Of a DNA stretch of 64,000 bases, positions 1-64,000 are shown piece by piece. The stretch is from Oleomonas cavernae (GTDB lineage Bacteria; Pseudomonadota; Alphaproteobacteria; Zavarziniales; Zavarziniaceae). How positions within the stretch are numbered: position 1 is the first letter of the stretch; each line of letters starts with the position of its first letter. The position numbers and the translations under genes are program-made. The notes under the pieces were generated by a model. That model did not search any database and was not told the DNA's origin. It was given only the letters and a program-made list of their open reading frames with translations. Location of the stretch: NCBI RefSeq assembly GCF_003590945.1, contig NZ_QYUK01000011.1, positions 1,888,001 to 1,952,000 on the forward strand, read 5' to 3'.

Positions 1-2
1 GT

Positions 3-488
3 GCCAGCGTGTGGCCCCTGGCGGCGACATTGGCGTTGCTGGCGGCCTGCCCGGCCCTGGCGGCCGAGCCGCCCAAGCGCGGCACGCCGCTCACCGGGGC
101 CGAAATCCGCCAGTTGTTCGACAACAACACGGTCGATTCCGTGGTCGGGGTCTATGACTCGACGGCGCGCGGCTTCCACCATCCCGATGGCGAACTCGAT
201 ATCTACGGTTCAGTGCGCTACTTCGACCATGACAAGCAGCGCATGGACACCTACGAGCGCACCGACACGGGCGACTGGTGGGTCGAGGGCGACCTCTACT
301 GCATCCACCCGCACAAGATCGCCTTTGGTTTTACCGACTGCCTGGAGGTGCGGCGCGACGGCGACGAACTGCTGTTCTACTTCACCCAGTGTACGCTCAA
401 ATCCTCGGACTATTGCGCCAAGGGCCGCCTGGGCGGCCGAGGTAACGTACTGCCCGGCGACCAGGTCATCCCCGCCCTCACCAACTGA
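3..488 (+). CDS. exported protein of unknown function, 5' end cut by the window
   Basis: The frame is open from the window edge to a TGA at 486-488, so the true start probably lies upstream; the first start-like codon inside is a GTG at 9. The visible N-terminus is a hydrophobic leader (WPLAATLALLAACPALAA) ending in an A-x-A cleavage-like site, so export is expected. The mature part of about 138 residues holds four cysteines (in YCIHP, TDCLE, TQCTL and DYCAK), enough for two disulfides in the periplasm. I do not recognise the family. The amidase starts 15 nt downstream, so the two may be co-transcribed, but nothing ties their functions. Confidence 0.6.
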   Translation, partial: ASVWPLAATLALLAACPALAAEPPKRGTPLTGAEIRQLFDNNTVDSVVGVYDSTARGFHHPDGELDIYGSVRYFDHDKQRMDTYERTDTGDWWVEGDLYCIHPHKIAFGFTDCLEVRRDGDELLFYFTQCTLKSSDYCAKGRLGGRGNVLPGDQVIPALTN

Positions 489-503
489 CGGAAAAACAAG
501 AAA

Positions 504-1940
504 ATGCTCAGTGCCGATGCTTACGCTTCCCACGATGCCCTCGGCCTCGCGGCCCTTGTCGCTGCCGGCGAGACCACCCCCGACGATTTGCTGACCCTTG
601 CCCTGGCCCGGGTGGCCGCGGTCAACCCCAGGATCAACGCGGTCTTCCACCTGGTGGAGGCCGAGGCCCGCCAGGCCATCGCCCAGGGCCTGCCCAAGGG
701 GCCCTTCGCCGGCGTGCCGATGCTGATCAAGGATCTGAACGCCCATGTCACGGGCTGGCCGCTGACCAACGGCAGCCGCCTCTACGACGGCTTCGTCTGC
801 GATCACGACAGCACCCTGGTGGCGCGTTTGCGCGCCGCCGGCTTCGTCCTGTTCGGGCGCACCACCTCGCCCGAGTTCGGCATCACCTCGACCACGGAAA
901 ACCAGGTCCACGGCATCACCCGCAACCCCTACGACCTGTCGCGCACCTCGGGCGGCTCCTCGGGCGGGGCCTCGGCGGCGGTCGCGGCGGGGATCATCCC
1001 GCTGGCCCATGCCTCGGACGGCGGCGGCTCGATCCGCATTCCCGCGGCGGCCTGCCACCTGTTCGGCCTGAAGCCCAGCCGCGCCCGCAACACCATGGGG
1101 CCGGACGCGGGCGAAGGCTGGGGCGGCATGTCCACCGTCCACGCCGTGGGCCACAGCGTGCGCGATGCCGCCGCCCTGCTGGACGTCACCTCGCCCTTCG
1201 TCCATGGCGATCCCTATGTCGCCCCGGCCCCGGCCCGCTACTACCTGTCGGAAGTGGGCGCGCCCGTCGGGCGCCTGCGCATCGCCTTGTGCCTGGAAGC
1301 GATGAACCCGACGCCGCTGGAGGCCCCTGCCCTCGAGGCGGTCGACTTCATGGCCGGCCTGCTGAGGCGCCTGGGCCACGACATCATCGAGGTGAAGCGG
1401 CTGCCGGTGGACGGCCCGGCCCTGAGTGCCGCCCAGCGCAGCATCATCTCGGCCAGCCTGGCGCGCACGGTGGCCCAGCGCCTGGCTGCCATCCACCGCG
1501 CCTCGGCCGCCGACCTGCTGGAGCCGGTGACCGGCTTCATGGCCGAAGGCGGCCACATCGAACCGGCCACCGCCTATCTCGACGGCATCGCCGCGATCCA
1601 TCTGGCCGGGCGCCAGATGGCGCGGTTCTATGACGAGGGCGATTACGACTTCATCCTCTCGCCGCTGCTGCCCGAGGCGCCGCCGCCGATCGGCCTGCTG
1701 TCGCTCTCGCCGGCCGACCTCGACGTCTTCGTCGCGGCGATCGGCCGCTATTCGGCCTATACCGGCCTGCAGAACATGACCGGCCAGCCGGCCATGTCGA
1801 TTCCCTGCGGCCTCGACGCCCAGGGCCTGCCCCGCGCCGTGCAATTCGCCGGCCGCCTGGGCGACGAGGCCGGCCTGCTGCGCCTGGCCGCGCAATTGGA
1901 GACGGAAGCACCCTGGGCCCAGGTACGGCCGTCGCTGTAA
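504..1940 (+). CDS. amidase signature family protein
   Basis: 478 aa, the usual length for the amidase signature (AS) family, which hydrolyses carboxylic amides. The Ser-cisSer-Lys triad is visible: Lys76 in VPMLIKDLNA, the cis-Ser in the glycine/serine run GGSSGG at 150-155 (Ser152), and the nucleophile Ser176 in SDGGGSIRIP. The 76- and 24-residue spacings match other AS enzymes. No signal peptide or membrane segment is seen, so it should be cytoplasmic. AS proteins include GatA, but no gatB or gatC is nearby and the C-terminal half is not GatA-like, so a catabolic amidase is more likely; the substrate cannot be read. A strong hairpin follows the stop. Confidence 0.9.
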   Translation: MLSADAYASHDALGLAALVAAGETTPDDLLTLALARVAAVNPRINAVFHLVEAEARQAIAQGLPKGPFAGVPMLIKDLNAHVTGWPLTNGSRLYDGFVCDHDSTLVARLRAAGFVLFGRTTSPEFGITSTTENQVHGITRNPYDLSRTSGGSSGGASAAVAAGIIPLAHASDGGGSIRIPAAACHLFGLKPSRARNTMGPDAGEGWGGMSTVHAVGHSVRDAAALLDVTSPFVHGDPYVAPAPARYYLSEVGAPVGRLRIALCLEAMNPTPLEAPALEAVDFMAGLLRRLGHDIIEVKRLPVDGPALSAAQRSIISASLARTVAQRLAAIHRASAADLLEPVTGFMAEGGHIEPATAYLDGIAAIHLAGRQMARFYDEGDYDFILSPLLPEAPPPIGLLSLSPADLDVFVAAIGRYSAYTGLQNMTGQPAMSIPCGLDAQGLPRAVQFAGRLGDEAGLLRLAAQLETEAPWAQVRPSL

Positions 1941-1949
1941 CCTGAAAAG

Positions 1950-2083
1950 CCCTCTCCTCCGAGGGAGGAGAGGGTTGGGTGAGGAGGTCTGTGGCGCACA
2001 GCGCCTGCCCTGACCACCACCTCTCCCTTCCCATCGCTGACGCGATGGGCCCCTTCCCTCTCCCCCGCAAGCGGCGGAGAGGG
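1950..2083. repeat. three hairpins between convergent genes (terminator / palindromic repeat)
   Basis: The gap between the convergent amidase and DUF445 genes holds three stem-loops: an 11-bp perfect stem at 1950-1960/1964-1974 with a 3-nt loop, an 8-bp stem at 2030-2037/2042-2049, and a longer stem at 2056-2083 built on CCCTCTCC/GGAGAGGG. They could end transcription from both sides. The CTCTCC...GGAGAG type is also a common intergenic palindrome in alphaproteobacteria, so this may be a dispersed repeat doing terminator duty. Confidence 0.6.
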
Positions 2084-2093
2084 AGCCATTCGG

Positions 2094-3329
2094 TTACGAG
2101 AATCCCACGAGTAACTGCGCCGTGCCGGCAGCGAGGCCGGTCACCGCGCCCAGCACCAGCAGGATCCACTCATCCTCCTGGAAGGCCGGGCGCAGCATGT
2201 CCTGGAATTCCGATGCCGGCAGGGCACGGATGCGCTCGGCCAGCTTTTTGGCCAGCAATGCCGCGCGTTCCCGGTTGAACTTCTCGTCCTCCATGGGCTC
2301 CAGCGCCAGGTCGGCGGAGCGTTCGGCGATGCTCGATTTCATCGCCGCGTAGGCTTCGGCGCCCAAGGTGAGCTGCATGGTGGCGCGGGCGACCGGGGAT
2401 TCCAGGATGGGCGCGATGCGCCGCTTGACGATAGACTTGGTGCGGCTCGAATACTTGCCGGTGATGATCTCGCGGGTGATGCGGCCGATGGTGAGCATCT
2501 CGCCCGCGGTCAGTTCGGCGAATTTGTCGGCGACCTCGTTCTGGCGTCGCAGGAACAGGCCCTGGACGCGGAACGGGCCGACCTTCACCGGGTTCAGCGG
2601 CCGGAACACCATGGCCAGCGCCACCCAGTTGGTGATCAGGCCCAGGGCCGCCGCGTAACCCGGCAGCATCCAGTGGGCGGGGATGAAATAGAACAGCGCC
2701 ATCTGGACGAAGCCGAAGCCCAGGCCGATCCAGAAGCTGACATTGACGATGAACTTGAATTCCTTGTTCCCCACCTCCTGGAACAGGCGCACCATCAGGC
2801 TGCGGTCGGCGGCGATCTGCTTCACCACCATGTCGCGGATGTCGACCAGATTGTCGACCTCGCCCATGATCTCCATCATCATCTCGAGCATCACGTCGGG
2901 CAGCTTGTCGCGGACATGGGCATAGACCCGGTTGCGCACCATCCGGGGCAGGTTCTGCCACAGGACCTTGTTCTGCTCCTCCATCGTCTCGTCGACGATT
3001 TCCTCGATCCGCTGGGTGATGGCGTTGGCGACATAGCCGGCGATCAACTCCGGCTCCATCTGCATCAGGAAATCGCCGACCGAGCCCAGCTTCGCCAGGG
3101 TCTTGTCGACGACGATGCCGGCCATCTTCTCGGCCTTGCGCGGGATGATGCCCTGCCAGCCCAGGTACAGCGGCCGGTAGCCGGCGAATTCGATGGGATA
3201 GAAGACCATCTGGATTGCCATCCAGACATGGACCCAGGTGACCACCGCGGCGACCACGGGGATGCTAACGAAGCCCCAGAAATCAGGCCGCGCGTAAAGC
3301 TCCTGCCAGAAGGCAGCCAAGTCGATCAT
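2094..3329 (-). CDS. DUF445 family membrane protein
   Basis: 411 aa. An N-terminal membrane segment (about residues 17-45) is followed by a long helical, charged region rich in regularly spaced acidic and basic residues, then a pair of membrane segments (about 195-245, through FWIGLGFGFVQMALFYFIP and ending in NWVALAMVFRPLNP), a basic region with KYSSRTKSIVKRR, and a C-terminal hydrophobic segment (ILLVLGAVTGLAAGTAQLL). This layout and the FRPLNPVK-type motif fit DUF445 (YheB-like) inner-membrane proteins, whose role is unknown. It is convergent with the amidase and has its own upstream region of 137 bp shared with the divergent RTX gene. Confidence 0.8.
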   Translation of the reverse strand: MIDLAAFWQELYARPDFWGFVSIPVVAAVVTWVHVWMAIQMVFYPIEFAGYRPLYLGWQGIIPRKAEKMAGIVVDKTLAKLGSVGDFLMQMEPELIAGYVANAITQRIEEIVDETMEEQNKVLWQNLPRMVRNRVYAHVRDKLPDVMLEMMMEIMGEVDNLVDIRDMVVKQIAADRSLMVRLFQEVGNKEFKFIVNVSFWIGLGFGFVQMALFYFIPAHWMLPGYAAALGLITNWVALAMVFRPLNPVKVGPFRVQGLFLRRQNEVADKFAELTAGEMLTIGRITREIITGKYSSRTKSIVKRRIAPILESPVARATMQLTLGAEAYAAMKSSIAERSADLALEPMEDEKFNRERAALLAKKLAERIRALPASEFQDMLRPAFQEDEWILLVLGAVTGLAAGTAQLLVGFS

Positions 3330-3466
3330 CGAGCGCTCTCTCCCCCGCCCATTTGGCAGGAAAGCTAGGGCGCGCCGGGTGGGGTCACAAGGGAGAAATC
3401 ACCCGTATCGGAACACTTCCAAATGCGATATATCCAGCGAATACTGCTCGTACAGATTGCTGACGG

Positions 3467-4840
3467 GTGCTTCATCTCCATAACAGAGTGCTTCGCGCCG
3501 CCGGGGGAAAAGTGGTCAAGATCGTCAGCCAGCCGACCTCCATCCTGACCCAGCCGCTGAATCTCGAAATCAATGGCGCGCCCGGTACGCCCGGCGAAAT
3601 TCCTCCCTCGCCCCCCATCATCCCCGAATTCTTCGACCTTCCGTTCATCCTGAACGGCACGGTGGAGGCCGCATCGGCCAGCGGGTTTACGCTCACCCAC
3701 GCGGACTTGGCCGAGACGCAATTCTCCGGGGTTGCGGTCTCATTTCTGGAAACTGTTCCGCCCAGTCCCGGCCCGAAAGATGGGTTTGTGGTCCTCCGGT
3801 CCCACTCACCGGAAATCGAATTCCGTGGCATCGGCCTTCGGCATGACAGCGACGGCAATCCCATCAGCGGCCTGATCACCGGCTACTCGGCAACGGATTC
3901 CACCACCGGAAAGGTGATCTTCGAGATATCCGGCATAACCATCCACATCTCGTCGCTGATCGCGGCCGCACAGACAGAGACGACGGCGGACGATTTCCGC
4001 CTGTTCAACCTGGGCGGTGACGACCTCTTCATCGGCGGTGACGCCAGCGAGATGATCGACGCCGGTCGGGGCAATGACAGGCTTTTCGGCTTCGGCGAGA
4101 AGGACACGCTGCACGGCGAAGCGGGCAATGACCGGCTCTATGGTGGCGCCGATTCAGACAGGCTCGATGGCGGCGCGGGCCGGGATCTCCTGGACGGTGG
4201 CGAAGGTGCCGACCGGATGGTCGGCGGCAGCGGCGACGACGTCTACGTGGTCGACGCCAGCGACGACGTGGTGACCGAGCTTGCCGACGGCGGCAGGGAT
4301 ACCGTGCGCGCCTACGCGAGCTTCGAGCTTCAAGGACCGATCGAACATCTCATCCTTGTCGGCAACAGGTTGCTGTCGGGGACAGGCAGCGATCTCGACG
4401 ACTTCATCACCGGCAACGCCGGACGCAGCCATCTCTTCGGCAATGGCGGCAGCGACCGGCTGGATGGCGGCCAAGGCGCCGATGTGCTGAACGGTGGCCT
4501 GGGCCGCGACCACCTCGCCGGCGGTCAAGGGGCCGACCGCTTCGACTACGACTCCGTCGCGGACTCCAGGTCCGGCGGCCAGGGCAGCGACATCATCCTG
4601 GACTTCAGCATCGGCGAGGATCAGATCGACCTGAGTGGCATCGACGCCGACGGCGTGGCCAGCGGCGATCAGGGCTTCACCATCGCCGATCAGTTCCACG
4701 GCGCGGCGGGCGAATTGATCATCACCCACCGGAATGGCAGCACATTCATCTATGCCGACGTGGGCGGCGACGGCAGCGCGGACTTCGATCTTTGCCTGCG
4801 CGGCGAATACAGCCTGTCGGCGACCGATTTCCTGCTTTGA
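3467..4840 (+). CDS. RTX repeat calcium-binding protein, probable type I secretion substrate
   Basis: 457 aa counted from a GTG at 3467; GTG codons at 3488 and 3512 are also possible, and the last has a purine-rich stretch just before it. There is no Sec signal peptide. Residues about 183-262 and 316-365 carry glycine/aspartate nonapeptides of the GGxGxDxLx type (such as GGAGRDLLDG and GGQGADVLNG) that fold as a calcium-binding beta-roll. Between them is a segment typical of such proteins (RDTVRAYASFELQGPIEHL), and the end resembles the serralysin-type C-terminal domain. Type I secretion is inferred; no ABC/HlyD/TolC genes are in the window. The N-terminal 180 residues match no domain I know, so it may be an adhesin or matrix protein rather than an enzyme. 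Confidence 0.85.
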   Translation: MLHLHNRVLRAAGGKVVKIVSQPTSILTQPLNLEINGAPGTPGEIPPSPPIIPEFFDLPFILNGTVEAASASGFTLTHADLAETQFSGVAVSFLETVPPSPGPKDGFVVLRSHSPEIEFRGIGLRHDSDGNPISGLITGYSATDSTTGKVIFEISGITIHISSLIAAAQTETTADDFRLFNLGGDDLFIGGDASEMIDAGRGNDRLFGFGEKDTLHGEAGNDRLYGGADSDRLDGGAGRDLLDGGEGADRMVGGSGDDVYVVDASDDVVTELADGGRDTVRAYASFELQGPIEHLILVGNRLLSGTGSDLDDFITGNAGRSHLFGNGGSDRLDGGQGADVLNGGLGRDHLAGGQGADRFDYDSVADSRSGGQGSDIILDFSIGEDQIDLSGIDADGVASGDQGFTIADQFHGAAGELIITHRNGSTFIYADVGGDGSADFDLCLRGEYSLSATDFLL

Positions 4841-4859
4841 CTTGGTGCGCCCAGGCCCC

Positions 4860-4878
4860 GGGGACGGTGGCCGTCCCC
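4860..4878. terminator. hairpin between convergent genes
   Basis: An 8-bp perfect GC stem (GGGGACGG/CCGTCCCC) with a 3-nt loop lies 20 nt after the RTX gene stop and 2 nt before the stop of the convergent small gene. It could serve both directions. There is no clear T-run on the plus side. Confidence 0.55.
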
Positions 4879-4879
4879 C

Positions 4880-5119
4880 TCACTGTTCGGCATCATGGGC
4901 GTGGCCGATGGCCTGGCGCAGGCGCTCGTCGAGCTTGCCGGCGTGGAAGATGACCTTGCCGTAGTGCACGGCCTTCACTGCCGTGAACGGCACCTCGAAC
5001 TCGCCGCCGTTCTCGACATGGAGCACGATGCCGCCCTTGTGGACGCCACGAACAGAGCCGAACTCTTCGCCACCGTCCTTGAGGAAGGCCTGGTCGCCGA
5101 TCTCGATCTTGTCCTGCAT
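4880..5119 (-). CDS. small conserved-looking protein, possible PRC-barrel/DUF2171-like fold
   Basis: 79 aa when started at the ATG at 5119, which has AGAGGA about 9 nt upstream; a longer frame to 5221 lacks support. The sequence alternates short beta-type segments (DQAFLKDGGEEFGSVRGV, GIVLHVENGGEFEVP) and ends in a charged helix. The pattern of a glycine turn plus hydrophobic strands resembles small barrel proteins such as DUF2171 or PRC-barrel members, but this is only a fold guess. No signal peptide. It is divergent from the pilus operon by about 320 bp. Confidence 0.55.
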   Translation of the reverse strand: MQDKIEIGDQAFLKDGGEEFGSVRGVHKGGIVLHVENGGEFEVPFTAVKAVHYGKVIFHAGKLDERLRQAIGHAHDAEQ

Positions 5120-5307
5120 GGTCCAGACATCCTCTTTGTGGGCGGTGCCGCCCAGCCTCCGGCAGGATAGTACGATCCGGCCTGGGCTCAAACAGGTGAC
5201 CTGCCCACTGCTGGACCGCATGCCCCTCGCCGGACTTTTTTCACCCCGGCTGCTGCCATCCTGGTCCCGGACACCTCACTCGTTACGCATTTGGGACGGA
5301 ATTTCCG

Positions 5308-5336
5308 TTGACCGCCAATCGCCGTCAATTTACGAT
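5308..5336 (+). promoter_or_regulatory. candidate sigma-70-type promoter of the pilus operon
   Basis: TTGACC at 5308-5313 and TACGAT at 5331-5336 are 17 bp apart, in an A/T-rich patch that stands out from the GC-rich surroundings, about 105 bp before the first pilin start. No other gene lies between. This would give an untranslated leader of about 100 nt. The rest of the 322-bp gap from 5120 to 5441 shows no gene. Confidence 0.5.
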
Positions 5337-5441
5337 TTCTTAAGGATATTATCTGGAATACACGAACAAATTGCGGGATCAATACTAAAACGCGAAGCCG
5401 CGAAGTAGTTGGCAGTTGTTTTTGCAGGGAGGAGACCGCCC

Positions 5442-5975
5442 ATGAGTAGCATCCACCGCCTCGCCCTCGCGTTGTCCCTCGCGGCGGCGCCAGTGGCTGC
5501 TTTCGCCGCGACCCAGGGCAGCCTCGGGCCGACGTCGACCGGGTCCCTGGTGATCACCCTGGCGGCACCCAACCTAGTCCGCATCAGCGCCCTCGACGAC
5601 ATCAACCTCGGCACCTTCAGCGGCACGGCCCTGGCCGGCGGCGACGATGTCTGCATCTTCTCCAATACCGGCGGCTACAACGTGACCGCCAGCGGCGACG
5701 GCACCGGCAGCGCCTTCGAACTGACCGGCTTCAGTACCGGCGACGCCGTGCCCTACAATGTCCAATGGGCGACGACGGCCGGTGCCACCTCCGGCACGGC
5801 ATTGACCGCCGGCACCCCGCTCACTGGGCTTGGCGGCAGCTTCACTAACCCGACCTGCCGCGGCGGCGCCCAATTGAACGCCCGCGTCCTGGTCGACGTC
5901 ACCGAAGCCGTGCTGAGCGAAGCGCCGGCGGACAACTATACGGGGACCTTGACCCTGCTCGTCGAGCCGCAGTGA
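5442..5975 (+). CDS. pilin-like major subunit of a chaperone-usher system
   Basis: 177 aa from the ATG at 5442, chosen because GGGAGGAG sits just upstream and the sequence then begins with a normal signal peptide (MSSIHRLALALSLAAAP, cleavage near AFA-ATQ). The mature part is made of beta-type segments with two cysteines (DDVCIF and NPTCRGG) likely to form a disulfide, and ends in a strand-like YTGTLTLLVEP. First gene of an operon with a second similar subunit, usher and chaperone, so a secreted fibre subunit is the natural reading. It does not look like a classical FimA pilin; alternate (CS1-like) or Csu-like systems are closer. Export would be by Sec, then assembly through the usher. Confidence 0.75.
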   Translation: MSSIHRLALALSLAAAPVAAFAATQGSLGPTSTGSLVITLAAPNLVRISALDDINLGTFSGTALAGGDDVCIFSNTGGYNVTASGDGTGSAFELTGFSTGDAVPYNVQWATTAGATSGTALTAGTPLTGLGGSFTNPTCRGGAQLNARVLVDVTEAVLSEAPADNYTGTLTLLVEPQ

Positions 5976-5978
5976 GCG

Positions 5979-6470
5979 ATGGCGGGGCGGCTTCTCGCCT
6001 CCGCCCTCGCCGCGGCTCTCCTTGCCGGCCCCACGGCCGGTATCGTCCTGGGGCAGTCCGCCCAGATCGCGGGCCTGTCGGATGTGGCCTTTGGAACCTG
6101 GCCCGGCGCAGGCGACCTGGAGCGGGACATTCGCCTCTGTGTCCGGCGCACCGGCCCGGGCGGCGGTACTTATGACCTTCTTGCGGGCGGCGCCGCCGTC
6201 GGCCAGCACTTCGCGGTCGTGAACGGCGTGGTCAGCCTGCCCTTTTCGCTCTCCTTCAACGACGGCTCGGGCTGGCGCGAGGTGCCCGGCCCCAACAGTA
6301 CCCTGACCGGCCTGCGTGGCGCCGAACGCTCGCCCGCGCAGTTCAACAATTGCCTGGCCGGGCAGGGAACGCCCGAACGATTGCGCATCCGCTTCCTCGA
6401 ATCCGACCTCGCCCAGGCCCCCGCCGGACAGTATGCAGGCACGCTCATCCTCACCGTGTCCCCACAGTAA
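5979..6470 (+). CDS. second pilin-like subunit
   Basis: 163 aa, starting 3 nt after the first subunit stop, so translation is probably coupled. Signal peptide at 1-25 (MAGRLLASALAAALLAG...). The mature domain repeats the layout of its upstream neighbour: a strand with DVAFGTW in place of DINLGTF, a first cysteine in IRLCVRR, a second in FNNCLAG, and a closing strand QYAGTLILTVSPQ. It is likely a minor or tip-proximal subunit of the same fibre, although which subunit is major cannot be decided. The usher start overlaps its last 38 nt. Confidence 0.75.
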   Translation: MAGRLLASALAAALLAGPTAGIVLGQSAQIAGLSDVAFGTWPGAGDLERDIRLCVRRTGPGGGTYDLLAGGAAVGQHFAVVNGVVSLPFSLSFNDGSGWREVPGPNSTLTGLRGAERSPAQFNNCLAGQGTPERLRIRFLESDLAQAPAGQYAGTLILTVSPQ

Positions 6471-8921
6471 GCGCGCCGCAACACTGCTCGCCCTCTGGAT
6501 GGCGGCCTGTCTGCCGCCGCACGGGCCGGCGCGTGCCGCGGAGATCATCCAGACCGCGCCGCCCCCCGGCTTCGACGACCTGCGGCAGCCGCAGGACGCA
6601 CTGGTCGACGTGATCTATGACGGCGAGCCGATTGGCGCCTTCGCCGCAACCTTCCGGCCGGGCGCCATCCGCTTCGCCGATCCGGCAGCACTCGCCGGGG
6701 CCGTGCCCGGCCTCGCGGAGCGCGAGGCGGTGACCGCGGCGCTGAGCGGCGACCTCGAGACCCATGCGGAGCGGCTGTGCGGGGTGGCCCCGGTACCCGG
6801 CTGCGGCGTGCTCGAGCCCACGGTCGCCAGCGTCATCTTCGACGCCGACCGCTTCCGGGCGACGCTCTTCCTGGCCATCTCCTATCGCGGCACGGCAGCC
6901 GGCGGCCAATATCTGCCGGCGCCCGCCGACCGGCCGGGCTTCGTGCAGTCTTTCGCGGCGGCGGCGTCGAGCGGCGAGGACGACCTGGCCGGCTCGCGGA
7001 CCTCCGTGCGCTCCTTCTCGTTGCTGAGCCTGGGGGCTGCCCGCCTGATCGCCGACACGGCCGCCGATTCACAACAAGGCGGCGCCCTGGACCGGCTCGA
7101 GGTTCAATATGATCACGAGCGCTGGCGCGGCGAAGCGGGCCTTTACCGGACCACGCTGATGCCGCTCCTGGGCGAGCGGCGCTTCCTGGGCGCCGGGCTC
7201 ACCACCACGCTCGACACGCTGCGCGATGCGGACCAGGCCAGCGGCAGCCGCCTCTCGGTGTTTCTCGCCTCGCGCGGCCAGGTCGAGGTCTATCGCGAGG
7301 GGCGCCTCCTGAGCGCGCGGAGTTACGAGGCCGGCACGCGGGAACTCGAAACCCGCGACCTGCCGGATGGCGCCTATCTCGTGACCCTGCGCGTCGTGAC
7401 CCAGGGCAACGTGCGCGAGGAAACCCGCTTCTTCGTGAAGAACGCGGCGATTCCGCCCGCGGGCCTGCCGTTCTGGGAACTGGACGCCGGCGTGCTGGCG
7501 GACGACGACATCTCGCTGACGCCCGAGGCGGGCGGCACGCCGTTCGTCCACGCCGCCACGCGCTATCGCCTGTCCGATTCCTTCGCCCTGGGCGGCGACC
7601 TCGTCGTCGGCAGCCGGCAGCAGGGCATCGGCGGCCTGTTCTACTATCAGTTACAGCAAGTGCAACTGCAGCTCGACTCCTTCGCCAGCACGGACGGCGT
7701 CTACGGCCTGGGCCTGGCCGCGCGCGGCGACAACGGCCCTTTCAGCTACAGCGGTTCCATCCGGCGGATCTGGGGCGGCGAGGCGCCCCGGCGCAGGGCC
7801 GCGCAAGACACCGACGACGACCTGAGCTTCATCCTCCGCGACCCGGACGATCTCTTCGACGCGGGCGGCGCGGCAACCCAGGTCAACCTGGCGCTCGACT
7901 ATCATTTCGAAGACGGGCCGCACCTGGGGCTGCGCGCGCTCTATCTCGCCGGGGCCGACGACGTCGAGACCTATGCCGCCGGGCCGATCGTGTTCTGGCC
8001 GCTGTTCAGCGACGGCGCGCTGCGCCTCGACCTCTCCGCCCAGGCCACGGCAACCGAGGAACAGCAGTTCGTCTTTGCGCAGCTACGCCTCTCGTGGGGC
8101 GACGGGGACATCGACGTGACCAGCGAGGCCGGCTGGTCGGGCGCCGTCGCCGGCGACGAGCAGGGGGACAGCAGCAGCGGCCCCTTCGGGCGCGCCCAGG
8201 CGATCTGGCACACCGCGCAGGCTGCCGGCGAGCGGCTGGACCTGTCAGCCGCCACGGCGGCCGACAGCCGGCGCACGGAAGTCTCGGCCGGGCTCGACTA
8301 CCAGGGGCCGAAAGGCCGGGTCGACGCCGAGATCGCGCACGAGACCGACGGCGGCACCCGCTATGCCGGCAACCTCTTCGTCAATGTCGTGGGCGATCCC
8401 GATGCGCTCGCCTGGGGCGGCAACGAGGTGCGCGGCAGCGCCGTCATCGTCGCCGTGTCCGGCCGGCCGGACACCGTCTACCGGGTCCTGATCGACGAGC
8501 AGCCGCGGGCCGAGGTTGCCGCCGGCGCCAGGCTGGTGCTGCCGCTGGAGCCCTACAAGAGCTATGACGTCAGGATCGTCCAGAAGAGCGGCGGGCTCGT
8601 CGACTACGACGCCTCGCCCCGCCGGGTCACGCTCTACCCCGGCAACGTGACGACGCTTCAATGGAATGCGGCCCGTTTCGTCTCGCTCTTCGGCCAGGCG
8701 ACGACGCCCGGGGGGGCCCCCTCGCCAACGCGCGCATTCCGGCCCTGCAACCCGCGGCCTTCACCGATGCCGCGGGCTATTTCCAGGTCGAGCTCGGGGC
8801 CGACGCCACCGAGCTGATCCTGGCGCCGGCGGCCGGCGGAATCTGCCGCATTACCCTGCCGCCCCTGCCGCCCGAGCAGGATTTCGTCGAACTGGGCACC
8901 CTGCCCTGCCGATCCGAGTGA
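6433..8921 (+). pseudogene. outer-membrane usher (TcfC/CS1-like), frameshifted once in a G run
   Basis: Usher that would translocate the subunits across the outer membrane. The start at 6433 gives a signal peptide ending ARAAE. The first about 760 residues read in one frame, with alternating barrel strands, a plug-like region (QVEVYREGRLLSARSYEAG) and a C-terminal E-set-like region (VIVAVSGRPDTVYRVLIDEQ). At 8710-8716 a run of seven G precedes five C, and the frame drops out; adding one base restores TTPGGGPLANARIPALQP and a complete C-terminus ending LGTLPCRSE at 8921, 829 aa in all. As written the protein ends in an unrelated tail. The repair is exact, so a sequencing undercall is likelier than decay. 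The length and the alternate-pathway look fit CS1-type ushers. Confidence 0.8.
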
Positions 8922-8930
8922 GCCCGAGCC

Positions 8931-9622
8931 ATGCTGCGCCGCCCCGCCCTCCTCATCGTCCTCGTCGCCCTCGCCGGGCAGATCGGCACCGACGGCGCGC
9001 GCGCCCAGATGGCGCTCAACGAGGTCGTGGTCGAGTTCCAGCCCGGGGCCCTGCCCCGGGAAGACATCGAGGTGACCAATACCGGCGAGGAGAACCTCTA
9101 TCTTCAGGTCGAGCCGCGCGAGGTCCTGGCCCGGGGACGGACAGGGAGGAGCGCGTCGAGCGTGCCAATCCCCACGATCTCGGCCTGCTGGTCAGCCCGA
9201 CCCGCCGGGTGATCGAGCCCGGGGCACGGCGGCTCGTGCGCCTCAGCCTTCTGGAGGCGCCGACCGACCGCGAGCGGGTGTGGCGCGTCGCGTTCCGGCC
9301 GATGGTGGGCGAGACCAGTGCCGAGGGCTCGGCGCTCAAGGTGCTGGTTGCCTATAATATCCTGGTCATCGCCCTGCCGCCCGCCCCCCGGGCCGAGGTG
9401 GCGGCAAGGCGCAACGGCCGGACCTTGTTCCTCGAGAACCACGGCAACAGCAACGCGCTGCTGTTCGACGGCCGCCAATGCGACGCCGCGGGCGGCAACT
9501 GCCGGGAACTGCCGAGCCGGCGGCTCTATGCGGGCAACGACTGGCGGCTGGAACTGCCCTACGACACGCCGGCGGAGTGGCGCGTCGAGGTCGCCGGCAA
9601 GATTCTCAACAACCGCTACTGA
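8931..9622 (+). pseudogene. periplasmic pilus assembly chaperone, frameshifted once in a C run
   Basis: PapD-superfamily chaperone that would stabilise subunits in the periplasm. It starts 9 nt after the usher, with a signal peptide (MLRRPALLIVLVALAG). The first 66 codons read in one frame up to PREVLA, then the frame must change near 9130; inserting one C in the run CCC gives EVLAPGTDREERVERANP and continues to LGLLVSPTRRVIEPGARR, the typical G1-strand region, ending at 9622 (230 aa). The C-terminal domain carries the conserved pattern FLENHGNSNALLFDG with two cysteines (QCDAAGGNCRE). Same defect class as in the usher 420 bp upstream. Confidence 0.8.
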
Positions 9623-9633
9623 CCCTTCCGGCG

Positions 9634-10191
9634 TTACTCGGGCTCGAGGACGACCAGGCCCGCGGCGGGGCTCGGGCCGGGCTTCAGGCTCAGGCGCGCG
9701 TCCGTCGTGCAGCCCGCCGGGTCGCTGCGCACGCGGGTTCCAGCACCCGGCGTGCGGCCCAGGGCCGCGGCGACGGCTCCATCGAGGCAGGGGCTCGACG
9801 ATCTCGACGATACCGGGGTCGCAACGCCCGCGGCTGCGTTGCGATCGGGAATGACCAGGGTTATCCCTGCGCTGGCCGTGGACGAGCGGCCGAGCACGCC
9901 GTCCGACGCTGCCAGGGCCGGCGCGGGGACGGCAGCGGCCAGCAAGGCCGTCAGGGTCGCGGCGAAGGCGGCCATGCGTGTCTGCTCGGCGAGGACGGCG
10001 TCGAGGCGCCCGGCGCTCAGCCGGCCGCGGCGGACCAGAATATCGCCGATGCGCTCGCCGGGCGCGGCCGCCCGGGCCTGCAGGGTCAGGGCCTCGGAAA
10101 GGTCGTCGGGGGTGACCCAGCCGTGCGCGAGCAACAGATCGCCCAGCCGCGGCGGGGCCACCACATTTCGAATGTCGCGCAGTAAATTCAT
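9634..10191 (-). CDS. MshEN-like tandem c-di-GMP motif fused to a short pilin-like exported domain
   Basis: 184 aa from the ATG at 10191; a GTG at 10239 would add 16 residues, and neither has a clear ribosome site. Residues 15-38 and 47-70 are two copies of the MshEN/GspE N-terminal motif, RLGDLLLAHGWV... and RIGDILVRRGRL..., each ending in LxxxLxxQ, as described for c-di-GMP binding in MshE. Then comes a signal-peptide-like hydrophobic stretch (about 72-94) and a domain that opens with SDGVLGRSSTASAGITL, very like the major pilin mature start TQGSLGPTSTGSLVITL, and ends LVVLEPE like the pilin end. No ATPase domain follows. The gene is convergent with the chaperone, 11 bp apart. c-di-GMP binding and a link to the pilus are inference. 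Confidence 0.6.
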   Translation of the reverse strand: MNLLRDIRNVVAPPRLGDLLLAHGWVTPDDLSEALTLQARAAAPGERIGDILVRRGRLSAGRLDAVLAEQTRMAAFAATLTALLAAAVPAPALAASDGVLGRSSTASAGITLVIPDRNAAAGVATPVSSRSSSPCLDGAVAAALGRTPGAGTRVRSDPAGCTTDARLSLKPGPSPAAGLVVLEPE

Positions 10192-10349
10192 GAGACCGAC
10201 TTGCCCGATTTCGCTGGGCGTCCGGTCTGGGATGCCCACCTGGCAAGTCTGGTCCCCGCGACTTAAGAATTGATTTGCGGAAAACGGGCGGCGTAAACCA
10301 ATTTTTAACTATGTCTGCTGGCGGCGCCCGTCATTTTGGCCGGCTTTGC

Positions 10350-11168
10350 TTAGCGTGCGGACCAACTCGCCAGGAATTCCAGGATCGCCTGCCGGGACAT
10401 CTGGCTCGACAGGACGGCATGGCCCTCGCCCGCCGGCAGGACGATCGAGCGGGCATTGGGCCGGCCGGTCATGTAGGCGCCGCAATCGCCGGTCTGGCCC
10501 ACCGCGGCACCTTCGGCGTACCAGGGATCGTCGACGCTGACGATGCTCAGCACCGGCTCCATCGGCGGCGACGCCAGGCCGGCGACGATGGGTGCGCCAT
10601 GGCAGGTCCAGGCGGTGATGATGCGGCCGCGGAAGGCGTCCCCGCGATAGAGCGCCGCCGCCACGCCGCCTTCGCTGCCGCCCAGCAGGAACAGGTTGCT
10701 GCCATCGGCCCAGGGGAGCCTCGGGATATTGTGGACGGCAAAGGCCAGCTCGGTCTGCCGGAAGTCATAGACGAAAAGATTGAAGCCGCCCCGGCCGGTG
10801 GCCGGATCGCATTGCAGCGGCCGGTAGCGGCGGGCCATCGAATCGGGCGCGATCACCGCATAGCCGGCCTGGGCCAGGGTCTTCAGGATCGTGAGGTCAC
10901 CCAGGCCCGTGCAGCCGTGGAGATAGAGCACGGTGGCCAGCGGCCGGCTCACCTGGGGCGGCTTGGCCAGGACATCGGCCATGCGCCGCAGGCTGACATC
11001 GCCCCCCTCGATCCCGGGCGGCAGGGCGACCATCGCCCGCATCCAGGTCAATTCGATATCCGACAGGTTGCTGTCGGCGAGCGTGCCGCCGCGACCGGCA
11101 CAGGCGCCGAGCGTCAGCATCAGGGCGACCGCCACAAGCAGGATACGCGACAGGTGCTGGTTACGCAC
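10350..11168 (-). CDS. alpha/beta hydrolase, dienelactone-hydrolase-like lipoprotein
   Basis: 272 aa from a GTG at 11168 preceded by AGGGGG. The N-terminus is a lipoprotein signal with lipobox L-G-A-C (Cys23). The body has the order of a dienelactone-hydrolase-type alpha/beta hydrolase: oxyanion strand VLYLHGCTG, nucleophile elbow GGSEGG, a late Asp (SVDDPW) and catalytic His (EGHAVL). It likely acts on a small ester at the cell envelope; the substrate is not known. Its start overlaps the ispE stop by 8 bp, so it is the last gene of the TPR-ispE-hydrolase run. Confidence 0.8.
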   Translation of the reverse strand: MRNQHLSRILLVAVALMLTLGACAGRGGTLADSNLSDIELTWMRAMVALPPGIEGGDVSLRRMADVLAKPPQVSRPLATVLYLHGCTGLGDLTILKTLAQAGYAVIAPDSMARRYRPLQCDPATGRGGFNLFVYDFRQTELAFAVHNIPRLPWADGSNLFLLGGSEGGVAAALYRGDAFRGRIITAWTCHGAPIVAGLASPPMEPVLSIVSVDDPWYAEGAAVGQTGDCGAYMTGRPNARSIVLPAGEGHAVLSSQMSRQAILEFLASWSAR

Positions 11169-12069
11169 GAGGTGCCCCCTGCCCGCCCGACAAGGCACCG
11201 TCCCTGACCCACCAATCCGGTCGGGCCGCGCTGATCGCCCCCGCCGCGGCAGCGGCAGCCGCGCGATCGGGATAGAGGCCGTAACAGGTGGCGCCCGAGC
11301 CGCTCATCCGCGCCAGGCGGATCTCCGGTGTCGTCGCCAGCAGGTCCAGCACCTGCGCAACCGCCGGGCACAGGGCCATGGCAGGCGCCTGCAGGTCGTT
11401 GCGGCGCCGGCGCAGGGCGGCGACGAAGCTATCTGCGTCGGCCGGCACCGGGTCCAGCCGATCGGCCGGGCCGAAGCGGCCGGCCAGCGCCGCAAACACC
11501 GCCGGCGTCGACAGCGCCACGCCGGCATTGACCAGGACGAGGCCCAGCGTCGGCACCGCCGTCGCCAGCGGCGTCACCACCTCGCCGATCCCGGCCATGT
11601 GCGCCGCCTGCCCGCTCAAGCAAACCGGCACGTCGGCCCCCAGGGCAACGGCCAGCACTTGGCGATCGGCGGCGGGCACGCGCCGGTGCCACAGGGCCTC
11701 CAGGGCCCGGATGGCGGCGGCGGCATCGGCCGAGCCGCCGCCCAGGCCCGAGGCCACCGGCAGGCGCTTGTCGAGGGTGAGGCGCGCGCCCTGGCCACCG
11801 CCGACGGCGGCGACCATGCCGCGGGCCGCGCGCAGCACCAGGTTGTCCTGGGCCGGCCCGTCGATCGCCGTGGCGAAGGGCCCGGTCGTCGTCAGGTCGA
11901 GGACGCCCGGCGGTGCCGCCACGGCGGTGATCACATCGCCGATGTCGGCGAAAGCGACCAGCGACTCGAGCAGGTGATAGCCGTCCGGCCGGCGGCCGGT
12001 GACATGGAGATAGAGATTGAGCTTGGCCGGCGCCGCCTCGCGGGACGCGGCCGCGGCTTCAATCAACAC
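11161..12069 (-). CDS. ispE: 4-diphosphocytidyl-2-C-methyl-D-erythritol kinase
   Basis: 302 aa GHMP kinase. It phosphorylates CDP-methylerythritol at the 2-OH in the MEP pathway of isoprenoid synthesis, in the cytosol. Visible hallmarks are the substrate motif APAKLNLYLHVTGRRPDGYH near the N-terminus, the ATP-binding glycine loop PVASGLGGGSADAAAA, and the third GHMP motif MSGSGATCYGL near the C-terminus. The start is a GTG at 12069 inside the end of the upstream TPR gene (11-bp overlap), which implies translational coupling. The neighbouring TPR lipoprotein and hydrolase are not MEP pathway genes. Confidence 0.95.
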   Translation of the reverse strand: MLIEAAAASREAAPAKLNLYLHVTGRRPDGYHLLESLVAFADIGDVITAVAAPPGVLDLTTTGPFATAIDGPAQDNLVLRAARGMVAAVGGGQGARLTLDKRLPVASGLGGGSADAAAAIRALEALWHRRVPAADRQVLAVALGADVPVCLSGQAAHMAGIGEVVTPLATAVPTLGLVLVNAGVALSTPAVFAALAGRFGPADRLDPVPADADSFVAALRRRRNDLQAPAMALCPAVAQVLDLLATTPEIRLARMSGSGATCYGLYPDRAAAAAAAGAISAARPDWWVRDGALSGGQGAPRA

Positions 12070-13819
12070 CGGGAACCAGCATCTCGGGCGGCAGGCCCTT
12101 TTCGAGCTTGGCCTCGATCAGCGGAAGCTGGTCGTCGTCCGGCTTGAGGGCGATCGCTGTGCGCCACTGGAATTCAGCCTCGAGCTTGCGCCCCACGGCC
12201 CAGTAGGCATCGCCCAGGTGATCGTTGATCGTGGGATCGCCCGGCCGCAATTCCACCGCCTTCTCGAGCTGGGCGACAGCATCGGGGAAGCGGCCCTGGC
12301 GGAAATAGACCCAGCCCAGGCTGTCGACGATGTAACCGTCGTCGGGCTTGCTCGCCACGGCCTTGGACACCATGTCTTCGGCACGCTTCAGATTACGCCC
12401 CTGCTCGATCCAGGAATAGGCCAGGTAGTTGAGGACACTGGGCTGGTCCGGTTGCAGTTCCAGGGCCTTCAGCAGGTCGGCCTCGGCCGCTTCCCAGCGC
12501 TTGAGCCGCTCCAGGCAGATGCCGCGCGAGAACAGGATCGTCCAGTGGCGCGCGTCGAGGGTGCCGATGGCATCGAGCGCGTCCGTGTAGGCATCCGCCG
12601 CGTCGGCGAATTTCTCGCCCTGGCGCAGGATGTCGCCCTTGGTCACCAGCGCTTCGATATCCACCGGATCGGCCTCGATGCGCCGGTCGAGCAGGGCCAA
12701 GGCCTCTGCCGTGTCGCCGCCGTTGGCCAGCAGCAGGACATAGCGGATCTCGGCCATCGAGTGCAGCGGCGAGGTCTCGGGCACGGCGCGGAACAGGGCC
12801 GTGGCCTGGCCCTTGTCCCCGACATCGTCGAAGGCCTCGGCCAGCAGAATCTGCGCCTCGGGGAACACCGGACGGGCCATCAGCGCCAGCCGCAGATAGA
12901 CCAGGACCGGCTCGTTCGCCTTCTCCTGCGCCAGCAGGCTGGCGATGCCGTACATCACCTCGGCGACCCCTTCCGAGGCGGAGGAAACCATCGGCGTCGG
13001 CGCTTCGCCCCGCTCCAGCCGCTTGGCGGCTTCGATCAGGCCGGGATTGGCCGAACCGGCACGCACCGCGCTGCGATACAGCGTGACGGCGGACGCCTTG
13101 TCGCCGATCCCTTCGAGAAAGGCGCCTTCGGCCAGGATCGAGCGGATCCAGCCGCCGCCGGCCGACGCCCGCAAGGCGGCGAAGGAATCCCGGGCGATCT
13201 TCTCGCGGCCGCCCAGGGCGGCGATCAAGGCGCTATGGTAGAGGCGGAACGGCGCAACGCCCGGGTTGTCATCCAGCTTGGCCAGCGCAGCCAGGGCGCC
13301 GTCGGTATCGCCCGCACCCTGGATCGCCCAGGCGACCATGATCGGCCCGACGACATCGAGCGCGGTATTGGTCGGCAGGCTTTCCAGGCGCTTGCGCGCT
13401 TCGGCGAAGCGGCCGGTGCGCATTTCCGCAATGGCGGTGATCAGGGGCGCCAGCGGGTCGCTGCGCTCCAGCCGGGCGACGACCTCGGCGTGGTTGGTCG
13501 CACCGATATAGTTGCCGGCCAGCAGCGCCGACCTCAACACCTGGCGGCGCAGGTTGGTGTTGCCCGGATCGAGGCTCAGGGCGCCGTCGTAGAACATCGC
13601 CGACCCCGCCGAATCCTGGGTGCCGTGGGCATAGCGGGCGGCAAGGTAGGAACCCGACAGGGTGCGGACCTTGATGGTCGACAGATCGCTGGCCTTGGCC
13701 GCAGACTCGGTGTTGGCCTCGCCCGGCATGCCGCAGCCCGAGACGAGCAGGCCGACGGCGAAGGCCAGGGGGAACGAACGGCGGTGGCCGCGACGGGCAA
13801 AGCTGGAACTGCGTTTCAT
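12059..13819 (-). CDS. tetratricopeptide-repeat lipoprotein
   Basis: 586 aa from the ATG at 13819; a TTG three codons earlier is possible. Lipoprotein signal with LVSGC (Cys29), so it should be anchored in a membrane facing the periplasm. The rest is a solenoid of TPR helices; the clearest units are in the C-terminal third (for example AAEADLLKALELQPDQPSV, AEDMVSKAVASKPDDGYI and AVAQLEKAVELRPGDPTI). TPR proteins are scaffolds; partners are unknown. Overlap with ispE by 11 bp suggests one transcript. The TPR-ispE order recurs in alphaproteobacteria to my knowledge. Confidence 0.85.
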   Translation of the reverse strand: MKRSSSFARRGHRRSFPLAFAVGLLVSGCGMPGEANTESAAKASDLSTIKVRTLSGSYLAARYAHGTQDSAGSAMFYDGALSLDPGNTNLRRQVLRSALLAGNYIGATNHAEVVARLERSDPLAPLITAIAEMRTGRFAEARKRLESLPTNTALDVVGPIMVAWAIQGAGDTDGALAALAKLDDNPGVAPFRLYHSALIAALGGREKIARDSFAALRASAGGGWIRSILAEGAFLEGIGDKASAVTLYRSAVRAGSANPGLIEAAKRLERGEAPTPMVSSASEGVAEVMYGIASLLAQEKANEPVLVYLRLALMARPVFPEAQILLAEAFDDVGDKGQATALFRAVPETSPLHSMAEIRYVLLLANGGDTAEALALLDRRIEADPVDIEALVTKGDILRQGEKFADAADAYTDALDAIGTLDARHWTILFSRGICLERLKRWEAAEADLLKALELQPDQPSVLNYLAYSWIEQGRNLKRAEDMVSKAVASKPDDGYIVDSLGWVYFRQGRFPDAVAQLEKAVELRPGDPTINDHLGDAYWAVGRKLEAEFQWRTAIALKPDDDQLPLIEAKLEKGLPPEMLVPGVD

Positions 13820-13930
13820 GATGGACAATTTAGCCCTTCGAGCGCGGACGCGACAGTTCCAAGGTTAAGCCGACAGATAAACTGACTTCAGCCAGCACCG
13901 CCGCGTGGCGGCGGCGCGGGCTAAGGCCGG

Positions 13931-15583
13931 TCACATATTGGGATAATTCGGCCCGCCGCCGCCTTCGGGCACCACCCAATTGATGTTCTGGGTCGGATCC
14001 TTGATGTCGCAGGTTTTGCAATGGACGCAATTCTGGGCGTTGATCTGCAACCGCGGATCGCCGCCGTCGGCATTGCGCACGATTTCGTAGACGCCGGCCG
14101 GGCAATAACGCTGCTCGGGGGCATCGTATTGCGCCAGGTTGATGGCGATCGGCACCGACGCATCCTTCAGCGTCAGGTGGATCGGCTGGTCTTCCTCGTG
14201 ATTCGTGTTGGACAGGAACACGGAGGACAGGCGATCGAAGCTGATCTTGCCGTCGGGCTTGGGGTATTCGATCTTCGGCGCGTCCTTGGCCTGCACCAGG
14301 CTGGCATTGTCCGGGTGGTGACCCAGCGTCCAGGGCAGCGGCAGGTGCAGGTGGCTCATCCACATGTCGAAGCCGCCGTAGATGGTGCCCTTGATGGTGC
14401 CCCATTTCAGCGCCGGCCGGACGTTGCGGACGGTGAACAGTTCCTTGTGGACCCAACTGGTCGAGAACTTGTTGGCATAGTCGACCAGCTCGTCATGGCC
14501 CGCATGCCCGGCCTCGAGCGCGTCGAAGGCGGCTTCGGCGGCCAGCATGCCGGTCTTCATGGCATTGTGGCTGCCCTTGATGCGCGGCACGTTGACGAAG
14601 CCGGCCGAGCAGCCGATCAGCACGCCGCCGGGGAAGGTCAGCTTGGGGATCGACTGGAAGCCGCCTTCGTTGATGGCGCGGGCGCCATAGGCGATGCGCT
14701 TGCCGCCTTCGAAGAAGCCGCGAATGTCCGGGTGGGTCTTGAAGCGCTGGAATTCCTCGAACGGCGACAGATACGGGTTCCAGTAATCCAGGGCGACGAC
14801 ATAGCCGACCGCCACCTGGTTGTCGTCCAGGTGGTAGAGGAAGGCGCCGCCGGCGGTCTTGCGGTCCAGGGGCCAGCCCTGGGCATGGACCACCAGGCCT
14901 TCCTTGTGCTTGGCCGGATCGATCTGCCACAGCTCCTTGACGCCCAGGCCATAGGTCTGGGGCTGGCGGCCTTCGCGCAGGTTGAACTTGTCGATCAGCA
15001 CCTTGGACAGGCTGCCGCGCACGCCTTCCGCGAAGAAGGTGTACTTGGCGTGGAGTTCCACGCCCGGGGTGTAGCTGTCCTTGTGGTGGCCGTCGCGGCC
15101 CACCCCCATGTCGCCGGTGGCGACGCCCTTGACCGAGCCGTCTTCATGATAGAGCACTTCGGCGGCGGCGAAGCCGGGGTAGATCTCCACCCCCATCTCC
15201 TCCGCCTGGGTGGCGAGCCAGCGGCAGACATTGCCTAAGCTGACGATGTAGTTGCCATGGTTGTGCATGAAGCCGGGCATGATGAAGCCGGGCAGCTTCA
15301 TCGATTTTTTTTCGGTCAGGACCAGCCAGCGATCCTCAACCACCGGCACGGTGATGGGCGCGTTGCGCTCCTGCCAGTCGGGAAGGAGTTCGTTCAGCGC
15401 CTTGGGGTCGAGCACGGCGCCCGACAGGATGTGGGCACCGACTTCCGACCCCTTCTCGATGACGCAGACCGTATAGTCCTTGCCTTGCTCGGCGCAGAGC
15501 TGCTTGAACCGGATCGCCGCCGACAGGCCAGCCGGGCCTGCGCCAACGATCACTACATCGAACTCCATCGCCTCGCGTTCCAT
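13931..15583 (-). CDS. electron transfer flavoprotein-ubiquinone oxidoreductase
   Basis: 550 aa from the ATG at 15583, which has GGAG 8 nt upstream. It passes electrons from ETF (fed by fatty-acid and amino-acid dehydrogenases) to ubiquinone at the inner membrane. N-terminal FAD site [14 protein letters not shown]; mid-protein membrane/quinone region around [13 protein letters not shown]; and a C-terminal 4Fe-4S domain with cysteines in YCPAGVYE and [13 protein letters not shown], the expected Cys set. Length is normal. It is divergent from the uracil-DNA glycosylase gene, with about 90 bp between. Confidence 0.95.
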
Positions 15584-15674
15584 GAACCTCTCTCCAGTTC
15601 CCCGCGCCACTGGCCTGACTTGGGGTGTCGTGTCATATGAAGCGGGAACATATCGTGCGTGCTATTGTCAATCC

Positions 15675-16499
15675 ATGCGTCAATTCGCAGATTCCGGGGC
15701 AATCCTCGAATGGTATCTGTCGGTCGGCGTCGATGAAGTCATCGGCGACGCCGCGATCGACCGTTTCGAGGCCTCCAAGCAGCAAAATCCAAGGCCGGCC
15801 GCGCCTGTGCCGGCCCAGCGTGCCCCTGCGTCCGCGGCTGCCCCCACATTGGGTCTTTTAGGGGCGAAGCGCCCCGCGGCCGCCCCGGCGGCAGCGGCGC
15901 CCAACGATGCCGCGGTGGTGGCATCGGCCCGGGAAATCGCCGCCGACTGCCCCGACATCGCAAGCCTGGAGGCAGCGATTCGCGCCTTTGACGGTTGCCC
16001 GTTGAAACCGGGGGCCATGAACACGGTGATCGCCGACGGCGTCGCCGGGGCCGAGTTGATGCTGATCGGCGAGGCGCCGGGCGCCGACGAGGACCGCCTG
16101 GGCCGCCCCTTCGTCGGCCGCGCGGGGCAATTGCTGGACCGCATGCTGAAGGCGATCGGCCGCGACCGCGCGCGGGATGCCTATATCGCCAACATCCTGT
16201 TCTGGCGCCCGCCGGGCAACCGCAAGCCCGACCCGGTGGAAACCGCCACCTGCAAACCCTTCGTCGAACGCCTGATCGAGCTCTCGAAGCCGAAAGTGAT
16301 CGTCCTCCTGGGTGCCACCCCGGCCTCGACCCTGCTCGGCACCAGCGAGGGCATCACCCGGTTGCGCGGCCGCTGGCACGACTGGGGCGGCATCCCCGCC
16401 ATGCCGACCTTCCACCCCGCCTATCTGCTGCGCCAGCCCGAGGCCAAGCGCGACGCCTGGCGCGACCTCCTGGCGGTGAAACTGCAACTGGAGGCATGA
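15675..16499 (+). CDS. uracil-DNA glycosylase, family 4-like, with a degenerate Fe-S cysteine set
   Basis: 274 aa. It removes uracil from DNA. Residues 132-140 are GEAPGADED, followed by [12 protein letters not shown], both family 4 marks, and HPAYLLR at 247-253 is the second active-site motif. Family 4 enzymes bind 4Fe-4S through C-x2-C near the N-terminus and two later cysteines. Here the first pair reads F105-D-G-C108 and the third position is in [10 protein letters not shown] (no Cys), leaving only Cys108 and Cys193. A proline/alanine-rich linker of about 60 residues precedes the catalytic domain. It is followed after 1 nt by an antitoxin gene, so the two share a transcript or a read-through. 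Confidence 0.85.
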
Positions 16500-16500
16500 G

Positions 16501-16740
16501 ATGGCGGCTCATAATTCCATACTGCATATCCGGGTGGCCAACGAGACCAAGGAACGGGCGACCGCGGCCCTGAACGCGATCGGCCTGTCCATGTCCGATG
16601 CCGTGCGCCTTTTTCTTCGTCGGGTCGTCGTCGATCAGGCCTTGCCCCTTGAATTGAAGGTCCCGAACGCGGAAACCCGCGCCGCCATGATCGAGGCGGA
16701 CGAGATCATCGCAAAGCGGCAGTCACGCCGATCTGTTTGA
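16501..16740 (+). CDS. DinJ/RelB-family antitoxin without a visible toxin
   Basis: 79 aa. The N-terminal ribbon-helix-helix part (ILHIRVANETKERATAALNAIGL then SMSDAVRLFLRRV) and the middle LPLELKVPNAETRAAMIEADEI are typical of DinJ/RelB antitoxins, which bind DNA and neutralise a YafQ/RelE mRNase. No toxin gene follows: the next 200 bp hold an inverted repeat and no open frame of the right kind. The start lies 1 nt after the glycosylase stop. It may be an orphan antitoxin that still acts as a small repressor, or the remnant of a lost pair. Confidence 0.75.
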   Translation: MAAHNSILHIRVANETKERATAALNAIGLSMSDAVRLFLRRVVVDQALPLELKVPNAETRAAMIEADEIIAKRQSRRSV

Positions 16741-16810
16741 CGAATGGAAGCGTCCCTACTCCGTCGCCTTTAGCTTAGCCAAGCCCCCTGCGAACAGGCC
16801 TGGAGTCATA

Positions 16811-16929
16811 TCGTGCGTCCTTCGAGACGCCGTCTTCGACGGCTCCTCAGGATGAGGGGAATCTTTGTGCCAAAACAAATCTCCTCATGCCTTAAGAACG
16901 CCCGCAGGGCCGTCTCGAAGGACGCACGA
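16811..16929. repeat. 119-bp element with 19-bp perfect inverted ends
   Basis: TCGTGCGTCCTTCGAGACG at 16811-16829 is repeated exactly in inverted form at 16911-16929, with an internal smaller hairpin-like pair (CCTCAGGATGAGG). It sits between the orphan antitoxin and the SRPBCC gene (convergent). The sequence type is a dispersed palindrome common in alphaproteobacterial genomes as I recall; only one copy is in the window. It could also end transcription from both sides. Confidence 0.6.
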
Positions 16930-16948
16930 CGGCCCTGCCAGCCTCGCG

Positions 16949-17482
16949 TTACTCCACCGCCGCCTTGAGGTTGGCGAGGCCCTCTTCGAACTGGCCGCCG
17001 ACCATCTTGTCCATGTTGAAGAAGATGCCGATGACCTTGCCGAGGAAGGGGTGCGTCCCGTACATGGCCCAGGTGACGCTGGTCGTCTCGCCCGTGGGCA
17101 CCAGGGTGAATTCCGCCGTGTGGTGGCCCTCGAAGGGTGTCATGAAGTCGAGCTTGATCAGGATCCGCGAAGGAACCTGGGTGTCCAGGATCTCCATGCG
17201 GCCGGAGCCGACGTTCTTGTTGCCGCTCCATTCATAGGTTGCCCCCTTGCCGGCCTCGGCACCGCCATAGGTGCGCTTCAGCGCCGGGTCGATCTTCTCG
17301 TAGGGCGACCAGCGGGTCCACTGATGGAGATCGTTGATCAGGGCGAAGATCTTCTCGGGCGGCGCCTTGATGCTGGCGGTGCGCTCGATGCGGAAACTAT
17401 CGGGCTTGGTCGCCGCGAAGATCAGCAGGCCGGCGACGACGACCACCAGAACCAGGGCGATGATACCGATTACCTTGAGCAT
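16949..17482 (-). CDS. SRPBCC (polyketide cyclase/START-like) protein with N-terminal membrane anchor
   Basis: 177 aa. Residues 1-25 form one membrane segment (VIGIIALVLVVVVAGLLIF). The rest is a single SRPBCC domain: strand FRIERTASIKAPPEKIFALI, the WTRWSPYEK turn, later strands and a long C-terminal helix (FEEGLANLKAAVE). Such domains bind hydrophobic ligands in a helix-grip cavity; no catalytic residue set is obvious. Last gene of the ECF42 operon, 15 nt after the VOC gene, so it is likely part of the regulon output. Confidence 0.8.
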   Translation of the reverse strand: MLKVIGIIALVLVVVVAGLLIFAATKPDSFRIERTASIKAPPEKIFALINDLHQWTRWSPYEKIDPALKRTYGGAEAGKGATYEWSGNKNVGSGRMEILDTQVPSRILIKLDFMTPFEGHHTAEFTLVPTGETTSVTWAMYGTHPFLGKVIGIFFNMDKMVGGQFEEGLANLKAAVE

Positions 17483-17497
17483 TGGTCTCTCCTACGA

Positions 17498-17908
17498 TCA
17501 GGCTGCGTCGACGGTCTGGCCCAGGGACCAGGTGACGCCGAAGGGGTCGCGCAATTGGCCGTAGCGATCGCCCCAGAACATCAGTTGAACCGGCAGGGTC
17601 ACCTCGGCGCCCGCGTCGACCGCCCGCTGGAACGCGGCGTCGATGTCGGACACCTGCAGGTGCATGGTGTAGCTGCCGGAGCGCTGATAGGTGATGCCGT
17701 GCTCGGGGAAGCAGTCGCTGATCATCAGGTGGCCGCTGTTGATCTTCAGGCAGCAATGCATCACCCGCTTGCCGTCCTGGGCCGGCAGGCGCACCAGTTC
17801 CTCGGCCCCGAAGGCCTTCTGGTAGAAGGCCGAGGCGGCGCCCGCGCCCTCGAGATTGATATAGGGCACGACGCCGGTGAGCTTGACGTGTGGGATATCC
17901 ATGGTCAT
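17498..17908 (-). CDS. VOC-superfamily (PhnB/glyoxalase-like) protein
   Basis: 136 aa from the ATG at 17908, which has GGAGAGG 4 nt upstream. Two beta-alpha-beta-beta-beta half-domains are visible: one opening GVVPYINLEGAGAASAFYQKAFGA and one with YTMHLQVSDIDAAFQRAVDAG, ending in WGDRYGQLRDPFGVTWSL, a hallmark of PhnB-like proteins. Members of this group are often linked to ECF sigma factors, as here. Enzymatic activity is not predictable. Confidence 0.85.
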   Translation of the reverse strand: MTMDIPHVKLTGVVPYINLEGAGAASAFYQKAFGAEELVRLPAQDGKRVMHCCLKINSGHLMISDCFPEHGITYQRSGSYTMHLQVSDIDAAFQRAVDAGAEVTLPVQLMFWGDRYGQLRDPFGVTWSLGQTVDAA

Positions 17909-17977
17909 GCGTCCTCTCCGTTGCAGACACCCCAAGGACGGGGCAGCAGGCGGTGATCCGACATCGCCCGGAACTTT

Positions 17978-19242
17978 TTATCCGCCCGCCTCGGCCGGGG
18001 CGCTGTCCTTGGCGAGACGATCGAGATGAAGGCGGATGTGGGCGGCCTCGGCCGGGGTGGTGGCCAGGGCGATCGCGCGGTCGAAGGCGCAGCGCGCCTC
18101 CCGGCCACGGCCGAGCGCGAGCAGATAGGCCCCCCTGGCCCCGTGGAAATGGAAATAGCCGCCCAGCCGCGCCTCCAGCGGCTCGATCATCGCCAGCGCA
18201 GCAGCCGGCCCCTGCACCTTGGCGGTGGCGACCGAGCGGTTCAGCGTGACCACGGGCGACGGCTGCAACCGCTCCAGTGTCGCATAGAGCAGGTCGATCT
18301 GGACCCAGTCGGTCTCCGCCGGCCGGGCGGCCCGGGCGTGAAGGGCGGCGATCGCCGCCTGCACCTGGTAGATGCCGGGGCGGCGGTGGCGCACCGCCTT
18401 GTCGATCAGGGCCAGGCCCTCGGCGATCATCTGCGGGTTCCAGCGGCGGCGGTCCTGGTCTTCCAGCAGCACGATGGCACCGTCGGCGTCCAGCCGGGCC
18501 GCGCTGCGCGCATGCTGCAGGAACATCAGGGCCGTCAGGCCCATGATCTCGGGCTCGGCCGGGAACAGCCGCAGCAGCAGGCGGGCGAGGCGGATCGCCT
18601 CGTCGCACAGGGGCCGGCGGTGATCGGCCTCCGCCCCCGTCGCCGAATAGCCTTCGTTGAACACCAGGTAGATCATGGCCGCGACCACGCCCAGGCGTTC
18701 CGACCGTTCGACCGCGCCGGGCGCCTCGAACGGGACATCGGCCTGGGCGATGCGGCTCTTGGCCCGGGTGATGCGCTGCTCCATCGCGCTCTCGCCCACC
18801 AGGAAGGCGCGGGCGATCTGCTTGACCGTCAACCCCGAGACGACGCGCAGGGCCAAGGCGATCTGCTGGGTCGCGGGCAGTTCGGGGTGGCAGCAGACGA
18901 ACAGCAGGCGCAGCACGTCGTCGCGGTAGTCGGCCCCGTCCAGCCGCTCGGCCAGGTCCGCCTCGACATCATCAAGATCGGAGAGCAGTTCCTCGGCTGG
19001 CAGCGGGGCCTGCCTGGCCCGCCGGCGCACCGTGTCGAGCGCCGCGTTGCGCCCGACAAAGATCAGCCAGGCGGTGGTGTCGCGCGGCGGCCCGTTCTGG
19101 GGCCAGTTCTTCAAGGCCCGCAGGCAGGCTTCCTGAAAGGCTTCCTCGGCCGTGTCCAGGTCGCGGAAATAGCGCAGCAAGGCCCCATGGCCTGGGGACG
19201 GGCCGAGGTCAGGGCCGCGTCGATCCAGGCCAGGTCGGTCAT
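17978..19242 (-). pseudogene. ECF42-type RNA polymerase sigma factor, frameshifted near its start
   Basis: The sigma factor reads from the ATG at 19242 (MTDLAWIDAALTSARPQAMG), overlapping the upstream DGPF gene stop as ATGA. At 19183-19186 (GGGG on the coding strand) one base is missing; restoring it gives AMGALLRYFRDLDTAEEAF and a 421-aa protein. Region 2 is LLRYFRDLDTAEEAFQEACL, region 4 is PATQQIALALRVVSGLTVKQIARAF. The long C-terminal extension (about residues 200-421) is TPR-like and is the mark of ECF42, a group I know to be linked to DGPF (YciI-like) proteins rather than an anti-sigma factor. Same single-base G/C-run defect as four other genes here. Confidence 0.85.
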
Positions 19243-19610
19243 GCCGGGACGGCCCCTGCCGTGAAATAGCCGATCGGCCGGATCTCGTAGGAGCCCAGGC
19301 CCGGATTTGCCACGGCCAGCTCCCTGGCGGTTTCCAGGGCCTGATCGAGGGAGGCGCAATCGACCACGTAGAAGCCCAGCAACTGCTCCTTGGTCTCGGC
19401 GAAGGGGCCGTCGATCACCAGGGGCTCGGGGCTCTTGCGCAGGGTCGTCGCGGCGGTGGTGGGCAGCAGCCGGGCGACCGGCCCCAGCCGGCCTTGCTTG
19501 ACCAGCTTCTGCTGGACCGCGGCCAGCCGGGCCATGACCGCGTCGTCCTCGTCCTTGGACCAGGCGCCGACGACATCTTCGACGTTGTAGCAAAGGATGG
19601 CATAGAGCAT
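19239..19610 (-). CDS. YciI-related DGPF protein linked to the ECF42 sigma factor
   Basis: 123 aa. YciI-like alpha/beta fold opening MLYAILCYNVEDVV, with the group signature DGPFAETKEQLLGF starting at residue 67. DGPF proteins sit beside ECF42 sigma factors in many genomes and are needed for or affected by their activity by an unknown route. Here the stop codon overlaps the sigma start (ATGA), so the two are translationally coupled. First gene of the four-gene operon; its promoter must lie in the 183-bp divergent gap with the monooxygenase gene. Confidence 0.9.
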   Translation of the reverse strand: MLYAILCYNVEDVVGAWSKDEDDAVMARLAAVQQKLVKQGRLGPVARLLPTTAATTLRKSPEPLVIDGPFAETKEQLLGFYVVDCASLDQALETARELAVANPGLGSYEIRPIGYFTAGAVPA

Positions 19611-19702
19611 GGGGCCGCTTTCCTCGGGTTCTCTCTCACCAGGACGAACGAGTATGGTCGATGCCGACAGGGGCTGACGAAAAAATCCGCTCGCCCAAAG
19701 AC

Positions 19703-19716
19703 TTGTCGACCGACAA
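19703..19716. promoter_or_regulatory. TTGTCG-AC-CGACAA inverted repeat in the divergent control region
   Basis: A 6-bp perfect inverted repeat with 2-bp spacer lies in the A/T-richer centre of the gap between the ECF42 operon and the monooxygenase gene. The plus strand contains TGTCGA, which resembles the -35 motif I recall for ECF42 promoters, but on the minus strand, where the sigma operon is read, it is TGTCGG. Either a regulator site or part of a promoter; weak. Confidence 0.25.
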
Positions 19717-19793
19717 AATTTTCTGCTGGCGGCGAATGTGACAACAAGTCAATCTGCCTACAGAAGAAGCGGTGCGGCCGCGCGGAGGAGAGA

Positions 19794-21281
19794 ATGGCAA
19801 CCGAACATTTCGACGTGCTGATCGTTGGCGCCGGGCTTTCCGGCATCGGCGCGGCGCATCACCTGAAGGAAAATTGCCCCAACAAGACCTATGCCATCCT
19901 CGAAGGCCGCGACAGCATCGGCGGCACCTGGGACCTCTTCCGCTACCCCGGGATCCGCTCGGACTCCGACATGTACACGCTGGGTTTCTCGTTCAAGCCC
20001 TGGACCGAGGCCAAGGCCATCGCCGACGGCCCGTCGATCATGAACTACCTCAACCAGGTGCTGGACGACGGCGGCATCCGCAAGAACATCCGCTTCGGCC
20101 TGATGGTCAAGCGCGCCGACTGGTCGTCCGATGCCGCGGCCTGGACGGTGGAGGCCGAGCGGGGTGGCGAGATCGTGCGCTTCACCTGCAATTTCCTCTA
20201 CATGTGCAGCGGCTACTACAATTACGAAAAGGGCTATACGCCGGACTTTCCGGGCATCGAGCAGTTCGGCGGGCGCATCGTCCATCCGCAGAAATGGACC
20301 CCCGACATCGACTATGCCGGCAAGCGGGTGGTGGTGATCGGCTCGGGCGCCACGGCGGTGACCCTGGTGCCCGAAATGGCCAAGACCGCCGGCCATGTCA
20401 CCATGCTGCAGCGCTCGCCCACCTATATCGTCACCCGCCCGGCGGAGGACGGCATGGCCAACTGGATGCGCCGCTGGCTGCCGGCGATGCTGGCTTACGG
20501 CATCACCCGGTGGAAGAACGTGCTGCTGACCATGTTCTTCTACCAACTGTCGCGGCGGCGGCCGGCCCGGGTGAAGAAGACGCTGATCGACCTGGTGCGC
20601 AAGCAGCTCGGCCCCAATTTCGACGTGAGCAAGCACTTCACGCCCAGCTATAACCCCTGGGACCAGCGCGTGTGCCTGGTGCCCGACGGCGACCTGTTCA
20701 CGGCCCTGCGCAGCGGCCGGGCCTCGGTCGCGACCGACCATATCGAGACCTTCACGCCAAAGGGCATCAAGCTGAAGTCGGGCGAAGAACTCGAGGCCGA
20801 CCTCATCGTCACCGCGACCGGCCTGGATCTCAAATTCCTGGGCGGCTTGGAGGTCACCGTCGACGGCGTCCGCCGTGAAGTCTCCAAGGCGATGAACTAC
20901 AAGGGCCTGATGCTCAGCGACGTGCCAAACATGGCCATCGCCTTCGGCTATACCAATGCCTCGTGGACCTTGAAGGCGGACCTGACGTCGGAATACGTCT
21001 GCCGCCTGATCAACCACCTGGACCGCACCGGCTATCGCCAGGCCACGCCCAAGATCACCGACCCCGAGGTGACCCCGGAAGCCTTCATCAACTTCACCTC
21101 CGGCTATGTCCAGCGGGCGCTGGAAAAGTTCCCCAAACAGGGCTCGAAGCGGCCGTGGAAGCTCTACCAGAACTACGCCCTCGACATCGTCACCCTGAAG
21201 TTCGGCTCGCTCGACGACGGCTCGCTGGTGTTCTCCAATCCGGCACCGGTGGCGGGAACACAGACGGCGCTGGCGAGCTGA
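19794..21281 (+). CDS. flavin-containing monooxygenase, Baeyer-Villiger type
   Basis: 495 aa from the ATG at 19794 with GGAGGAG just upstream. Two Rossmann motifs are visible: the FAD site GAGLSGIG at 12-19 and the NADPH site VIGSGATAV at 181-189. Between them FGGRIVHPQKW at 158-168 matches the Baeyer-Villiger fingerprint FxGxxxHxxxW. Such enzymes insert oxygen next to a ketone or oxidise thioethers; the close relatives I know act on hydrophobic or aryl ketones, but the substrate is not known. Divergent from the ECF42 operon. Cytosolic. Confidence 0.9.
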   Translation: MATEHFDVLIVGAGLSGIGAAHHLKENCPNKTYAILEGRDSIGGTWDLFRYPGIRSDSDMYTLGFSFKPWTEAKAIADGPSIMNYLNQVLDDGGIRKNIRFGLMVKRADWSSDAAAWTVEAERGGEIVRFTCNFLYMCSGYYNYEKGYTPDFPGIEQFGGRIVHPQKWTPDIDYAGKRVVVIGSGATAVTLVPEMAKTAGHVTMLQRSPTYIVTRPAEDGMANWMRRWLPAMLAYGITRWKNVLLTMFFYQLSRRRPARVKKTLIDLVRKQLGPNFDVSKHFTPSYNPWDQRVCLVPDGDLFTALRSGRASVATDHIETFTPKGIKLKSGEELEADLIVTATGLDLKFLGGLEVTVDGVRREVSKAMNYKGLMLSDVPNMAIAFGYTNASWTLKADLTSEYVCRLINHLDRTGYRQATPKITDPEVTPEAFINFTSGYVQRALEKFPKQGSKRPWKLYQNYALDIVTLKFGSLDDGSLVFSNPAPVAGTQTALAS

Positions 21282-21401
21282 CCCGACAAACCTGCAGTAC
21301 ACCGCCGGCATTGCATCTAATGCGGTTGCTTGCACGCTTGGCGGAATGACGGTGTTGGACTACCTTGATCCGGGCTAAGGGGTATTGGGGGATCGGGGTT
21401 C

Positions 21402-23225
21402 ATGCGGGAAGCACTTCCGCGGGGCAGTCGTTTGGATTTTTTCGGTCGGGTTGCTGGCGTCGCGTTGATCGCTGCGTTGGGCGTCGCCGGGGCCGTTTGT
21501 CCGCCGACCGTGGCTCGTGCCGACGAGTCGCCGGCGATTGACACCGCGCCGACCGCCCCCACCGCCGTCGCCCCGCTGCATCCCCTTTCCGCCCAGGATC
21601 TGGCGCACTATCGCGCCGCCTTTGCCGCCCAGCGCCAGGGCGACTACACCGAGGCCGACCGTCAGATCGCCGGCTTGAACGACCTGATGCTGGTCGGCCA
21701 TCTGCTGCGCGAACGCTATCTGGACCAGGCGCGCTACCAAGCCGAGCAGAGCGAACTGGCCGACTGGCTGACCGCCTACGCCGACCTGCCGGGCCTTGAG
21801 GACATCGAGGCGCTGGCCGCGGCGGGCAATCCGTCGGGCGCCGGCGACGGCACCGCCCGCCCCTATCTGCGCAACGCCAATGTCCGCATCCTGGGCCTGT
21901 TCGAGGCCCCGCTCGACATCATGCCGGCCGAGCCGCGGGGCCGGCCCGGCCAGGCCCGCACCCGGGCCATCGCGCCGCGCATCGCCGCCGCCCTGCGCGC
22001 CGACCGGCCCGACCAGGCCGCCCAGTTGCTGGACGAGCCGAAGGTGGGCGGGCGTCTCGACCCCGACGAACTGGAAATCGCCCGGGGCGACATCGCCTAT
22101 CACTTCTACCGCATGGGCGACGACCAGTCGGCCTATGACATGGCCGCCGCGGTCGCCGACCGCTCGCGCGCGATCGTGCCCATGGCCGATTGGACCGCCG
22201 GCCTAGCCGCCTGGCGGCTGGGCGATCCGGCCCGCGCCGGCATCCATTTCGCCGCCCTGGCCGAGGCCGACAATGTCTCGGTCTGGGTGGTTTCGGCCGC
22301 GGCCTTCTGGGCGGCACGGGCCGATCTGGTGTCGGGCCGGCCAGAACGGGTGCTCGATCACCTGACCCTGGCAGCCAGCTACCCCAACACCTTTTACGGC
22401 CTGATGGCGATCCGCCTGCTGGGCCGCGACATCACCGCGACCCCGGAACTGGGCGAGATCGACAGCCGCACCCTGACCGCCCTGGCGACCGACATCGCCG
22501 TGCAGCGGGCCGCGGCCCTGGCCGCCATCGGCCAGGTCGACCTGGCCAGCGCGGAACTGGGCCTGGTGCGGGCGCGCCTGTCGCCGACTGAAACCTCAGG
22601 CGTCGATGCGCTGTCCGCCCGCCTGGGTCTGGTCGATCCCGACGCCCACGGCAGCGGCCGCTATCCGGTGCCGGCCTGGCGCCCGGGCGACGGCCTGCGC
22701 GTTGACCGCGCCCTGCTCTTTGCCTTCGCCAAGCAGGAATCGGGCTTCAATACCCATGCCCGCAGCCCGGTGGGCGCCATGGGCCTGATGCAGTTGATGC
22801 CCGGCACCGCGCGCATCGTCGCCAATCGCCGCGGCATCGATCTGGGGTCCAAGATGAGCGGCCTGACCGATCCCGGCACCAACCTGAGCCTGGGCCAAGC
22901 CTATCTCGAGATGCTGATGGAAGACGGCTCGATCGGGAACAACCTGTTCCTGGTCGCCGCCGCCTACAATGCCGGGCCGGGCAATGCCCAGAAGTGGCTG
23001 GAAGAGGTCAAGTTCAACGGCGACCCGCTGCTGTTCATCGAGAGCATCCCGGCCGGCGAGACCCGGCTGTTCATCGAGCGCATCCTCGCGAACTTCTGGA
23101 TTTACCAGGCCCGCCTGGGGCAGACTTTGGAAACGCTCGACGCCGCCGCCAGCGGCGCCTGGCCGATCTATGTCCCCCAGGATCGCGAAGCGATCCGCAC
23201 GAGTTTGCGCCGTTATGCCGGTTGA
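21402..23225 (+). CDS. soluble-type lytic murein transglycosylase
   Basis: 607 aa. N-terminal hydrophobic leader (about residues 18-42, ending in VARADES) for export; a long helical, alanine-rich superhelical domain (about 60-400) of the Slt70 kind; then the SLT catalytic domain from about 430. The catalytic glutamate is Glu446 in FAKQESGF, followed by [16 protein letters not shown] and [13 protein letters not shown], the usual SLT motifs. It cleaves peptidoglycan glycan strands to 1,6-anhydro products in the periplasm. The 11-bp overlap with moaB suggests a common transcript. Confidence 0.92.
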
Positions 23226-23733
23226 TGAGACCCGAAGCTTCCGCCCTGTCAATATCGCGATCCTGACCGTCTCCGACACCCGTGTCGCCGCCGACGACCG
23301 GTCGGGCGACACGCTGGTGCAGCGCCTGACCGACGCCGGCCACACCTTGGCCGCCCGCACCATCGTCACCGACGACCGCCCCGCCATCGAGGGGCAGTTG
23401 CGCGCCTGGATCGCCGATCCGGGCATCGAGGTGGTGATCGCCACCGGCGGCACCGGCATCACCGCCCGCGACGTCACCCCGGAAGCCTTCCGCGCGGTGT
23501 GGGAAAAGGAAGTCGAGGGTTTCGGCGAGCTGTTCCGCTGGCTCTCCTACGCCAAGATCGGCACCTCGACCATCCAGTCGCGCGCCTGTGCCGGCATCGC
23601 GGGCAAGACCTTGCTGTTCGCCGTGCCCGGCTCGCCTTCGGCCTGCCGCGATGCCTGGGACGACATCCTCAAATCCCAGCTCGATATCCGCTTCCGCCCC
23701 TGCAACTTCATCGAGCTGCTGCCGCGGCTGTAA
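23215..23733 (+). CDS. moaB: MoaB/MogA family molybdopterin-cofactor protein
   Basis: 172 aa, starting inside the end of the transglycosylase gene. Contains AILTVSDTR at the first strand, then [19 protein letters not shown], the conserved MoCF-binding motif, and a late [18 protein letters not shown]. Family members adenylate or bind molybdopterin during Mo-cofactor synthesis; many bacteria have a MoaB whose own role is redundant. No other moa or mog genes are in the window. Confidence 0.9.
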
Positions 23734-23737
23734 CCCG

Positions 23738-25741
23738 TCAGCCGACAGCCCCGCGCGGATCGAGATCGGCCAGGGCGGAAACCGTCTGGCGGAAGGTCTC
23801 GGCCAGGCCCAGGGCCGCCTCCCGGCTCGACTGGCCCGCCGCGGCCCGGCCGTGGATCGCCTGCGCCAGGGCGGACAGCCTCGCGAGCCCGAGATTGGCT
23901 GCCACGCCCTTGATCTCGTGCGCCACTTCGGCCGCCGTGGCGTGATCGTCGTTGGCCGCCGCCTGCCGCAACCGCTCGATGGACGGTTGCAGGGTGGTGC
24001 CGAACCCGGCCAGCAACGCGCGGATCGCCTCGGGATCGATCGCCGCTTTCAGCGCCGCCAGGCGCGCCGTGTCGACGATCGGCGGCAGCCCGGTGTCGGC
24101 CCTCTCGCGGCGCTCGGCTTTGCGGTGGGCCGCCAAAATCTGCGCGATGTCGTTCCAGGCGAAGGGCTTGCTCAGGAAGTCGTCGAACCCGGCCGCCAGG
24201 GCCGCGGCGACCGTCTCCTTCATGGCGTCGGCCGACATGGCGACAACCCGGATCGAGGCCGTATCGGGATCCCCCCGCAGGCGGCGCAGGATCTCGAAGC
24301 CATCCATGTCGGGAAGGTGCAGGTCGAGCAGGATCAGATCGGGTTCGAGCGCGCGCGCCGCCACAATCCCCCTGGCACCGTTTTCCGCCTCGATCAAGGT
24401 GACCGCGGGGATGCGGGCGAGGAAGGCCGACAGCAGTTGGCGGTTGGCCGGTGCATCCTCGATGTAGAGGACGGTCTGCTCGGGTATGTCGGGCAAGGCC
24501 CGCGGGCTCGCCGCGTCGACCGGGCGGCGGCGCGGCACCTCGAGCGGCAGCGTGATCCAGAAGGTCGAGCCCTGGCCCTCGACGCTTTCAAAGCCGATTT
24601 GCCCGCCCATCTGGGTGACGAGTTCCCTGGCAATGGTGAGGCCGATGCCGGTGCCCTCGATCGGCCCGCTGTCGGCACCGAGCCGGTTGAACGGCTGGAA
24701 GACGCCCGACTGGCGGCGGCTGGAAATGCCGTTGCCGGTGTCGATGACGCTGATCTTCGCCATGGTCGCGTCCAGCCGCTCGGCGACGACGCGGAGGTTG
24801 CCGCCGGGCCGGTTGTACTTCACGCCGTTCGAAGCCAGGTTGAGCAGGATCTGCAGCAGCCGGCCGCGGTCGGCCCGGACATGGAAGTCCGGCGGGATGT
24901 CCCAATCGGCCAAGACCACGTCGCGCGAGGCGGCCTGCTCGCCCAGCATCTGCCGAAGCTGATCCAGCGTTTCGCTCAGATCGACCAGTTCCAGGGAGAA
25001 CCGGACCTGCTTGGCCTCGATTTTGACCAGGTCGAGCACATCGTTGATCAGCAGCAGGAGGTGAGCGCCGCTGCGCCCGATCATCTCGGCAAAGCCGCGG
25101 CCGCGGGCCGAGATCTCATCGCCCGGTGCGGTCGCCAGCAATTCGGCAAAGCCGATGATCGAATTCATCGGGGTCCGCAGCTCGTGGCTCATGGAGGCGA
25201 GAAACGCGGACTTCGCCGCATTGGCCTCCTCGGCCGACTGCCGGGCCGCTTCAAGCTCTTCGTTGCGGTGCTTGAGCGTGGTGGCGGCCATCGCAAGCTG
25301 GGCTTCGATCTCGTTGCGGTGTTGGATTTCGGCCTCGAGCCGGGCGTTCGCCCGGCGCAACATTTCCGGGCTGGGCAGCGCCAGCGCCTGGGGCAGGACC
25401 CGCCACACCACCAGCGCCGTCGCCGCCGAGATCAGGGCCGTCGCGGCCTTCACGATGCCGTCCAGCCCATAGGCCGGATACCACAGCGTCAGCAGACCGA
25501 CGACATGGGTGGTGCCGCAAGCCGTGATGAACAGGGCGAACAGAATGAAGACGGATTTGAACTGAAGGTCGGCCCGGCGCCGCTGGAAGACATAGAGCGC
25601 AATCGGTATCGAGAAATAGGCCAGCGCGATGACGACGTCCGATCCCGCGTGCAGCAGCAGCAGTCCCGGCTGCCATAGCAGGCAGTAGCCGTGCGGCAGA
25701 AAACTGGCCGAACCGAACAGAAATTGCAGAAATGCGTCCAT
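23738..25741 (-). CDS. hybrid histidine kinase with ethylene-receptor-like membrane sensor domain
   Basis: 667 aa from the ATG at 25741 (GGGAGAG upstream). Residues about 20-118 form three membrane helices that align with the plant ETR1 ethylene-binding domain: Asp35, Tyr42, Ile45, Pro46, Ile72, Cys75 and His79 occupy the spacing of ETR1 Asp25, Tyr32, Ile35, Pro36, Ile62, Cys65 and His69; Cys and His bind Cu(I) in ETR1. Next come a coiled coil (126-180), HisKA with phospho-His186 in SMSHELRTP, HATPase (NGVKYN, DTGNGI, GTGIGL), a receiver with Asp473 and Lys525, and a C-terminal HPt with His608 (AHEIKG). The stop is 4 bp from the convergent moaB stop. The ligand (ethylene or another small unsaturated molecule) is inferred; output genes are unknown. 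Confidence 0.9.
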   Translation of the reverse strand: MDAFLQFLFGSASFLPHGYCLLWQPGLLLLHAGSDVVIALAYFSIPIALYVFQRRRADLQFKSVFILFALFITACGTTHVVGLLTLWYPAYGLDGIVKAATALISAATALVVWRVLPQALALPSPEMLRRANARLEAEIQHRNEIEAQLAMAATTLKHRNEELEAARQSAEEANAAKSAFLASMSHELRTPMNSIIGFAELLATAPGDEISARGRGFAEMIGRSGAHLLLLINDVLDLVKIEAKQVRFSLELVDLSETLDQLRQMLGEQAASRDVVLADWDIPPDFHVRADRGRLLQILLNLASNGVKYNRPGGNLRVVAERLDATMAKISVIDTGNGISSRRQSGVFQPFNRLGADSGPIEGTGIGLTIARELVTQMGGQIGFESVEGQGSTFWITLPLEVPRRRPVDAASPRALPDIPEQTVLYIEDAPANRQLLSAFLARIPAVTLIEAENGARGIVAARALEPDLILLDLHLPDMDGFEILRRLRGDPDTASIRVVAMSADAMKETVAAALAAGFDDFLSKPFAWNDIAQILAAHRKAERRERADTGLPPIVDTARLAALKAAIDPEAIRALLAGFGTTLQPSIERLRQAAANDDHATAAEVAHEIKGVAANLGLARLSALAQAIHGRAAAGQSSREAALGLAETFRQTVSALADLDPRGAVG

Positions 25742-25795
25742 GCCGGCTCTCCCAAACCGTGCGGCAGAGCTTCGGCCAGACACATTTCAAAAACA

Positions 25796-26413
25796 TTAAC
25801 CGGCACGCGCAATATCTCGGACAAAAAACATGCTGAGATTGTTTGCCGGCATCTGAATCACTGTCGGTGCGCCAAAGCCCGCGTCGGCCGCCAGCCCCGC
25901 GACATCGCCCAGGTCCCGGACGCCCCAGCGCGGATCGCGCGCCCGCAGGCTGTCGTCGAACGCCTGGTTGCTGGGCGCAGTATGAGCGCCGCCCTGCCTG
26001 TAGGGTCCGTAGAGGTAGAGCGGCGCACCGGCCGGCAGCAGGGCCGCGGCACCGCGCATCAGGCCGACCGTGGCCGCCCAGGGCGAGATATGGATCATGT
26101 TGATGCAGATGATCGCCTGCGCGGCCGCGACCGGCCAGGGCGGCGCTGCCGCATCGAGCAGGACCGGCGGCAGGATGTTGCCGCAGACCGACTCGGCCGA
26201 CCAGGCAGCGATGCTGTGCAGCGCATCCTGATCGGGATCGGACGGCTGGAAGGTCAGATGGGGCAGATGACGGGCGAAATGAACCACATGCTCGCCCGTG
26301 CCACTGGCGATTTCCAGCACGGTACCGTGTGCCGGCAGGACCGCCCGCAACACGTCGAGAATCGGCTCGCGATTGCGGGCGACGGCGGGTGCATAGAGGC
26401 GATGGTCGGTCAC
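25796..26413 (-). CDS. DUF938 family class I SAM-dependent methyltransferase
   Basis: 205 aa from a GTG at 26413. SAM-binding motif I is VLEIASGTGEHVVHFA (residues about 33-48); the later PSDPDQDALHSI and NMIHISPW are typical of DUF938, a family of uncharacterised methyltransferase-fold proteins. No substrate is known. It lies 54 bp upstream of the ethylene-receptor-like kinase on the same strand, so both may be one transcript, and it is divergent from the first winged-helix gene. Confidence 0.85.
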   Translation of the reverse strand: MTDHRLYAPAVARNREPILDVLRAVLPAHGTVLEIASGTGEHVVHFARHLPHLTFQPSDPDQDALHSIAAWSAESVCGNILPPVLLDAAAPPWPVAAAQAIICINMIHISPWAATVGLMRGAAALLPAGAPLYLYGPYRQGGAHTAPSNQAFDDSLRARDPRWGVRDLGDVAGLAADAGFGAPTVIQMPANNLSMFFVRDIARAG

Positions 26414-26581
26414 GGCGGGGCCTGAAACATGTGGGTCGACAGTGAATAATGCACCGTTCCTGACATTCCGAAGGCCGAAAATACCGGCTGGACCTGTGCC
26501 GTCGGGGGTGTGGGCAGTTGCGCTATGCCAGGCTTTGGGCGATCAACATCAAACTGCCCATTCATCCGGTGCCGAGGATCG

Positions 26582-27067
26582 ATGCCCAAGACATATCTGG
26601 AACTGAACCAGGCGCAGGACAATTCCCGCCTCTTCGTGGCGGCCTTCCTCCGCTACTTCCTGCGTATCTGCCGGGTGGAATTGCAGGTGTTCCGTGGCGA
26701 CATGGAAATGGCGATCATCGCCCAGGCCGTCGCGATTTCGGCGATCGAGGCCTTGCTGCGCGATCCCAAGTTCAAGGAGGAATTCCGCTCGATGTCCACG
26801 GTCGTCGGCGTTGAACGCCAGCGCGGGGTCAATCTCATGTCGATCGCCGAGGCGACCGGGCTGCCGCGCGAGACGGTACGGCGCAAGCTGCAGCGTCTGA
26901 TCAAGCTCGACATCGTCATCAAGCGGGACGACGGCGAGTATGTCATGCAGTCTCGCGCCATTCAGACGCAGGTGAGCCAGGGTTTCATCGGCACCCTGGA
27001 AGCGGAGACCCTCCGCTTCATCAATGGCTGCATCGATGACGGCGTCTTCAAGGCCAAAGGCGGCTGA
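26582..27067 (+). CDS. winged-helix DNA-binding protein, copy A of a tandem pair
   Basis: 161 aa from the ATG at 26582 (GAGGA upstream). N-terminal helices (NSRLFVAAFLRYFLRICRVE then GDMEMAIIAQ), then a MarR/IclR-like winged helix with recognition helix region TGLPRETVRRKLQRL and wing RDDGEYVM, and a C-terminal helix (EAETLRFINGCIDDGVFKAK). Nearly every segment is shared with the next gene. Compared with copy B it has an extra segment (about residues 58-78) between the N-terminal helices and the winged helix. Its targets are unknown; the family is not one I can name. Confidence 0.8.
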   Translation: MPKTYLELNQAQDNSRLFVAAFLRYFLRICRVELQVFRGDMEMAIIAQAVAISAIEALLRDPKFKEEFRSMSTVVGVERQRGVNLMSIAEATGLPRETVRRKLQRLIKLDIVIKRDDGEYVMQSRAIQTQVSQGFIGTLEAETLRFINGCIDDGVFKAKGG

Positions 27068-27196
27068 CGGGATCATCGTGCCGGGAAGGCCGGCCTTGCC
27101 GCCCAATTTGAGCACCAAGGCGCGGTCAAGCCGTGCGATTAATGCAAAGATCTGAAAGGAACCGCTGGACGGCCAGCTTGATGCGCGGGGCGCGCC

Positions 27197-27640
27197 ATGT
27201 CGAAGATCCATGCCGAGCGCAACCAGGACCAGGACCGCTCCCGCCTCTTCGTGGCCGCCATCCTGCGCTACTTCCTGCGCATCTGCCGCATAGAACAAGA
27301 GGCATTCCACGGCGACATTGAAATGGCGATCATCGCCCAGACCGTCATGCTGGCAAACATCGAGCCGCCGACAGCCGGGGCCGTCGCGCGCCAGTGCGGC
27401 GTGACGACGATGGAAATTGCCCAAGCAACCGGCCTTCCCCGCGAAACTGTGCGCCGGAAACTGCTGCGCCTGGTTGAACTGGAATTTCTGCAACGGCGGG
27501 AGGACGGCAAATTCGTCGTGCCGCCGCCCCGATCAGGAAGCCAGGAGAGACGGGCGCCCCTGACTGAAATCGAGAGCGAGTCCATTGCCTTCCTGAATGC
27601 CTGTTTCAATGAGGGCATCTTCAAGGTCCAGGAGAAATGA
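27197..27640 (+). CDS. winged-helix DNA-binding protein, copy B of a tandem pair
   Basis: 147 aa, starting 129 bp after copy A. Matches copy A in the N-terminal helices (RSRLFVAAILRYFLRICRIE, GDIEMAIIAQ), the recognition region ATGLPRETVRRKLLRL, the wing REDGKFVV and the closing helix (SIAFLNACFNEGIFK). Identity is highest at the first 45 residues and the helix-turn-helix, so DNA target and partner surfaces may be kept while the linker differs. Tandem duplication within this lineage is the simple origin. The gap between the two copies contains no gene. Confidence 0.8.
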   Translation: MSKIHAERNQDQDRSRLFVAAILRYFLRICRIEQEAFHGDIEMAIIAQTVMLANIEPPTAGAVARQCGVTTMEIAQATGLPRETVRRKLLRLVELEFLQRREDGKFVVPPPRSGSQERRAPLTEIESESIAFLNACFNEGIFKVQEK

Positions 27641-27783
27641 TGGCTGGCCCGCTTGCCGCGTAACCTGGACGTGGCGTCGCCTGCACGGAATCTGCACGGT
27701 CCCGACACGGACTCGATGCCGGCCGGCGATCACCCCTGAACCTGGTGGCGGCATTGATCCTCCCGACAGGAGGACCGTGTCCC

Positions 27784-29298
27784 ATGCAGATTTCCGTCTT
27801 CAGCGCCGCCGGCCTGCACCCGCCGGGCCGCCGCAGCTTTCTCACCAAGGCCGCCTGCGCCCTGGCCCTGGTGGTCCTGGCCGATGTCCTGTTCTTCGGC
27901 CAGGGCGTGGGCTGGACGGCGGGGCTGTTCTCGCTCGCCTGGGTCCTGGCGGTGGTGATCGCCCGGCCCGGCGTGCTCGCCGGCCGGCCATCGGTGGCGG
28001 CCCTGGCGGCCGCAGGCCTGCTGGCCCTCACCCTGATCGACGATCCCGGCACCCTGGCCTTCCTCCTGGTCTGGGCGGCACTGGCCCTGGCGGTGCTGCT
28101 GCCGCGCGCGGGCGCCTTCGACGATGCCTGGGCCTGGAGTTGCCGCCTGGCTGTCCATCCCTTCTCGGGCCTGCTTCGCCTTGCGGGCGATGCCGTGGTG
28201 TGGACCCGGGCGTGGCGCCGGGTGCCCGTGGGCCTGCGCCGCCTGGTGCCCCTGCTGGCCCTGCCGGTGGCGGGCACCGGCCTGTTCCTGGCCCTGTTCG
28301 CCAGCGCCAACCCGGTGATCCGCGACAGGCTGGCCAGCCTCGATCCCGGTGCCCTGCTCCGCGGCATAACGCCGGTGCGAGTCGGCTTTTGGGCGCTGAC
28401 CGGGGCCGTGGTCTGGGGCGTGCTGCGGCCCGGCCACCTGCTGCGGCTGGCGGCCGCGCCACCGGCCGAACAGCGGCCACCGTCGGCCATCCCCGGGGTC
28501 TCGATCGCCTCGGTCACCCTGTCGCTGATCGCCTTCAATGCCCTGTTCGCGCTGCAGAATACGCTGGACGTCGCCTATCTGTGGAGCGGGGCGCCCCTGC
28601 CCGGCAACCTGACCCTGGCGACCTATGCCCACCGCGGCGCCTACCCGCTGATCGCCACGGCGCTGCTGGCCGCGGTCTTCGTGCTGGCCGCCCTGCGGCC
28701 CGGCTCGCCCCTGGCGGCGAACCGGCTGCTGCGCCGGCTGGTCTATCTGTGGATCGGGCAGAATGTCGTGCTGGTCGGCTTCAGCATCGAACGCACGCTG
28801 AACTACGTCGACGCCTTCTCGCTGACAGCCTTGCGCCTGGCGGCCCTGATCTGGATGGGCCTGGTGGCGGTCGGCCTGGTGCTGATCTGCTGGCGCATCT
28901 GGCGCCGGCGCAGCACCGCCTGGCTGATCAACGCCAATGCCGTGGCCGTCCTCGCCGTGTTGGTAGGCTGCATCGTCGTCGATCTGGGCAACGTGGTTGC
29001 CAGCTACAACGTCCGCCATAACAGGGAAGTCGCCGGCACTGGCGCGGCGCTCGACCTTTGCTATCTGCACAGATTGGGCTCTTCGGCCCTGTTGCCGCTG
29101 ATCGAACTGGAACGCGAAAACCTCTCCCCCGAAACCAAGGCCGAGGTGACCGCCCTTCGCGCCACCATCATGCGCCGCCTGACCCTGGACCAGGCCGACT
29201 GGCACCGCTGGACCTTCCGCAATGCCCGCCGCCTCGACGCGGCCATCGCCGCCGTCGGCGAACAGGGGGAGGTGGCCGGCTGTGACCCTTGCCTGTGA
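27784..29298 (+). CDS. DUF4173 (DUF4153-like) polytopic membrane protein
   Basis: 504 aa from the ATG at 27784 with AGGAGG 10 nt upstream. About 12 hydrophobic segments; the family-type motifs NALFALQNTLDVAYLW, YAHRGAYPLIATALL and RTLNYVDAFSLTALR are visible. The C-terminal about 90 residues are soluble and end with CDPCL, a possible pair of cysteines. The function of the family is not known. It is followed by a response regulator and sensor kinase on the same strand with short gaps, which suggests a shared regulatory or envelope role. Confidence 0.8.
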   Translation: MQISVFSAAGLHPPGRRSFLTKAACALALVVLADVLFFGQGVGWTAGLFSLAWVLAVVIARPGVLAGRPSVAALAAAGLLALTLIDDPGTLAFLLVWAALALAVLLPRAGAFDDAWAWSCRLAVHPFSGLLRLAGDAVVWTRAWRRVPVGLRRLVPLLALPVAGTGLFLALFASANPVIRDRLASLDPGALLRGITPVRVGFWALTGAVVWGVLRPGHLLRLAAAPPAEQRPPSAIPGVSIASVTLSLIAFNALFALQNTLDVAYLWSGAPLPGNLTLATYAHRGAYPLIATALLAAVFVLAALRPGSPLAANRLLRRLVYLWIGQNVVLVGFSIERTLNYVDAFSLTALRLAALIWMGLVAVGLVLICWRIWRRRSTAWLINANAVAVLAVLVGCIVVDLGNVVASYNVRHNREVAGTGAALDLCYLHRLGSSALLPLIELERENLSPETKAEVTALRATIMRRLTLDQADWHRWTFRNARRLDAAIAAVGEQGEVAGCDPCL

Positions 29299-29344
29299 TC
29301 CCCGCCACAACAGCTTTGACATCGGCTCTGCCAGGGTGACAGTC

Positions 29345-30058
29345 ATGAAGACCATGCCCCACACCGTCCTGATCGCCGACGACGACCCGCATATCCGCGA
29401 ACTCCTCGCCTTCGCCCTGGCCAAGGCCGGGATGGCGACGGTCGAGGCCGAGGACGGCGACGCCGCCCTGGCCAAGGCGCGCAGCCACAACCCGGACCTG
29501 ATCATCCTGGACATCAACATGCCGCGCATGGATGGGCTGGAGGTGTGCCGCCGCCTGCGCGCGGCGAGCGCGGTGCCGGTGCTGTTCCTGTCGTCGCGCG
29601 ATGACGAGATCGACCGCGTGCTGGGCCTGGAAATGGGCGCCGACGATTACGTGGTAAAACCCTTCTCGCCGCGCGAAGTGGTGGCGCGGGTGGGCGCCAT
29701 CCTGAAACGGTCGAACGGCCAGCGGGCGCCCGAGGCACCGGCCAAGGCACGCAGCCACGGCCGCCTGAGCCTCGATCCCGACGGCTGGCAGGCGAGCTGG
29801 GCCGGCACCAAGGTCAGCCTGACCGCGACCGAATTCCAGTTGCTGCACGTCCTGGCCGCCACGCCCAACAAGGTCTTTGCCCGCGACGAGATCATCGACC
29901 GGCTGCACGGGCCCGGCTTTGCCATCACCGACCGCACGGTGGACAGCCACATCCGCCACATCCGCCGGAAGTTCGCGGGGCTCGGCGCCCTCGATGTGAT
30001 CGAGACCCGGGCCGGCATCGGCTATCGCATCGGCGCCTGCCTGGGGCCGGCCGATTGA
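29345..30058 (+). CDS. OmpR-family response regulator
   Basis: 237 aa from the ATG at 29345; another ATG lies 3 codons later. Receiver domain with acidic pocket ADDDPH, phospho-Asp in DLIILDINMPRMDG, Lys in VVKPFSP; then a winged-helix effector with TATEFQLLHVLAATP and the trans-activation/recognition helix TDRTVDSHIRHIRRKF. Phosphorylated by the downstream kinase, by position. The DUF4173 gene 46 bp upstream is likely co-transcribed. A REP doublet separates this gene from its kinase. Confidence 0.92.
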   Translation: MKTMPHTVLIADDDPHIRELLAFALAKAGMATVEAEDGDAALAKARSHNPDLIILDINMPRMDGLEVCRRLRAASAVPVLFLSSRDDEIDRVLGLEMGADDYVVKPFSPREVVARVGAILKRSNGQRAPEAPAKARSHGRLSLDPDGWQASWAGTKVSLTATEFQLLHVLAATPNKVFARDEIIDRLHGPGFAITDRTVDSHIRHIRRKFAGLGALDVIETRAGIGYRIGACLGPAD

Positions 30059-30096
30059 TCACGCCAACCTTGCATTACACGCTCCCCGCCCCCTCC

Positions 30097-30204
30097 CGTC
30101 ATGGCCGGGCGAAGTCCCGGCCATCCACGTCGCCACGCTGCCTCTTCCGTCAACGGATGTGGCTCGTCCCGACGTGGATGCCCGGGACAAGCCCGGGCAT
30201 GACG
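30097..30204. repeat. REP-type doublet (GCCGGGC-GAAGT-CCCGGC class)
   Basis: Two outward hairpins, 30097-30132 and 30170-30204, share the outer CGTCATG.../...CATGACG and inner CCACGTCG/CGACGTGG blocks in inverted order, so the whole doublet folds back on itself. The same unit occurs at 47907-48277 (disrupted) and inside the MITE at 48087-48193. Here it sits between a response regulator and its kinase, where it could set the expression ratio of the two. Confidence 0.75.
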
Positions 30205-30221
30205 GTGAGAATTGGTGCGCC

Positions 30222-31804
30222 TTGATCACCGCGACAAAGAATTGGATCAAGGCGCGCTGGCCTGCCCTGCGCCTGCGCTCGATCCTGCTGGGCGTGTTGC
30301 TGTTCACCGCCCTGATGCCGGCCTTGAGCGCCGTCTTCCTGCGCGTCTACGAGAATGTCCTGGTGCGCCAGACCGAGGCCGAACTGATCGCCCAGGCCGC
30401 CGCCTTGAGCGCCGCCTTCCAGCAGGCCTGGCCGGACGGCGCGCCCCGGGCGCAAGCCCCGCGGCCGGGCGAGGAGCGGCCCTATTCCCTCCAGCCCCTG
30501 ACCATCGACCTCAACACCATGGCGATCCTGCCCGAACGGCCGCCCTCGGTGGTGACCTCGAGCCCGCCCGACCCCAAGGCCGCGGCGGCGGCGGCGACGG
30601 TCGCCCCCATCGTCGAGGCGACGACGCTGACCACGCTGGCCTCGGTCCGCATCCTCGACCGCGCGGGCATCGTGGTCTTCGGGCGCGACGATTTCGGCCG
30701 CTCCTATGCCGGGCTGCCGGAAGTCGCGGCGGCGCTGGCGGGCACCCCCGAGACCGTGTTGCGCCGGCGCGGCAATTACCAGCAGCGTTACACCTTCGAG
30801 GCCCTGAGCCGGGCGGCGGCCATCCGCGTGCACTACGCCTATCCGATCAGGATCCGCGACCAGGTGGTGGGGGTCCTGCTGCTGTCGCGCTCGCCCCGCG
30901 CGCTGTTCCGCGGAATCTATGACGATCTCAACAAGATCCTGCTGGGCTTCGGCCTGGTCTTCGTCGCCATCATCGGCATTGCCGGCGTGCTGTCGCGCAC
31001 CATCACCAAGCCGATCGAGCAATTGAGCCGGGCGAGCGAGCACATCGGCGCCGGCGGCATCGAGGTGCCGGCGACACCCGCCACGGCGACCGTCGAGATC
31101 CGCGCCCTGTTCGAGAATTTCCGCCAGATGGCCGGGCAGATCGATCGCCGCTCGCGCTATCTGCGCGATTTCGCCAGCGCGGTCAGCCACGAATTCAAGA
31201 CGCCGCTGGCCGGCATCAAGGGGGCGCTGGAACTGCTCGAGGACCACGGCGGCAGCATGAGCGAGGAGGATCGCCGGCGCTTCCTGGCCAATGCCAACGC
31301 CGATGCCGAGCGCCTGTCCCACCTGGTCGGCCGCCTGCTGGCGCTGGCCCGGGCCGACATGGCGAGCGTGACCGCCACCCCGCCGGCCGATCCGGCCCCG
31401 CCCCTGCACCGGGTGGCCGATGCCATGCGCACGGCCGGCCTCGCCATCGACCTGGACCTCGAGGCCCCCTGCCGCCGGTCGCGGTGCCGGCGGATGTCCT
31501 CGAGGCGGTGGTGACCACCCTGATCGAGAACAGCCGGCAGGCCGGCGCGCACCGGGTACGGCTTTCGGCCCTGGTGGCGCCCGAGGCCGTCACCCTGCTG
31601 GTGGCCGACGACGGCAGCGGCATCGCGCCGGGCGACCGCGCCCGCCTGTTCGAGCCCTTCTTCACCACCCGCCGGGCCCAGGGTGGCACCGGCCTAGGCC
31701 TGCCCATCGCCCGCTCCCTGCTCGCCGCCAGCCGATCGACCATCGATTGCGTCGAGGCGGCGCAGGGGTGTTGCTTCAGGCTGGTCCTGAGACGGGGCGG
31801 CTGA
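30222..31804 (+). pseudogene. sensor histidine kinase paired with the OmpR-type regulator, frameshifted in a C run
   Basis: Start taken as the TTG at 30222, the first start outside the upstream repeat. Membrane segment at about 17-40 (LRSILLGVLLFTALMPALSA), periplasmic sensor of about 220 residues, second membrane segment (GFGLVFVAIIGIAGVL), HAMP, HisKA with FASAVSHEFKTPLAGIK. Near 31468-31472 (CCCCC) one base is missing: LEAP is followed by nonsense, and restoring the base gives LEAPLPPVAVPADVLEAVV and a full HATPase (ENSRQAG, ADDGSGIAPGDR, GGTGLGLPIA) ending at 31804, 527 aa. As written it lacks its ATPase domain. The presumed partner is the regulator upstream. Confidence 0.82.
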
Positions 31805-31815
31805 TCAGCCTCCCT

Positions 31816-31918
31816 CGTCATTCCGGCGAAGGCCGGAATCCATTGCAGAGGGTGCGGCGCTTGTCCGGCAAAGTCTCCCCTCGCATCCCAATGGATTCCG
31901 GCCTTCGCCGGAATGACG
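31816..31918. repeat. palindromic repeat with 30-bp perfect inverted ends
   Basis: CGTCATTCCGGCGAAGGCC... at 31816-31845 recurs exactly inverted at 31889-31918, with a 43-bp centre. Each arm is also a hairpin by itself (TTCCGGC/GCCGGAA). A second copy lies at 40816-40918 and a diverged one at 61831-61927. Located between convergent genes (kinase and hutC), so bidirectional termination is possible. Confidence 0.8.
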
Positions 31919-31959
31919 TAATTCAAGTTAGTTCCATATGGAAGTATAGGGGACTTTGC

Positions 31960-32742
31960 TCAACCCGCCCGCTCGTTGAAACGACCTTCCAACCGGTAGC
32001 GGCTGCCGGGGCACAGCAGGCGCACGGCGGTCACGGTGGTGGCGCCGGACCAGGTCCGCCGCCTGATCATGAGGCAGGGTTCGGAGCGGGCGATGGCCAG
32101 CAGCTTGCACTCCCACGGCTGGGGCAGCACCGCCTCCACCACATGCTCGGCCACGGCGAGCGGCGCCACCCGGGTAAGGTAGGCATTGGGGGTGATGCGG
32201 GTGAAATCCTGGCCCAGGTATTCGGGCGCCGCGGCCGGGTTGACGAAACGATCCTCGACCTGCACCGGCACCTCGTTCTCGTGGTGCAGCACCACCGAGT
32301 GGAACACCCGGGCGCCGATCGGCAGTTCCAGCGCGTCCGACACCTCCGGCGAGGCCGCTTCGACCTGCAAAAGCACGACAAGGGCCGAATGGCTGTGGCC
32401 GCGTTCGACGATCTCCTCGGCGATGTTGCGCACCTCGAACAGCGCCGAATGGCCCTTGCGCTCGGCCACGAAGGAGCCCGAGCCCTGGATGCGCACCAGC
32501 ACGCCTTCGCTGCCCAACTCGCGCAGAGCGCGGTTGGCGGTCATCTTGCTGACCCCGAATTCGGCGACCAACTCGTTTTCCGACGGCACCCTCGTGCCCG
32601 GCGCCCATTCGCCGCTGTGGATGCGGGCCAGGATCATCCGCTTCACGCTGGCGTAAAGCGGCGCCCCCGACGGCAGCGCCGCCGGCGCCGGAAGGGTGAC
32701 GGGCAGAGCGTCCGCCTGGGGGCGTGCCTGGGATTTCGGCAT
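31960..32742 (-). CDS. hutC: HutC-like GntR-family repressor
   Basis: 260 aa from the ATG at 32742; a TTG 3 codons upstream is also possible. N-terminal GntR winged helix (SVKRMILARIHSGEWAPGTRVPSENELVAEFGVSKMTANRAL) and a C-terminal UTRA ligand domain with EEIVERGHSHSA, HHENEVPVQVEDRFVNP and RIRRRTW-like end motifs. It looks strongly like HutC, which binds urocanate and represses histidine use. It is divergent from the importer/HAL-like operon, 208 bp apart, which it probably controls. No hutU, hutI or hutG is in the window, so urocanate as the inducer is uncertain. Confidence 0.85.
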   Translation of the reverse strand: MPKSQARPQADALPVTLPAPAALPSGAPLYASVKRMILARIHSGEWAPGTRVPSENELVAEFGVSKMTANRALRELGSEGVLVRIQGSGSFVAERKGHSALFEVRNIAEEIVERGHSHSALVVLLQVEAASPEVSDALELPIGARVFHSVVLHHENEVPVQVEDRFVNPAAAPEYLGQDFTRITPNAYLTRVAPLAVAEHVVEAVLPQPWECKLLAIARSEPCLMIRRRTWSGATTVTAVRLLCPGSRYRLEGRFNERAG

Positions 32743-32950
32743 CGTGCTCAACCTTTCAGCAGACTCGAATTTTGCCCATTCTTTGGCTTTTTCCGCTTGT
32801 GCGCCAGAGAAAACTTATCTAGGGTTCCATATACATCATGCATCGAGATCGGCCGACCGAACAGGCGCGGCCGTAGGCTGACCAACGGGGAATAGCTGGC
32901 AGCAGGGACGTGGCATTAAGCTCAATCAATCTTCTCTAAGGGGATCCGAC

Positions 32951-33802
32951 ATGCATCGACGCAGCATTCTCTCCGTTGGCGCCCTGGCGCTGGCGGCTGT
33001 CCTTTCCGCCACCGGCATGGCCCAGGCCAAGGAATGGAAGTCCGTTACCATCGCGACCGAGGGCGCCTACGAGCCCTGGAACCTGACCCGTCCCGACGGC
33101 ACCCTCGACGGGTTCGAGGTCGAACTGGTCAAGGATCTTTGTGCCCGCATCAAGATCGAGTGCAAGCTGATCCCGCAGGACTGGGACGGCATGATCACCA
33201 GCCTGAACGCCGGCAAGTTCGACATGATCATGGACGCCCTGTCGATCACGCCCGAGCGCAAGGAAGTCATCGCCTTCACCGCCCCCTATGCCGCCACCTC
33301 GGCCGGCTTCGCGGCGCTGAAGTCCGGCGACCTCGCCAACCTGGCGGGCACCGGCACCCACGTGAAGCTGACCGGCGACGCCGCCCATGACAAGGCGACG
33401 GTCGATGCCCTGCGCGCAGCGATCAAGGGCAAGACCATCGGCCTCCAGGCCGCGACCATCTACACCAAGTTCATCTACGACAACTTCAAGGACATCGCCG
33501 ACGTCCGCGAATACAAGACCTCGGCCGAGCGTGACCTCGACCTGATGGCCGGCCGCATCGACCTCGCCTTCGACGACACCACCTATCTCGCCGGCGCGAT
33601 TGCCAAGCCCGACAATGCCGACATGGCCCTGGCCGGCCCGGAAATCGGCGGCGCCATCTGGGGCGAAGGCGAAGGCTTCGGCATCCGCAAGAGCGACCCG
33701 GAACTGAAGGCCCTGTTCGACCCCGCCATCGCCGCCGCCATCGCCGACGGCACCGTGAAGCGCCTCAGCCTGAAGTGGCTGAAGGTCGACGTCAGCCCGT
33801 AA
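32951..33802 (+). CDS. polar amino-acid ABC transporter, periplasmic binding protein
   Basis: 283 aa. Signal peptide at 1-26 (...SATGMAQA). Family 3 solute-binding protein: TIATEGAYEPWN, GFEVELVKDLCARI, WDGMITSLNAGKFDMIMDALSITPERKE, and DLAFDDTTYLAGAI, the pattern of histidine / lysine-arginine-ornithine / octopine binders. Acidic binding-site residues in ALSITPERKE and DDTTY suit a cationic or polar amino acid. First gene of a six-gene operon; a 10-bp hairpin follows the stop and could keep its message level above that of the permeases. Confidence 0.9.
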   Translation: MHRRSILSVGALALAAVLSATGMAQAKEWKSVTIATEGAYEPWNLTRPDGTLDGFEVELVKDLCARIKIECKLIPQDWDGMITSLNAGKFDMIMDALSITPERKEVIAFTAPYAATSAGFAALKSGDLANLAGTGTHVKLTGDAAHDKATVDALRAAIKGKTIGLQAATIYTKFIYDNFKDIADVREYKTSAERDLDLMAGRIDLAFDDTTYLAGAIAKPDNADMALAGPEIGGAIWGEGEGFGIRKSDPELKALFDPAIAAAIADGTVKRLSLKWLKVDVSP

Positions 33803-33822
33803 ACCAAGCACGCTTAACCGGT

Positions 33823-33849
33823 GGGCTTGCCGCCCCGCGCGGCAAGCCC
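33823..33849 (+). promoter_or_regulatory. intercistronic stem-loop after the binding-protein gene
   Basis: GGGCTTGCCG at 33823-33832 pairs perfectly with CGGCAAGCCC at 33840-33849 across a 7-nt loop, between the binding-protein stop and the first permease start. CTTCCTTT follows, so it may partly terminate or protect the upstream mRNA, a common arrangement in binding-protein operons. Confidence 0.6.
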
Positions 33850-33874
33850 CTTCCTTTAGGGTTGAGGGGGTGGC

Positions 33875-34600
33875 ATGGACACGATTGCAATGTTCGGCTT
33901 CGGCGAGCGGGGATGGGGTGCCGTCCTGCTGCTGGCGACGCTGACCACGACCCTGGTCACCCTCGCGGCCCTCGCCATCGGCGCCGTGTTCGGCTCCCTG
34001 GTCGCCTGGGCCAAGCTGTCGAAGAACCTGCCCGCCCGCTTCATCGGCGACGCCTACACCACGATCTTCCGCGGCGTGCCCGAGCTCCTGGTGATCTACC
34101 TGATCTATTTCGGCGGCTCGGCCCTGGTCACCCAGGCGGGTTCGCTGCTCGGCATCGAGGGGTTCCTGGGCCTGCCCTCGTTCCTCGCCGGCGCGCTGGC
34201 GGTGGGCATCATCTCGGGCGCCTATCAGGCCGAAGTGTTCCGCGGCGCTTACCTGAGCGTCGCCAAGGGCGAGATCGAGGCGGCACGCTCCATCGGCATG
34301 CCGAAACTCTCGCGCTTCCGCCATATCGTCGTGCCCCAGGTGCTGCGCTTCGCCCTGCCGGGCCTGGGCAACGTGCTGCAGCTGAGCCTCAAGGACTCGG
34401 CCCTGATCTCGGTCACCGGCCTGGCCGAACTGATGCGCACCACCCAGGTCGCCGCCGGTTCCACCAAGCAGTATTTCGTCTTCTATATCGCGGGCGGCGT
34501 GCTCTACCTGATCCTCACCAGCCTGTCGGGCCGGGTCTTCGACACCGCCGAGCGGCGCGTGGCCAAGACCTTCCGCAGCAGCATCGGACGGGGGGCATAG
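33875..34600 (+). CDS. polar amino-acid ABC transporter permease (HisQ-like)
   Basis: 241 aa inner-membrane permease with about five membrane segments. The BPD/EAA motif is seen in EIEAARSIGMPKLSRFRHIVVPQVLRFALPGLGN. FRGVPELLVIYLIYFGGS near residue 65 is typical of the HisQ/ArtQ branch. It pairs with the next gene, 3 nt downstream, as the heterodimeric channel of the importer. Confidence 0.92.
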   Translation: MDTIAMFGFGERGWGAVLLLATLTTTLVTLAALAIGAVFGSLVAWAKLSKNLPARFIGDAYTTIFRGVPELLVIYLIYFGGSALVTQAGSLLGIEGFLGLPSFLAGALAVGIISGAYQAEVFRGAYLSVAKGEIEAARSIGMPKLSRFRHIVVPQVLRFALPGLGNVLQLSLKDSALISVTGLAELMRTTQVAAGSTKQYFVFYIAGGVLYLILTSLSGRVFDTAERRVAKTFRSSIGRGA

Positions 34601-34603
34601 ACC

Positions 34604-35329
34604 ATGTGGGATTTCGATTTCCTCGCCTCGACCATGCTCAAGCTGCTGGCGGCCCTGCCGACCACCCTGGAGCTGTTCGTCCTCTCGGTCTCCCTCGGCG
34701 CACTCCTGGCCATGGGCCTGACCTGGATGCGGGTCAGCGACAACCGGGTCCTGCGTAACCTGGCACGGGGCTATATCTTCGTGTTCCGCGGCTCGCCCCT
34801 GCTGATCCAGATGTTCCTGATCTACTACGGCCTGAGCCAGTTCCCGGTGATCCGGCAGAGCTTCGTCTGGCCCGTGCTGCGCGAGCCCTTCGCCTGCGCC
34901 GTCATCGGGCTGGCCCTGTGCACGGCCGGTTACGCGGCGGAGATCTTCCGCGGCGGGTTGATGGCCGTGCCGGGGCAGCAGATCGAGGCGGGCCGGGCCT
35001 GCGGCCTCTCCGGCTTCCGGCTGCTGCGCCACATCATCGCGCCCATCGCCGTGCGCCAGGCCCTGCCCGCCTATTCGACCGAGATCATCCTGATGGTGAA
35101 GTCGACGGCGCTGGCCAGCCTGGTCACCGTGTGGGAAGTCACCGGTGTCGCCCAGCGCCTGATCTCGCAGACCTACCGCACCATGGAAGTGTTCCTGTGC
35201 GCGGCAGCGATCTACCTGATCCTGAACTTCGTGATCGCGCGCATCATCGCGCTGATCGAATACCGGCTGTCGCCCCACCTGCGCAGCATGCCCCAAGCCG
35301 CCCAGCCGCGGCCGACCATCGTCGGCTGA
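34604..35329 (+). CDS. polar amino-acid ABC transporter permease (HisM-like)
   Basis: 241 aa, inner membrane. FRGSPLLIQMFLIYYGLSQFP near residue 63 and the EAA loop QQIEAGRACGLSGFRLLRHIIAPIAVRQALPAYS mark the HisM/ArtM branch. It starts 3 nt after its partner permease, and the ATPase follows after 16 nt. Cytoplasmic loops should dock on the ATPase through the EAA segment. Confidence 0.92.
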   Translation: MWDFDFLASTMLKLLAALPTTLELFVLSVSLGALLAMGLTWMRVSDNRVLRNLARGYIFVFRGSPLLIQMFLIYYGLSQFPVIRQSFVWPVLREPFACAVIGLALCTAGYAAEIFRGGLMAVPGQQIEAGRACGLSGFRLLRHIIAPIAVRQALPAYSTEIILMVKSTALASLVTVWEVTGVAQRLISQTYRTMEVFLCAAAIYLILNFVIARIIALIEYRLSPHLRSMPQAAQPRPTIVG

Positions 35330-35345
35330 CCGAGAGGGACATATC

Positions 35346-36140
35346 ATGGCCAATCCGATCGAAGCCCTTTCCGTTACCGGCATCCGCAAGACCTTCGGCG
35401 AGATGGAAGTGCTGAAAGGCATTTCCCTGACCGCCCATGAAGGCGACGTGATCTCGATCCTGGGTGCCAGCGGCTCGGGCAAGAGCACCTTCCTGCGCTG
35501 CATCAACCTGCTGGAGACGCCCGACCACGGCGAGATCGTGGTGGCCGGCGAGACCTTGAAGATGCGCACCTTGCGCAACGGCAAGCAGGAACCCGCCGAT
35601 CACCGCCAGGTCGACCGCATCCGTTCCGAACTCGCCATGGTCTTCCAGAGCTTCAATCTGTGGTCCCACCTGACCATTCTGGAAAACCTGATCCTGGGGC
35701 CGACCCGCGTCCTGAAGCGCCCGCGCGCCGAGTGCATCGACGAGGCGGAGGCGCTGCTGGCCAAGGTCGGCATCGCCGACAAGCGCAACTACTACCCGGC
35801 CCATATGTCGGGCGGCCAGCAGCAGCGGGCCGCGATCGCCCGGGCGCTGGCCATGAATCCCAAGGTCATGCTGTTCGACGAGCCGACCTCGGCGCTGGAC
35901 CCCGAATTGGTGGGCGAAGTGCTGAAGGTGATGCGGGCCCTGGCCGAGGAAGGCCGCACCATGCTGGTGGTCACCCACGAGATGAGCTTTGCCCGCAATG
36001 TCTCGAACCGCGTCATGTTCCTGCACAAGGGCGTGGTCGAGGCGGAAGGGCCGCCGGAGGAACTGTTTACCAATTGCCAGTCCGAACGCTTCCGCCAGTT
36101 CATCTCAGGCATCAATCACCAGCCTGTCGCGCAAGCCTGA
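35346..36140 (+). CDS. polar amino-acid ABC transporter ATP-binding protein (HisP-like)
   Basis: 264 aa. Walker A GASGSGKST, Q-loop in MVFQSFNLWSHLTILENL, signature MSGGQQQRAAIARAL, Walker B VMLFDEPTSALDPE, and H-loop VVTHEMSFA. The FNLWSHLT segment is that of the histidine/octopine ATPase branch. Powers the importer made of the two preceding permeases. The HAL-like gene begins 4 nt after its stop, so uptake and the lyase-like protein are expressed together. Confidence 0.95.
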   Translation: MANPIEALSVTGIRKTFGEMEVLKGISLTAHEGDVISILGASGSGKSTFLRCINLLETPDHGEIVVAGETLKMRTLRNGKQEPADHRQVDRIRSELAMVFQSFNLWSHLTILENLILGPTRVLKRPRAECIDEAEALLAKVGIADKRNYYPAHMSGGQQQRAAIARALAMNPKVMLFDEPTSALDPELVGEVLKVMRALAEEGRTMLVVTHEMSFARNVSNRVMFLHKGVVEAEGPPEELFTNCQSERFRQFISGINHQPVAQA

Positions 36141-36144
36141 TCCC

Positions 36145-37638
36145 ATGACCGACATAGAACGCGACGCCAGCCTCAACTGGCGCGATGTCGCCGCCGTCGC
36201 GCAAGGGGCACGCCTCACCCTGTCGCCCGCCGCCCGTGCCCGCATCGGCCAGGCCCGGACGATCGTCGAGACCATCGTCGCGCGCCAGATCCGCGCTTAC
36301 GGCGTCAACACCGGCGTCGGTGCCCTGTGCGACGTGGTGGTGGACATTCCCAAACAGCGGGAATTGTCGCGCAACCTGCTGATGAGCCACGCCTGCGGTG
36401 TCGGCGATCCGCTGGGCACCGCCGAGACGCGGGCGATCATCGCCGCCCAAGTCAACAATTTCGCCCATGGCCATTCCGGCGTGCGCCTTGCGGTGGTCGA
36501 GCAGATGCTGGCCCTGCTGGCCGGCGACTGTTCGCCGGAAGTTCCCGGGCGCGGTTCGGTCGGTTACCTCACCCACATGGCCCATATCGGCCTGGTGCTG
36601 ATCGGCGAGGGCACCGCGATCCACCAGGGCGCGCGGGTGACCGGCGGCGATGCCCTGAAAGCGCTGGGCCTGGCACCGCTGGTGCTGGAGGCCAAGGAAG
36701 GCTTGAGCCTGGTGAACGGCACGCCCTGCGCGACCGGCCTTGCGTCCCTGGTGCTGGCGCGCAGCCGGCGCCTGCTCGACTGGGCCGATGCCGCCGCCGC
36801 GATGAGTTTCGAGAACCTGCACGGCCAGCCTGCCGCCTATGCCGCCAAGTCGCTGACCTTACGCGCCTCCCCCGGCCTGCTGACGGTGGGGGAGCGCCTG
36901 CGGGCGTTGATCGAGGGCAGCGAGATCCTGGCGGCGGCGGTGGGCAAGCGCACCCAGGATGCAATCAGCCTGCGCGCCGTGCCCCATGTTCACGGCGCCG
37001 CCCGCGACACCTTCGATCACGCCGCCGCGGTGGTCGACCGCGAACTGGCGGCGGTGACCGACAACCCGCTGGTCGCCGGCACGCCGCAGGCACCGGAGGT
37101 CTTTTCGCAAGCCCATGCCATGGGCGCCGCGATCGGCCTGGCGATGGACAACCTGGGGATCGCGATCGCCGAGGTCGCCGCCATGTCGGAACGGCGCCTG
37201 GACCGGCTGGTGAACCCGCTGGTCAGTGGCCTGCCCGCCTTCCTGGCGGCCGACGGCGGCGCCTGTTCGGGCTTCATGATCGCGCAGTACACCGCCGTGT
37301 CGCTGGTCGCCCAGAACCGCCGCCTGGCCGCCCCGGCCAGCCTGGACGGCGGCGTCACCTCGGGCCTCCAGGAGGACCACCTGTGTCACGCGACACCGGC
37401 CGCCTTCAAGGCGCTGGAAATCCTCGACAATGCCGAGCGGATTTTGGGGCTGGAACTGCTGGCGACGGCCCAGGCCTATGAATTGCAGGCGACCGCGGCG
37501 CGCCGGGCGCCTGGTACCGATGCGGTCTATCGCCTGATGCGCAGTGCCGTCGCGCCTTACGCCGACGACCGGCCGCTGGCCGGCGACATGGAACGCGCTC
37601 GCGACCTGGTCCGCCACACGGACTTGGGCCATGACTGA
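36145..37638 (+). CDS. HAL/PAL-family ammonia-lyase homologue lacking the MIO-forming Ala-Ser-Gly
   Basis: 497 aa, the usual length for histidine ammonia-lyase. Kept family features: AYGVNTGVG at 51-59 (active-site Tyr52), SHACGVG, the NGT of SLVNGT (Asn191), QDAISLRAVP, SDNP-like TDNPLV and QEDH near 410. In normal HutH the sequence GSVGASGDLAPL supplies Ala-Ser-Gly that cyclises to the MIO electrophile. Here residues 137-148 read GSVGYLTHMAHI: three residues are missing and no ASG occurs. The frame is clean, so this is not a frameshift. I recall that Pseudomonas PA5093, also beside an ABC importer in the hut region, is a similar protein, but could not check. The reaction is unknown; HAL chemistry is doubtful. 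Confidence 0.85.
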   Translation: MTDIERDASLNWRDVAAVAQGARLTLSPAARARIGQARTIVETIVARQIRAYGVNTGVGALCDVVVDIPKQRELSRNLLMSHACGVGDPLGTAETRAIIAAQVNNFAHGHSGVRLAVVEQMLALLAGDCSPEVPGRGSVGYLTHMAHIGLVLIGEGTAIHQGARVTGGDALKALGLAPLVLEAKEGLSLVNGTPCATGLASLVLARSRRLLDWADAAAAMSFENLHGQPAAYAAKSLTLRASPGLLTVGERLRALIEGSEILAAAVGKRTQDAISLRAVPHVHGAARDTFDHAAAVVDRELAAVTDNPLVAGTPQAPEVFSQAHAMGAAIGLAMDNLGIAIAEVAAMSERRLDRLVNPLVSGLPAFLAADGGACSGFMIAQYTAVSLVAQNRRLAAPASLDGGVTSGLQEDHLCHATPAAFKALEILDNAERILGLELLATAQAYELQATAARRAPGTDAVYRLMRSAVAPYADDRPLAGDMERARDLVRHTDLGHD

Positions 37639-38857
37639 ACAGCAATTCGACGTCGCGGTGATCGGCCTGGGCGCCATGGGGGCGCAGGCGGTGGCCCACC
37701 TGGCGGCCCGCGGCATCAAGGTGATCGGCATCGAGCGTTTCGGCCCCCTGCATGATCGCGGCTCGTCCCACGGCGACAGCCGGCTGATCCGCCTGGGCTA
37801 TTTCGAGGACCCGGCCTATGTCCCCCTGCTCCACCGCGCCTACCGCAACTGGCGCGACCTGGAAGCGCGGGTGCGCGAAGACCTGCTGACCATCACCGGC
37901 GTGTTGCAGATCGGCAAGCCCGGCTGCCACATCGTCGACGGCACCATCGCCGCCTGCAAGCTGCATAACCTGCCCTACGACCTGCTGGACCAGGCCCAGG
38001 CGGCGCGGCGCTATCCGGCGTTCCAGCTCGATGCCGACGAGGTCGCGGTACTGGAACCCGAGGGCGGCTTCCTGCGGCCCGAGGCGGCGACCCTGGCGGC
38101 CCTGCGCGTGGCGGGTGCCGACGGCGCCATGCTGCACTTCAACGAACGGGTGCTGGGCATCACACCTAGCGACGGCGGGATGGCCGTGGCGACCGACCAG
38201 GCCCGCTACCGCGCCCGCACCGTGGTGGTCGCCACCGGCTCCTATATCGCCGGCCTGGTGCCTGAACTCGACCAGATCGCCGTGCCCATCCGCGTCGTGG
38301 TCGGCTGGTTCCAGCCGCGCGACGGGCTCAACACCGCCCTGGGCCGCATGCCCGGCTTCCTGCGCGACGAGGGCGAGGCCGGCTCCTTTTTCGGCTTCCC
38401 CGTGATCGGCCGCGACGGCGTGAAAGTGGGCAAGCACGCCCATTTCCGCGAGGTGATCGATCCCGAGGCGCCCAATGCCCCGGTGAACGAGGCCGACCGC
38501 GCCCTGCTCGAAGACTTCATCGCCCGGCGGGTGCCGGCCGCGGCCGGCGTATCGGTCGGCTACGCCACCTGCCGCTATACCATGCTGCCGGGCGACGATT
38601 TCCTGATCGACCGCCTGCCCTCGGACCCCAGCGTCATCGTCGCCTCGCCCTGTTCGGGCCACGGCTTCAAATTCGCCAGCGTGGTGGGCGAAATCCTGGC
38701 CGACCTCGCCACCACCGGCGAAAGCAGCCTGCCGATCGAGGCTTTCTCGTTCGCAAGCCTCGCCCGGCGCCTGGGAACCGGGGCGGATTTGGCATTCGGG
38801 CGGCGGGCGGCTATTACTACGCCCCGTAAGTTCCCAAATCCGCCGAATGGTTCCTGA
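37631..38857 (+). CDS. FAD-dependent oxidase, N-methyl-amino-acid (SolA/MSOX-like) type
   Basis: 408 aa, starting 8 bp inside the end of the HAL-like gene. N-terminal FAD site AVIGLGAMGAQAVAHL; the SSHGDSRLIRLGYFEDPAYV segment is typical of monomeric sarcosine oxidase/N-methyltryptophan oxidase. The cysteine in YATCRYTMLPGDDF sits where MSOX binds FAD covalently, and PCSGHGFKFAS is the closing motif. These enzymes oxidise secondary N-methyl amines to imine plus H2O2. In this operon it may act on an N-methylated or related derivative of the imported amino acid, which is inference. Confidence 0.88.
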   Translation: MTEQQFDVAVIGLGAMGAQAVAHLAARGIKVIGIERFGPLHDRGSSHGDSRLIRLGYFEDPAYVPLLHRAYRNWRDLEARVREDLLTITGVLQIGKPGCHIVDGTIAACKLHNLPYDLLDQAQAARRYPAFQLDADEVAVLEPEGGFLRPEAATLAALRVAGADGAMLHFNERVLGITPSDGGMAVATDQARYRARTVVVATGSYIAGLVPELDQIAVPIRVVVGWFQPRDGLNTALGRMPGFLRDEGEAGSFFGFPVIGRDGVKVGKHAHFREVIDPEAPNAPVNEADRALLEDFIARRVPAAAGVSVGYATCRYTMLPGDDFLIDRLPSDPSVIVASPCSGHGFKFASVVGEILADLATTGESSLPIEAFSFASLARRLGTGADLAFGRRAAITTPRKFPNPPNGS

Positions 38858-38859
38858 AG

Positions 38860-39108
38860 ATGAGCGACACCCTGCCCGACCGCCTGTCCACCAATCCCAG
38901 CAGCCCCTTCTATGACGAGGCGGTGCTGAAGCGCGGCGTCGGCATCCGCTTCAACGGCGCCGAGAAGACCAATGTGGACGAATATTCGGTCTCGGAAGGC
39001 TGGATCCGCGTCGTCGCCGGCGCCGCCAAGGACCGCCACGGCAACCCCATGACCATGAAGCTCAAAGGCAAGGTCGAACCCTATTTCCGCGGGCCGGAAG
39101 AGGCGTAA
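38860..39108 (+). CDS. DUF3297 family small protein
   Basis: 82 aa, 2 nt after the oxidase stop. NPSSPFYDEAVLKRGVGIRFNG, VSEGWIRVVAGAAKDRHGNPM and the ending KGKVEPYFRGPE are the signature segments of DUF3297, a short soluble proteobacterial family of unknown role. It could be in the oxidase transcript by spacing only; the family occurs in many unrelated contexts. Confidence 0.85.
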   Translation: MSDTLPDRLSTNPSSPFYDEAVLKRGVGIRFNGAEKTNVDEYSVSEGWIRVVAGAAKDRHGNPMTMKLKGKVEPYFRGPEEA

Positions 39109-39143
39109 ACTCGGGGCTGGACAAATGCTGGCGGTGACCACCG

Positions 39144-40091
39144 ATGCAGCGGCGCACCTTCCTGCGATCCTTGAGTGGATTGGGTATCAGCCTTGCCGGC
39201 TTTGGCCAGTCCCGCTGGCTTGGGGGCAGAAGGGCCATGGCACAACCGCGTGATCCCGAGGAGATACAGGCCGAGATCGCGGCGGCCTATGCCCGCCTGG
39301 TAGCAGCATTGCCCTTCGAGCGCGTGGAAACGACCGGACGCGAAGCCTTCGGGCGCTGGCAACAGTTGCGCGACGAGGGCCGCGCCTATCCCGTCATCAT
39401 CGGTGATGACGAAGCACTGGACCGAGTCGCGGAGCAGTTTGCTCGCTCGTCGGCGGGATCGCCCGAGTCAATTCTCATGGCGGCAACATCGCTGCGCCAT
39501 CCGCAAAGCTTGATCGACCACCTTGCCGAGGCGGAGGCCCAAGCCGAAGCCGCGCTAGAGGAATTGCAGCCCCTGTTCAAAGCCAAATGGGAAGAGGGAA
39601 TACGCAACGGCGGCATTCCGGCACCAGGCAGCGACCAAATGCGACGCATGCTGGAGTCCGTCCCGATCCTCCAGGCGCCGGCGTACCCCTCCCCTGGGGA
39701 AGCGCACGCCGTGCCGGGGCCGATGATCATCGCGGACTATCGCGGCAACTACTATCCGAGGGTTCATATCCTCTTGATCCCAGCAAAAGAAATGGCGGCG
39801 GTTCCCGCCTTTCTGAGGTTGGGCGGGTGGGACGCCTACCCCCAACCCGAATACCAAGTTGCCGCTTTGCGGTCGTGGCACAAGCGGCTTGGCGCTGAGT
39901 TGGTCTGCGCAAGTAACGATAGGATGGACATTCTCGTCCACTGTCGGCCACGCGACGAGAGCGAAGCAATGGCTCTCGCCCGGGAAATCCATGTCTTCTG
40001 CCCTGACGTGGTGAATCAGGGGCCTGGTCCGATAGAAGACTACGCGGTGTATCTGATGCAAAACGACTGGTGGAACCTCTGGTGGGACTGA
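39144..40091 (+). CDS. exported protein with C-terminal DUF4253-like domain
   Basis: 315 aa. N-terminus MQRRTFLRSLSGLGISLAGFG has the twin-arginine form, so Tat export is plausible. Residues about 40-160 are helical with repeated acidic/alanine stretches (LAEAEAQAEAALEELQP). The C-terminal about 110 residues (WDAYPQPEYQVAALRSWHKRLGAELVCASNDRMDILV and later EDYAVYLMQNDWWNLWWD) fit DUF4253, a domain of unknown role. The gene is visibly richer in A/T than its neighbours, which hints at recent transfer. Start codon follows a weak ribosome site. Confidence 0.65.
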   Translation: MQRRTFLRSLSGLGISLAGFGQSRWLGGRRAMAQPRDPEEIQAEIAAAYARLVAALPFERVETTGREAFGRWQQLRDEGRAYPVIIGDDEALDRVAEQFARSSAGSPESILMAATSLRHPQSLIDHLAEAEAQAEAALEELQPLFKAKWEEGIRNGGIPAPGSDQMRRMLESVPILQAPAYPSPGEAHAVPGPMIIADYRGNYYPRVHILLIPAKEMAAVPAFLRLGGWDAYPQPEYQVAALRSWHKRLGAELVCASNDRMDILVHCRPRDESEAMALAREIHVFCPDVVNQGPGPIEDYAVYLMQNDWWNLWWD

Positions 40092-40093
40092 CA

Positions 40094-40807
40094 ATGTCCC
40101 CGATCACTACCGAGCGCCTGGCCGAGGTAGCCAGCCTGCGGATGGGCAAGCGGGCGGCGAATACGGCACGGGAATGGTGCGCGATGGAGGCCGTGGCCTA
40201 TGTCGCGGGCGAGCCGTGGTCGGACAGCCCCGCCTGTGTCTGCCCGACCCTGGCATCCTTCGGCCGGGCCTGGAACGACGCGTTGCCGGACGCGCTGCGC
40301 AACGCCTTGCTGCTGCCGCTGATCCCGCGCTTTGTCGGCACCGCCGGCACCGACGGGCTCACCGAGCGCCGCGCCATGGTGGCGGTGGACTGGCTGGTCC
40401 GGTCCTATGTGCCGGCCGCCCTTCGCCGGGCCGGCCTGATCGTCGAGGCCGACCGGCTGGCCGGCCTGCCCGAGATCAACAGAATGGCCCAGGTCGCCGC
40501 GATGCGCGGGGTGCTCCTCGCCGTCCAGGCCGAGGCCGAGGCCGCGAGGACCGCGGCGGCCCAGGCGGCCGGCGAGGCGGGCTTTGGCTCACCACAGGAT
40601 CGGGCGGCGGCCATGGCCGCCTGGGATCTCGCACGGGATGCCCGGGATGCCACCGGCGAAGCCGTCTGGGCGGCCGACTGGATCGATGCCGGCGACCCCG
40701 CGAGCGCCGCTGCCCGACCCGCCTTCGTCAAGGATCCCGGCGGGATGCTGGCAACGGACCTGCGCGACCTGATGATTCGCATGATCGAGGTCGAGGAGAC
40801 TGCTTAA
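40094..40807 (+). CDS. hypothetical protein with conserved MEAVAYVAGE motif
   Basis: 237 aa, starting 2 nt after the DUF4253-like gene. The N-terminal half carries CAMEAVAYVAGEPWSDSPACVCP, then a segment with LIPRFVGTAGTDGLTERRAMVAVDWLVR; I recall hypothetical proteins with this combination mostly in Actinobacteria and phage-like contexts. The C-terminal half is alanine-rich helical. No signal peptide or known catalytic motif. Base composition is closer to the chromosome than that of the previous gene. Function unknown. Confidence 0.65.
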   Translation: MSPITTERLAEVASLRMGKRAANTAREWCAMEAVAYVAGEPWSDSPACVCPTLASFGRAWNDALPDALRNALLLPLIPRFVGTAGTDGLTERRAMVAVDWLVRSYVPAALRRAGLIVEADRLAGLPEINRMAQVAAMRGVLLAVQAEAEAARTAAAQAAGEAGFGSPQDRAAAMAAWDLARDARDATGEAVWAADWIDAGDPASAAARPAFVKDPGGMLATDLRDLMIRMIEVEETA

Positions 40808-40815
40808 CGCCCCCT

Positions 40816-40918
40816 CGTCATTCCGGCGAAGGCCGGAATCCATCGTCGTGCAGCAGGAGTTGCAACCGGATAGGTCGCGCTGTCCCAGCCATGGATTCCG
40901 GCCTTCGCCGGAATGACG
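40816..40918. repeat. second copy of the CGTCATTCCGGC palindromic repeat
   Basis: Arms 40816-40843 and 40891-40918 are perfect 28-bp inverted repeats of the same sequence as the arms at 31816 and 31889, with a different 47-bp centre. Located between convergent genes. Confidence 0.8.
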
Positions 40919-40934
40919 GGGAGGATGTCTTGTT

Positions 40935-41348
40935 CTATGCGGCCTCGGCCGGGTCGCCCAGCGCCTTGGTAACCAGCTCGGTGTCCAGGTACTCGGTCAG
41001 CTCACGCAAGCGGCCCTCGGCCAGGCGGAAGACATAGCAATAGCGGTTGTTGTAGGGCACGCCTGCCTTTGTCAGGTTCTGGCCGTGAGCCAGGACCACC
41101 ACATGGTCGCCATCGGCGATGAAGCGGTCGGCGATGGTCCTGATCCTGTCGGGGATGACCGCGCGGAGCGATTTGAGCAGATCGCCCAAGACCGCCTCCT
41201 TGCCCTCGAAAGTCCTGGACCATTTCGTCGTCCCCATGATGGTCCACCGGAAATCGTCGGCCATGGCGGCGACGAAAGCTTTCGAGTTTCCCTGCGCCAG
41301 GTCGTCGAAGATCGCTTGCATCAGTTGCTTGTTGTCGGTCGCTGTCAT
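40935..41348 (-). CDS. NTF2/SnoaL-like small protein
   Basis: 137 aa from the ATG at 41348, which has AAGGAGG 8 nt upstream. SnoaL-type cone fold: LMQAIFDDLAQGNSKAFVAAMADDFRW, then strands FIADGDHVVVLAHGQN and YCYVFRLAEGRLRELTEYLDTELV. Such proteins act as small hydrolases, isomerases or binding domains; nothing here fixes which. Divergent from a LysR-type regulator (87-bp gap), the classic arrangement for a regulator and its target. Confidence 0.85.
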   Translation of the reverse strand: MTATDNKQLMQAIFDDLAQGNSKAFVAAMADDFRWTIMGTTKWSRTFEGKEAVLGDLLKSLRAVIPDRIRTIADRFIADGDHVVVLAHGQNLTKAGVPYNNRYCYVFRLAEGRLRELTEYLDTELVTKALGDPAEAA

Positions 41349-41435
41349 GATCGCCGCCTCCTTGGGGATGGGCGGATCCTCGGGCAACGGCGATCATTCT
41401 TCCAATCGATAGGGGGTATAATGTAAATTCGCCCC

Positions 41436-42362
41436 ATGAATTTATCCGCCCTCGACCTCAACCTGCTCGTCGCCCTCGATGCCCTGCTGGCCCAGGCCAG
41501 CGTCGGCCGGGCGGCGGCGCGGGTGGGGCTGTCGCAGCCGGCCATGAGCCATGCCCTGCGGCGCCTGCGGGAATTGCTGGACGATCCCCTGCTGGTGCGG
41601 GTGGGGGCGCGGATGGAACTGACGCCGCGGGCGCAATCCTTGCGCACGCCGCTGGCCCAGGCGCTGGAACAGGTGCGCGGCCTGTTCGCGACCGAAGGCT
41701 TCGAGCCGGCAACCAGCCATCGCCGCTTTACCCTGATGATGCCCGACCATGTCATCGACCTGCTGCTGCCCGGCCTGATCGACAAGGTGGCAATCCAGGC
41801 GCCCGGCGTGCGGCTGGACGTGGCGCCGTGGCGCGGCCCGGCTAGCATGACCGCGGACCTGGCCCGCCAGACCGACCTGGTGGTGGGCTGCACGGCGGAT
41901 GCCTTCGCCGGTTTTCACCGCCAGCGCCTGTTCGCCGACACCGAGGCCCTGGCGGTGCGGCGCGATCACCCCCTGGGCAACCAGCTCGCCCAGCTCGACA
42001 GCTTCCTGGCGGCGCCGCAGATCGCCGTCATCGGCCGCGGCCAGCGGGAGGACCCGATCGACCTCTGGCTGCGCGAGGAACGCCTGGAACGCCGCATCGC
42101 CCTGGTCGTACCCAATTACCTGCAGGCCCTGCATATCGCCGCCCGTACCGACCTCGCCGCCTTCGTGCCGCGCCGCCTGATCGAAATGCTGGCAACACCC
42201 CTGAACCTGATCGCGGTGGCCCCGCCGGTCGACCCCGGCACCTACGAGGAGTTCATGTTCCATCCCACCCGCGCCCAGGTCGATCCCGGCTCGATCTGGC
42301 TGCGCGGCCTGGTGCTCGAGATCGGCCGCGGCCTCGACCGGGCCAGGCGGCAGGCAGCCTGA
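41436..42362 (+). CDS. LysR-family transcriptional regulator
   Basis: 308 aa. Winged helix at residues 1-65 (LNLLVALDALLAQASVGRAAARVGLSQPAMSHALRRLRELL), then a two-lobed ligand domain; it looks like the NodD/LinR-like subgroup (RRFTLMMPDHVIDLLLPGL, PTRAQVDPGSIWLRGLV). By divergence, the SnoaL-like gene is the likely target. TATAAT occurs 14 nt before the start codon, but no -35 fits. The AraC-type gene starts 1 nt after its stop. Confidence 0.9.
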   Translation: MNLSALDLNLLVALDALLAQASVGRAAARVGLSQPAMSHALRRLRELLDDPLLVRVGARMELTPRAQSLRTPLAQALEQVRGLFATEGFEPATSHRRFTLMMPDHVIDLLLPGLIDKVAIQAPGVRLDVAPWRGPASMTADLARQTDLVVGCTADAFAGFHRQRLFADTEALAVRRDHPLGNQLAQLDSFLAAPQIAVIGRGQREDPIDLWLREERLERRIALVVPNYLQALHIAARTDLAAFVPRRLIEMLATPLNLIAVAPPVDPGTYEEFMFHPTRAQVDPGSIWLRGLVLEIGRGLDRARRQAA

Positions 42363-42363
42363 G

Positions 42364-43470
42364 ATGAACGAGCTTTCCCTCGGCGCGGTCGACCTGCTGA
42401 TCAGGGGCGGCGTCTGCCTGGTCTTGCTGTTGGTGGCGAGCCTCCTGCTGCGCGATCACGGCAGGGTCGCGGCGGCCCGCCTGGGCGCCTTCTTCGCCGC
42501 CGGCACCGCCACCTATGCCATCGCCTCGGCTGCCAGCTTCCATGGCCACATGGGCTGGTGGGGCCTGCCGCTGCTGATGATCGCCGCCGGCAACAATGTG
42601 GTGTTCTGGCTGTTTGCCTGCGCCCTGTTCGATGACGGTTTCCGCCTGCGCCGCCGCCACGGGGCGGTGTGGCTCGGGGTCGTCGTGCTGGGCTCGACCT
42701 GCGCCCTGGTGCTCGATCCCGAGCAAAAGCGGATCGCCGCCGCGGCCCTGACCTTGACCGCCTTCGGCTTTGCCGCCCTTGCGGTGTGGCAGACGGTGGC
42801 GGACTGGCGGGCGGACCTGGTCGAGCCGCGCCGGCGTCTGCGGGTCTTCATCGTCGCCGCCTCGGCCAGCTATATCGGCCTGAACGCGGCCGCCAATCTG
42901 CTCGGCTCTTATGATGCCGCCCCCCTGCTGACCAGCGTGATCGCAGCCGGCGGCCTGGCGGTGATCGCGGGCGGCGTCGCCTGGTCCCTGCTGGGGGTCG
43001 GCCCGGGCGAGGCCCTGTTTCCCGCCGCCCAGGCGCAGATCCCCGTACCGCCACCGGCGATCGACGGCGGCGACCAGCGGCTGATCGTAGCCCTGGAACG
43101 GGCCATGGCGGTGGACCGCATCTATCGCCAGGAGGCGCTGACCATCGGCGACCTGGCCGAGCGCCTGGGCATCCCCGAATACCGCCTGCGCCGCCTGATC
43201 AACCAGGGCCTGGGCCACCGCAACTTCAACAGTTTCCTGAACGGCCATCGCATCGCCGAGGCCAAGGCAGCACTCGCCGATCCCGCCCAGGCGGCGGTGC
43301 CGATCCTGACCATCGCCCTCGATGCGGGTTTCGGCTCGCTGGGCCCGTTCAACCGCGCCTTCAAGGCGGAAACCGGCGTCACGCCCACGGAATACCGCCG
43401 GGCACCGGCCGATTCCGGAATCGGCGAGGCGGTTTCAGTTTCGGCGAGGCCGCTTTCGAAATCGGCGTGA
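42364..43470 (+). CDS. membrane-anchored AraC-family regulator
   Basis: 368 aa. Residues about 8-225 contain six to seven hydrophobic segments with the layout of seven-transmembrane AraC regulators; a cytoplasmic AraC double helix-turn-helix follows (LTIGDLAERLGIPEYRLRRLINQGLGHRNFNSFLNGHRI and TIALDAGFGSLGPFNRAFKAETGVTPTEYRR). The protein would sense a signal in or near the membrane. The serine hydrolase gene 56 bp downstream is a candidate target. Confidence 0.85.
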   Translation: MNELSLGAVDLLIRGGVCLVLLLVASLLLRDHGRVAAARLGAFFAAGTATYAIASAASFHGHMGWWGLPLLMIAAGNNVVFWLFACALFDDGFRLRRRHGAVWLGVVVLGSTCALVLDPEQKRIAAAALTLTAFGFAALAVWQTVADWRADLVEPRRRLRVFIVAASASYIGLNAAANLLGSYDAAPLLTSVIAAGGLAVIAGGVAWSLLGVGPGEALFPAAQAQIPVPPPAIDGGDQRLIVALERAMAVDRIYRQEALTIGDLAERLGIPEYRLRRLINQGLGHRNFNSFLNGHRIAEAKAALADPAQAAVPILTIALDAGFGSLGPFNRAFKAETGVTPTEYRRAPADSGIGEAVSVSARPLSKSA

Positions 43471-43526
43471 AGGCCGCGGCACGGCGGTTTAGCTCCTGAG
43501 GCACCACTTGCCCAAGGAGAGCCATC

Positions 43527-44909
43527 TTGCCTCGATCCAAGCGCGTCATCGCCCTCGCCGCCACCGCGGCCCTGCTCGCGGCCGTTGCGGCCTGCGCCTC
43601 GGATATCGACCGGGCGGTGGGGACGGCCACCGGCTTTGTCAGCCATCAGCTCTGCTCCGCGGTCTTCGTCTCCAAGCTCGACCCGGACGAATTCTACCAG
43701 CAGGCGATCGCGCCCAGCGGCGGCCCGATCGGCTTCCTGTTCGGCCGCGAGATCGATTACGAGCACACCAAGGTAAGTGCGACATTCGCCGGGCTGGGGA
43801 CCAGCGAGGCGGTCTATCGCGGCCAGCTCGGCTGCCTGATCAGCCACGGCCCGCCGGCGCCGGCGGTCGATATCGAGGCACCGGCGCCAGCCGCGCCGGC
43901 GGCGACCGCCCCCACCGACCCGCGCCTGACGGCGGCTCTCGACCATGTTTTCGCGGAGACGGCCGAGGCCCCTCATCGCTGGACCAAGGCGGTGGTGATC
44001 CTGCATGACGGCAAGATCGTGGCCGAGCGCTATGCCCCGGGCTATGGCGTCGACACGCCGATCGCCGGCTGGTCGATGACCAAGTCGGTGACCAATGCCC
44101 TGATCGGCATCCTGGTGCGCCAGGGCAAGTTGAGCGTGAACGGCCCCGCCCCCGTCGCGGCCTGGGCCGATCCGGCCGACCCGAGGCACACCATCTCGAT
44201 CGACAACCTGCTGCGCATGGCCAGCGGGCTCGACATCGGGGATTCTGTTCACGCCGGCTTCACCTCCATTTTCGATCGATCGACCCAGATGCTGTTCGTC
44301 GAACGCGACATGGCGGGCTTTGCCATGGCCGCGCCGCGCACCGGCCCGGCGTGGCGTTATGCCGACGGCAACACCCTGCTGCTGTCGCGCATCATCCGCG
44401 ACCAGGTGGGCGGCGATGCCGCCGCGGTGATCGGCTTTGCCAGGCGGGAGTTGTTCGACAAGCTGGGGATGCAGCATGTCACCCTGGAATTCGATGCGAC
44501 CGGCACGCCCATCGGATCGAGCCACATGTTCGCCCCCGCCCGCGCCTGGGCCCGCCTGGGCCAGCTCTTCCTCGACGACGGCATGGCAGGGGGCGACCGC
44601 ATCCTGCCCGCGGGCTGGGCCGACTATTCCGCCACCCTGACGCCGGGCAGCGAGACCTACGGCTATGGCGCGGGCTTCTGGACCAATCGGGGCGACAGCG
44701 ACGGTGCGCGGATCCGCCTCGGCTTCGGCCTGCCGGCCGACGCCTACATGGCCCGCGGTTCCTTCGGCCAGTATGTGGTGATCGTTCCCTCGGCCCGGCT
44801 GGTAGTGGCGCGGCTGGGGCTGGCCTATACGCCCTACGACGACATGGAGACGGTGGCGCGCCTGGTGGCCGAGACCGTGGGCGCGCTGGGGGCGAGCGCC
44901 ATGCGCTAG
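43527..44909 (+). CDS. serine hydrolase, beta-lactamase class C-like lipoprotein
   Basis: 460 aa. The start is a TTG at 43527, chosen because AAGGAGA precedes it by 6 nt and the protein then starts with a lipoprotein signal (VAAC, Cys23). Catalytic S183-M-T-K186 in GWSMTKSVTNALIG is the SxxK motif; the second motif reads YADGN at 278-282 rather than YxN, and a late SFGQYVVIVPS takes the place of the KTG-like segment. Family members include esterases and 6-aminohexanoate-dimer hydrolases; true beta-lactam resistance is not implied. The envelope-facing location follows from the lipobox. Confidence 0.85.
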   Translation: MPRSKRVIALAATAALLAAVAACASDIDRAVGTATGFVSHQLCSAVFVSKLDPDEFYQQAIAPSGGPIGFLFGREIDYEHTKVSATFAGLGTSEAVYRGQLGCLISHGPPAPAVDIEAPAPAAPAATAPTDPRLTAALDHVFAETAEAPHRWTKAVVILHDGKIVAERYAPGYGVDTPIAGWSMTKSVTNALIGILVRQGKLSVNGPAPVAAWADPADPRHTISIDNLLRMASGLDIGDSVHAGFTSIFDRSTQMLFVERDMAGFAMAAPRTGPAWRYADGNTLLLSRIIRDQVGGDAAAVIGFARRELFDKLGMQHVTLEFDATGTPIGSSHMFAPARAWARLGQLFLDDGMAGGDRILPAGWADYSATLTPGSETYGYGAGFWTNRGDSDGARIRLGFGLPADAYMARGSFGQYVVIVPSARLVVARLGLAYTPYDDMETVARLVAETVGALGASAMR

Positions 44910-45520
44910 GCCCCCATGGCAAAGACCGCCTCGGCCATGGTAGCGGCGAACATGCGGATGCGGTGGCGGGGGCTGCCCAGGAAGTTCATCTGGGCGATCA
45001 TGTGGCAGGCGCCGAAGATGAAATGGGCGGCGTCCTCGACATCGATCGACGGCTTGAACTCGCCGCCCCCCGCACCTGCCCTGACGATGGCGCGGAAGAC
45101 GTCCAGCGTCTCCTCCAGCGAAGTCAGGAACTGGGTCCGCACCGCGCCGTCCGACGAGGTGGTCCAGTCGAGATAGACCTTCAGCACATCCGGCCCGGCG
45201 GCGGCGAATTCGACCACGGCGGCCAGGATCGCCTCCAGCTTGCCCCGCGCCGTGGCGGCCGTGGCCGCGCGTTCGCGCAGCATGCCCACCGTACGGCGGT
45301 GAACCTCGGCCAGGACGCTGGCGACCAGGTCGTCGCGGGTCGGGAAATAGGTGAACACGGTCGGCGTCGCCACCCCGGCGACCTGGGCAATCCGGGCATG
45401 GCGGGCGCCGCCGATGCCGCGTTCGGCGAAGACCGCCAGGGCGCAGTCCATCAATTGCTCCCGCCGCTCGCTGGGCTGGAGCTGTGGCGCACGGCGGGTC
45501 TTCTCGATAGCGCGGATCAT
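44906..45520 (-). CDS. TetR-family transcriptional regulator
   Basis: 204 aa from the ATG at 45520 (MIRAIEKTRRAPQ). N-terminal helix-turn-helix: LMDCALAVFAERGIGGARHARIAQVAGVATPTVFTYFPTRDDLVASVL. The C-terminal ligand domain is all helical. Its stop overlaps the convergent hydrolase stop by 4 bp. Divergent from the phosphotransferase gene (95-bp gap), and an 18-bp near-perfect palindrome lies between, so it likely represses both itself and that gene. Confidence 0.9.
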   Translation of the reverse strand: MIRAIEKTRRAPQLQPSERREQLMDCALAVFAERGIGGARHARIAQVAGVATPTVFTYFPTRDDLVASVLAEVHRRTVGMLRERAATAATARGKLEAILAAVVEFAAAGPDVLKVYLDWTTSSDGAVRTQFLTSLEETLDVFRAIVRAGAGGGEFKPSIDVEDAAHFIFGACHMIAQMNFLGSPRHRIRMFAATMAEAVFAMGA

Positions 45521-45538
45521 GCCCCTGAGTCTAATCCC

Positions 45539-45556
45539 ATTGACAATATTATCAAT
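45539..45556. promoter_or_regulatory. candidate TetR operator overlapping a -35 box
   Basis: ATTGACAATATTATCAAT is an 18-bp palindrome with one mismatched pair, centred on AATATT in the 95-bp divergent gap. It contains TTGACA (45540-45545), an ideal -35 for the phosphotransferase operon, although the matching -10 (TACTCA, 45564-45569) is poor. Binding here by the divergent TetR protein would block transcription. Confidence 0.5.
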
Positions 45557-45615
45557 GACTGAATACTCACTGGCATAGATGAGATCGCCGGTAGGCGGCA
45601 TGTCGGGGAGACGTC

Positions 45616-46731
45616 ATGGTCAAGGAGAATGCCGCCGGCAAGGCGGCCGCGCCGCCTCGCCCGCCCTTCGTGGACGCGCCGCTGGCCCTGGGGCCGGACT
45701 GGTTCAACACGCTGTTCGCCCACAGGGGACCGGCCGCCGACGTGACCGCGGTCGAGGCCCGGGCGATCGGCACCGGCCAGGTCGGCACCAATGTCCGCTA
45801 CAGCCTGGGCTTCCGGCAGAACCACGCCGGCCTGCCCCAAACCCTGGTGGGCAAGTTCCAGTCGCAGGACGAGAAGAACCGCATGGCCGGCAAGGTGCTG
45901 GGCCTCTACGAGCGCGAATACCGCTTCTACGACACCTTCGCCGGCAGTGCCGCCCGCATCGCGCCGGGCCTGTTCTACAGCGACTACGACGAGGCGACCG
46001 ACCGAGTCACCCTGCTGATGGAGGACATGGCGCCGGCAGTCCAGGGCGACCAGCTCGCGGGCTGCACGCTGGCACAGGCGGAACTGGCCATGGATGCGGC
46101 GGCGGTCCTGCATGCCAGCCACTGGAACGATCCGATGCTCGACACCTATCCCTGGCTGCAATTCACCAGCGCGGCGCCGCCGCCGATGATCACGCCTGAT
46201 TTCATGGCCGCCCTGTGGCCGCAGTTCAAGGATCGCTACGGCGACCGCGTCTCGCCCCGGGCGGCGGCGATCGGCGATGCCTTCGTCGCCGGCTTGGCCC
46301 TCTGGGCGGAAGGCTACCGCGGCCCGAAATGCCTCAGCCACGGCGACTTCCGCCTGGACAACATGCTGTTCGGCGGCCGCCACCGGCCCTTGGCCGTGGT
46401 CGACTGGCAGACCTTGAGCCTGAGCGGGCCGGCCAACGATGTCGCCTATTTCCTGGGGGCGGGCCTGGTCGAGGCCGACCGCCGCCGCCACGAGGAACAA
46501 CTGGTCCGCCACTATCACACCCGCTTGAGGGAAGCGGGGATCACCGACTACCCGTTCGACGCCCTGTGGCGCGACTACCGCTGGTTCAGCTTCTCAGGGC
46601 TCCAGATGGCCTTCGCCGCGGCGATCCTGGTCGAGCAGACAGCGCGGGGCGACGCGATGTTCCTGACCATGCTGCACCGGCACGCCGACCAGATCGAGAC
46701 GCTGGGCGCCCTCTCCCTCCTGTCCCCCTAA
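45616..46731 (+). CDS. APH/choline-kinase-like phosphotransferase family protein
   Basis: 371 aa. Kinase-like fold with the Brenner motif CLSHGDFRLDNMLFGG and metal-binding AVVDWQTLSLSGPANDVAYFLG. N-lobe ATP region near TGQVGTNVRYSLGF and a Lys in VGKFQSQDEK. Related proteins include ecdysteroid-kinase-like and acyl-CoA-dehydrogenase-linked phosphotransferases; aminoglycoside resistance is not suggested. It forms an apparent operon with the next gene (11-nt gap), both probably under the divergent TetR. Confidence 0.85.
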   Translation: MVKENAAGKAAAPPRPPFVDAPLALGPDWFNTLFAHRGPAADVTAVEARAIGTGQVGTNVRYSLGFRQNHAGLPQTLVGKFQSQDEKNRMAGKVLGLYEREYRFYDTFAGSAARIAPGLFYSDYDEATDRVTLLMEDMAPAVQGDQLAGCTLAQAELAMDAAAVLHASHWNDPMLDTYPWLQFTSAAPPPMITPDFMAALWPQFKDRYGDRVSPRAAAIGDAFVAGLALWAEGYRGPKCLSHGDFRLDNMLFGGRHRPLAVVDWQTLSLSGPANDVAYFLGAGLVEADRRRHEEQLVRHYHTRLREAGITDYPFDALWRDYRWFSFSGLQMAFAAAILVEQTARGDAMFLTMLHRHADQIETLGALSLLSP

Positions 46732-46742
46732 TCGAGGTTCCC

Positions 46743-47852
46743 ATGCTTACCAAGGCCGACGACTACCCGATCCACCAGACGCCGGAACCGATCGCCTTCG
46801 CCGGCACGGACCGCAACTTCTACGACCGCTATTTCTTCAACGGTTACAGCGACGATGGCGCGGTCTTCTTCGCCGCCGCCCTGGGCGTCTACCCGCACCT
46901 CAACATCATCGATGCCTCGTTCTGCGTCGTGGTCGACGGGGTGCAGCACAACCTGCACGCCTCGCGCCACCTCAACATGGAACGGCTGGATACCCATGTC
47001 GGCCCGATCGCCATCGAGGTGGTGAAGCCCCTGGAAGTCCTGCGCATCGCGGTCGACGGCAACGAGTCCGGCCTGCGCGCCGACCTCGAGTTCCACTGTC
47101 GGGCCAGGCCCCTGAAGGAGCCGCGCTTTACCCATCGGATCGGCCCGCGCACCTTCATGGACCTGACCCGCCTGACCCAGAGCGGGCGCTACGAGGGCTG
47201 GGTCGAGGTCGCCGGCAGGCGCATCGAGATTTCGCCCGACCGCTTCACCGGCACCCGCGACCGCAGTTGGGGCGTGCGCCCGATCGGCGCGCCCGACCTG
47301 CAGGAATTCGCCCCGCCCGCCCCCTTCCAGTTCTACTGGCTGTGGGCGCCGCTGAACTTCGGCGATTGCAGCACCCTGTTCCACGTCAACGACGATGCCC
47401 AGGGCGAGGCCTGGAACAACAATGCCGTGATCCAGCCCCTCGACGGCGGCGAGGCCAAGGAGATGGCCAGCAGCCATGCCGCGGTCAGCTTCATCCCCGG
47501 CTCGCGCCACGCCGCCAAGGCGTCGCTGTTCTATCGCCACCGTGGCGGCGGCGAGACGCGGATCGACCTCACCCCGAAGTTCCACTTCTACATGATGGGC
47601 CTGGGCTACGGTCACCCGGAATGGCCGCACGGCGGCAACAAGGGGCCGCTGGCGATCGGCCATGAGGTGCTGAAGCTGGCCGAGGTAACCGGCTATTTCC
47701 CGCCCCACCTGCATATCCAGGCCTTCGTCACCGCGACCATGACCCGGCCCGACGGCAGCATCGGCCAAGGCCGCGGCGTGCTCGAGCAACTGATCGTCGG
47801 CCCCCACGCCCCCTCGGGCTTCAAGGACATCCTGGATCCGGCAGCGGGCTGA
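46743..47852 (+). CDS. conserved protein of unknown function, possible lipocalin/AttH-like fold
   Basis: 369 aa, GAGG 5 nt before the ATG. No signal peptide. Beta-rich with many aromatic residues: FYDRYFFNGYSDDGAVFFAAALGVYPHLNIIDASF at the start, WVEVAGRRIEISPDRFTGTRDRSWGVRP in the middle and FQFYWLWAPLNFG later. The RDRSWG motif and paired beta domains recall AttH/hydroxyneurosporene-synthase-like or DUF7064-type proteins, but I cannot assign it firmly. It follows the phosphotransferase in an operon; together they may modify a lipid or xenobiotic. Confidence 0.6.
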   Translation: MLTKADDYPIHQTPEPIAFAGTDRNFYDRYFFNGYSDDGAVFFAAALGVYPHLNIIDASFCVVVDGVQHNLHASRHLNMERLDTHVGPIAIEVVKPLEVLRIAVDGNESGLRADLEFHCRARPLKEPRFTHRIGPRTFMDLTRLTQSGRYEGWVEVAGRRIEISPDRFTGTRDRSWGVRPIGAPDLQEFAPPAPFQFYWLWAPLNFGDCSTLFHVNDDAQGEAWNNNAVIQPLDGGEAKEMASSHAAVSFIPGSRHAAKASLFYRHRGGGETRIDLTPKFHFYMMGLGYGHPEWPHGGNKGPLAIGHEVLKLAEVTGYFPPHLHIQAFVTATMTRPDGSIGQGRGVLEQLIVGPHAPSGFKDILDPAAG

Positions 47853-47906
47853 GAAAATGAACCCTGAAGGCCAGGGCGTTTCCCTTCCATCCCCACCACC
47901 CAAACT

Positions 47907-48277
47907 CGTCATGCCCGGCCTCGTGCCGGGCATCCACGTCGGGACAGTGCACGTCCGTTGACGGAAGAAGCAGCTTGCCGACGTGGATGGCCGGGACTTC
48001 GCCCACGGCTGTCCGGTTAAGGAAATCGGGCGCGGGAGGCCACTTCCTTCGGGTGGTTTTCTTTCCATCCTCACCACCCTAACTCGTCATGGCCGGGCGA
48101 AGTCCCGGCCATCCACGTCGGCAAGCTGCTTCTTTCTTCAACGAAGGTGGCTCGTCCCGACGTGGATGACCGGGACAAGCCCGGTCATGACGATTGAGAG
48201 TGGTACGCATATGCCTTGAAACAACCCGATTTCCTTAACCGGACAGCCGTGGGACTTCGCCCGGCCATGACGGTTGA
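47907..48277. repeat. REP-type doublet interrupted by the MITE-like element
   Basis: The left hairpin (CGTCATGCCCGGC... from 47907) and the right remnant (...GGCCATGACGGTTGAG, to about 48277) belong to one REP doublet of the class seen at 30097. Joining 47907-48004 to 48263-48277 rebuilds an intact unit, so the interruption at 48005-48250 came later. This and the MITE account for most of the 500-bp gap between 47853 and 48352; no gene is seen there. Confidence 0.8.
48005..48250. mobile_element. 246-bp MITE-like element with 26-bp terminal inverted repeats and 12-bp target duplication
   Basis: The left end ACGGCTGTCCGG...AAATCGGG (48005-48030) matches the right end (48225-48250) as a perfect 26-bp inverted repeat. 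GGGACTTCGCCC flanks it directly on both sides (47993-48004 and 48251-48262), a 12-bp target duplication. Inside there is no transposase; instead 48087-48193 is a complete REP doublet. A 10-13 bp duplication is typical of IS4-family transposition, so a non-autonomous relative of such an element is suggested; no parent element is in the window. Confidence 0.75.
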
Positions 48278-48352
48278 GCGTGGTGCGTACTGGGAGTGGA
48301 AGGCCCGCCAACAATCGTTCCCTATTTGTTCTTTTCCTGCTAGGCTGCGGCT

Positions 48353-49546
48353 ATGGTCGATGGACGCGCACCCAAGGCGAAGAACGGATCCGGGCGGATC
48401 GTGCCCCGGCCTGTCACCGTGCGCCTGGAGGAGACGGCGGAAACGGCGGGCCGGCAGGAAGGCACGGCCAAGGTCGATGCCGCCGCCCGGGGTGGCCGGG
48501 GTACCCTGTCCAATGCCAACGGCCGCTTCGAGCGCTTCGACGCGGTCGCCTTCGATGACGGCTGGGGCCAGGGCGACGAGCCGGCGCCGCGCATCGAGAC
48601 GCGGGTGCAGACCGACAAGTCGCGCACCATCATCACCCGCAACGACAGCCCGGATATTTCCTTCGATCGCTCGATCAATCCCTACCGGGGTTGCGAGCAC
48701 GGCTGCACCTATTGCTTTGCCCGGCCCACCCACGCCTATCTGGGCTTTTCCCCCGGCATCGATTTCGAATCCCGCATCCTGGCCAAGCCCGACGCCGCCC
48801 GCCTGCTGGAGGGGGAACTGGGCGCCAGGTCCTATGCCTGCCGGCCCATCGCCATGGGCACCAACACCGATCCCTATCAGCCGGTGGAGAAGAAGCTGCG
48901 CATCACGCGCGGCATCCTGGAGGTGCTGGAGCGCTGGAACCACCCGCTGACCATCGTCACCAAGTCGGCCCTGGTGCAGCGGGATATCGATATCCTGGGG
49001 CGCATGGCCAGGCTCAACCTGGCCAAGGTGGCGCTGTCGGTCACCACGCTGGATCGCCGCCTGGCCCGCCGGATGGAACCGCGCGCGGCCACCCCAGAGA
49101 AGCGGCTGGAAACCATCAAGGCCTTGAGCGCCGCCGGCGTGCCGGTGGGCGTGATGACCGCGCCGATGATCCCCGGGCTCAACGATCATGAGATGGAGGC
49201 GATCCTCGAGGCGGCGGCCAAGGCCGGCGCCACCATCGCCGGCTATGTCATGCTGCGCCTGCCCCTGGAGATCAAGGACCTGTTCCAGGAATGGCTGGCG
49301 GCGGCGGTGCCGGAGCGGGCCGGCCGGGTGATGGCCCTGATCCGCGACATGCGCGGCGGCAAGGCTTACGACTCGACCTTCGGCCTGCGCCAGCGCGGCA
49401 CCGGGCCCTATGCCGACCTGATCGCCCAGCGCTTCCGCCTGGCCACCGCCCGCCTGGGACTGGACATCTCGCGCCGGCCGCTGGACATCACCAAATTCCG
49501 CCGGCCGCTCGAGCGTGACGATCAGATGGCCCTGTTCGGCGACTAG
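48353..49546 (+). CDS. radical SAM protein of the SplB-like/PA0069 family
   Basis: 397 aa. [4Fe-4S] motif C114-x3-C118-x2-C121 in RGCEHGCTYCFARPTH, then MGTNTDPYQPVEKKL and FDRSINPYRG, hallmarks of the PA0069/Rv2578c-type family related to spore photoproduct lyase. The SAM-cleaving fold is clear; the substrate is not known. An N-terminal basic extension (residues 1-45) is poorly conserved in composition. The last 4 bp overlap the convergent pyruvyl transferase gene. Confidence 0.9.
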   Translation: MVDGRAPKAKNGSGRIVPRPVTVRLEETAETAGRQEGTAKVDAAARGGRGTLSNANGRFERFDAVAFDDGWGQGDEPAPRIETRVQTDKSRTIITRNDSPDISFDRSINPYRGCEHGCTYCFARPTHAYLGFSPGIDFESRILAKPDAARLLEGELGARSYACRPIAMGTNTDPYQPVEKKLRITRGILEVLERWNHPLTIVTKSALVQRDIDILGRMARLNLAKVALSVTTLDRRLARRMEPRAATPEKRLETIKALSAAGVPVGVMTAPMIPGLNDHEMEAILEAAAKAGATIAGYVMLRLPLEIKDLFQEWLAAAVPERAGRVMALIRDMRGGKAYDSTFGLRQRGTGPYADLIAQRFRLATARLGLDISRRPLDITKFRRPLERDDQMALFGD

Positions 49547-50331
49547 GCCGGCTTCAGCGGCGCGGCCGCCACCAGGGCATCCAGGGTCAGTAACGCCGGG
49601 CGTTGCCGGGCGTTGCGGGCATGGTGCTTGCGCCCCTCCTTCACCGTCGAGACGAAATCGCATTCAAAGCCGATCGAGCTGGAAAAATCCGCCCATTTGA
49701 ACGGCACGTCGATCTTGCGGTCGTTGAGATAGGCGAAGGGCACGCCGTAGGCATGGGCGACGACGGCGCCGTGCAAGGAGGCGGTCAGCACGAAGTCGGC
49801 GGCGGCGATGGCATCGATCAGGCGATGGCAGGCGGCCCGGTCGGGGCTGATCCAGGGGCTGAGCACGACGTCCGCCCCGGTCTGCTTCAGCAGGGCGGCA
49901 TCGCTCATGCTGGTGCCGACATGGCGGATGCACAGGGCCTTGCCGGCGAAATCCGGCGCCGGCGCCGGCCGGTAGAAACGTGGCAGCAACAGGCCGGGAT
50001 CGCCGATCGGCGTGGTTCGCGGCAGGCCCAGCACGGCCCGGGTCAGCAGGCCGCGCACGCCGCAGAATTTGGCCGCCTTGCGGTTCGCCGGCGCAAGGTC
50101 GTGGGGATGGCGCAGGCCGCAACCCCAATAGACGATGCGGCGATGGCCGGCGGCCCGCGCCGCCTCGACATAGAGGTCGGAGATCACGCTGCCGATCAGG
50201 TGGATTTCGCCGTCGATCCAGTCGGTCCGGCCGCGAAACAGGCCGTCATAGAGCAGCTCGGTCAGGTAGTCGCCGAAATTGGTGCGCGGCTCGCCCCGGG
50301 TCCAATAGGGAATTCGATCAGGCAGGGACAT
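49543..50331 (-). CDS. polysaccharide pyruvyl transferase family protein
   Basis: 262 aa from the ATG at 50331 (MSLPDRIPYWTRGEPRTNFGDYL). The GDYLTELLY start, the IGSVIS/WGCGLR region, a cis-type FCGVRGLLTR and ASLHGAVVAHAYGVPF near residue 195 are typical of the family that adds pyruvate ketals to surface glycans. It is short for the family but has both halves. The DUF2182 gene lies 22 bp upstream on the same strand; no other glycan genes are nearby. Confidence 0.85.
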   Translation of the reverse strand: MSLPDRIPYWTRGEPRTNFGDYLTELLYDGLFRGRTDWIDGEIHLIGSVISDLYVEAARAAGHRRIVYWGCGLRHPHDLAPANRKAAKFCGVRGLLTRAVLGLPRTTPIGDPGLLLPRFYRPAPAPDFAGKALCIRHVGTSMSDAALLKQTGADVVLSPWISPDRAACHRLIDAIAAADFVLTASLHGAVVAHAYGVPFAYLNDRKIDVPFKWADFSSSIGFECDFVSTVKEGRKHHARNARQRPALLTLDALVAAAPLKPA

Positions 50332-50353
50332 GCACGCAACCTCGACGCCGCAA

Positions 50354-51136
50354 TCAAGGCGCCGCCACCACGGCAAGACCGCCAAGGCACAGGATTACGC
50401 CGATCGCCCGCCCAAGCCAGCGCAGATGCGCCAGTTTCTCGATCAGCACCAGCACCGCCAGCCCCGCGACCCAGACCAGGTTCATCGCCCCGCCGACAAA
50501 CAGCAACAGCATCAGGCCCCAGCAGCAGCCAAGGCAGTAGAGCCCGTGCTCCACCCCCATGCGGAAGGCACCCAGGCGGCCGGGCCGGCTGTGGCGCTGC
50601 AGGAAGGTGAAGGGGGCCTGGCAATGGCCCAGGCAGGCCGCCTTGGCCGGGGTGAGCTGATAGATCCCGGCGGCGATCAGCAGCAGCCCCGCCACCGCCC
50701 CGTTCGAGACCTGCATCATGCCGTCCATCAGGCCGACACCGGTCAGCGCCCATTGCAGCAGCACGGCGCCCAGGCTGGCGACGCCCCAGATGGCGAGATA
50801 GCCGGCCGCGAAGATCACGGTCGGCGCAACCTGCCGGCGCCGGCCATAGGCCGCGTGGATCAGCAGCATGGGGGCGGCCGAGGGCAGCATCATGCCGACC
50901 ATCATCACCCACCACATGGCAAAGACGATGAGCCCGTAGGCCGGCGTCCAGGGCGGCGCGGGCATGGCCATGGCGGCCCCCGGCAACCAGCCGCTCATGG
51001 CCGTCATCTCGAGGCCCGAGGCGCCCATGCCGGCGCCCGAGAGAAGATAGGCCCAGGCCAGCGCCGTAACCAGGGCGATGGCAAGGGCGACGATCAGCCG
51101 GTCGCGCCGCAGCAGCGCCTCGAGCGCGCCCGCCAC
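50354..51136 (-). CDS. DUF2182 membrane protein
   Basis: 260 aa with about seven membrane segments. VFAMWWVMMVGMMLPSAAPM and GVEHGLYCLGCCWGLMLLLF carry the methionine- and cysteine-rich motifs typical of DUF2182, a family of proposed metal-binding membrane proteins. It begins 10 nt after the DUF1326 gene; the two families are usually neighbours. A role in metal or copper handling is a family-based guess. Confidence 0.88.
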   Translation of the reverse strand: MAGALEALLRRDRLIVALAIALVTALAWAYLLSGAGMGASGLEMTAMSGWLPGAAMAMPAPPWTPAYGLIVFAMWWVMMVGMMLPSAAPMLLIHAAYGRRRQVAPTVIFAAGYLAIWGVASLGAVLLQWALTGVGLMDGMMQVSNGAVAGLLLIAAGIYQLTPAKAACLGHCQAPFTFLQRHSRPGRLGAFRMGVEHGLYCLGCCWGLMLLLFVGGAMNLVWVAGLAVLVLIEKLAHLRWLGRAIGVILCLGGLAVVAAP

Positions 51137-51146
51137 GGCGGACGGA

Positions 51147-51782
51147 TCAGCGGACGAGGCCCTGCCCCGTCATGTTCACCGGGGCGAAATGGGCGTGGCC
51201 CACGTCCCAGTCGTGCTTGATCGTCCCGAACGCCTTCACCGCCGAACTGGCGAATTCGGCTTGCGCAAATTCAAAGCTGTCGGCCATGACCACCCGGGCG
51301 CGATGGGTCGCCCCGGTGACCGGGTTGCGGATCGGCTCTGCCTTCACCTCGATCAGGCCGGGGACCGAGAAGCGGCCGATACAGGCCTCGGGATCGGATT
51401 CGAAGGTGACGTCGGCAAAGACCGGCTCGAGAAAAGTCTCGGTCATCGCCGTCATGACGTTGAAGATGGTGGCGAAGGGTTCGGTTTCCTCGCCCGCCGC
51501 AATCTTCATCAGGGCTTCGCGCTGCCGCGCATCGGCACGGCGATCGATGATGAGCTGGCCCGTCCCCTTGCCCAGGTGGATCGGCCCGGGCCAGGCAAAG
51601 ATCACGGCGAAGCGCGTGTCGGCCAGCGAGACGTCGCCGAAATGCCCCTCGTCGATCTGGTAGCAGGCGGCGCCCCGGCAATGACCCTTGGTCGGCAGGG
51701 CATTGAACTGACAGGGACAGCCCCAATCACAGTTACACACGGAAATCTGCGTACCGCGGATCAGCCAGTCGATGCCGGGCAT
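51147..51782 (-). CDS. DUF1326 domain protein
   Basis: 211 aa from the ATG at 51782 (GGAGG upstream). Near the N-terminus SVCNCDWGCPCQFNALPTKGHCRGA holds a dense cysteine set that could bind a metal; the rest is beta-rich. Typical of DUF1326, a cytoplasmic family paired with DUF2182. It is divergent from rnhB (84-bp gap). Confidence 0.9.
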   Translation of the reverse strand: MPGIDWLIRGTQISVCNCDWGCPCQFNALPTKGHCRGAACYQIDEGHFGDVSLADTRFAVIFAWPGPIHLGKGTGQLIIDRRADARQREALMKIAAGEETEPFATIFNVMTAMTETFLEPVFADVTFESDPEACIGRFSVPGLIEVKAEPIRNPVTGATHRARVVMADSFEFAQAEFASSAVKAFGTIKHDWDVGHAHFAPVNMTGQGLVR

Positions 51783-51866
51783 GGTCGCCTCCCCCGATGC
51801 GAAGGCCGCAGTGTACGCCTCGGCAGGGCCCTTGATAAGGCGGCATCGGCGCTTTATCGAAGAGCC

Positions 51867-53676
<1,810 letters not shown>

Positions 53677-53694
53677 GCCGTTGGGGCGAAGCCG

Positions 53695-53937
53695 ATGCCA
53701 ACCGTGCTTCGCCTCAACGGCTATCGGTTCTATTTCTACAGCCATGAGCCCAACGAGCCACCGCATGTTCATATCGACAAGGGCGGCTCATCGGCGAAAT
53801 ATTGGCTTGAAATACCTGCCCTGGCGCGCAATCTCGGCTTCGACGCGCGGACTTTGAGGGAAATGCTCGAAATGGTTCGGCACCATCGGGCGATGTTGTT
53901 GGAGGCGTGGCATGGCCATTTCAGCAACGGCGAGTGA
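53695..53937 (+). CDS. DUF4160 protein
   Basis: 80 aa. RLNGYRFYFYSHEPNEPPHVHIDKGG is the DUF4160 signature, with conserved His residues. It overlaps the next gene (DUF2442) by 26 bp, the compact layout of a toxin-antitoxin-like pair; activity is not established to my knowledge. It follows ccrM after 18 bp. Confidence 0.9.
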   Translation: MPTVLRLNGYRFYFYSHEPNEPPHVHIDKGGSSAKYWLEIPALARNLGFDARTLREMLEMVRHHRAMLLEAWHGHFSNGE

Positions 53938-54178
53938 CATTCGGGTTCTCGGCGTGCGCGTCGACACCGATCGCCTTGTCGTCGACCTGATGGACGGCCG
54001 GACGATTTCCGTGCCGCTCGTCTGGTATCCGCGCCTGTTCGACGCGACGCCCGAGCAGCGCGCCCGCTTCGAGATTGCCGGCGGCGGCTACGGCATCCAT
54101 TGGCCTGACATCGATGAAGACCTGTCGACGGAAGGCCTCCTGAGGGGCGCGCCCGCCGCGGCACGCCCGCTGCGGTGA
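53912..54178 (+). CDS. DUF2442 protein
   Basis: 88 aa. Opens with beta strands (VRVDTDRLVVDLMDGRTISVPLVWYPRLFDAT) and ends in IHWPDIDEDLSTEGLLRG, the DUF2442 signature. Small, soluble, DNA- or protein-binding role suspected. Start lies inside the DUF4160 gene with GGAGGCG upstream of the ATG. Confidence 0.9.
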   Translation: MAISATASDIRVLGVRVDTDRLVVDLMDGRTISVPLVWYPRLFDATPEQRARFEIAGGGYGIHWPDIDEDLSTEGLLRGAPAAARPLR

Positions 54179-54282
54179 TCAATCCTTGAGCGCGGCTAGC
54201 TGCCGCAGCGATGATTTGGGTGATTGCGGGTGGCCTTGCCAGGGGCGCCTGATGGGGGCCTTCGGCCGAAGGAGACGCCCGC

Positions 54283-54753
54283 ATGCGCATTCAATCGGTG
54301 CCACCTGAATCCAGCCTCCGGCCCCTGTTGCCCGGGGCCAGCTTCGCCGATGCCTTTACCGCTGTCATCGGTGGCCACGATCTCGACGCCGGGACCGCGG
54401 CCGCCCGTGTCATGGGCCGGTCGCCCGGCTGGATCCGCTGGCTGATGGCCTTGCGCAACGGCATCGTGGCGCCGCTGGGCCTGAAGACCGGGGGCGATGC
54501 GCGTGGGCCCAAGGTCGGCTTCTTCCCGGTGTTGAGCCAGGCCGCCGATCAGGTGGTGCTGGGCCTCGACGACAGGCACCTGGATTTCCGCGTCGCGGTC
54601 GTCGTCGCCGGGCTGGGTCCAGGCCGCCAGCGCGTCACCGTGACGACCCTGGTCCGCCCGCACAACCTGCTGGGCAGGATCTACCTGACGGCGGTGCTGC
54701 CGTTCCACCGGCTGATCGTGCCTGCCATGCTGGCCCAGGCGGAGAAGGCTTAG
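54283..54753 (+). CDS. DUF2867 family protein
   Basis: 156 aa. ASFADAFTAVIGGHDLDAGTAA, then GWIRWLMALRNGIVAPLGLKTG and GFFPVLSQAADQVVLGLDDRHLDFR, ending with RPHNLLGRIYLTAVLPFHRLIVPAML, match DUF2867, a helix-grip-like fold family of unknown role. Separate from the pair upstream by 104 bp; an REP-like palindrome follows. Confidence 0.85.
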   Translation: MRIQSVPPESSLRPLLPGASFADAFTAVIGGHDLDAGTAAARVMGRSPGWIRWLMALRNGIVAPLGLKTGGDARGPKVGFFPVLSQAADQVVLGLDDRHLDFRVAVVVAGLGPGRQRVTVTTLVRPHNLLGRIYLTAVLPFHRLIVPAMLAQAEKA

Positions 54754-54768
54754 CGCTCCGCCTCCACC

Positions 54769-54885
54769 GTCATCCCGGACTTGATCCGGGATCCATGTCG
54801 ATGCAGGGCCGGGACCACGCACCAGCCCATTTCCCCGGCTTTTCGCCTGCCATGCCGATGGATCCCGGATCAAGTCCGGGATGAC
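54769..54885. repeat. palindromic repeat, GTCATCCCGGAC class
   Basis: Arms 54769-54796 and 54858-54885 are perfect 28-bp inverted repeats (GTCATCCCGGACTTGATCC...), each a hairpin by itself. Different from the CGTCATTCCGGC class but with the same overall design. Sits between convergent genes. Confidence 0.75.
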
Positions 54886-54905
54886 GACTACTAGGGGGCT
54901 TCAGG

Positions 54906-55862
54906 TTACGCCGCCGCGCGGGCACCCTTGCTCAGGCCCAGCATGACCTTCAGGTTCTGCACCGCGGCACCCGAGGCGCCCTTGCCCAGATTGTCGAGGC
55001 GGGCGACCAGCAGGGCCTGGCCGCGCGCCTCGTTGCCGAACACGCGCAGTTCCAGGCGGTCGGTATCGTTCAGGGCCTCGGGCTCGATCCGGCCCTTGAG
55101 GTCGGCGGCGGGCTGCACGCTGACCAGGTCGCTACCCTGGAAATAGGCGGCGAGCAGGGCTTCCAGGTCGCCCGGCTTGGGCGCGCCCGCCAACAGGTCG
55201 AGATGCAGCGCCACCGTCACCAGCATACCCTGGCGGAAGGTGCCGACCGAGGGGATGAAGATCGGCCGCCGGACCAGCCCGGTGTAATTGTGGATCTCGG
55301 GCACATGCTTGTGCTCGAGGGTCAGGCCGTAGAGTTCGAAGGCCGGCGCCCGGTGCGCCTCGTAATCCTCGATCATCGACTTGCCGCCGCCCGAATAGCC
55401 CGAGACGGCATGAACGGCGATGGGATAGTCGGCCGGCAGCACGCCCGCCTCGACCAGCGGCTTCAACAGCGCGATGGCACCGGTGGGATAACAGCCGGGA
55501 TTGGTGACGTGACGCGACGCGGCGATCGCCGCCGCCTGTTCCGGCGCCATCTCTGGAAAGCCGTAGACCCAGCCGGGCGCCACCCGGTGCGCGGTCGAGG
55601 CATCGAGGATGCGCGGCGCGGCATCGCCCAATTCGGCCGCCAGGGCGACGGATTCCTTGGCGGCGTCGTCGGGCAGGCACAGCACCACTGCATCGACCTG
55701 CGCCATCAGTTCCTTGCGGGCGGCGGGGTCCTTGCGCTTGTCATTGTCGATACTCCGGACGGTGATACCAGGCACGTCGCGCAGGCGGTCACGGATGCCA
55801 AGCCCGGTGGTGCCGGCCTCGCCGTCGATGAACACGCTCGCACTGCCTGCTGCCTTGGTCAC
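54906..55862 (-). CDS. argC: N-acetyl-gamma-glutamyl-phosphate reductase
   Basis: 318 aa from the GTG at 55862, with GGAG 8 nt upstream; an ATG at 55895 would add 11 basic residues. NADPH-dependent third step of arginine synthesis. NAD(P) site near [14 protein letters not shown]; catalytic Cys in [15 protein letters not shown]; later [18 protein letters not shown] and HKHVPEI with the catalytic His. It is the type 2 (short) ArgC form. A REP-like palindrome lies just downstream. Confidence 0.95.
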
Positions 55863-55911
55863 TGTCTCAACTCCGCTTCTTCGCCGTCGCACCATATCAT
55901 GGGGCGAGGCC

Positions 55912-56993
55912 CTACAATATATTCGCCGCGCGCAACACTTTCATGAATACGGTGGGCAGCCCGACATCGGGCAGGTGGGCCGGCCGGTGCCATTCCCCGG
56001 CCACGGCGAAGTCCGCCACCTTGGCCACTTCAACCCCCAGGATCAGGTGGAAATGGGTGAAGGTGTGTTCCACCGGCTTGGGCAGGGCGCGCCAGTCGGC
56101 CGGGCACGGCGGGGTGCCGGCGGGTGCGGCACCTTCCGTCCAGATCGTGCCGGGCACTTCCATCATGCCGCCCAGCAGGCCCGTGGGGGCCGGCGGCGCA
56201 GCAGCACGGCGCCGTCGCGACCGCGGATGGCGACATAGGCGGTGCCCAGGCGGGTCGGCCGCTCGGCCTTCTCGGCCTTGACCGGGTAGAGGGCGGCATC
56301 CCCTGTCGCCGCACCGTCGCACCAGCGCGCGACCGGGCAGCGGCCGCACAGGGGCCCACGCGGCAGGCAGATCGTGGCGCCCAGGTCCATCATGGCTTGG
56401 GCGAAGTCGCCCGGCCGGTCGGCCGGCACCAGGCTTTGCGCCAGGTCGCGGATTTCCGGCTTGGCCTGGGGCATCGACTCGGCAATCCGGTAGAGCCGGC
56501 TCACCACCCGCTCGACATTGCCGTCGACCGCGGCCACGGGGCGGCCGAAGGCAATGGCGCCGATGGCGCCGGCGGTATAGCCGCCGATGCCCGGCAGCTT
56601 GGCCAGGCCCTCGACCGTGTCGGGAAAGCGCCCGCCCTTGGCCGCCACGGCGCGGGCGCAGGCATGGAGGTTGCGGGCGCGGGCGTAGTAGCCAAGGCCG
56701 GCCCATTCCGCCAAAACATCCTCGATCGGGGCGTTGGCGAGCGCGATCACCGTCGGGAAGCGGTCGAGAAAGCGCCCGAAGCGCGAGAGGACGGTTGCCA
56801 CCGTGGTCTGTTGCAGCATGATCTCGGACAGCCAGACCCGGTAAGGGTCGGCCGCGACGCCGGGATCGGCGCGCCACGGCAGGCGGCGGCGATGGCCGTC
56901 GTACCAGGCGAGCAAGGCCGCGGCGAGGCCGCTGCGGGGCCTGGACGCGGGAACCGGAAGGTCAAAGGCGAATTCGGAATCGACGGGCGGCAT
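55912..56993 (-). pseudogene. mutY: A/G-specific adenine glycosylase, frameshifted once in a C run
   Basis: MutY removes adenine mispaired with 8-oxoG. From the ATG at 56993: catalytic Glu57 in WLSEIMLQQT, HhH region LPGIGGYTAGAI, Asp157 in AAVDGNVERV, and Cys209-x6-Cys216-x2-Cys219-x5-Cys225 for the 4Fe-4S cluster. Near 56183-56187 a run of five C (coding strand) is one short; with one base added RRRPP continues TGLLGGMMEVPGTIW, the start of the NUDIX-like C-terminal domain, to the stop at 55912 (360 aa). As written it ends early in ARACWAA. A housekeeping repair gene argues for an assembly error. Confidence 0.88.
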
Positions 56994-57013
56994 CGGCCCA
57001 TTAGAGTGGCGCA

Positions 57014-57529
57014 ATGAGCGGGCGATCAACCAAGACCTTCGAACCTTCGGCGCAACGGCGGTTTCGGACCGAGCGTGCCGCCGCGCGCCTGCCCGCCCTG
57101 CTGCGCAGCGTGACCGGAAAGCGCGGCTTTGCGGCGGCCGAGATCATTACCCATTGGCCCCTGATCGTGGGCGAGCGCCTGGCCGACTGCACCCTGCCGG
57201 AACGGCTGAAGTTTGATCGCGGCGAGAATCAGGGCGGTACCCTGGAGGTCCGAGTCGAAGGGCCGCTGGCCCTGGAGCTGCAGCACCTGGAACCCCAGAT
57301 CATCGAGAAGGTGAACAGCTTCTGCGGTTTCCAGGCCACGGCCCGGCTTAAAATCTCCCGCGGCCGCTTGCCGCCGCGCAAGCGCCCCCGCCCGCCCCTG
57401 CCGCCCCTGCCGGCCGAGGAGAAAGCGGCGATCGACCGCATGGTGGCCACAATCACCGACGATCATTTGCGCGCCGCCCTGTCTGCCCTGGGCCAGGCAA
57501 TCCGCGCCCGAGCCCTCGCCGAGCGATGA
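57014..57529 (+). CDS. DUF721 (DciA-like) protein
   Basis: 171 aa. N-terminal basic part, then FAAAEIITHWPLIVGERLADCTLPERLKF and strands LEVRVEGPLALELQHLEPQIIEKVNSFCG, the DUF721/DciA core. DciA proteins load or assist the DnaB helicase in bacteria that lack DnaC. The C-terminal extension is basic and proline-rich (RGRLPPRKRPRPP). It is divergent from mutY with only 20 bp between the starts, so their promoters must overlap the coding ends. Confidence 0.85.
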   Translation: MSGRSTKTFEPSAQRRFRTERAAARLPALLRSVTGKRGFAAAEIITHWPLIVGERLADCTLPERLKFDRGENQGGTLEVRVEGPLALELQHLEPQIIEKVNSFCGFQATARLKISRGRLPPRKRPRPPLPPLPAEEKAAIDRMVATITDDHLRAALSALGQAIRARALAER

Positions 57530-57605
57530 CGGCGACGCCTATATCTAGCGTGTCAACAAATCATCTGCCTTTACGACCCCCAACATCTTGTGGTGAGATT
57601 ACAGA

Positions 57606-58313
57606 ATGAATACGCGACGTACGATCCTGACCGGCGCCGGCATCGTGGCCGTGGGTGGCCTTGGCTGGCTGGCCGTGGATCGCCTCGGCCTGCTCGAGAA
57701 GAAGCCGGCCGCGACCGGCCAGGCCCCGGCCGCCCCCGCGGCGGCGCCCGCCCCGGCAAGCCCGCCGCCGGCTGCTGTCCCCGCTGCCGCGGTTGACGGC
57801 GCCTTCGTCCTGGGCTCGCCCGATGCCAAGGTCACGGTCATCGAATATGCCTCGATGACCTGCCCGCATTGCGCCCACTTCGCGACCACGACCTTCGCCG
57901 AGGTCAAGAAGCAGTTCATCGACACCGGCAAGATCCGGTTCGTCTATCGCGATTTCCCGCTCGACGGGGTCGCCCTGCGGGCTTCCATGCTGGCCCAATG
58001 CGCCGGCGCTGAGCGGGTCGAGCCGCTGATCGAACTGCTGTTCCGCTCCCAGGCGACCTGGGCCCGCGCAGCCGATCCGATCGCCGCCCTGAAGCAGACG
58101 GTGAAGCTGGCCGGTGTCGGCGATGGCCAAGCCGACGCCTGCCTGGCCGACGAGGCCCTGAAGAACAAGGTCGCGCAGTCGCGCTTCAATGCCGAGCGCG
58201 ACTTCAAGATCGAGTCGACGCCCAGCTTCGTGATCGGGACCAAGGTCGCGTCCGGTGCGTTGACCATCGAAGAATTCACCAAGTTCCTGAAGGACAACGG
58301 CCTGCCCGACTGA
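57606..58313 (+). CDS. DsbA-family thiol-disulfide oxidoreductase
   Basis: 235 aa. An N-terminal MNTRRTILTGAGIVAVGGLGWL segment anchors or exports it (twin arginine present); a proline/alanine linker of about 30 residues follows. Thioredoxin-fold active site C86-P-H-C89 and cis-Pro in IESTPSFVIG. The SDQ of DsbA is absent and VYRDFPL is kept, as in the DsbA-like group of alphaproteobacteria that often precedes smc. It oxidises or isomerises disulfides in the periplasm. Confidence 0.9.
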   Translation: MNTRRTILTGAGIVAVGGLGWLAVDRLGLLEKKPAATGQAPAAPAAAPAPASPPPAAVPAAAVDGAFVLGSPDAKVTVIEYASMTCPHCAHFATTTFAEVKKQFIDTGKIRFVYRDFPLDGVALRASMLAQCAGAERVEPLIELLFRSQATWARAADPIAALKQTVKLAGVGDGQADACLADEALKNKVAQSRFNAERDFKIESTPSFVIGTKVASGALTIEEFTKFLKDNGLPD

Positions 58314-58343
58314 GGCAGGCCGTGACAGACAATCGAGGGGGCA

Positions 58344-61300
58344 ATGGTCCAGTTCTCAAAACTGCGGCTGTCGGGCTTTAAGTCCTTCGTCGATCCGACG
58401 GAAATGGTCATCCACCCCGGCATGACCGGCATCGTCGGCCCGAACGGTTGCGGCAAGTCCAACCTCCTCGAAGCCCTGCGTTGGGTCATGGGCGAAACCT
58501 CGGCCAAGCTGATCCGTGGCTCGGAAATGGACGACGTGATCTTTGCCGGCACGTCGACCCGCCCGTCCCGCAACCTGGCCGAAGTCTCCCTCGTCCTCGA
58601 CAATTCGCAACGCTTGGCGCCGGTCGCCTTCAACGACCATGCCGAACTCGAAATCTCGCGCCGGATCGAGCGCGAGGCCGGCAGCGCCTATCGCATCAAC
58701 GGCAAGGAAGTCCGCGCCCGCGACGTCCACCTGCTGTTCGCCGATGCCTCGGTCGGTGCCCGCTCCCCCGCCCTGGTGGGTCAGGGCCGCATCGGCGCGA
58801 TCATCAATTCCAAGGCGCGCGACCGCCGCGCCATCCTGGAAGAGGCCGCCGGCATCGCCGGCCTGCATTCCAGGCGCCACGAGGCCGAACTGCGCTTGAA
58901 GGCGGCGGAAGGCAACCTGGTCCGCGTCGACGACGTGATGGGGCAGTTGACCAACCAGTTGAATGCCTTGAAGCGCCAGTCGCGCCAGGCCACCCGCTAC
59001 CGCAACGTTCAGGGCCAGATCCGCAAGGGCGAGGCCGTCGTCCTGCACCTGAAATGGCTGGATGCTGAGGCCGCCCTGCAGGCCGCCCGCGCCGACCTGA
59101 CCGCGGCCCAGGCGGCGGTGGCGGCGGCGACCGAATTCGCCACCCACACGGTCAACCAGGAAAACGCCGTCGCCGACCAGATCAACCCGCTGCGCGAGGC
59201 GGAAGCCGAAACCGCCCAGGCCCTGCACCGCCTGGTGGTCGAGCGCGACGGCCTGGCGCTGGAGGAAAAGCGCGCGCGCGAGGCCCTGGCCCGCCTGGCC
59301 GCCGCGATCGAAACCATTATGCGCGACGGCGTGCGCGAGGAGACCCTGCTGACCGACGCCCGCGCGGCGCTGGAGCGGCTGTCGATCGAGCGCGAGGGAC
59401 TTGTCGCCGCCGAGGAGGATTCCGGCCTGGACGCCGAGGCGGCCGAAGCCGCCGTCGTTGCCGCCGCCGAGCAGTTGCAGGCGCGCGAGGCCGAACTCGA
59501 CAAGGCCAATCGCGACCTGGCCGCCGTCGAGGCCCGCCGCCACAGCCTCGAGCGCGAGTTGCGCGACCTGATGGGGCGGCTGGAACGCCTGACCCAGGCC
59601 CGCGGCCAGCTCGACCAGGATGCCCAGCGCATCGCCGAGGAACGCGCCCGCGCGGTCGCCCTGGCCGACCTGACCGAGAAGGTCGAGATCGCCCAGGCCG
59701 CCCTGGAGGCAGCCGAGGACGCCGTGGCCGACGCCGAAGCGGCGCGCGCCCAGGCCCACACCACGGAATCGGAATCCCGTGAGGCCCTGCGCCTGGCGGA
59801 AGCCGCCGCCGGCAAGATCGCCGCCGAGGAAAAGGCCCTGGCCAGCCTGCTGGCGGCCGATGCCGGCAGCCTGTGGCCGCCGGTGGTCGATGCCCTGGCG
59901 GTCGAGAAGGGCTTCGAGACCGCCCTGGGCGCCGCCTTGGGCGACGATCTCTCGGTGCCGGCCGACGAGGCCGCCCCGGTCCACTGGGCCACCCTGCCCG
60001 ATTATGACCAGGCCCCCGCCCTGCCGGCCGGCGTGGCCCCCTTGTCGGACTATGTCCTGGCCCCCGCCGCCCTGTCGCGCCGCTTGGCCCAAATCGGCGT
60101 GGTCGACAAGACCGCCGGCAAGGCCCTGCATGCAAGCCTGGCCCCCGGCCAGATGCTGGTCAGCCGCGAGGGCGACGTCTGGCGCTGGGACGGCTTCACC
60201 GCCGCCGCCGAGGCACCGACCGCCGCCGCCATCCGCCTCGCCCAGCGCAACCGCTTGAAGGAACTGGCGGCCGAGCGCCAGACCCTGGAGGCCGTCGCCG
60301 CCGAGGCTCGCTTCGGCTTCGAGGCCGCGCGCAATGCGGCACAAGTGGCCCAGGCGAGCGAAATGGAAACCCGCCGCCGGGTGCGCGAGGCCAATGACAG
60401 CCTGAACCGCGCCCGCGAGGAGGAAGCCCGCGCCGGCCGCGAGGCCGCCGCCCGCGAGGCCCGCGCCAATGCCCTGGCCGAATCCGCCGAGCGGATTGCC
60501 CGCGATATCGCCGAGGTTGCCGGCGCCCGCGACAAGGCGCAGGCGGCACAGGCCGAATTGCCGGCCCGCCTCCAGCTCGAGGAACTGCGCGCCCACCTGC
60601 TGCGCGAGGTCGAGGCCCTGCGCGCCGCCCAGTCGCAGGCCCGCGCCGCCCGCGACGGCCTGAAGCGCGAGGTCGAGGCGCGGCGCAAGCGCCTGGCCGA
60701 TGTCACCGCCGAACTCCAGGCCTGGAGCCGGCGCGCGGAATCGGCCGAACGCCAGATGAGCCAACTCGTGGAACGCCGGACGATCGCCGAGGAAGAACGC
60801 GAGGAACTGGCCGGCCGGCCCGAGGAATTGCACGACGCGGCTGCCGCCCTGGCCGACCGGATCGAAGCGGCGGAACTGGCCCGCCGCGCCGCGGCCGACG
60901 CCCTGGCCCAGGCCGAGCGCGGCCTGACCGAGTCCCGCCGCAACGCCCGCGCCGCCGAGAGCGAGGCCGGCAGCCGGCGCGAAGCCCGCGTCCGGGCCGA
61001 GGCCGGCGTCGAGCAGGCCCAGATCCGCCGCCGCGAACTGGCCGAGCGCGTGCTCGAGGAACTCGACTGCAAGCCCGAGGAAATCTTAGGCCAGGCCGAC
61101 CTGGACGAAGGCGATCCTCTGCCCGTCCTGGCCGAACTCGAGGCCCGCCTCGACCGGCTGCGGCGCGAGCGTGACGGCATCGGCCCGGTGAACCTGCGAG
61201 CCGAGCAGGAATCGGAAGAAATCGAAGGCACCATCGGCTCGATGACCGCCGAGCGGGAAGACCTGGTCGCCGCGATCGCCAAGCTGCGCGCCTCGATCGG

Positions 61301-61805
61301 CTCGCTCAACCGCGAGGGCCGGGAGCGCCTGCTGGCCGCCTTCGAGCAGGTGAACCAGCATTTCACCAGCCTGTTCACCCGCCTGTTCGGCGGCGGCCGG
61401 GCCTATCTGGCGCTGACCGAGTCCGAGGACCCGCTCGAGGCCGGGCTGGAAATCTTCGCCTCGCCGCCGGGCAAGAAATTGCAGGTGCTCTCGCTGCTGT
61501 CGGGCGGCGAGCAGGCGCTGACCGCGCTGTCGCTGATCTTCGCCGTGTTCATGGTCAACCCCTCGCCGATCTGCGTGCTCGACGAAGTGGACGCGCCGCT
61601 GGACGATGCCAATGTCGTGCGCTTCTGCGACCTGGTCGACGAGGTGGCCAAGGAGACGGGCACCCGCTTCCTGGTCGTCACCCACCACGGCCTGACCATG
61701 CAGCGCATGGACCGCCTGTTCGGCGTCACCATGTCCGAACCCGGCGTCAGCCAGCTCGTCTCGGTCGACCTGTCCCGCACGCCGGAATTATTGGCGGCGG
61801 AGTAG
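58344..61805 (+). CDS. smc: chromosome segregation protein SMC
   Basis: 1153 aa, full length. Walker A GPNGCGKSNLLEALRW near residue 34, two long coiled coils (about 170-500 and 640-980) broken by a hinge domain (about 500-630), then signature LLSGGEQALTALSLIF and Walker B CVLDEVDAPLDDAN near 1080. Compacts and segregates the chromosome with ScpA/ScpB. Preceded after 30 nt by the DsbA-like gene. The coiled-coil DNA is very alanine/glutamate-rich and gives long open frames on the other strand that are not genes. Confidence 0.97.
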   Translation: MVQFSKLRLSGFKSFVDPTEMVIHPGMTGIVGPNGCGKSNLLEALRWVMGETSAKLIRGSEMDDVIFAGTSTRPSRNLAEVSLVLDNSQRLAPVAFNDHAELEISRRIEREAGSAYRINGKEVRARDVHLLFADASVGARSPALVGQGRIGAIINSKARDRRAILEEAAGIAGLHSRRHEAELRLKAAEGNLVRVDDVMGQLTNQLNALKRQSRQATRYRNVQGQIRKGEAVVLHLKWLDAEAALQAARADLTAAQAAVAAATEFATHTVNQENAVADQINPLREAEAETAQALHRLVVERDGLALEEKRAREALARLAAAIETIMRDGVREETLLTDARAALERLSIEREGLVAAEEDSGLDAEAAEAAVVAAAEQLQAREAELDKANRDLAAVEARRHSLERELRDLMGRLERLTQARGQLDQDAQRIAEERARAVALADLTEKVEIAQAALEAAEDAVADAEAARAQAHTTESESREALRLAEAAAGKIAAEEKALASLLAADAGSLWPPVVDALAVEKGFETALGAALGDDLSVPADEAAPVHWATLPDYDQAPALPAGVAPLSDYVLAPAALSRRLAQIGVVDKTAGKALHASLAPGQMLVSREGDVWRWDGFTAAAEAPTAAAIRLAQRNRLKELAAERQTLEAVAAEARFGFEAARNAAQVAQASEMETRRRVREANDSLNRAREEEARAGREAAAREARANALAESAERIARDIAEVAGARDKAQAAQAELPARLQLEELRAHLLREVEALRAAQSQARAARDGLKREVEARRKRLADVTAELQAWSRRAESAERQMSQLVERRTIAEEEREELAGRPEELHDAAAALADRIEAAELARRAAADALAQAERGLTESRRNARAAESEAGSRREARVRAEAGVEQAQIRRRELAERVLEELDCKPEEILGQADLDEGDPLPVLAELEARLDRLRRERDGIGPVNLRAEQESEEIEGTIGSMTAEREDLVAAIAKLRASIGSLNREGRERLLAAFEQVNQHFTSLFTRLFGGGRAYLALTESEDPLEAGLEIFASPPGKKLQVLSLLSGGEQALTALSLIFAVFMVNPSPICVLDEVDAPLDDANVVRFCDLVDEVAKETGTRFLVVTHHGLTMQRMDRLFGVTMSEPGVSQLVSVDLSRTPELLAAE

Positions 61806-61830
61806 ACCCGCCGAGGTCACCCCCAACCGC

Positions 61831-61927
61831 CATTCCGGCGCAGGCCGGAATCCATTGGCGGGCGGATGGAGATTTCCCCTGAATATCTCGCTGCCGGGGC
61901 CATGGATCCCGGCCTGCGCCGGGACGA
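61831..61927. repeat. diverged CATTCCGGCGCAGG palindromic repeat after smc
   Basis: Arms 61831-61855 and 61902-61927 pair with a few mismatches; class as at 31816 but with CGCAGG in place of CGAAGG. Possible terminator of smc. Apart from this hairpin and the promoter below, the 391-bp gap up to atpI shows no gene. Confidence 0.6.
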
Positions 61928-62076
61928 CGGCGGCGTTTTCAAGGCACGGTACGGGAGGACCCACCAGGGTTGTGCCCGTCCCCTTGCCGCAGTGCGGCGC
62001 GAGTCGGCCTGCGGCACCTTGCCTCTCCCCTACTTTTTGTTGAGATATCAAAGACTTGACCCAGGGCTTTTGTGCC

Positions 62077-62105
62077 TTGACGAGGATGCACGCCGCACAT
62101 ACTCT
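62077..62105 (+). promoter_or_regulatory. candidate promoter of the atp F0 operon
   Basis: TTGACG at 62077-62082 and TACTCT at 62100-62105 lie 17 bp apart, about 92 bp before atpI. An extra TTGACC occurs 22 bp upstream. The only good match in the intergenic gap. Confidence 0.4.
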
Positions 62106-62196
62106 GCGCGCGCCTTGGCTGGGGGTTGAGGCGCTGGGTTTGGTGTGGCCCTTTGGCACTCGCTTTGAGTCTCTCAAGAAGAGTAGCTTTAGGACC

Positions 62197-62538
62197 ATGG
62201 CTGACGATCCGCTACCATCCCTAGCCGATCTTGACCGCCGTCTTAAGGAGGCGCGTGACACCGTTGTCGGTCCGCCGGAACGGGAAACGCCGCCGCCGAC
62301 GTCGAGCGCTTACGGATCGGCCATGCGTCTCGGCGTCGAATTCAGTTCTGGATTCGTCGTCGGCGGGTTGATCGGGTGGGCTCTGGACCGATGGTTCGGG
62401 ACAAGACCGTGGCTGATGGTGACGTTTTTCTTCCTGGGCGCCGCGGCCGGGATGTTGAACGTGATCCGTGTCGTGCGCCGCATGCAAGCGGAAGCCGATG
62501 CGCAGGCCGATGAGGACAGTGATTTAAAGCGTGGCTGA
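62197..62538 (+). CDS. atpI: AtpZ/AtpI family F0F1 assembly protein
   Basis: 113 aa from the ATG at 62197. Two membrane helices (about 43-66 and 74-94: FSSGFVVGGLIGWALDRWFG and TFFFLGAAAGMLNVIRVVRR) with acidic tails, the AtpI/AtpZ layout. Assists c-ring assembly or Mg2+ supply. First gene of the F0 operon, 15 nt before atpB. Confidence 0.85.
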   Translation: MADDPLPSLADLDRRLKEARDTVVGPPERETPPPTSSAYGSAMRLGVEFSSGFVVGGLIGWALDRWFGTRPWLMVTFFFLGAAAGMLNVIRVVRRMQAEADAQADEDSDLKRG

Positions 62539-62553
62539 CATTCGAGGTTCGAC

Positions 62554-63306
62554 ATGGCCGCTGGCGGCGAAGCGCATGGCCCCCTTCATCAGTTCGAGAT
62601 CGTAAGACTCGTCGACCTGAACATCGGCGGCGTGGACATCTCGTTCACCAACTCCGCCATGTGGATGGTGATCGCCGTCGTCCTGGTCACGGGCTTCATG
62701 ATGCTTGCGACGTCGCGCGCCGCGATCGTCCCGGGCCGGCTCCAGTCGGTGGCCGAACTCTCCTACGAGTTCATCGCCAACCTGATCAAGGATACCGCCG
62801 GCACCCAGGGGCTGAAATACTTCCCCTTCATCTTCACCATCTTCGTGTTCGTGCTGGCCGCGAACATGCTGGGCATGGTGCCCTATTCCTTCACCTTCAC
62901 CAGCCATCTGGCGGTGACTGCCACCATGGCGCTGGTGATCATCATCGCCATCACGGTGCTGGGTTTCGTGAAGCACGGCTTTGGTTTCCTGCACGTGTTC
63001 CTGCCCTCGGGCGTGCCGATGTGGCTGGCGCCCCTGCTGATCTTCATCGAAGTGCTGTCCTACCTCACCCGTCCGGTCAGCCTCTCGGTTCGTCTCTTCG
63101 CCAACATGATGGCGGGCCACACCACCTTGAAGGTCTTCGCGGGCTTCGTCGTGGCGCTGGGCCTCTTCGGTGTGGCGCCCCTGGTCTTCGTGGTTGCCTT
63201 GACCGCGCTCGAAGTTCTGATCGCGTTCCTGCAGGCCTATATCTTCACGATCCTGACCTGCATCTACCTGAACGACGCGCTTCACCCCACCACTAATCAC
63301 CCCTAA
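62554..63306 (+). CDS. atpB: ATP synthase F0 subunit a
   Basis: 250 aa. Multi-span membrane protein with the essential Arg180 in VSLSVRLFANMMAGH and conserved LNDALHP end. Forms the proton half-channels against the c-ring. In the order a-c-b', as in other alphaproteobacteria. Confidence 0.97.
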   Translation: MAAGGEAHGPLHQFEIVRLVDLNIGGVDISFTNSAMWMVIAVVLVTGFMMLATSRAAIVPGRLQSVAELSYEFIANLIKDTAGTQGLKYFPFIFTIFVFVLAANMLGMVPYSFTFTSHLAVTATMALVIIIAITVLGFVKHGFGFLHVFLPSGVPMWLAPLLIFIEVLSYLTRPVSLSVRLFANMMAGHTTLKVFAGFVVALGLFGVAPLVFVVALTALEVLIAFLQAYIFTILTCIYLNDALHPTTNHP

Positions 63307-63345
63307 ACGAGCACTCACGCTCCCTACTCTAGAAGGAATTCTTCC

Positions 63346-63570
63346 ATGGAACTCGATGCTGCCAAGATGATCGGCGCTGGCCTCGCGACCCTCGGCCTCG
63401 GCGGCGTGGGCATCGGCCTCGGCACCCTGTTCGGCAACTTCGTCGCCGGCGCCCTGCGCAACCCGGCCGCGGCCCCCAAGGTGTTCCCGAACCTGCTGCT
63501 GGGCGTCGCCCTGACCGAAGCGCTGGGCATCTTCTCGCTGCTGATCGGCCTGCTCGTCCTGTTCGGCTGA
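63346..63570 (+). CDS. atpE: ATP synthase F0 subunit c
   Basis: 74 aa hairpin of two membrane helices. [21 protein letters not shown] in helix 1, polar loop [10 protein letters not shown], and proton-binding Glu58 in [13 protein letters not shown]. The glycine motif is the GxGxG-like form of H+ (not Na+) c-subunits. Confidence 0.97.
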
Positions 63571-63606
63571 TCCCGGCTCAATCCATCCGGGATAGGAACC
63601 AGGATC

Positions 63607-64000
63607 ATGCGGCACATATTGTTAGGCGCGTGCTTCGCGCTCGGCTCCGTCTCCACGGCGTTGGCCGAGGCGGCGGAGGGAGCTGCGAAGAAGGGCATGC
63701 CTCAGCTCCGCTTCGAGGACTTCCCGCCGCAGATCTTCTGGCTCGTCGTCACCTTCACCCTGCTCCTGATCTTGCTCAGCACCCTGGTGCTGCCCAAGCT
63801 GAAGGGCACGATCGAAGGCCGCCAGGCCAAGATCGAAGGCGACTTCGCGCTGGCGGCCAGCCTGAAGGACGAAGCCCAGGCAGCGATCGCGGCCTACGAC
63901 AAGGCGCTGGCCGAGGCACGTAACCGTGCCAATGCCATCGCCGCCGAGGCCCGGGCCAAGATCGAAGCCGCGGTCGCCGTGCGCAAGGCCGAACTCGAGG
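63607..64000 (+). CDS. ATP synthase F0 subunit b' (3' end beyond the window)
   Basis: From the ATG at 63607 (AGGA upstream), open to the window end. An N-terminal signal-like segment (MRHILLGACFALGSVSTALAE), one membrane helix (IFWLVVTFTLLLILLSTLVLP) and the start of a charged coiled coil. The leader peptide and its place before the expected b gene mark the b' type of alphaproteobacteria and photosynthetic bacteria. Forms the peripheral stalk. Confidence 0.9.
   Translation, partial: MRHILLGACFALGSVSTALAEAAEGAAKKGMPQLRFEDFPPQIFWLVVTFTLLLILLSTLVLPKLKGTIEGRQAKIEGDFALAASLKDEAQAAIAAYDKALAEARNRANAIAAEARAKIEAAVAVRKAELE

Follow-up and report, generated by a model that had tools for sequence, protein, structure and literature searches.

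An MshEN_N-type c-di-GMP receptor domain ahead of the predicted signal peptide of a pilin-like protein in Oleomonas cavernae

Overview of the gene

Within a stretch of 64,000 nucleotides from the genome of Oleomonas cavernae (the window; the genome is labelled G000), a short gene encodes a c-di-GMP receptor domain of the MshEN_N type, followed in the same polypeptide by a predicted Sec-type leader, the mature N-terminus of a pilin, and a short tail. The protein, P0001, is the product of the 9634-10191 open reading frame; translation puts its ATG at 10191 and its stop codon at 9634-9636 on the minus strand, for a length of 185 residues, and its gene lies beside a chaperone-usher pilus operon. 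An earlier note on this DNA had described a tandem MshEN module, leader and pilin-like start next to such an operon, at the same coordinates and on the same strand, and that description has held up. Its interpretation has fared less evenly: the ATPase-free MshEN module, the leader that passes the membrane and the start derived from a pilin all stand, an inner start finds no support, and a permanent membrane tether is doubtful.

The signal molecule c-di-GMP, which makes bacteria change from swimming to sticking, has enzymes and gene switches as its usual targets. To our knowledge, a route from c-di-GMP to surface adhesins is known in few systems only: LapD, the type IV pilus ATPases, and the cellulose synthases. 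Our leading reading, held tentatively, is that P0001 is the precursor of a minor pilin-like subunit, with a cytosolic c-di-GMP receptor heading its Sec signal peptide and gating export or retention. If true, no link between the signal and a surface fibre could be shorter than this one, in which the receptor is part of the pilus subunit precursor itself. The gene and its parts are as follows.

9634..10191, minus strand: MshEN - signal peptide - pilin-like gene (P0001), 185 aa ORF
10078..10149, minus strand: MshEN motif I, RLGDLLLAHGWVTPDDLSEALTLQ, residues 15-38 (profile, motif table, PDB sequence search)
9982..10053, minus strand: MshEN motif II, RIGDILVRRGRLSAGRLDAVLAEQ, residues 47-70 (profile, motif table, PDB sequence and fold search)
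9910..9981, minus strand: predicted Sec-type signal peptide, TRMAAFAATLTALLAAAVPAPALA, residues 71-94 (sequence inspection, motif table, model)
9841..9909, minus strand: pilin mature N-terminus, donor-strand-like, ASDGVLGRSSTASAGITLVIPDR, residues 95-117 (profile and pairwise tests)
9637..9840, minus strand: remainder of the pilin-like tail, weakly supported, residues 118-185

The frame is open throughout, and the coding signal is good in the MshEN region, the leader, and both the start and the end of the tail. In the middle of the tail, at about 9740-9880, the signal is poor in all frames, so the exact sequence there is insecure; given this weak signal, a double frame slip inside the tail was considered. 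No promoter- or terminator-like site was seen near the gene.

The receptor domain

Residues 15-70 match the full 53-position NCBIfam model NF053729 ('c-di-GMP_motif') with an E value of 9.4e-14 and 50.9 bits, against a curated cut-off of 38 bits. The region carries two RLGxx[LVI][LVI]xxG..LxxxLxxQ motifs, the pattern tested for, which together make one MshEN_N domain, and each motif retains the principal residues that contact the ligand (R, L/I, G, G, L, L, Q; PMC5013675). The suggestion that two stretches ending in L..Q form an MshEN module is thus borne out by the profile search of the head as well as by the contact residues. The Pfam model PF05157 gave no match to P0001, which fits with the presence of the N-terminal half, MshEN_N, only. 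The second-best NCBIfam match was NfrB, a c-di-GMP-activated glycosyltransferase that, like P0001, is a non-ATPase membrane protein with MshEN_N; NfrB, however, is a multi-pass enzyme in which the MshEN part lies elsewhere in the chain and does not head a signal peptide.

Comparison with known structures points the same way. A phmmer search of the PDB with P0001 found MshE (5htl, E 0.0012) and the c-di-GMP domains of PilF, with E values down to 7e-8. A model built from the single sequence, of low confidence in the leader and tail, predicts a four-helix bundle like that of 5htl across the MshEN region (pLDDT about 76-94), and its only meaningful fold match in the PDB is 5htl_A, MshE with bound c-di-GMP (Foldseek probability 1.00, rmsd 1.5 Å over 61 columns, 39% identity). 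In MshE the two 24-residue motifs are separated by a spacer of 5 residues (PMC5013675), whereas the spacer in P0001 has 8. P0001 therefore resembles MshE of V. cholerae and the GSPII domains of PilF in its two 24-residue motifs, predicted bundle and contact residues, and differs from them in its spacer, in lacking MshEN_C and an ATPase, and in having a signal peptide directly after the domain. Profile searches of the 185 residues found no secretion ATPase domain of the GspE/PilB/MshE type C-terminal to the MshEN region, as the earlier note had observed. Its remark that such modules normally belong to secretion ATPases was too narrow, for several other known proteins also carry the MshEN domain (PMC5013675).

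A head of this kind need not be a sensor. It could be insensitive to c-di-GMP and serve as a neutral or structural element, such as a handle by which the signal peptide is dimerised or targeted. Position 11 is Arg in motif II and Trp in motif I of P0001, and in XpsE, which does not bind, one of the changes is an Arg at this position of motif I (PMC5013675); some modules of the relative G198, described below, lack the leading Arg. However, neither motif of P0001 has lost its principal contact residues, and the isolated MshEN_N of MshE binds c-di-GMP with a KD of 0.35 uM (PMC5013675). An insensitive head is on balance improbable, and from the conserved contacts P0001 is predicted to bind c-di-GMP.

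The leader and its junction with the receptor

Two residues beyond the last motif Gln of P0001 there is an Arg, followed by a hydrophobic run and an A-x-A end, a pattern recognised by eye, as was the predicted cleavage between ALA and ASDG. A signal peptide sitting behind 70 residues is unusual. In the structural model one helix, residues 60-87, extends from the ligand-contact helix into the leader; this continuity is suggestive at most, since model confidence drops along the leader. All intact MshEN-leader proteins tabulated have a basic residue 2-5 residues past the last Gln, with a hydrophobic run directly behind it. By eye, 12 of 13 MshEN-leader proteins inspected have a leader ending in A/V/S-x-A at the expected cleavage site.

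The earlier note had offered, as a simpler reading, an inner start that gives a separate pilin. Homology is unbroken over the junction (see below), and inspection of the sequence ahead of residue 73 revealed no clear ribosome site, so this reading finds no support.

The pilin-like tail

A profile was built from the mature N-termini of seven alpha-pilins, encoded in the window and in other Alphaproteobacteria, for which the common pattern is roughly A[AT]xxGxxGxxS[ST]G. Among 562 ORFs of the window, the site at residue 94 of P0001 is the second best, after the pilin itself, with a score that is reached by 0.04% of shuffles; omitting the neighbouring pilin from the profile changed the result little. 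This agrees with the pilin-like start that had been noticed behind the hydrophobic leader, and the match begins at the predicted cleavage site. The likeness is short. Only the first 25 residues of the tail were aligned with alpha-pilin by hhalign, and past residue 117 there is no recognisable pilin; at 91 residues, against about 140-155 for a full pilin domain, the tail falls short of such a domain. Its end, LVVLEPE, is visibly like LLVEPQ, over very few residues.

These features bear on the main rival to our reading, which was also the main reading of the earlier note: an uncleaved one-pass sensor. The leader would here be a membrane anchor, and a c-di-GMP-driven change or dimerisation of the MshEN part would alter a pilin-like stub in the periplasm, where its donor strand encounters the growing fibres, an inside-out arrangement as in LapD. 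The order of a cytosolic receptor and then a single hydrophobic helix suits such a sensor, the stub, at 91 residues, looks closer to a decoy or a stop piece than to a complete pilin, and one relative (G072) has no clear A-x-A site. That said, cleavage-type ends are kept in 12 of 13 proteins with unrelated cargo, and they make cleavage and release at least as likely as a permanent tether; of the proposal that P0001 is tethered by one membrane pass, the membrane-passing leader survives and the permanence is in doubt. We regard the one-pass sensor as possible and rather doubtful. The exported subunit is favoured because the pilin match starts at the cleavage site and because cleavage-type ends are kept across unrelated cargo.

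The parallel with the LapD-LapG-LapA system, in which internal c-di-GMP controls an adhesion factor beyond the inner membrane, is one of principle only. Profile searches of P0001 found no HAMP, degenerate GGDEF-EAL or LapD-type periplasmic output domain, and unlike LapD the protein would join receptor and exported effector in one polypeptide.

The adjacent chaperone-usher operon

The gene for P0001 converges on a pilus operon, the chaperone of which ends 11 bases from the P0001 stop codon.

5442..5975, plus strand: major alpha-type pilin, mature start ATQGSLGPTSTGSLVITL
5979..6470, plus strand: second pilin/adhesin-like subunit
6463..8921, plus strand: CooC/TcfC-type (alpha) usher, with a frame slip at a G/C run near 8695-8720
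8931..9622, plus strand: PapD-type chaperone, with a frame slip near 9131

In profile searches the usher bears TcfC and CooC_C domains. With this usher, a PapD-like chaperone, and pilins that match the mature start of P0001, the operon resembles the alpha-type (CS1/Tcf) chaperone-usher pili. In those parts of the literature that were available to us, no described member of an alpha-type pilus with a c-di-GMP receptor ahead of a subunit was found. Shortly upstream of the operon, at 3467-4840 of the window, lies a gene for an RTX-like repeat protein (GGxGxDxL repeats).

The usher and the chaperone of the window each contain one single-base frame slip, and since both are thus frame-broken in the assembly, this copy of the pilus may be inactive. 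The slips could be either homopolymer errors of the assembly or signs that the pili of this strain are decaying. A stronger form of the second view holds that the architecture is real and the window copy a pseudogene cluster, the tail of P0001 being a remnant. A second usher of the same genome (L113:4999-7907) is also split between two frames, the coding signal of the tail is weak at 9740-9880 with only the pilin start recognisable, and no homologue was found in the genomes of the same genus. Yet the slips fall in G/C homopolymer runs, a frequent place for errors of assembly, and P0001 keeps an open frame with good coding signal in the MshEN region, the leader and the end of the tail. Decay of the locus is an unlikely reading, and the architecture stands regardless of the slips because relatives carry it as well.

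Relatives in other genomes

A first scan of genome contigs with P0001 gave no relative, and a protein search of 60 related genomes returned weak MshEN matches only, with no good one in the same genus. Surveys for the MshEN motif across the class and the phylum did turn up the same layout in other genomes. Short MshEN ORFs set aside in the process were nitrile hydratase alpha chains, contig-edge ATPases, AAA ATPases and tyrosine kinases.

Two alphaproteobacterial metagenome-assembled genomes, G198 and G290 (SI053_bin31 and SI054_bin61; the names presumably indicate an origin in Saanich Inlet), encode relatives in which three MshEN modules precede the leader and a pilin domain ends the protein. 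P0001 and the G198 protein (L131) share 38% identity over 104 residues (BLASTP, E 4e-7) in an alignment that runs unbroken through MshEN, leader and pilin start, and the junction segment of P0001, taken by itself, gives z 6.1 with G198 and z 4.1 with a further genome, G755. The tails of the G198, G290 and G755 proteins match the alpha-pilin profile at full length (hhalign 96%, E 1e-9). A three-sequence structural model of the G198 protein was of low confidence (mean pLDDT 43). Because homology spans the junction to G198 and the layout recurs in further genomes, these comparisons argue that the fusion of MshEN, signal peptide and pilin is no local accident. The halves are evidently not always separate genes, for continuous homologues with a conserved junction exist. 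That an MshEN fragment was joined to a pilin gene by chance or in the assembly might be suspected from a draft assembly in which P0001 is unique in its genus as searched; homology over the junction to an independently assembled genome, and the further lineages, already contradict it and leave it very hard to credit.

An usher lies beside the MshEN-leader-pilin gene in three of four lineages (G000, G198/G290 and G065). In G198 and G290 two pilins and a TcfC/CooC_C-type usher lie downstream of the MshEN gene, while a TcfA-like chaperone gene is found behind the MshEN gene on the opposite strand; this operon is homologous to that of the window. The G198 usher (L065:12081-15878) has a C-terminal SPOR (peptidoglycan-binding) domain, which is unusual on an usher. 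G065 is a more distant case: its MshEN gene runs divergently from an adjoining usher and SCPU-domain subunit, and the pilin likeness of its tail is weaker (z 2.9 against its own SCPU-type subunit). The fourth lineage, G755, departs from the pattern, with no usher beside either of its two MshEN genes and no TcfC-type usher found genome-wide. The second of these genes (L123:7098-7817) has an SCPU-like ending and no clear leader, and is perhaps frame-shifted.

Usher genes are rare in the class (14/289 and 26/289 genomes for two usher models), and so the chance that a random gene lies within 5 kb of one is about 0.05%, or ~1/2000, as estimated from rounded usher counts and genome sizes. Other TcfC-type usher loci that were examined had no MshEN gene, which makes the link recurrent, not general.

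A candidate mechanism

The last helix of MshEN_N, whose LxxxLxxQ residues contact the ligand in MshE, enters the signal peptide of P0001 within two residues, and it is here that a gate might operate. Binding of c-di-GMP would leave the bundle folded or clamped beside the leader, and so could decide the fate of the subunit: entry into the Sec channel, retention at the inner membrane, or cutting by signal peptidase. A cut subunit would be freed with a normal pilin N-terminus and might join the fibre of the adjacent usher, as its start, stop or cap. Cleavage and an effect on the fibre are predictions, and c-di-GMP could act in either direction.

The same head on other exported proteins

The MshEN head is not confined to pilins. 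In three alphaproteobacterial genomes MshEN and a leader, with the same gap of 2-5 residues, precede LapG-type cysteine proteases, and further types carry other cargo.

L075:4065-4988, L076:4446-5345 and L126 around 4.4 kb: MshEN-leader-LapG (Peptidase_C93), E about 1e-22 for the two scanned
L067:9294-9938: MshEN-leader-LapA-retention-like domain, NF033682 E 1.4e-8, below its cut-off
L107:4397-5113, L108:4698-5429, L109:4829-5641 and L111: MshEN-leader-FilA/DUF6160-like, weak matches

The genomes of the FilA/DUF6160-like type belong to the same phylum and appear to be Gammaproteobacteria-like. The junctions of the LapG, LapA-like and FilA-like proteins could not be aligned with that of P0001 (z -1.1 to 1.1), so a common origin with P0001 is unsupported there, and these fusions may be separate in origin.

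That one head occurs on several unrelated exported proteins, mostly tied to adhesion and spread over two proteobacterial classes, suggests a device of general use. MshEN plus signal peptide might conceivably be a movable cassette that puts the export of a protein directly under a second messenger, an idea that we put forward as speculative. In such a cassette, c-di-GMP beside the signal peptide would set the export or holding of one adhesion factor, be it a pilin, a LapG protease, a LapA-like retention piece or a FilA-like protein, and would do so without transcription, an ATPase or a separate receptor. The recurrence of the layout in distant bacteria suggests that c-di-GMP may act on single adhesion proteins during their exit from the cell. 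In the portions of the literature consulted, MshEN was nowhere mentioned together with ushers, and neither a LapG fusion nor a signal-peptide fusion came up.

The proteins of G352 and G473 show the MshEN and signal peptide layout of P0001, with an exported part that is FilA/DUF6160-like, not a pilin, and are perhaps akin to PA3740 of P. aeruginosa. If the cassette reading is true, PA3740-type proteins, in which MshEN is joined to an uncharacterised part, would gain a testable mode of action. The MshEN gene of G352 lies near rplS, as PA3740 presumably does too. In a published list of MshEN proteins, PA3740 is linked to swarming and its partner domain is given as uncharacterised (PMC5013675).
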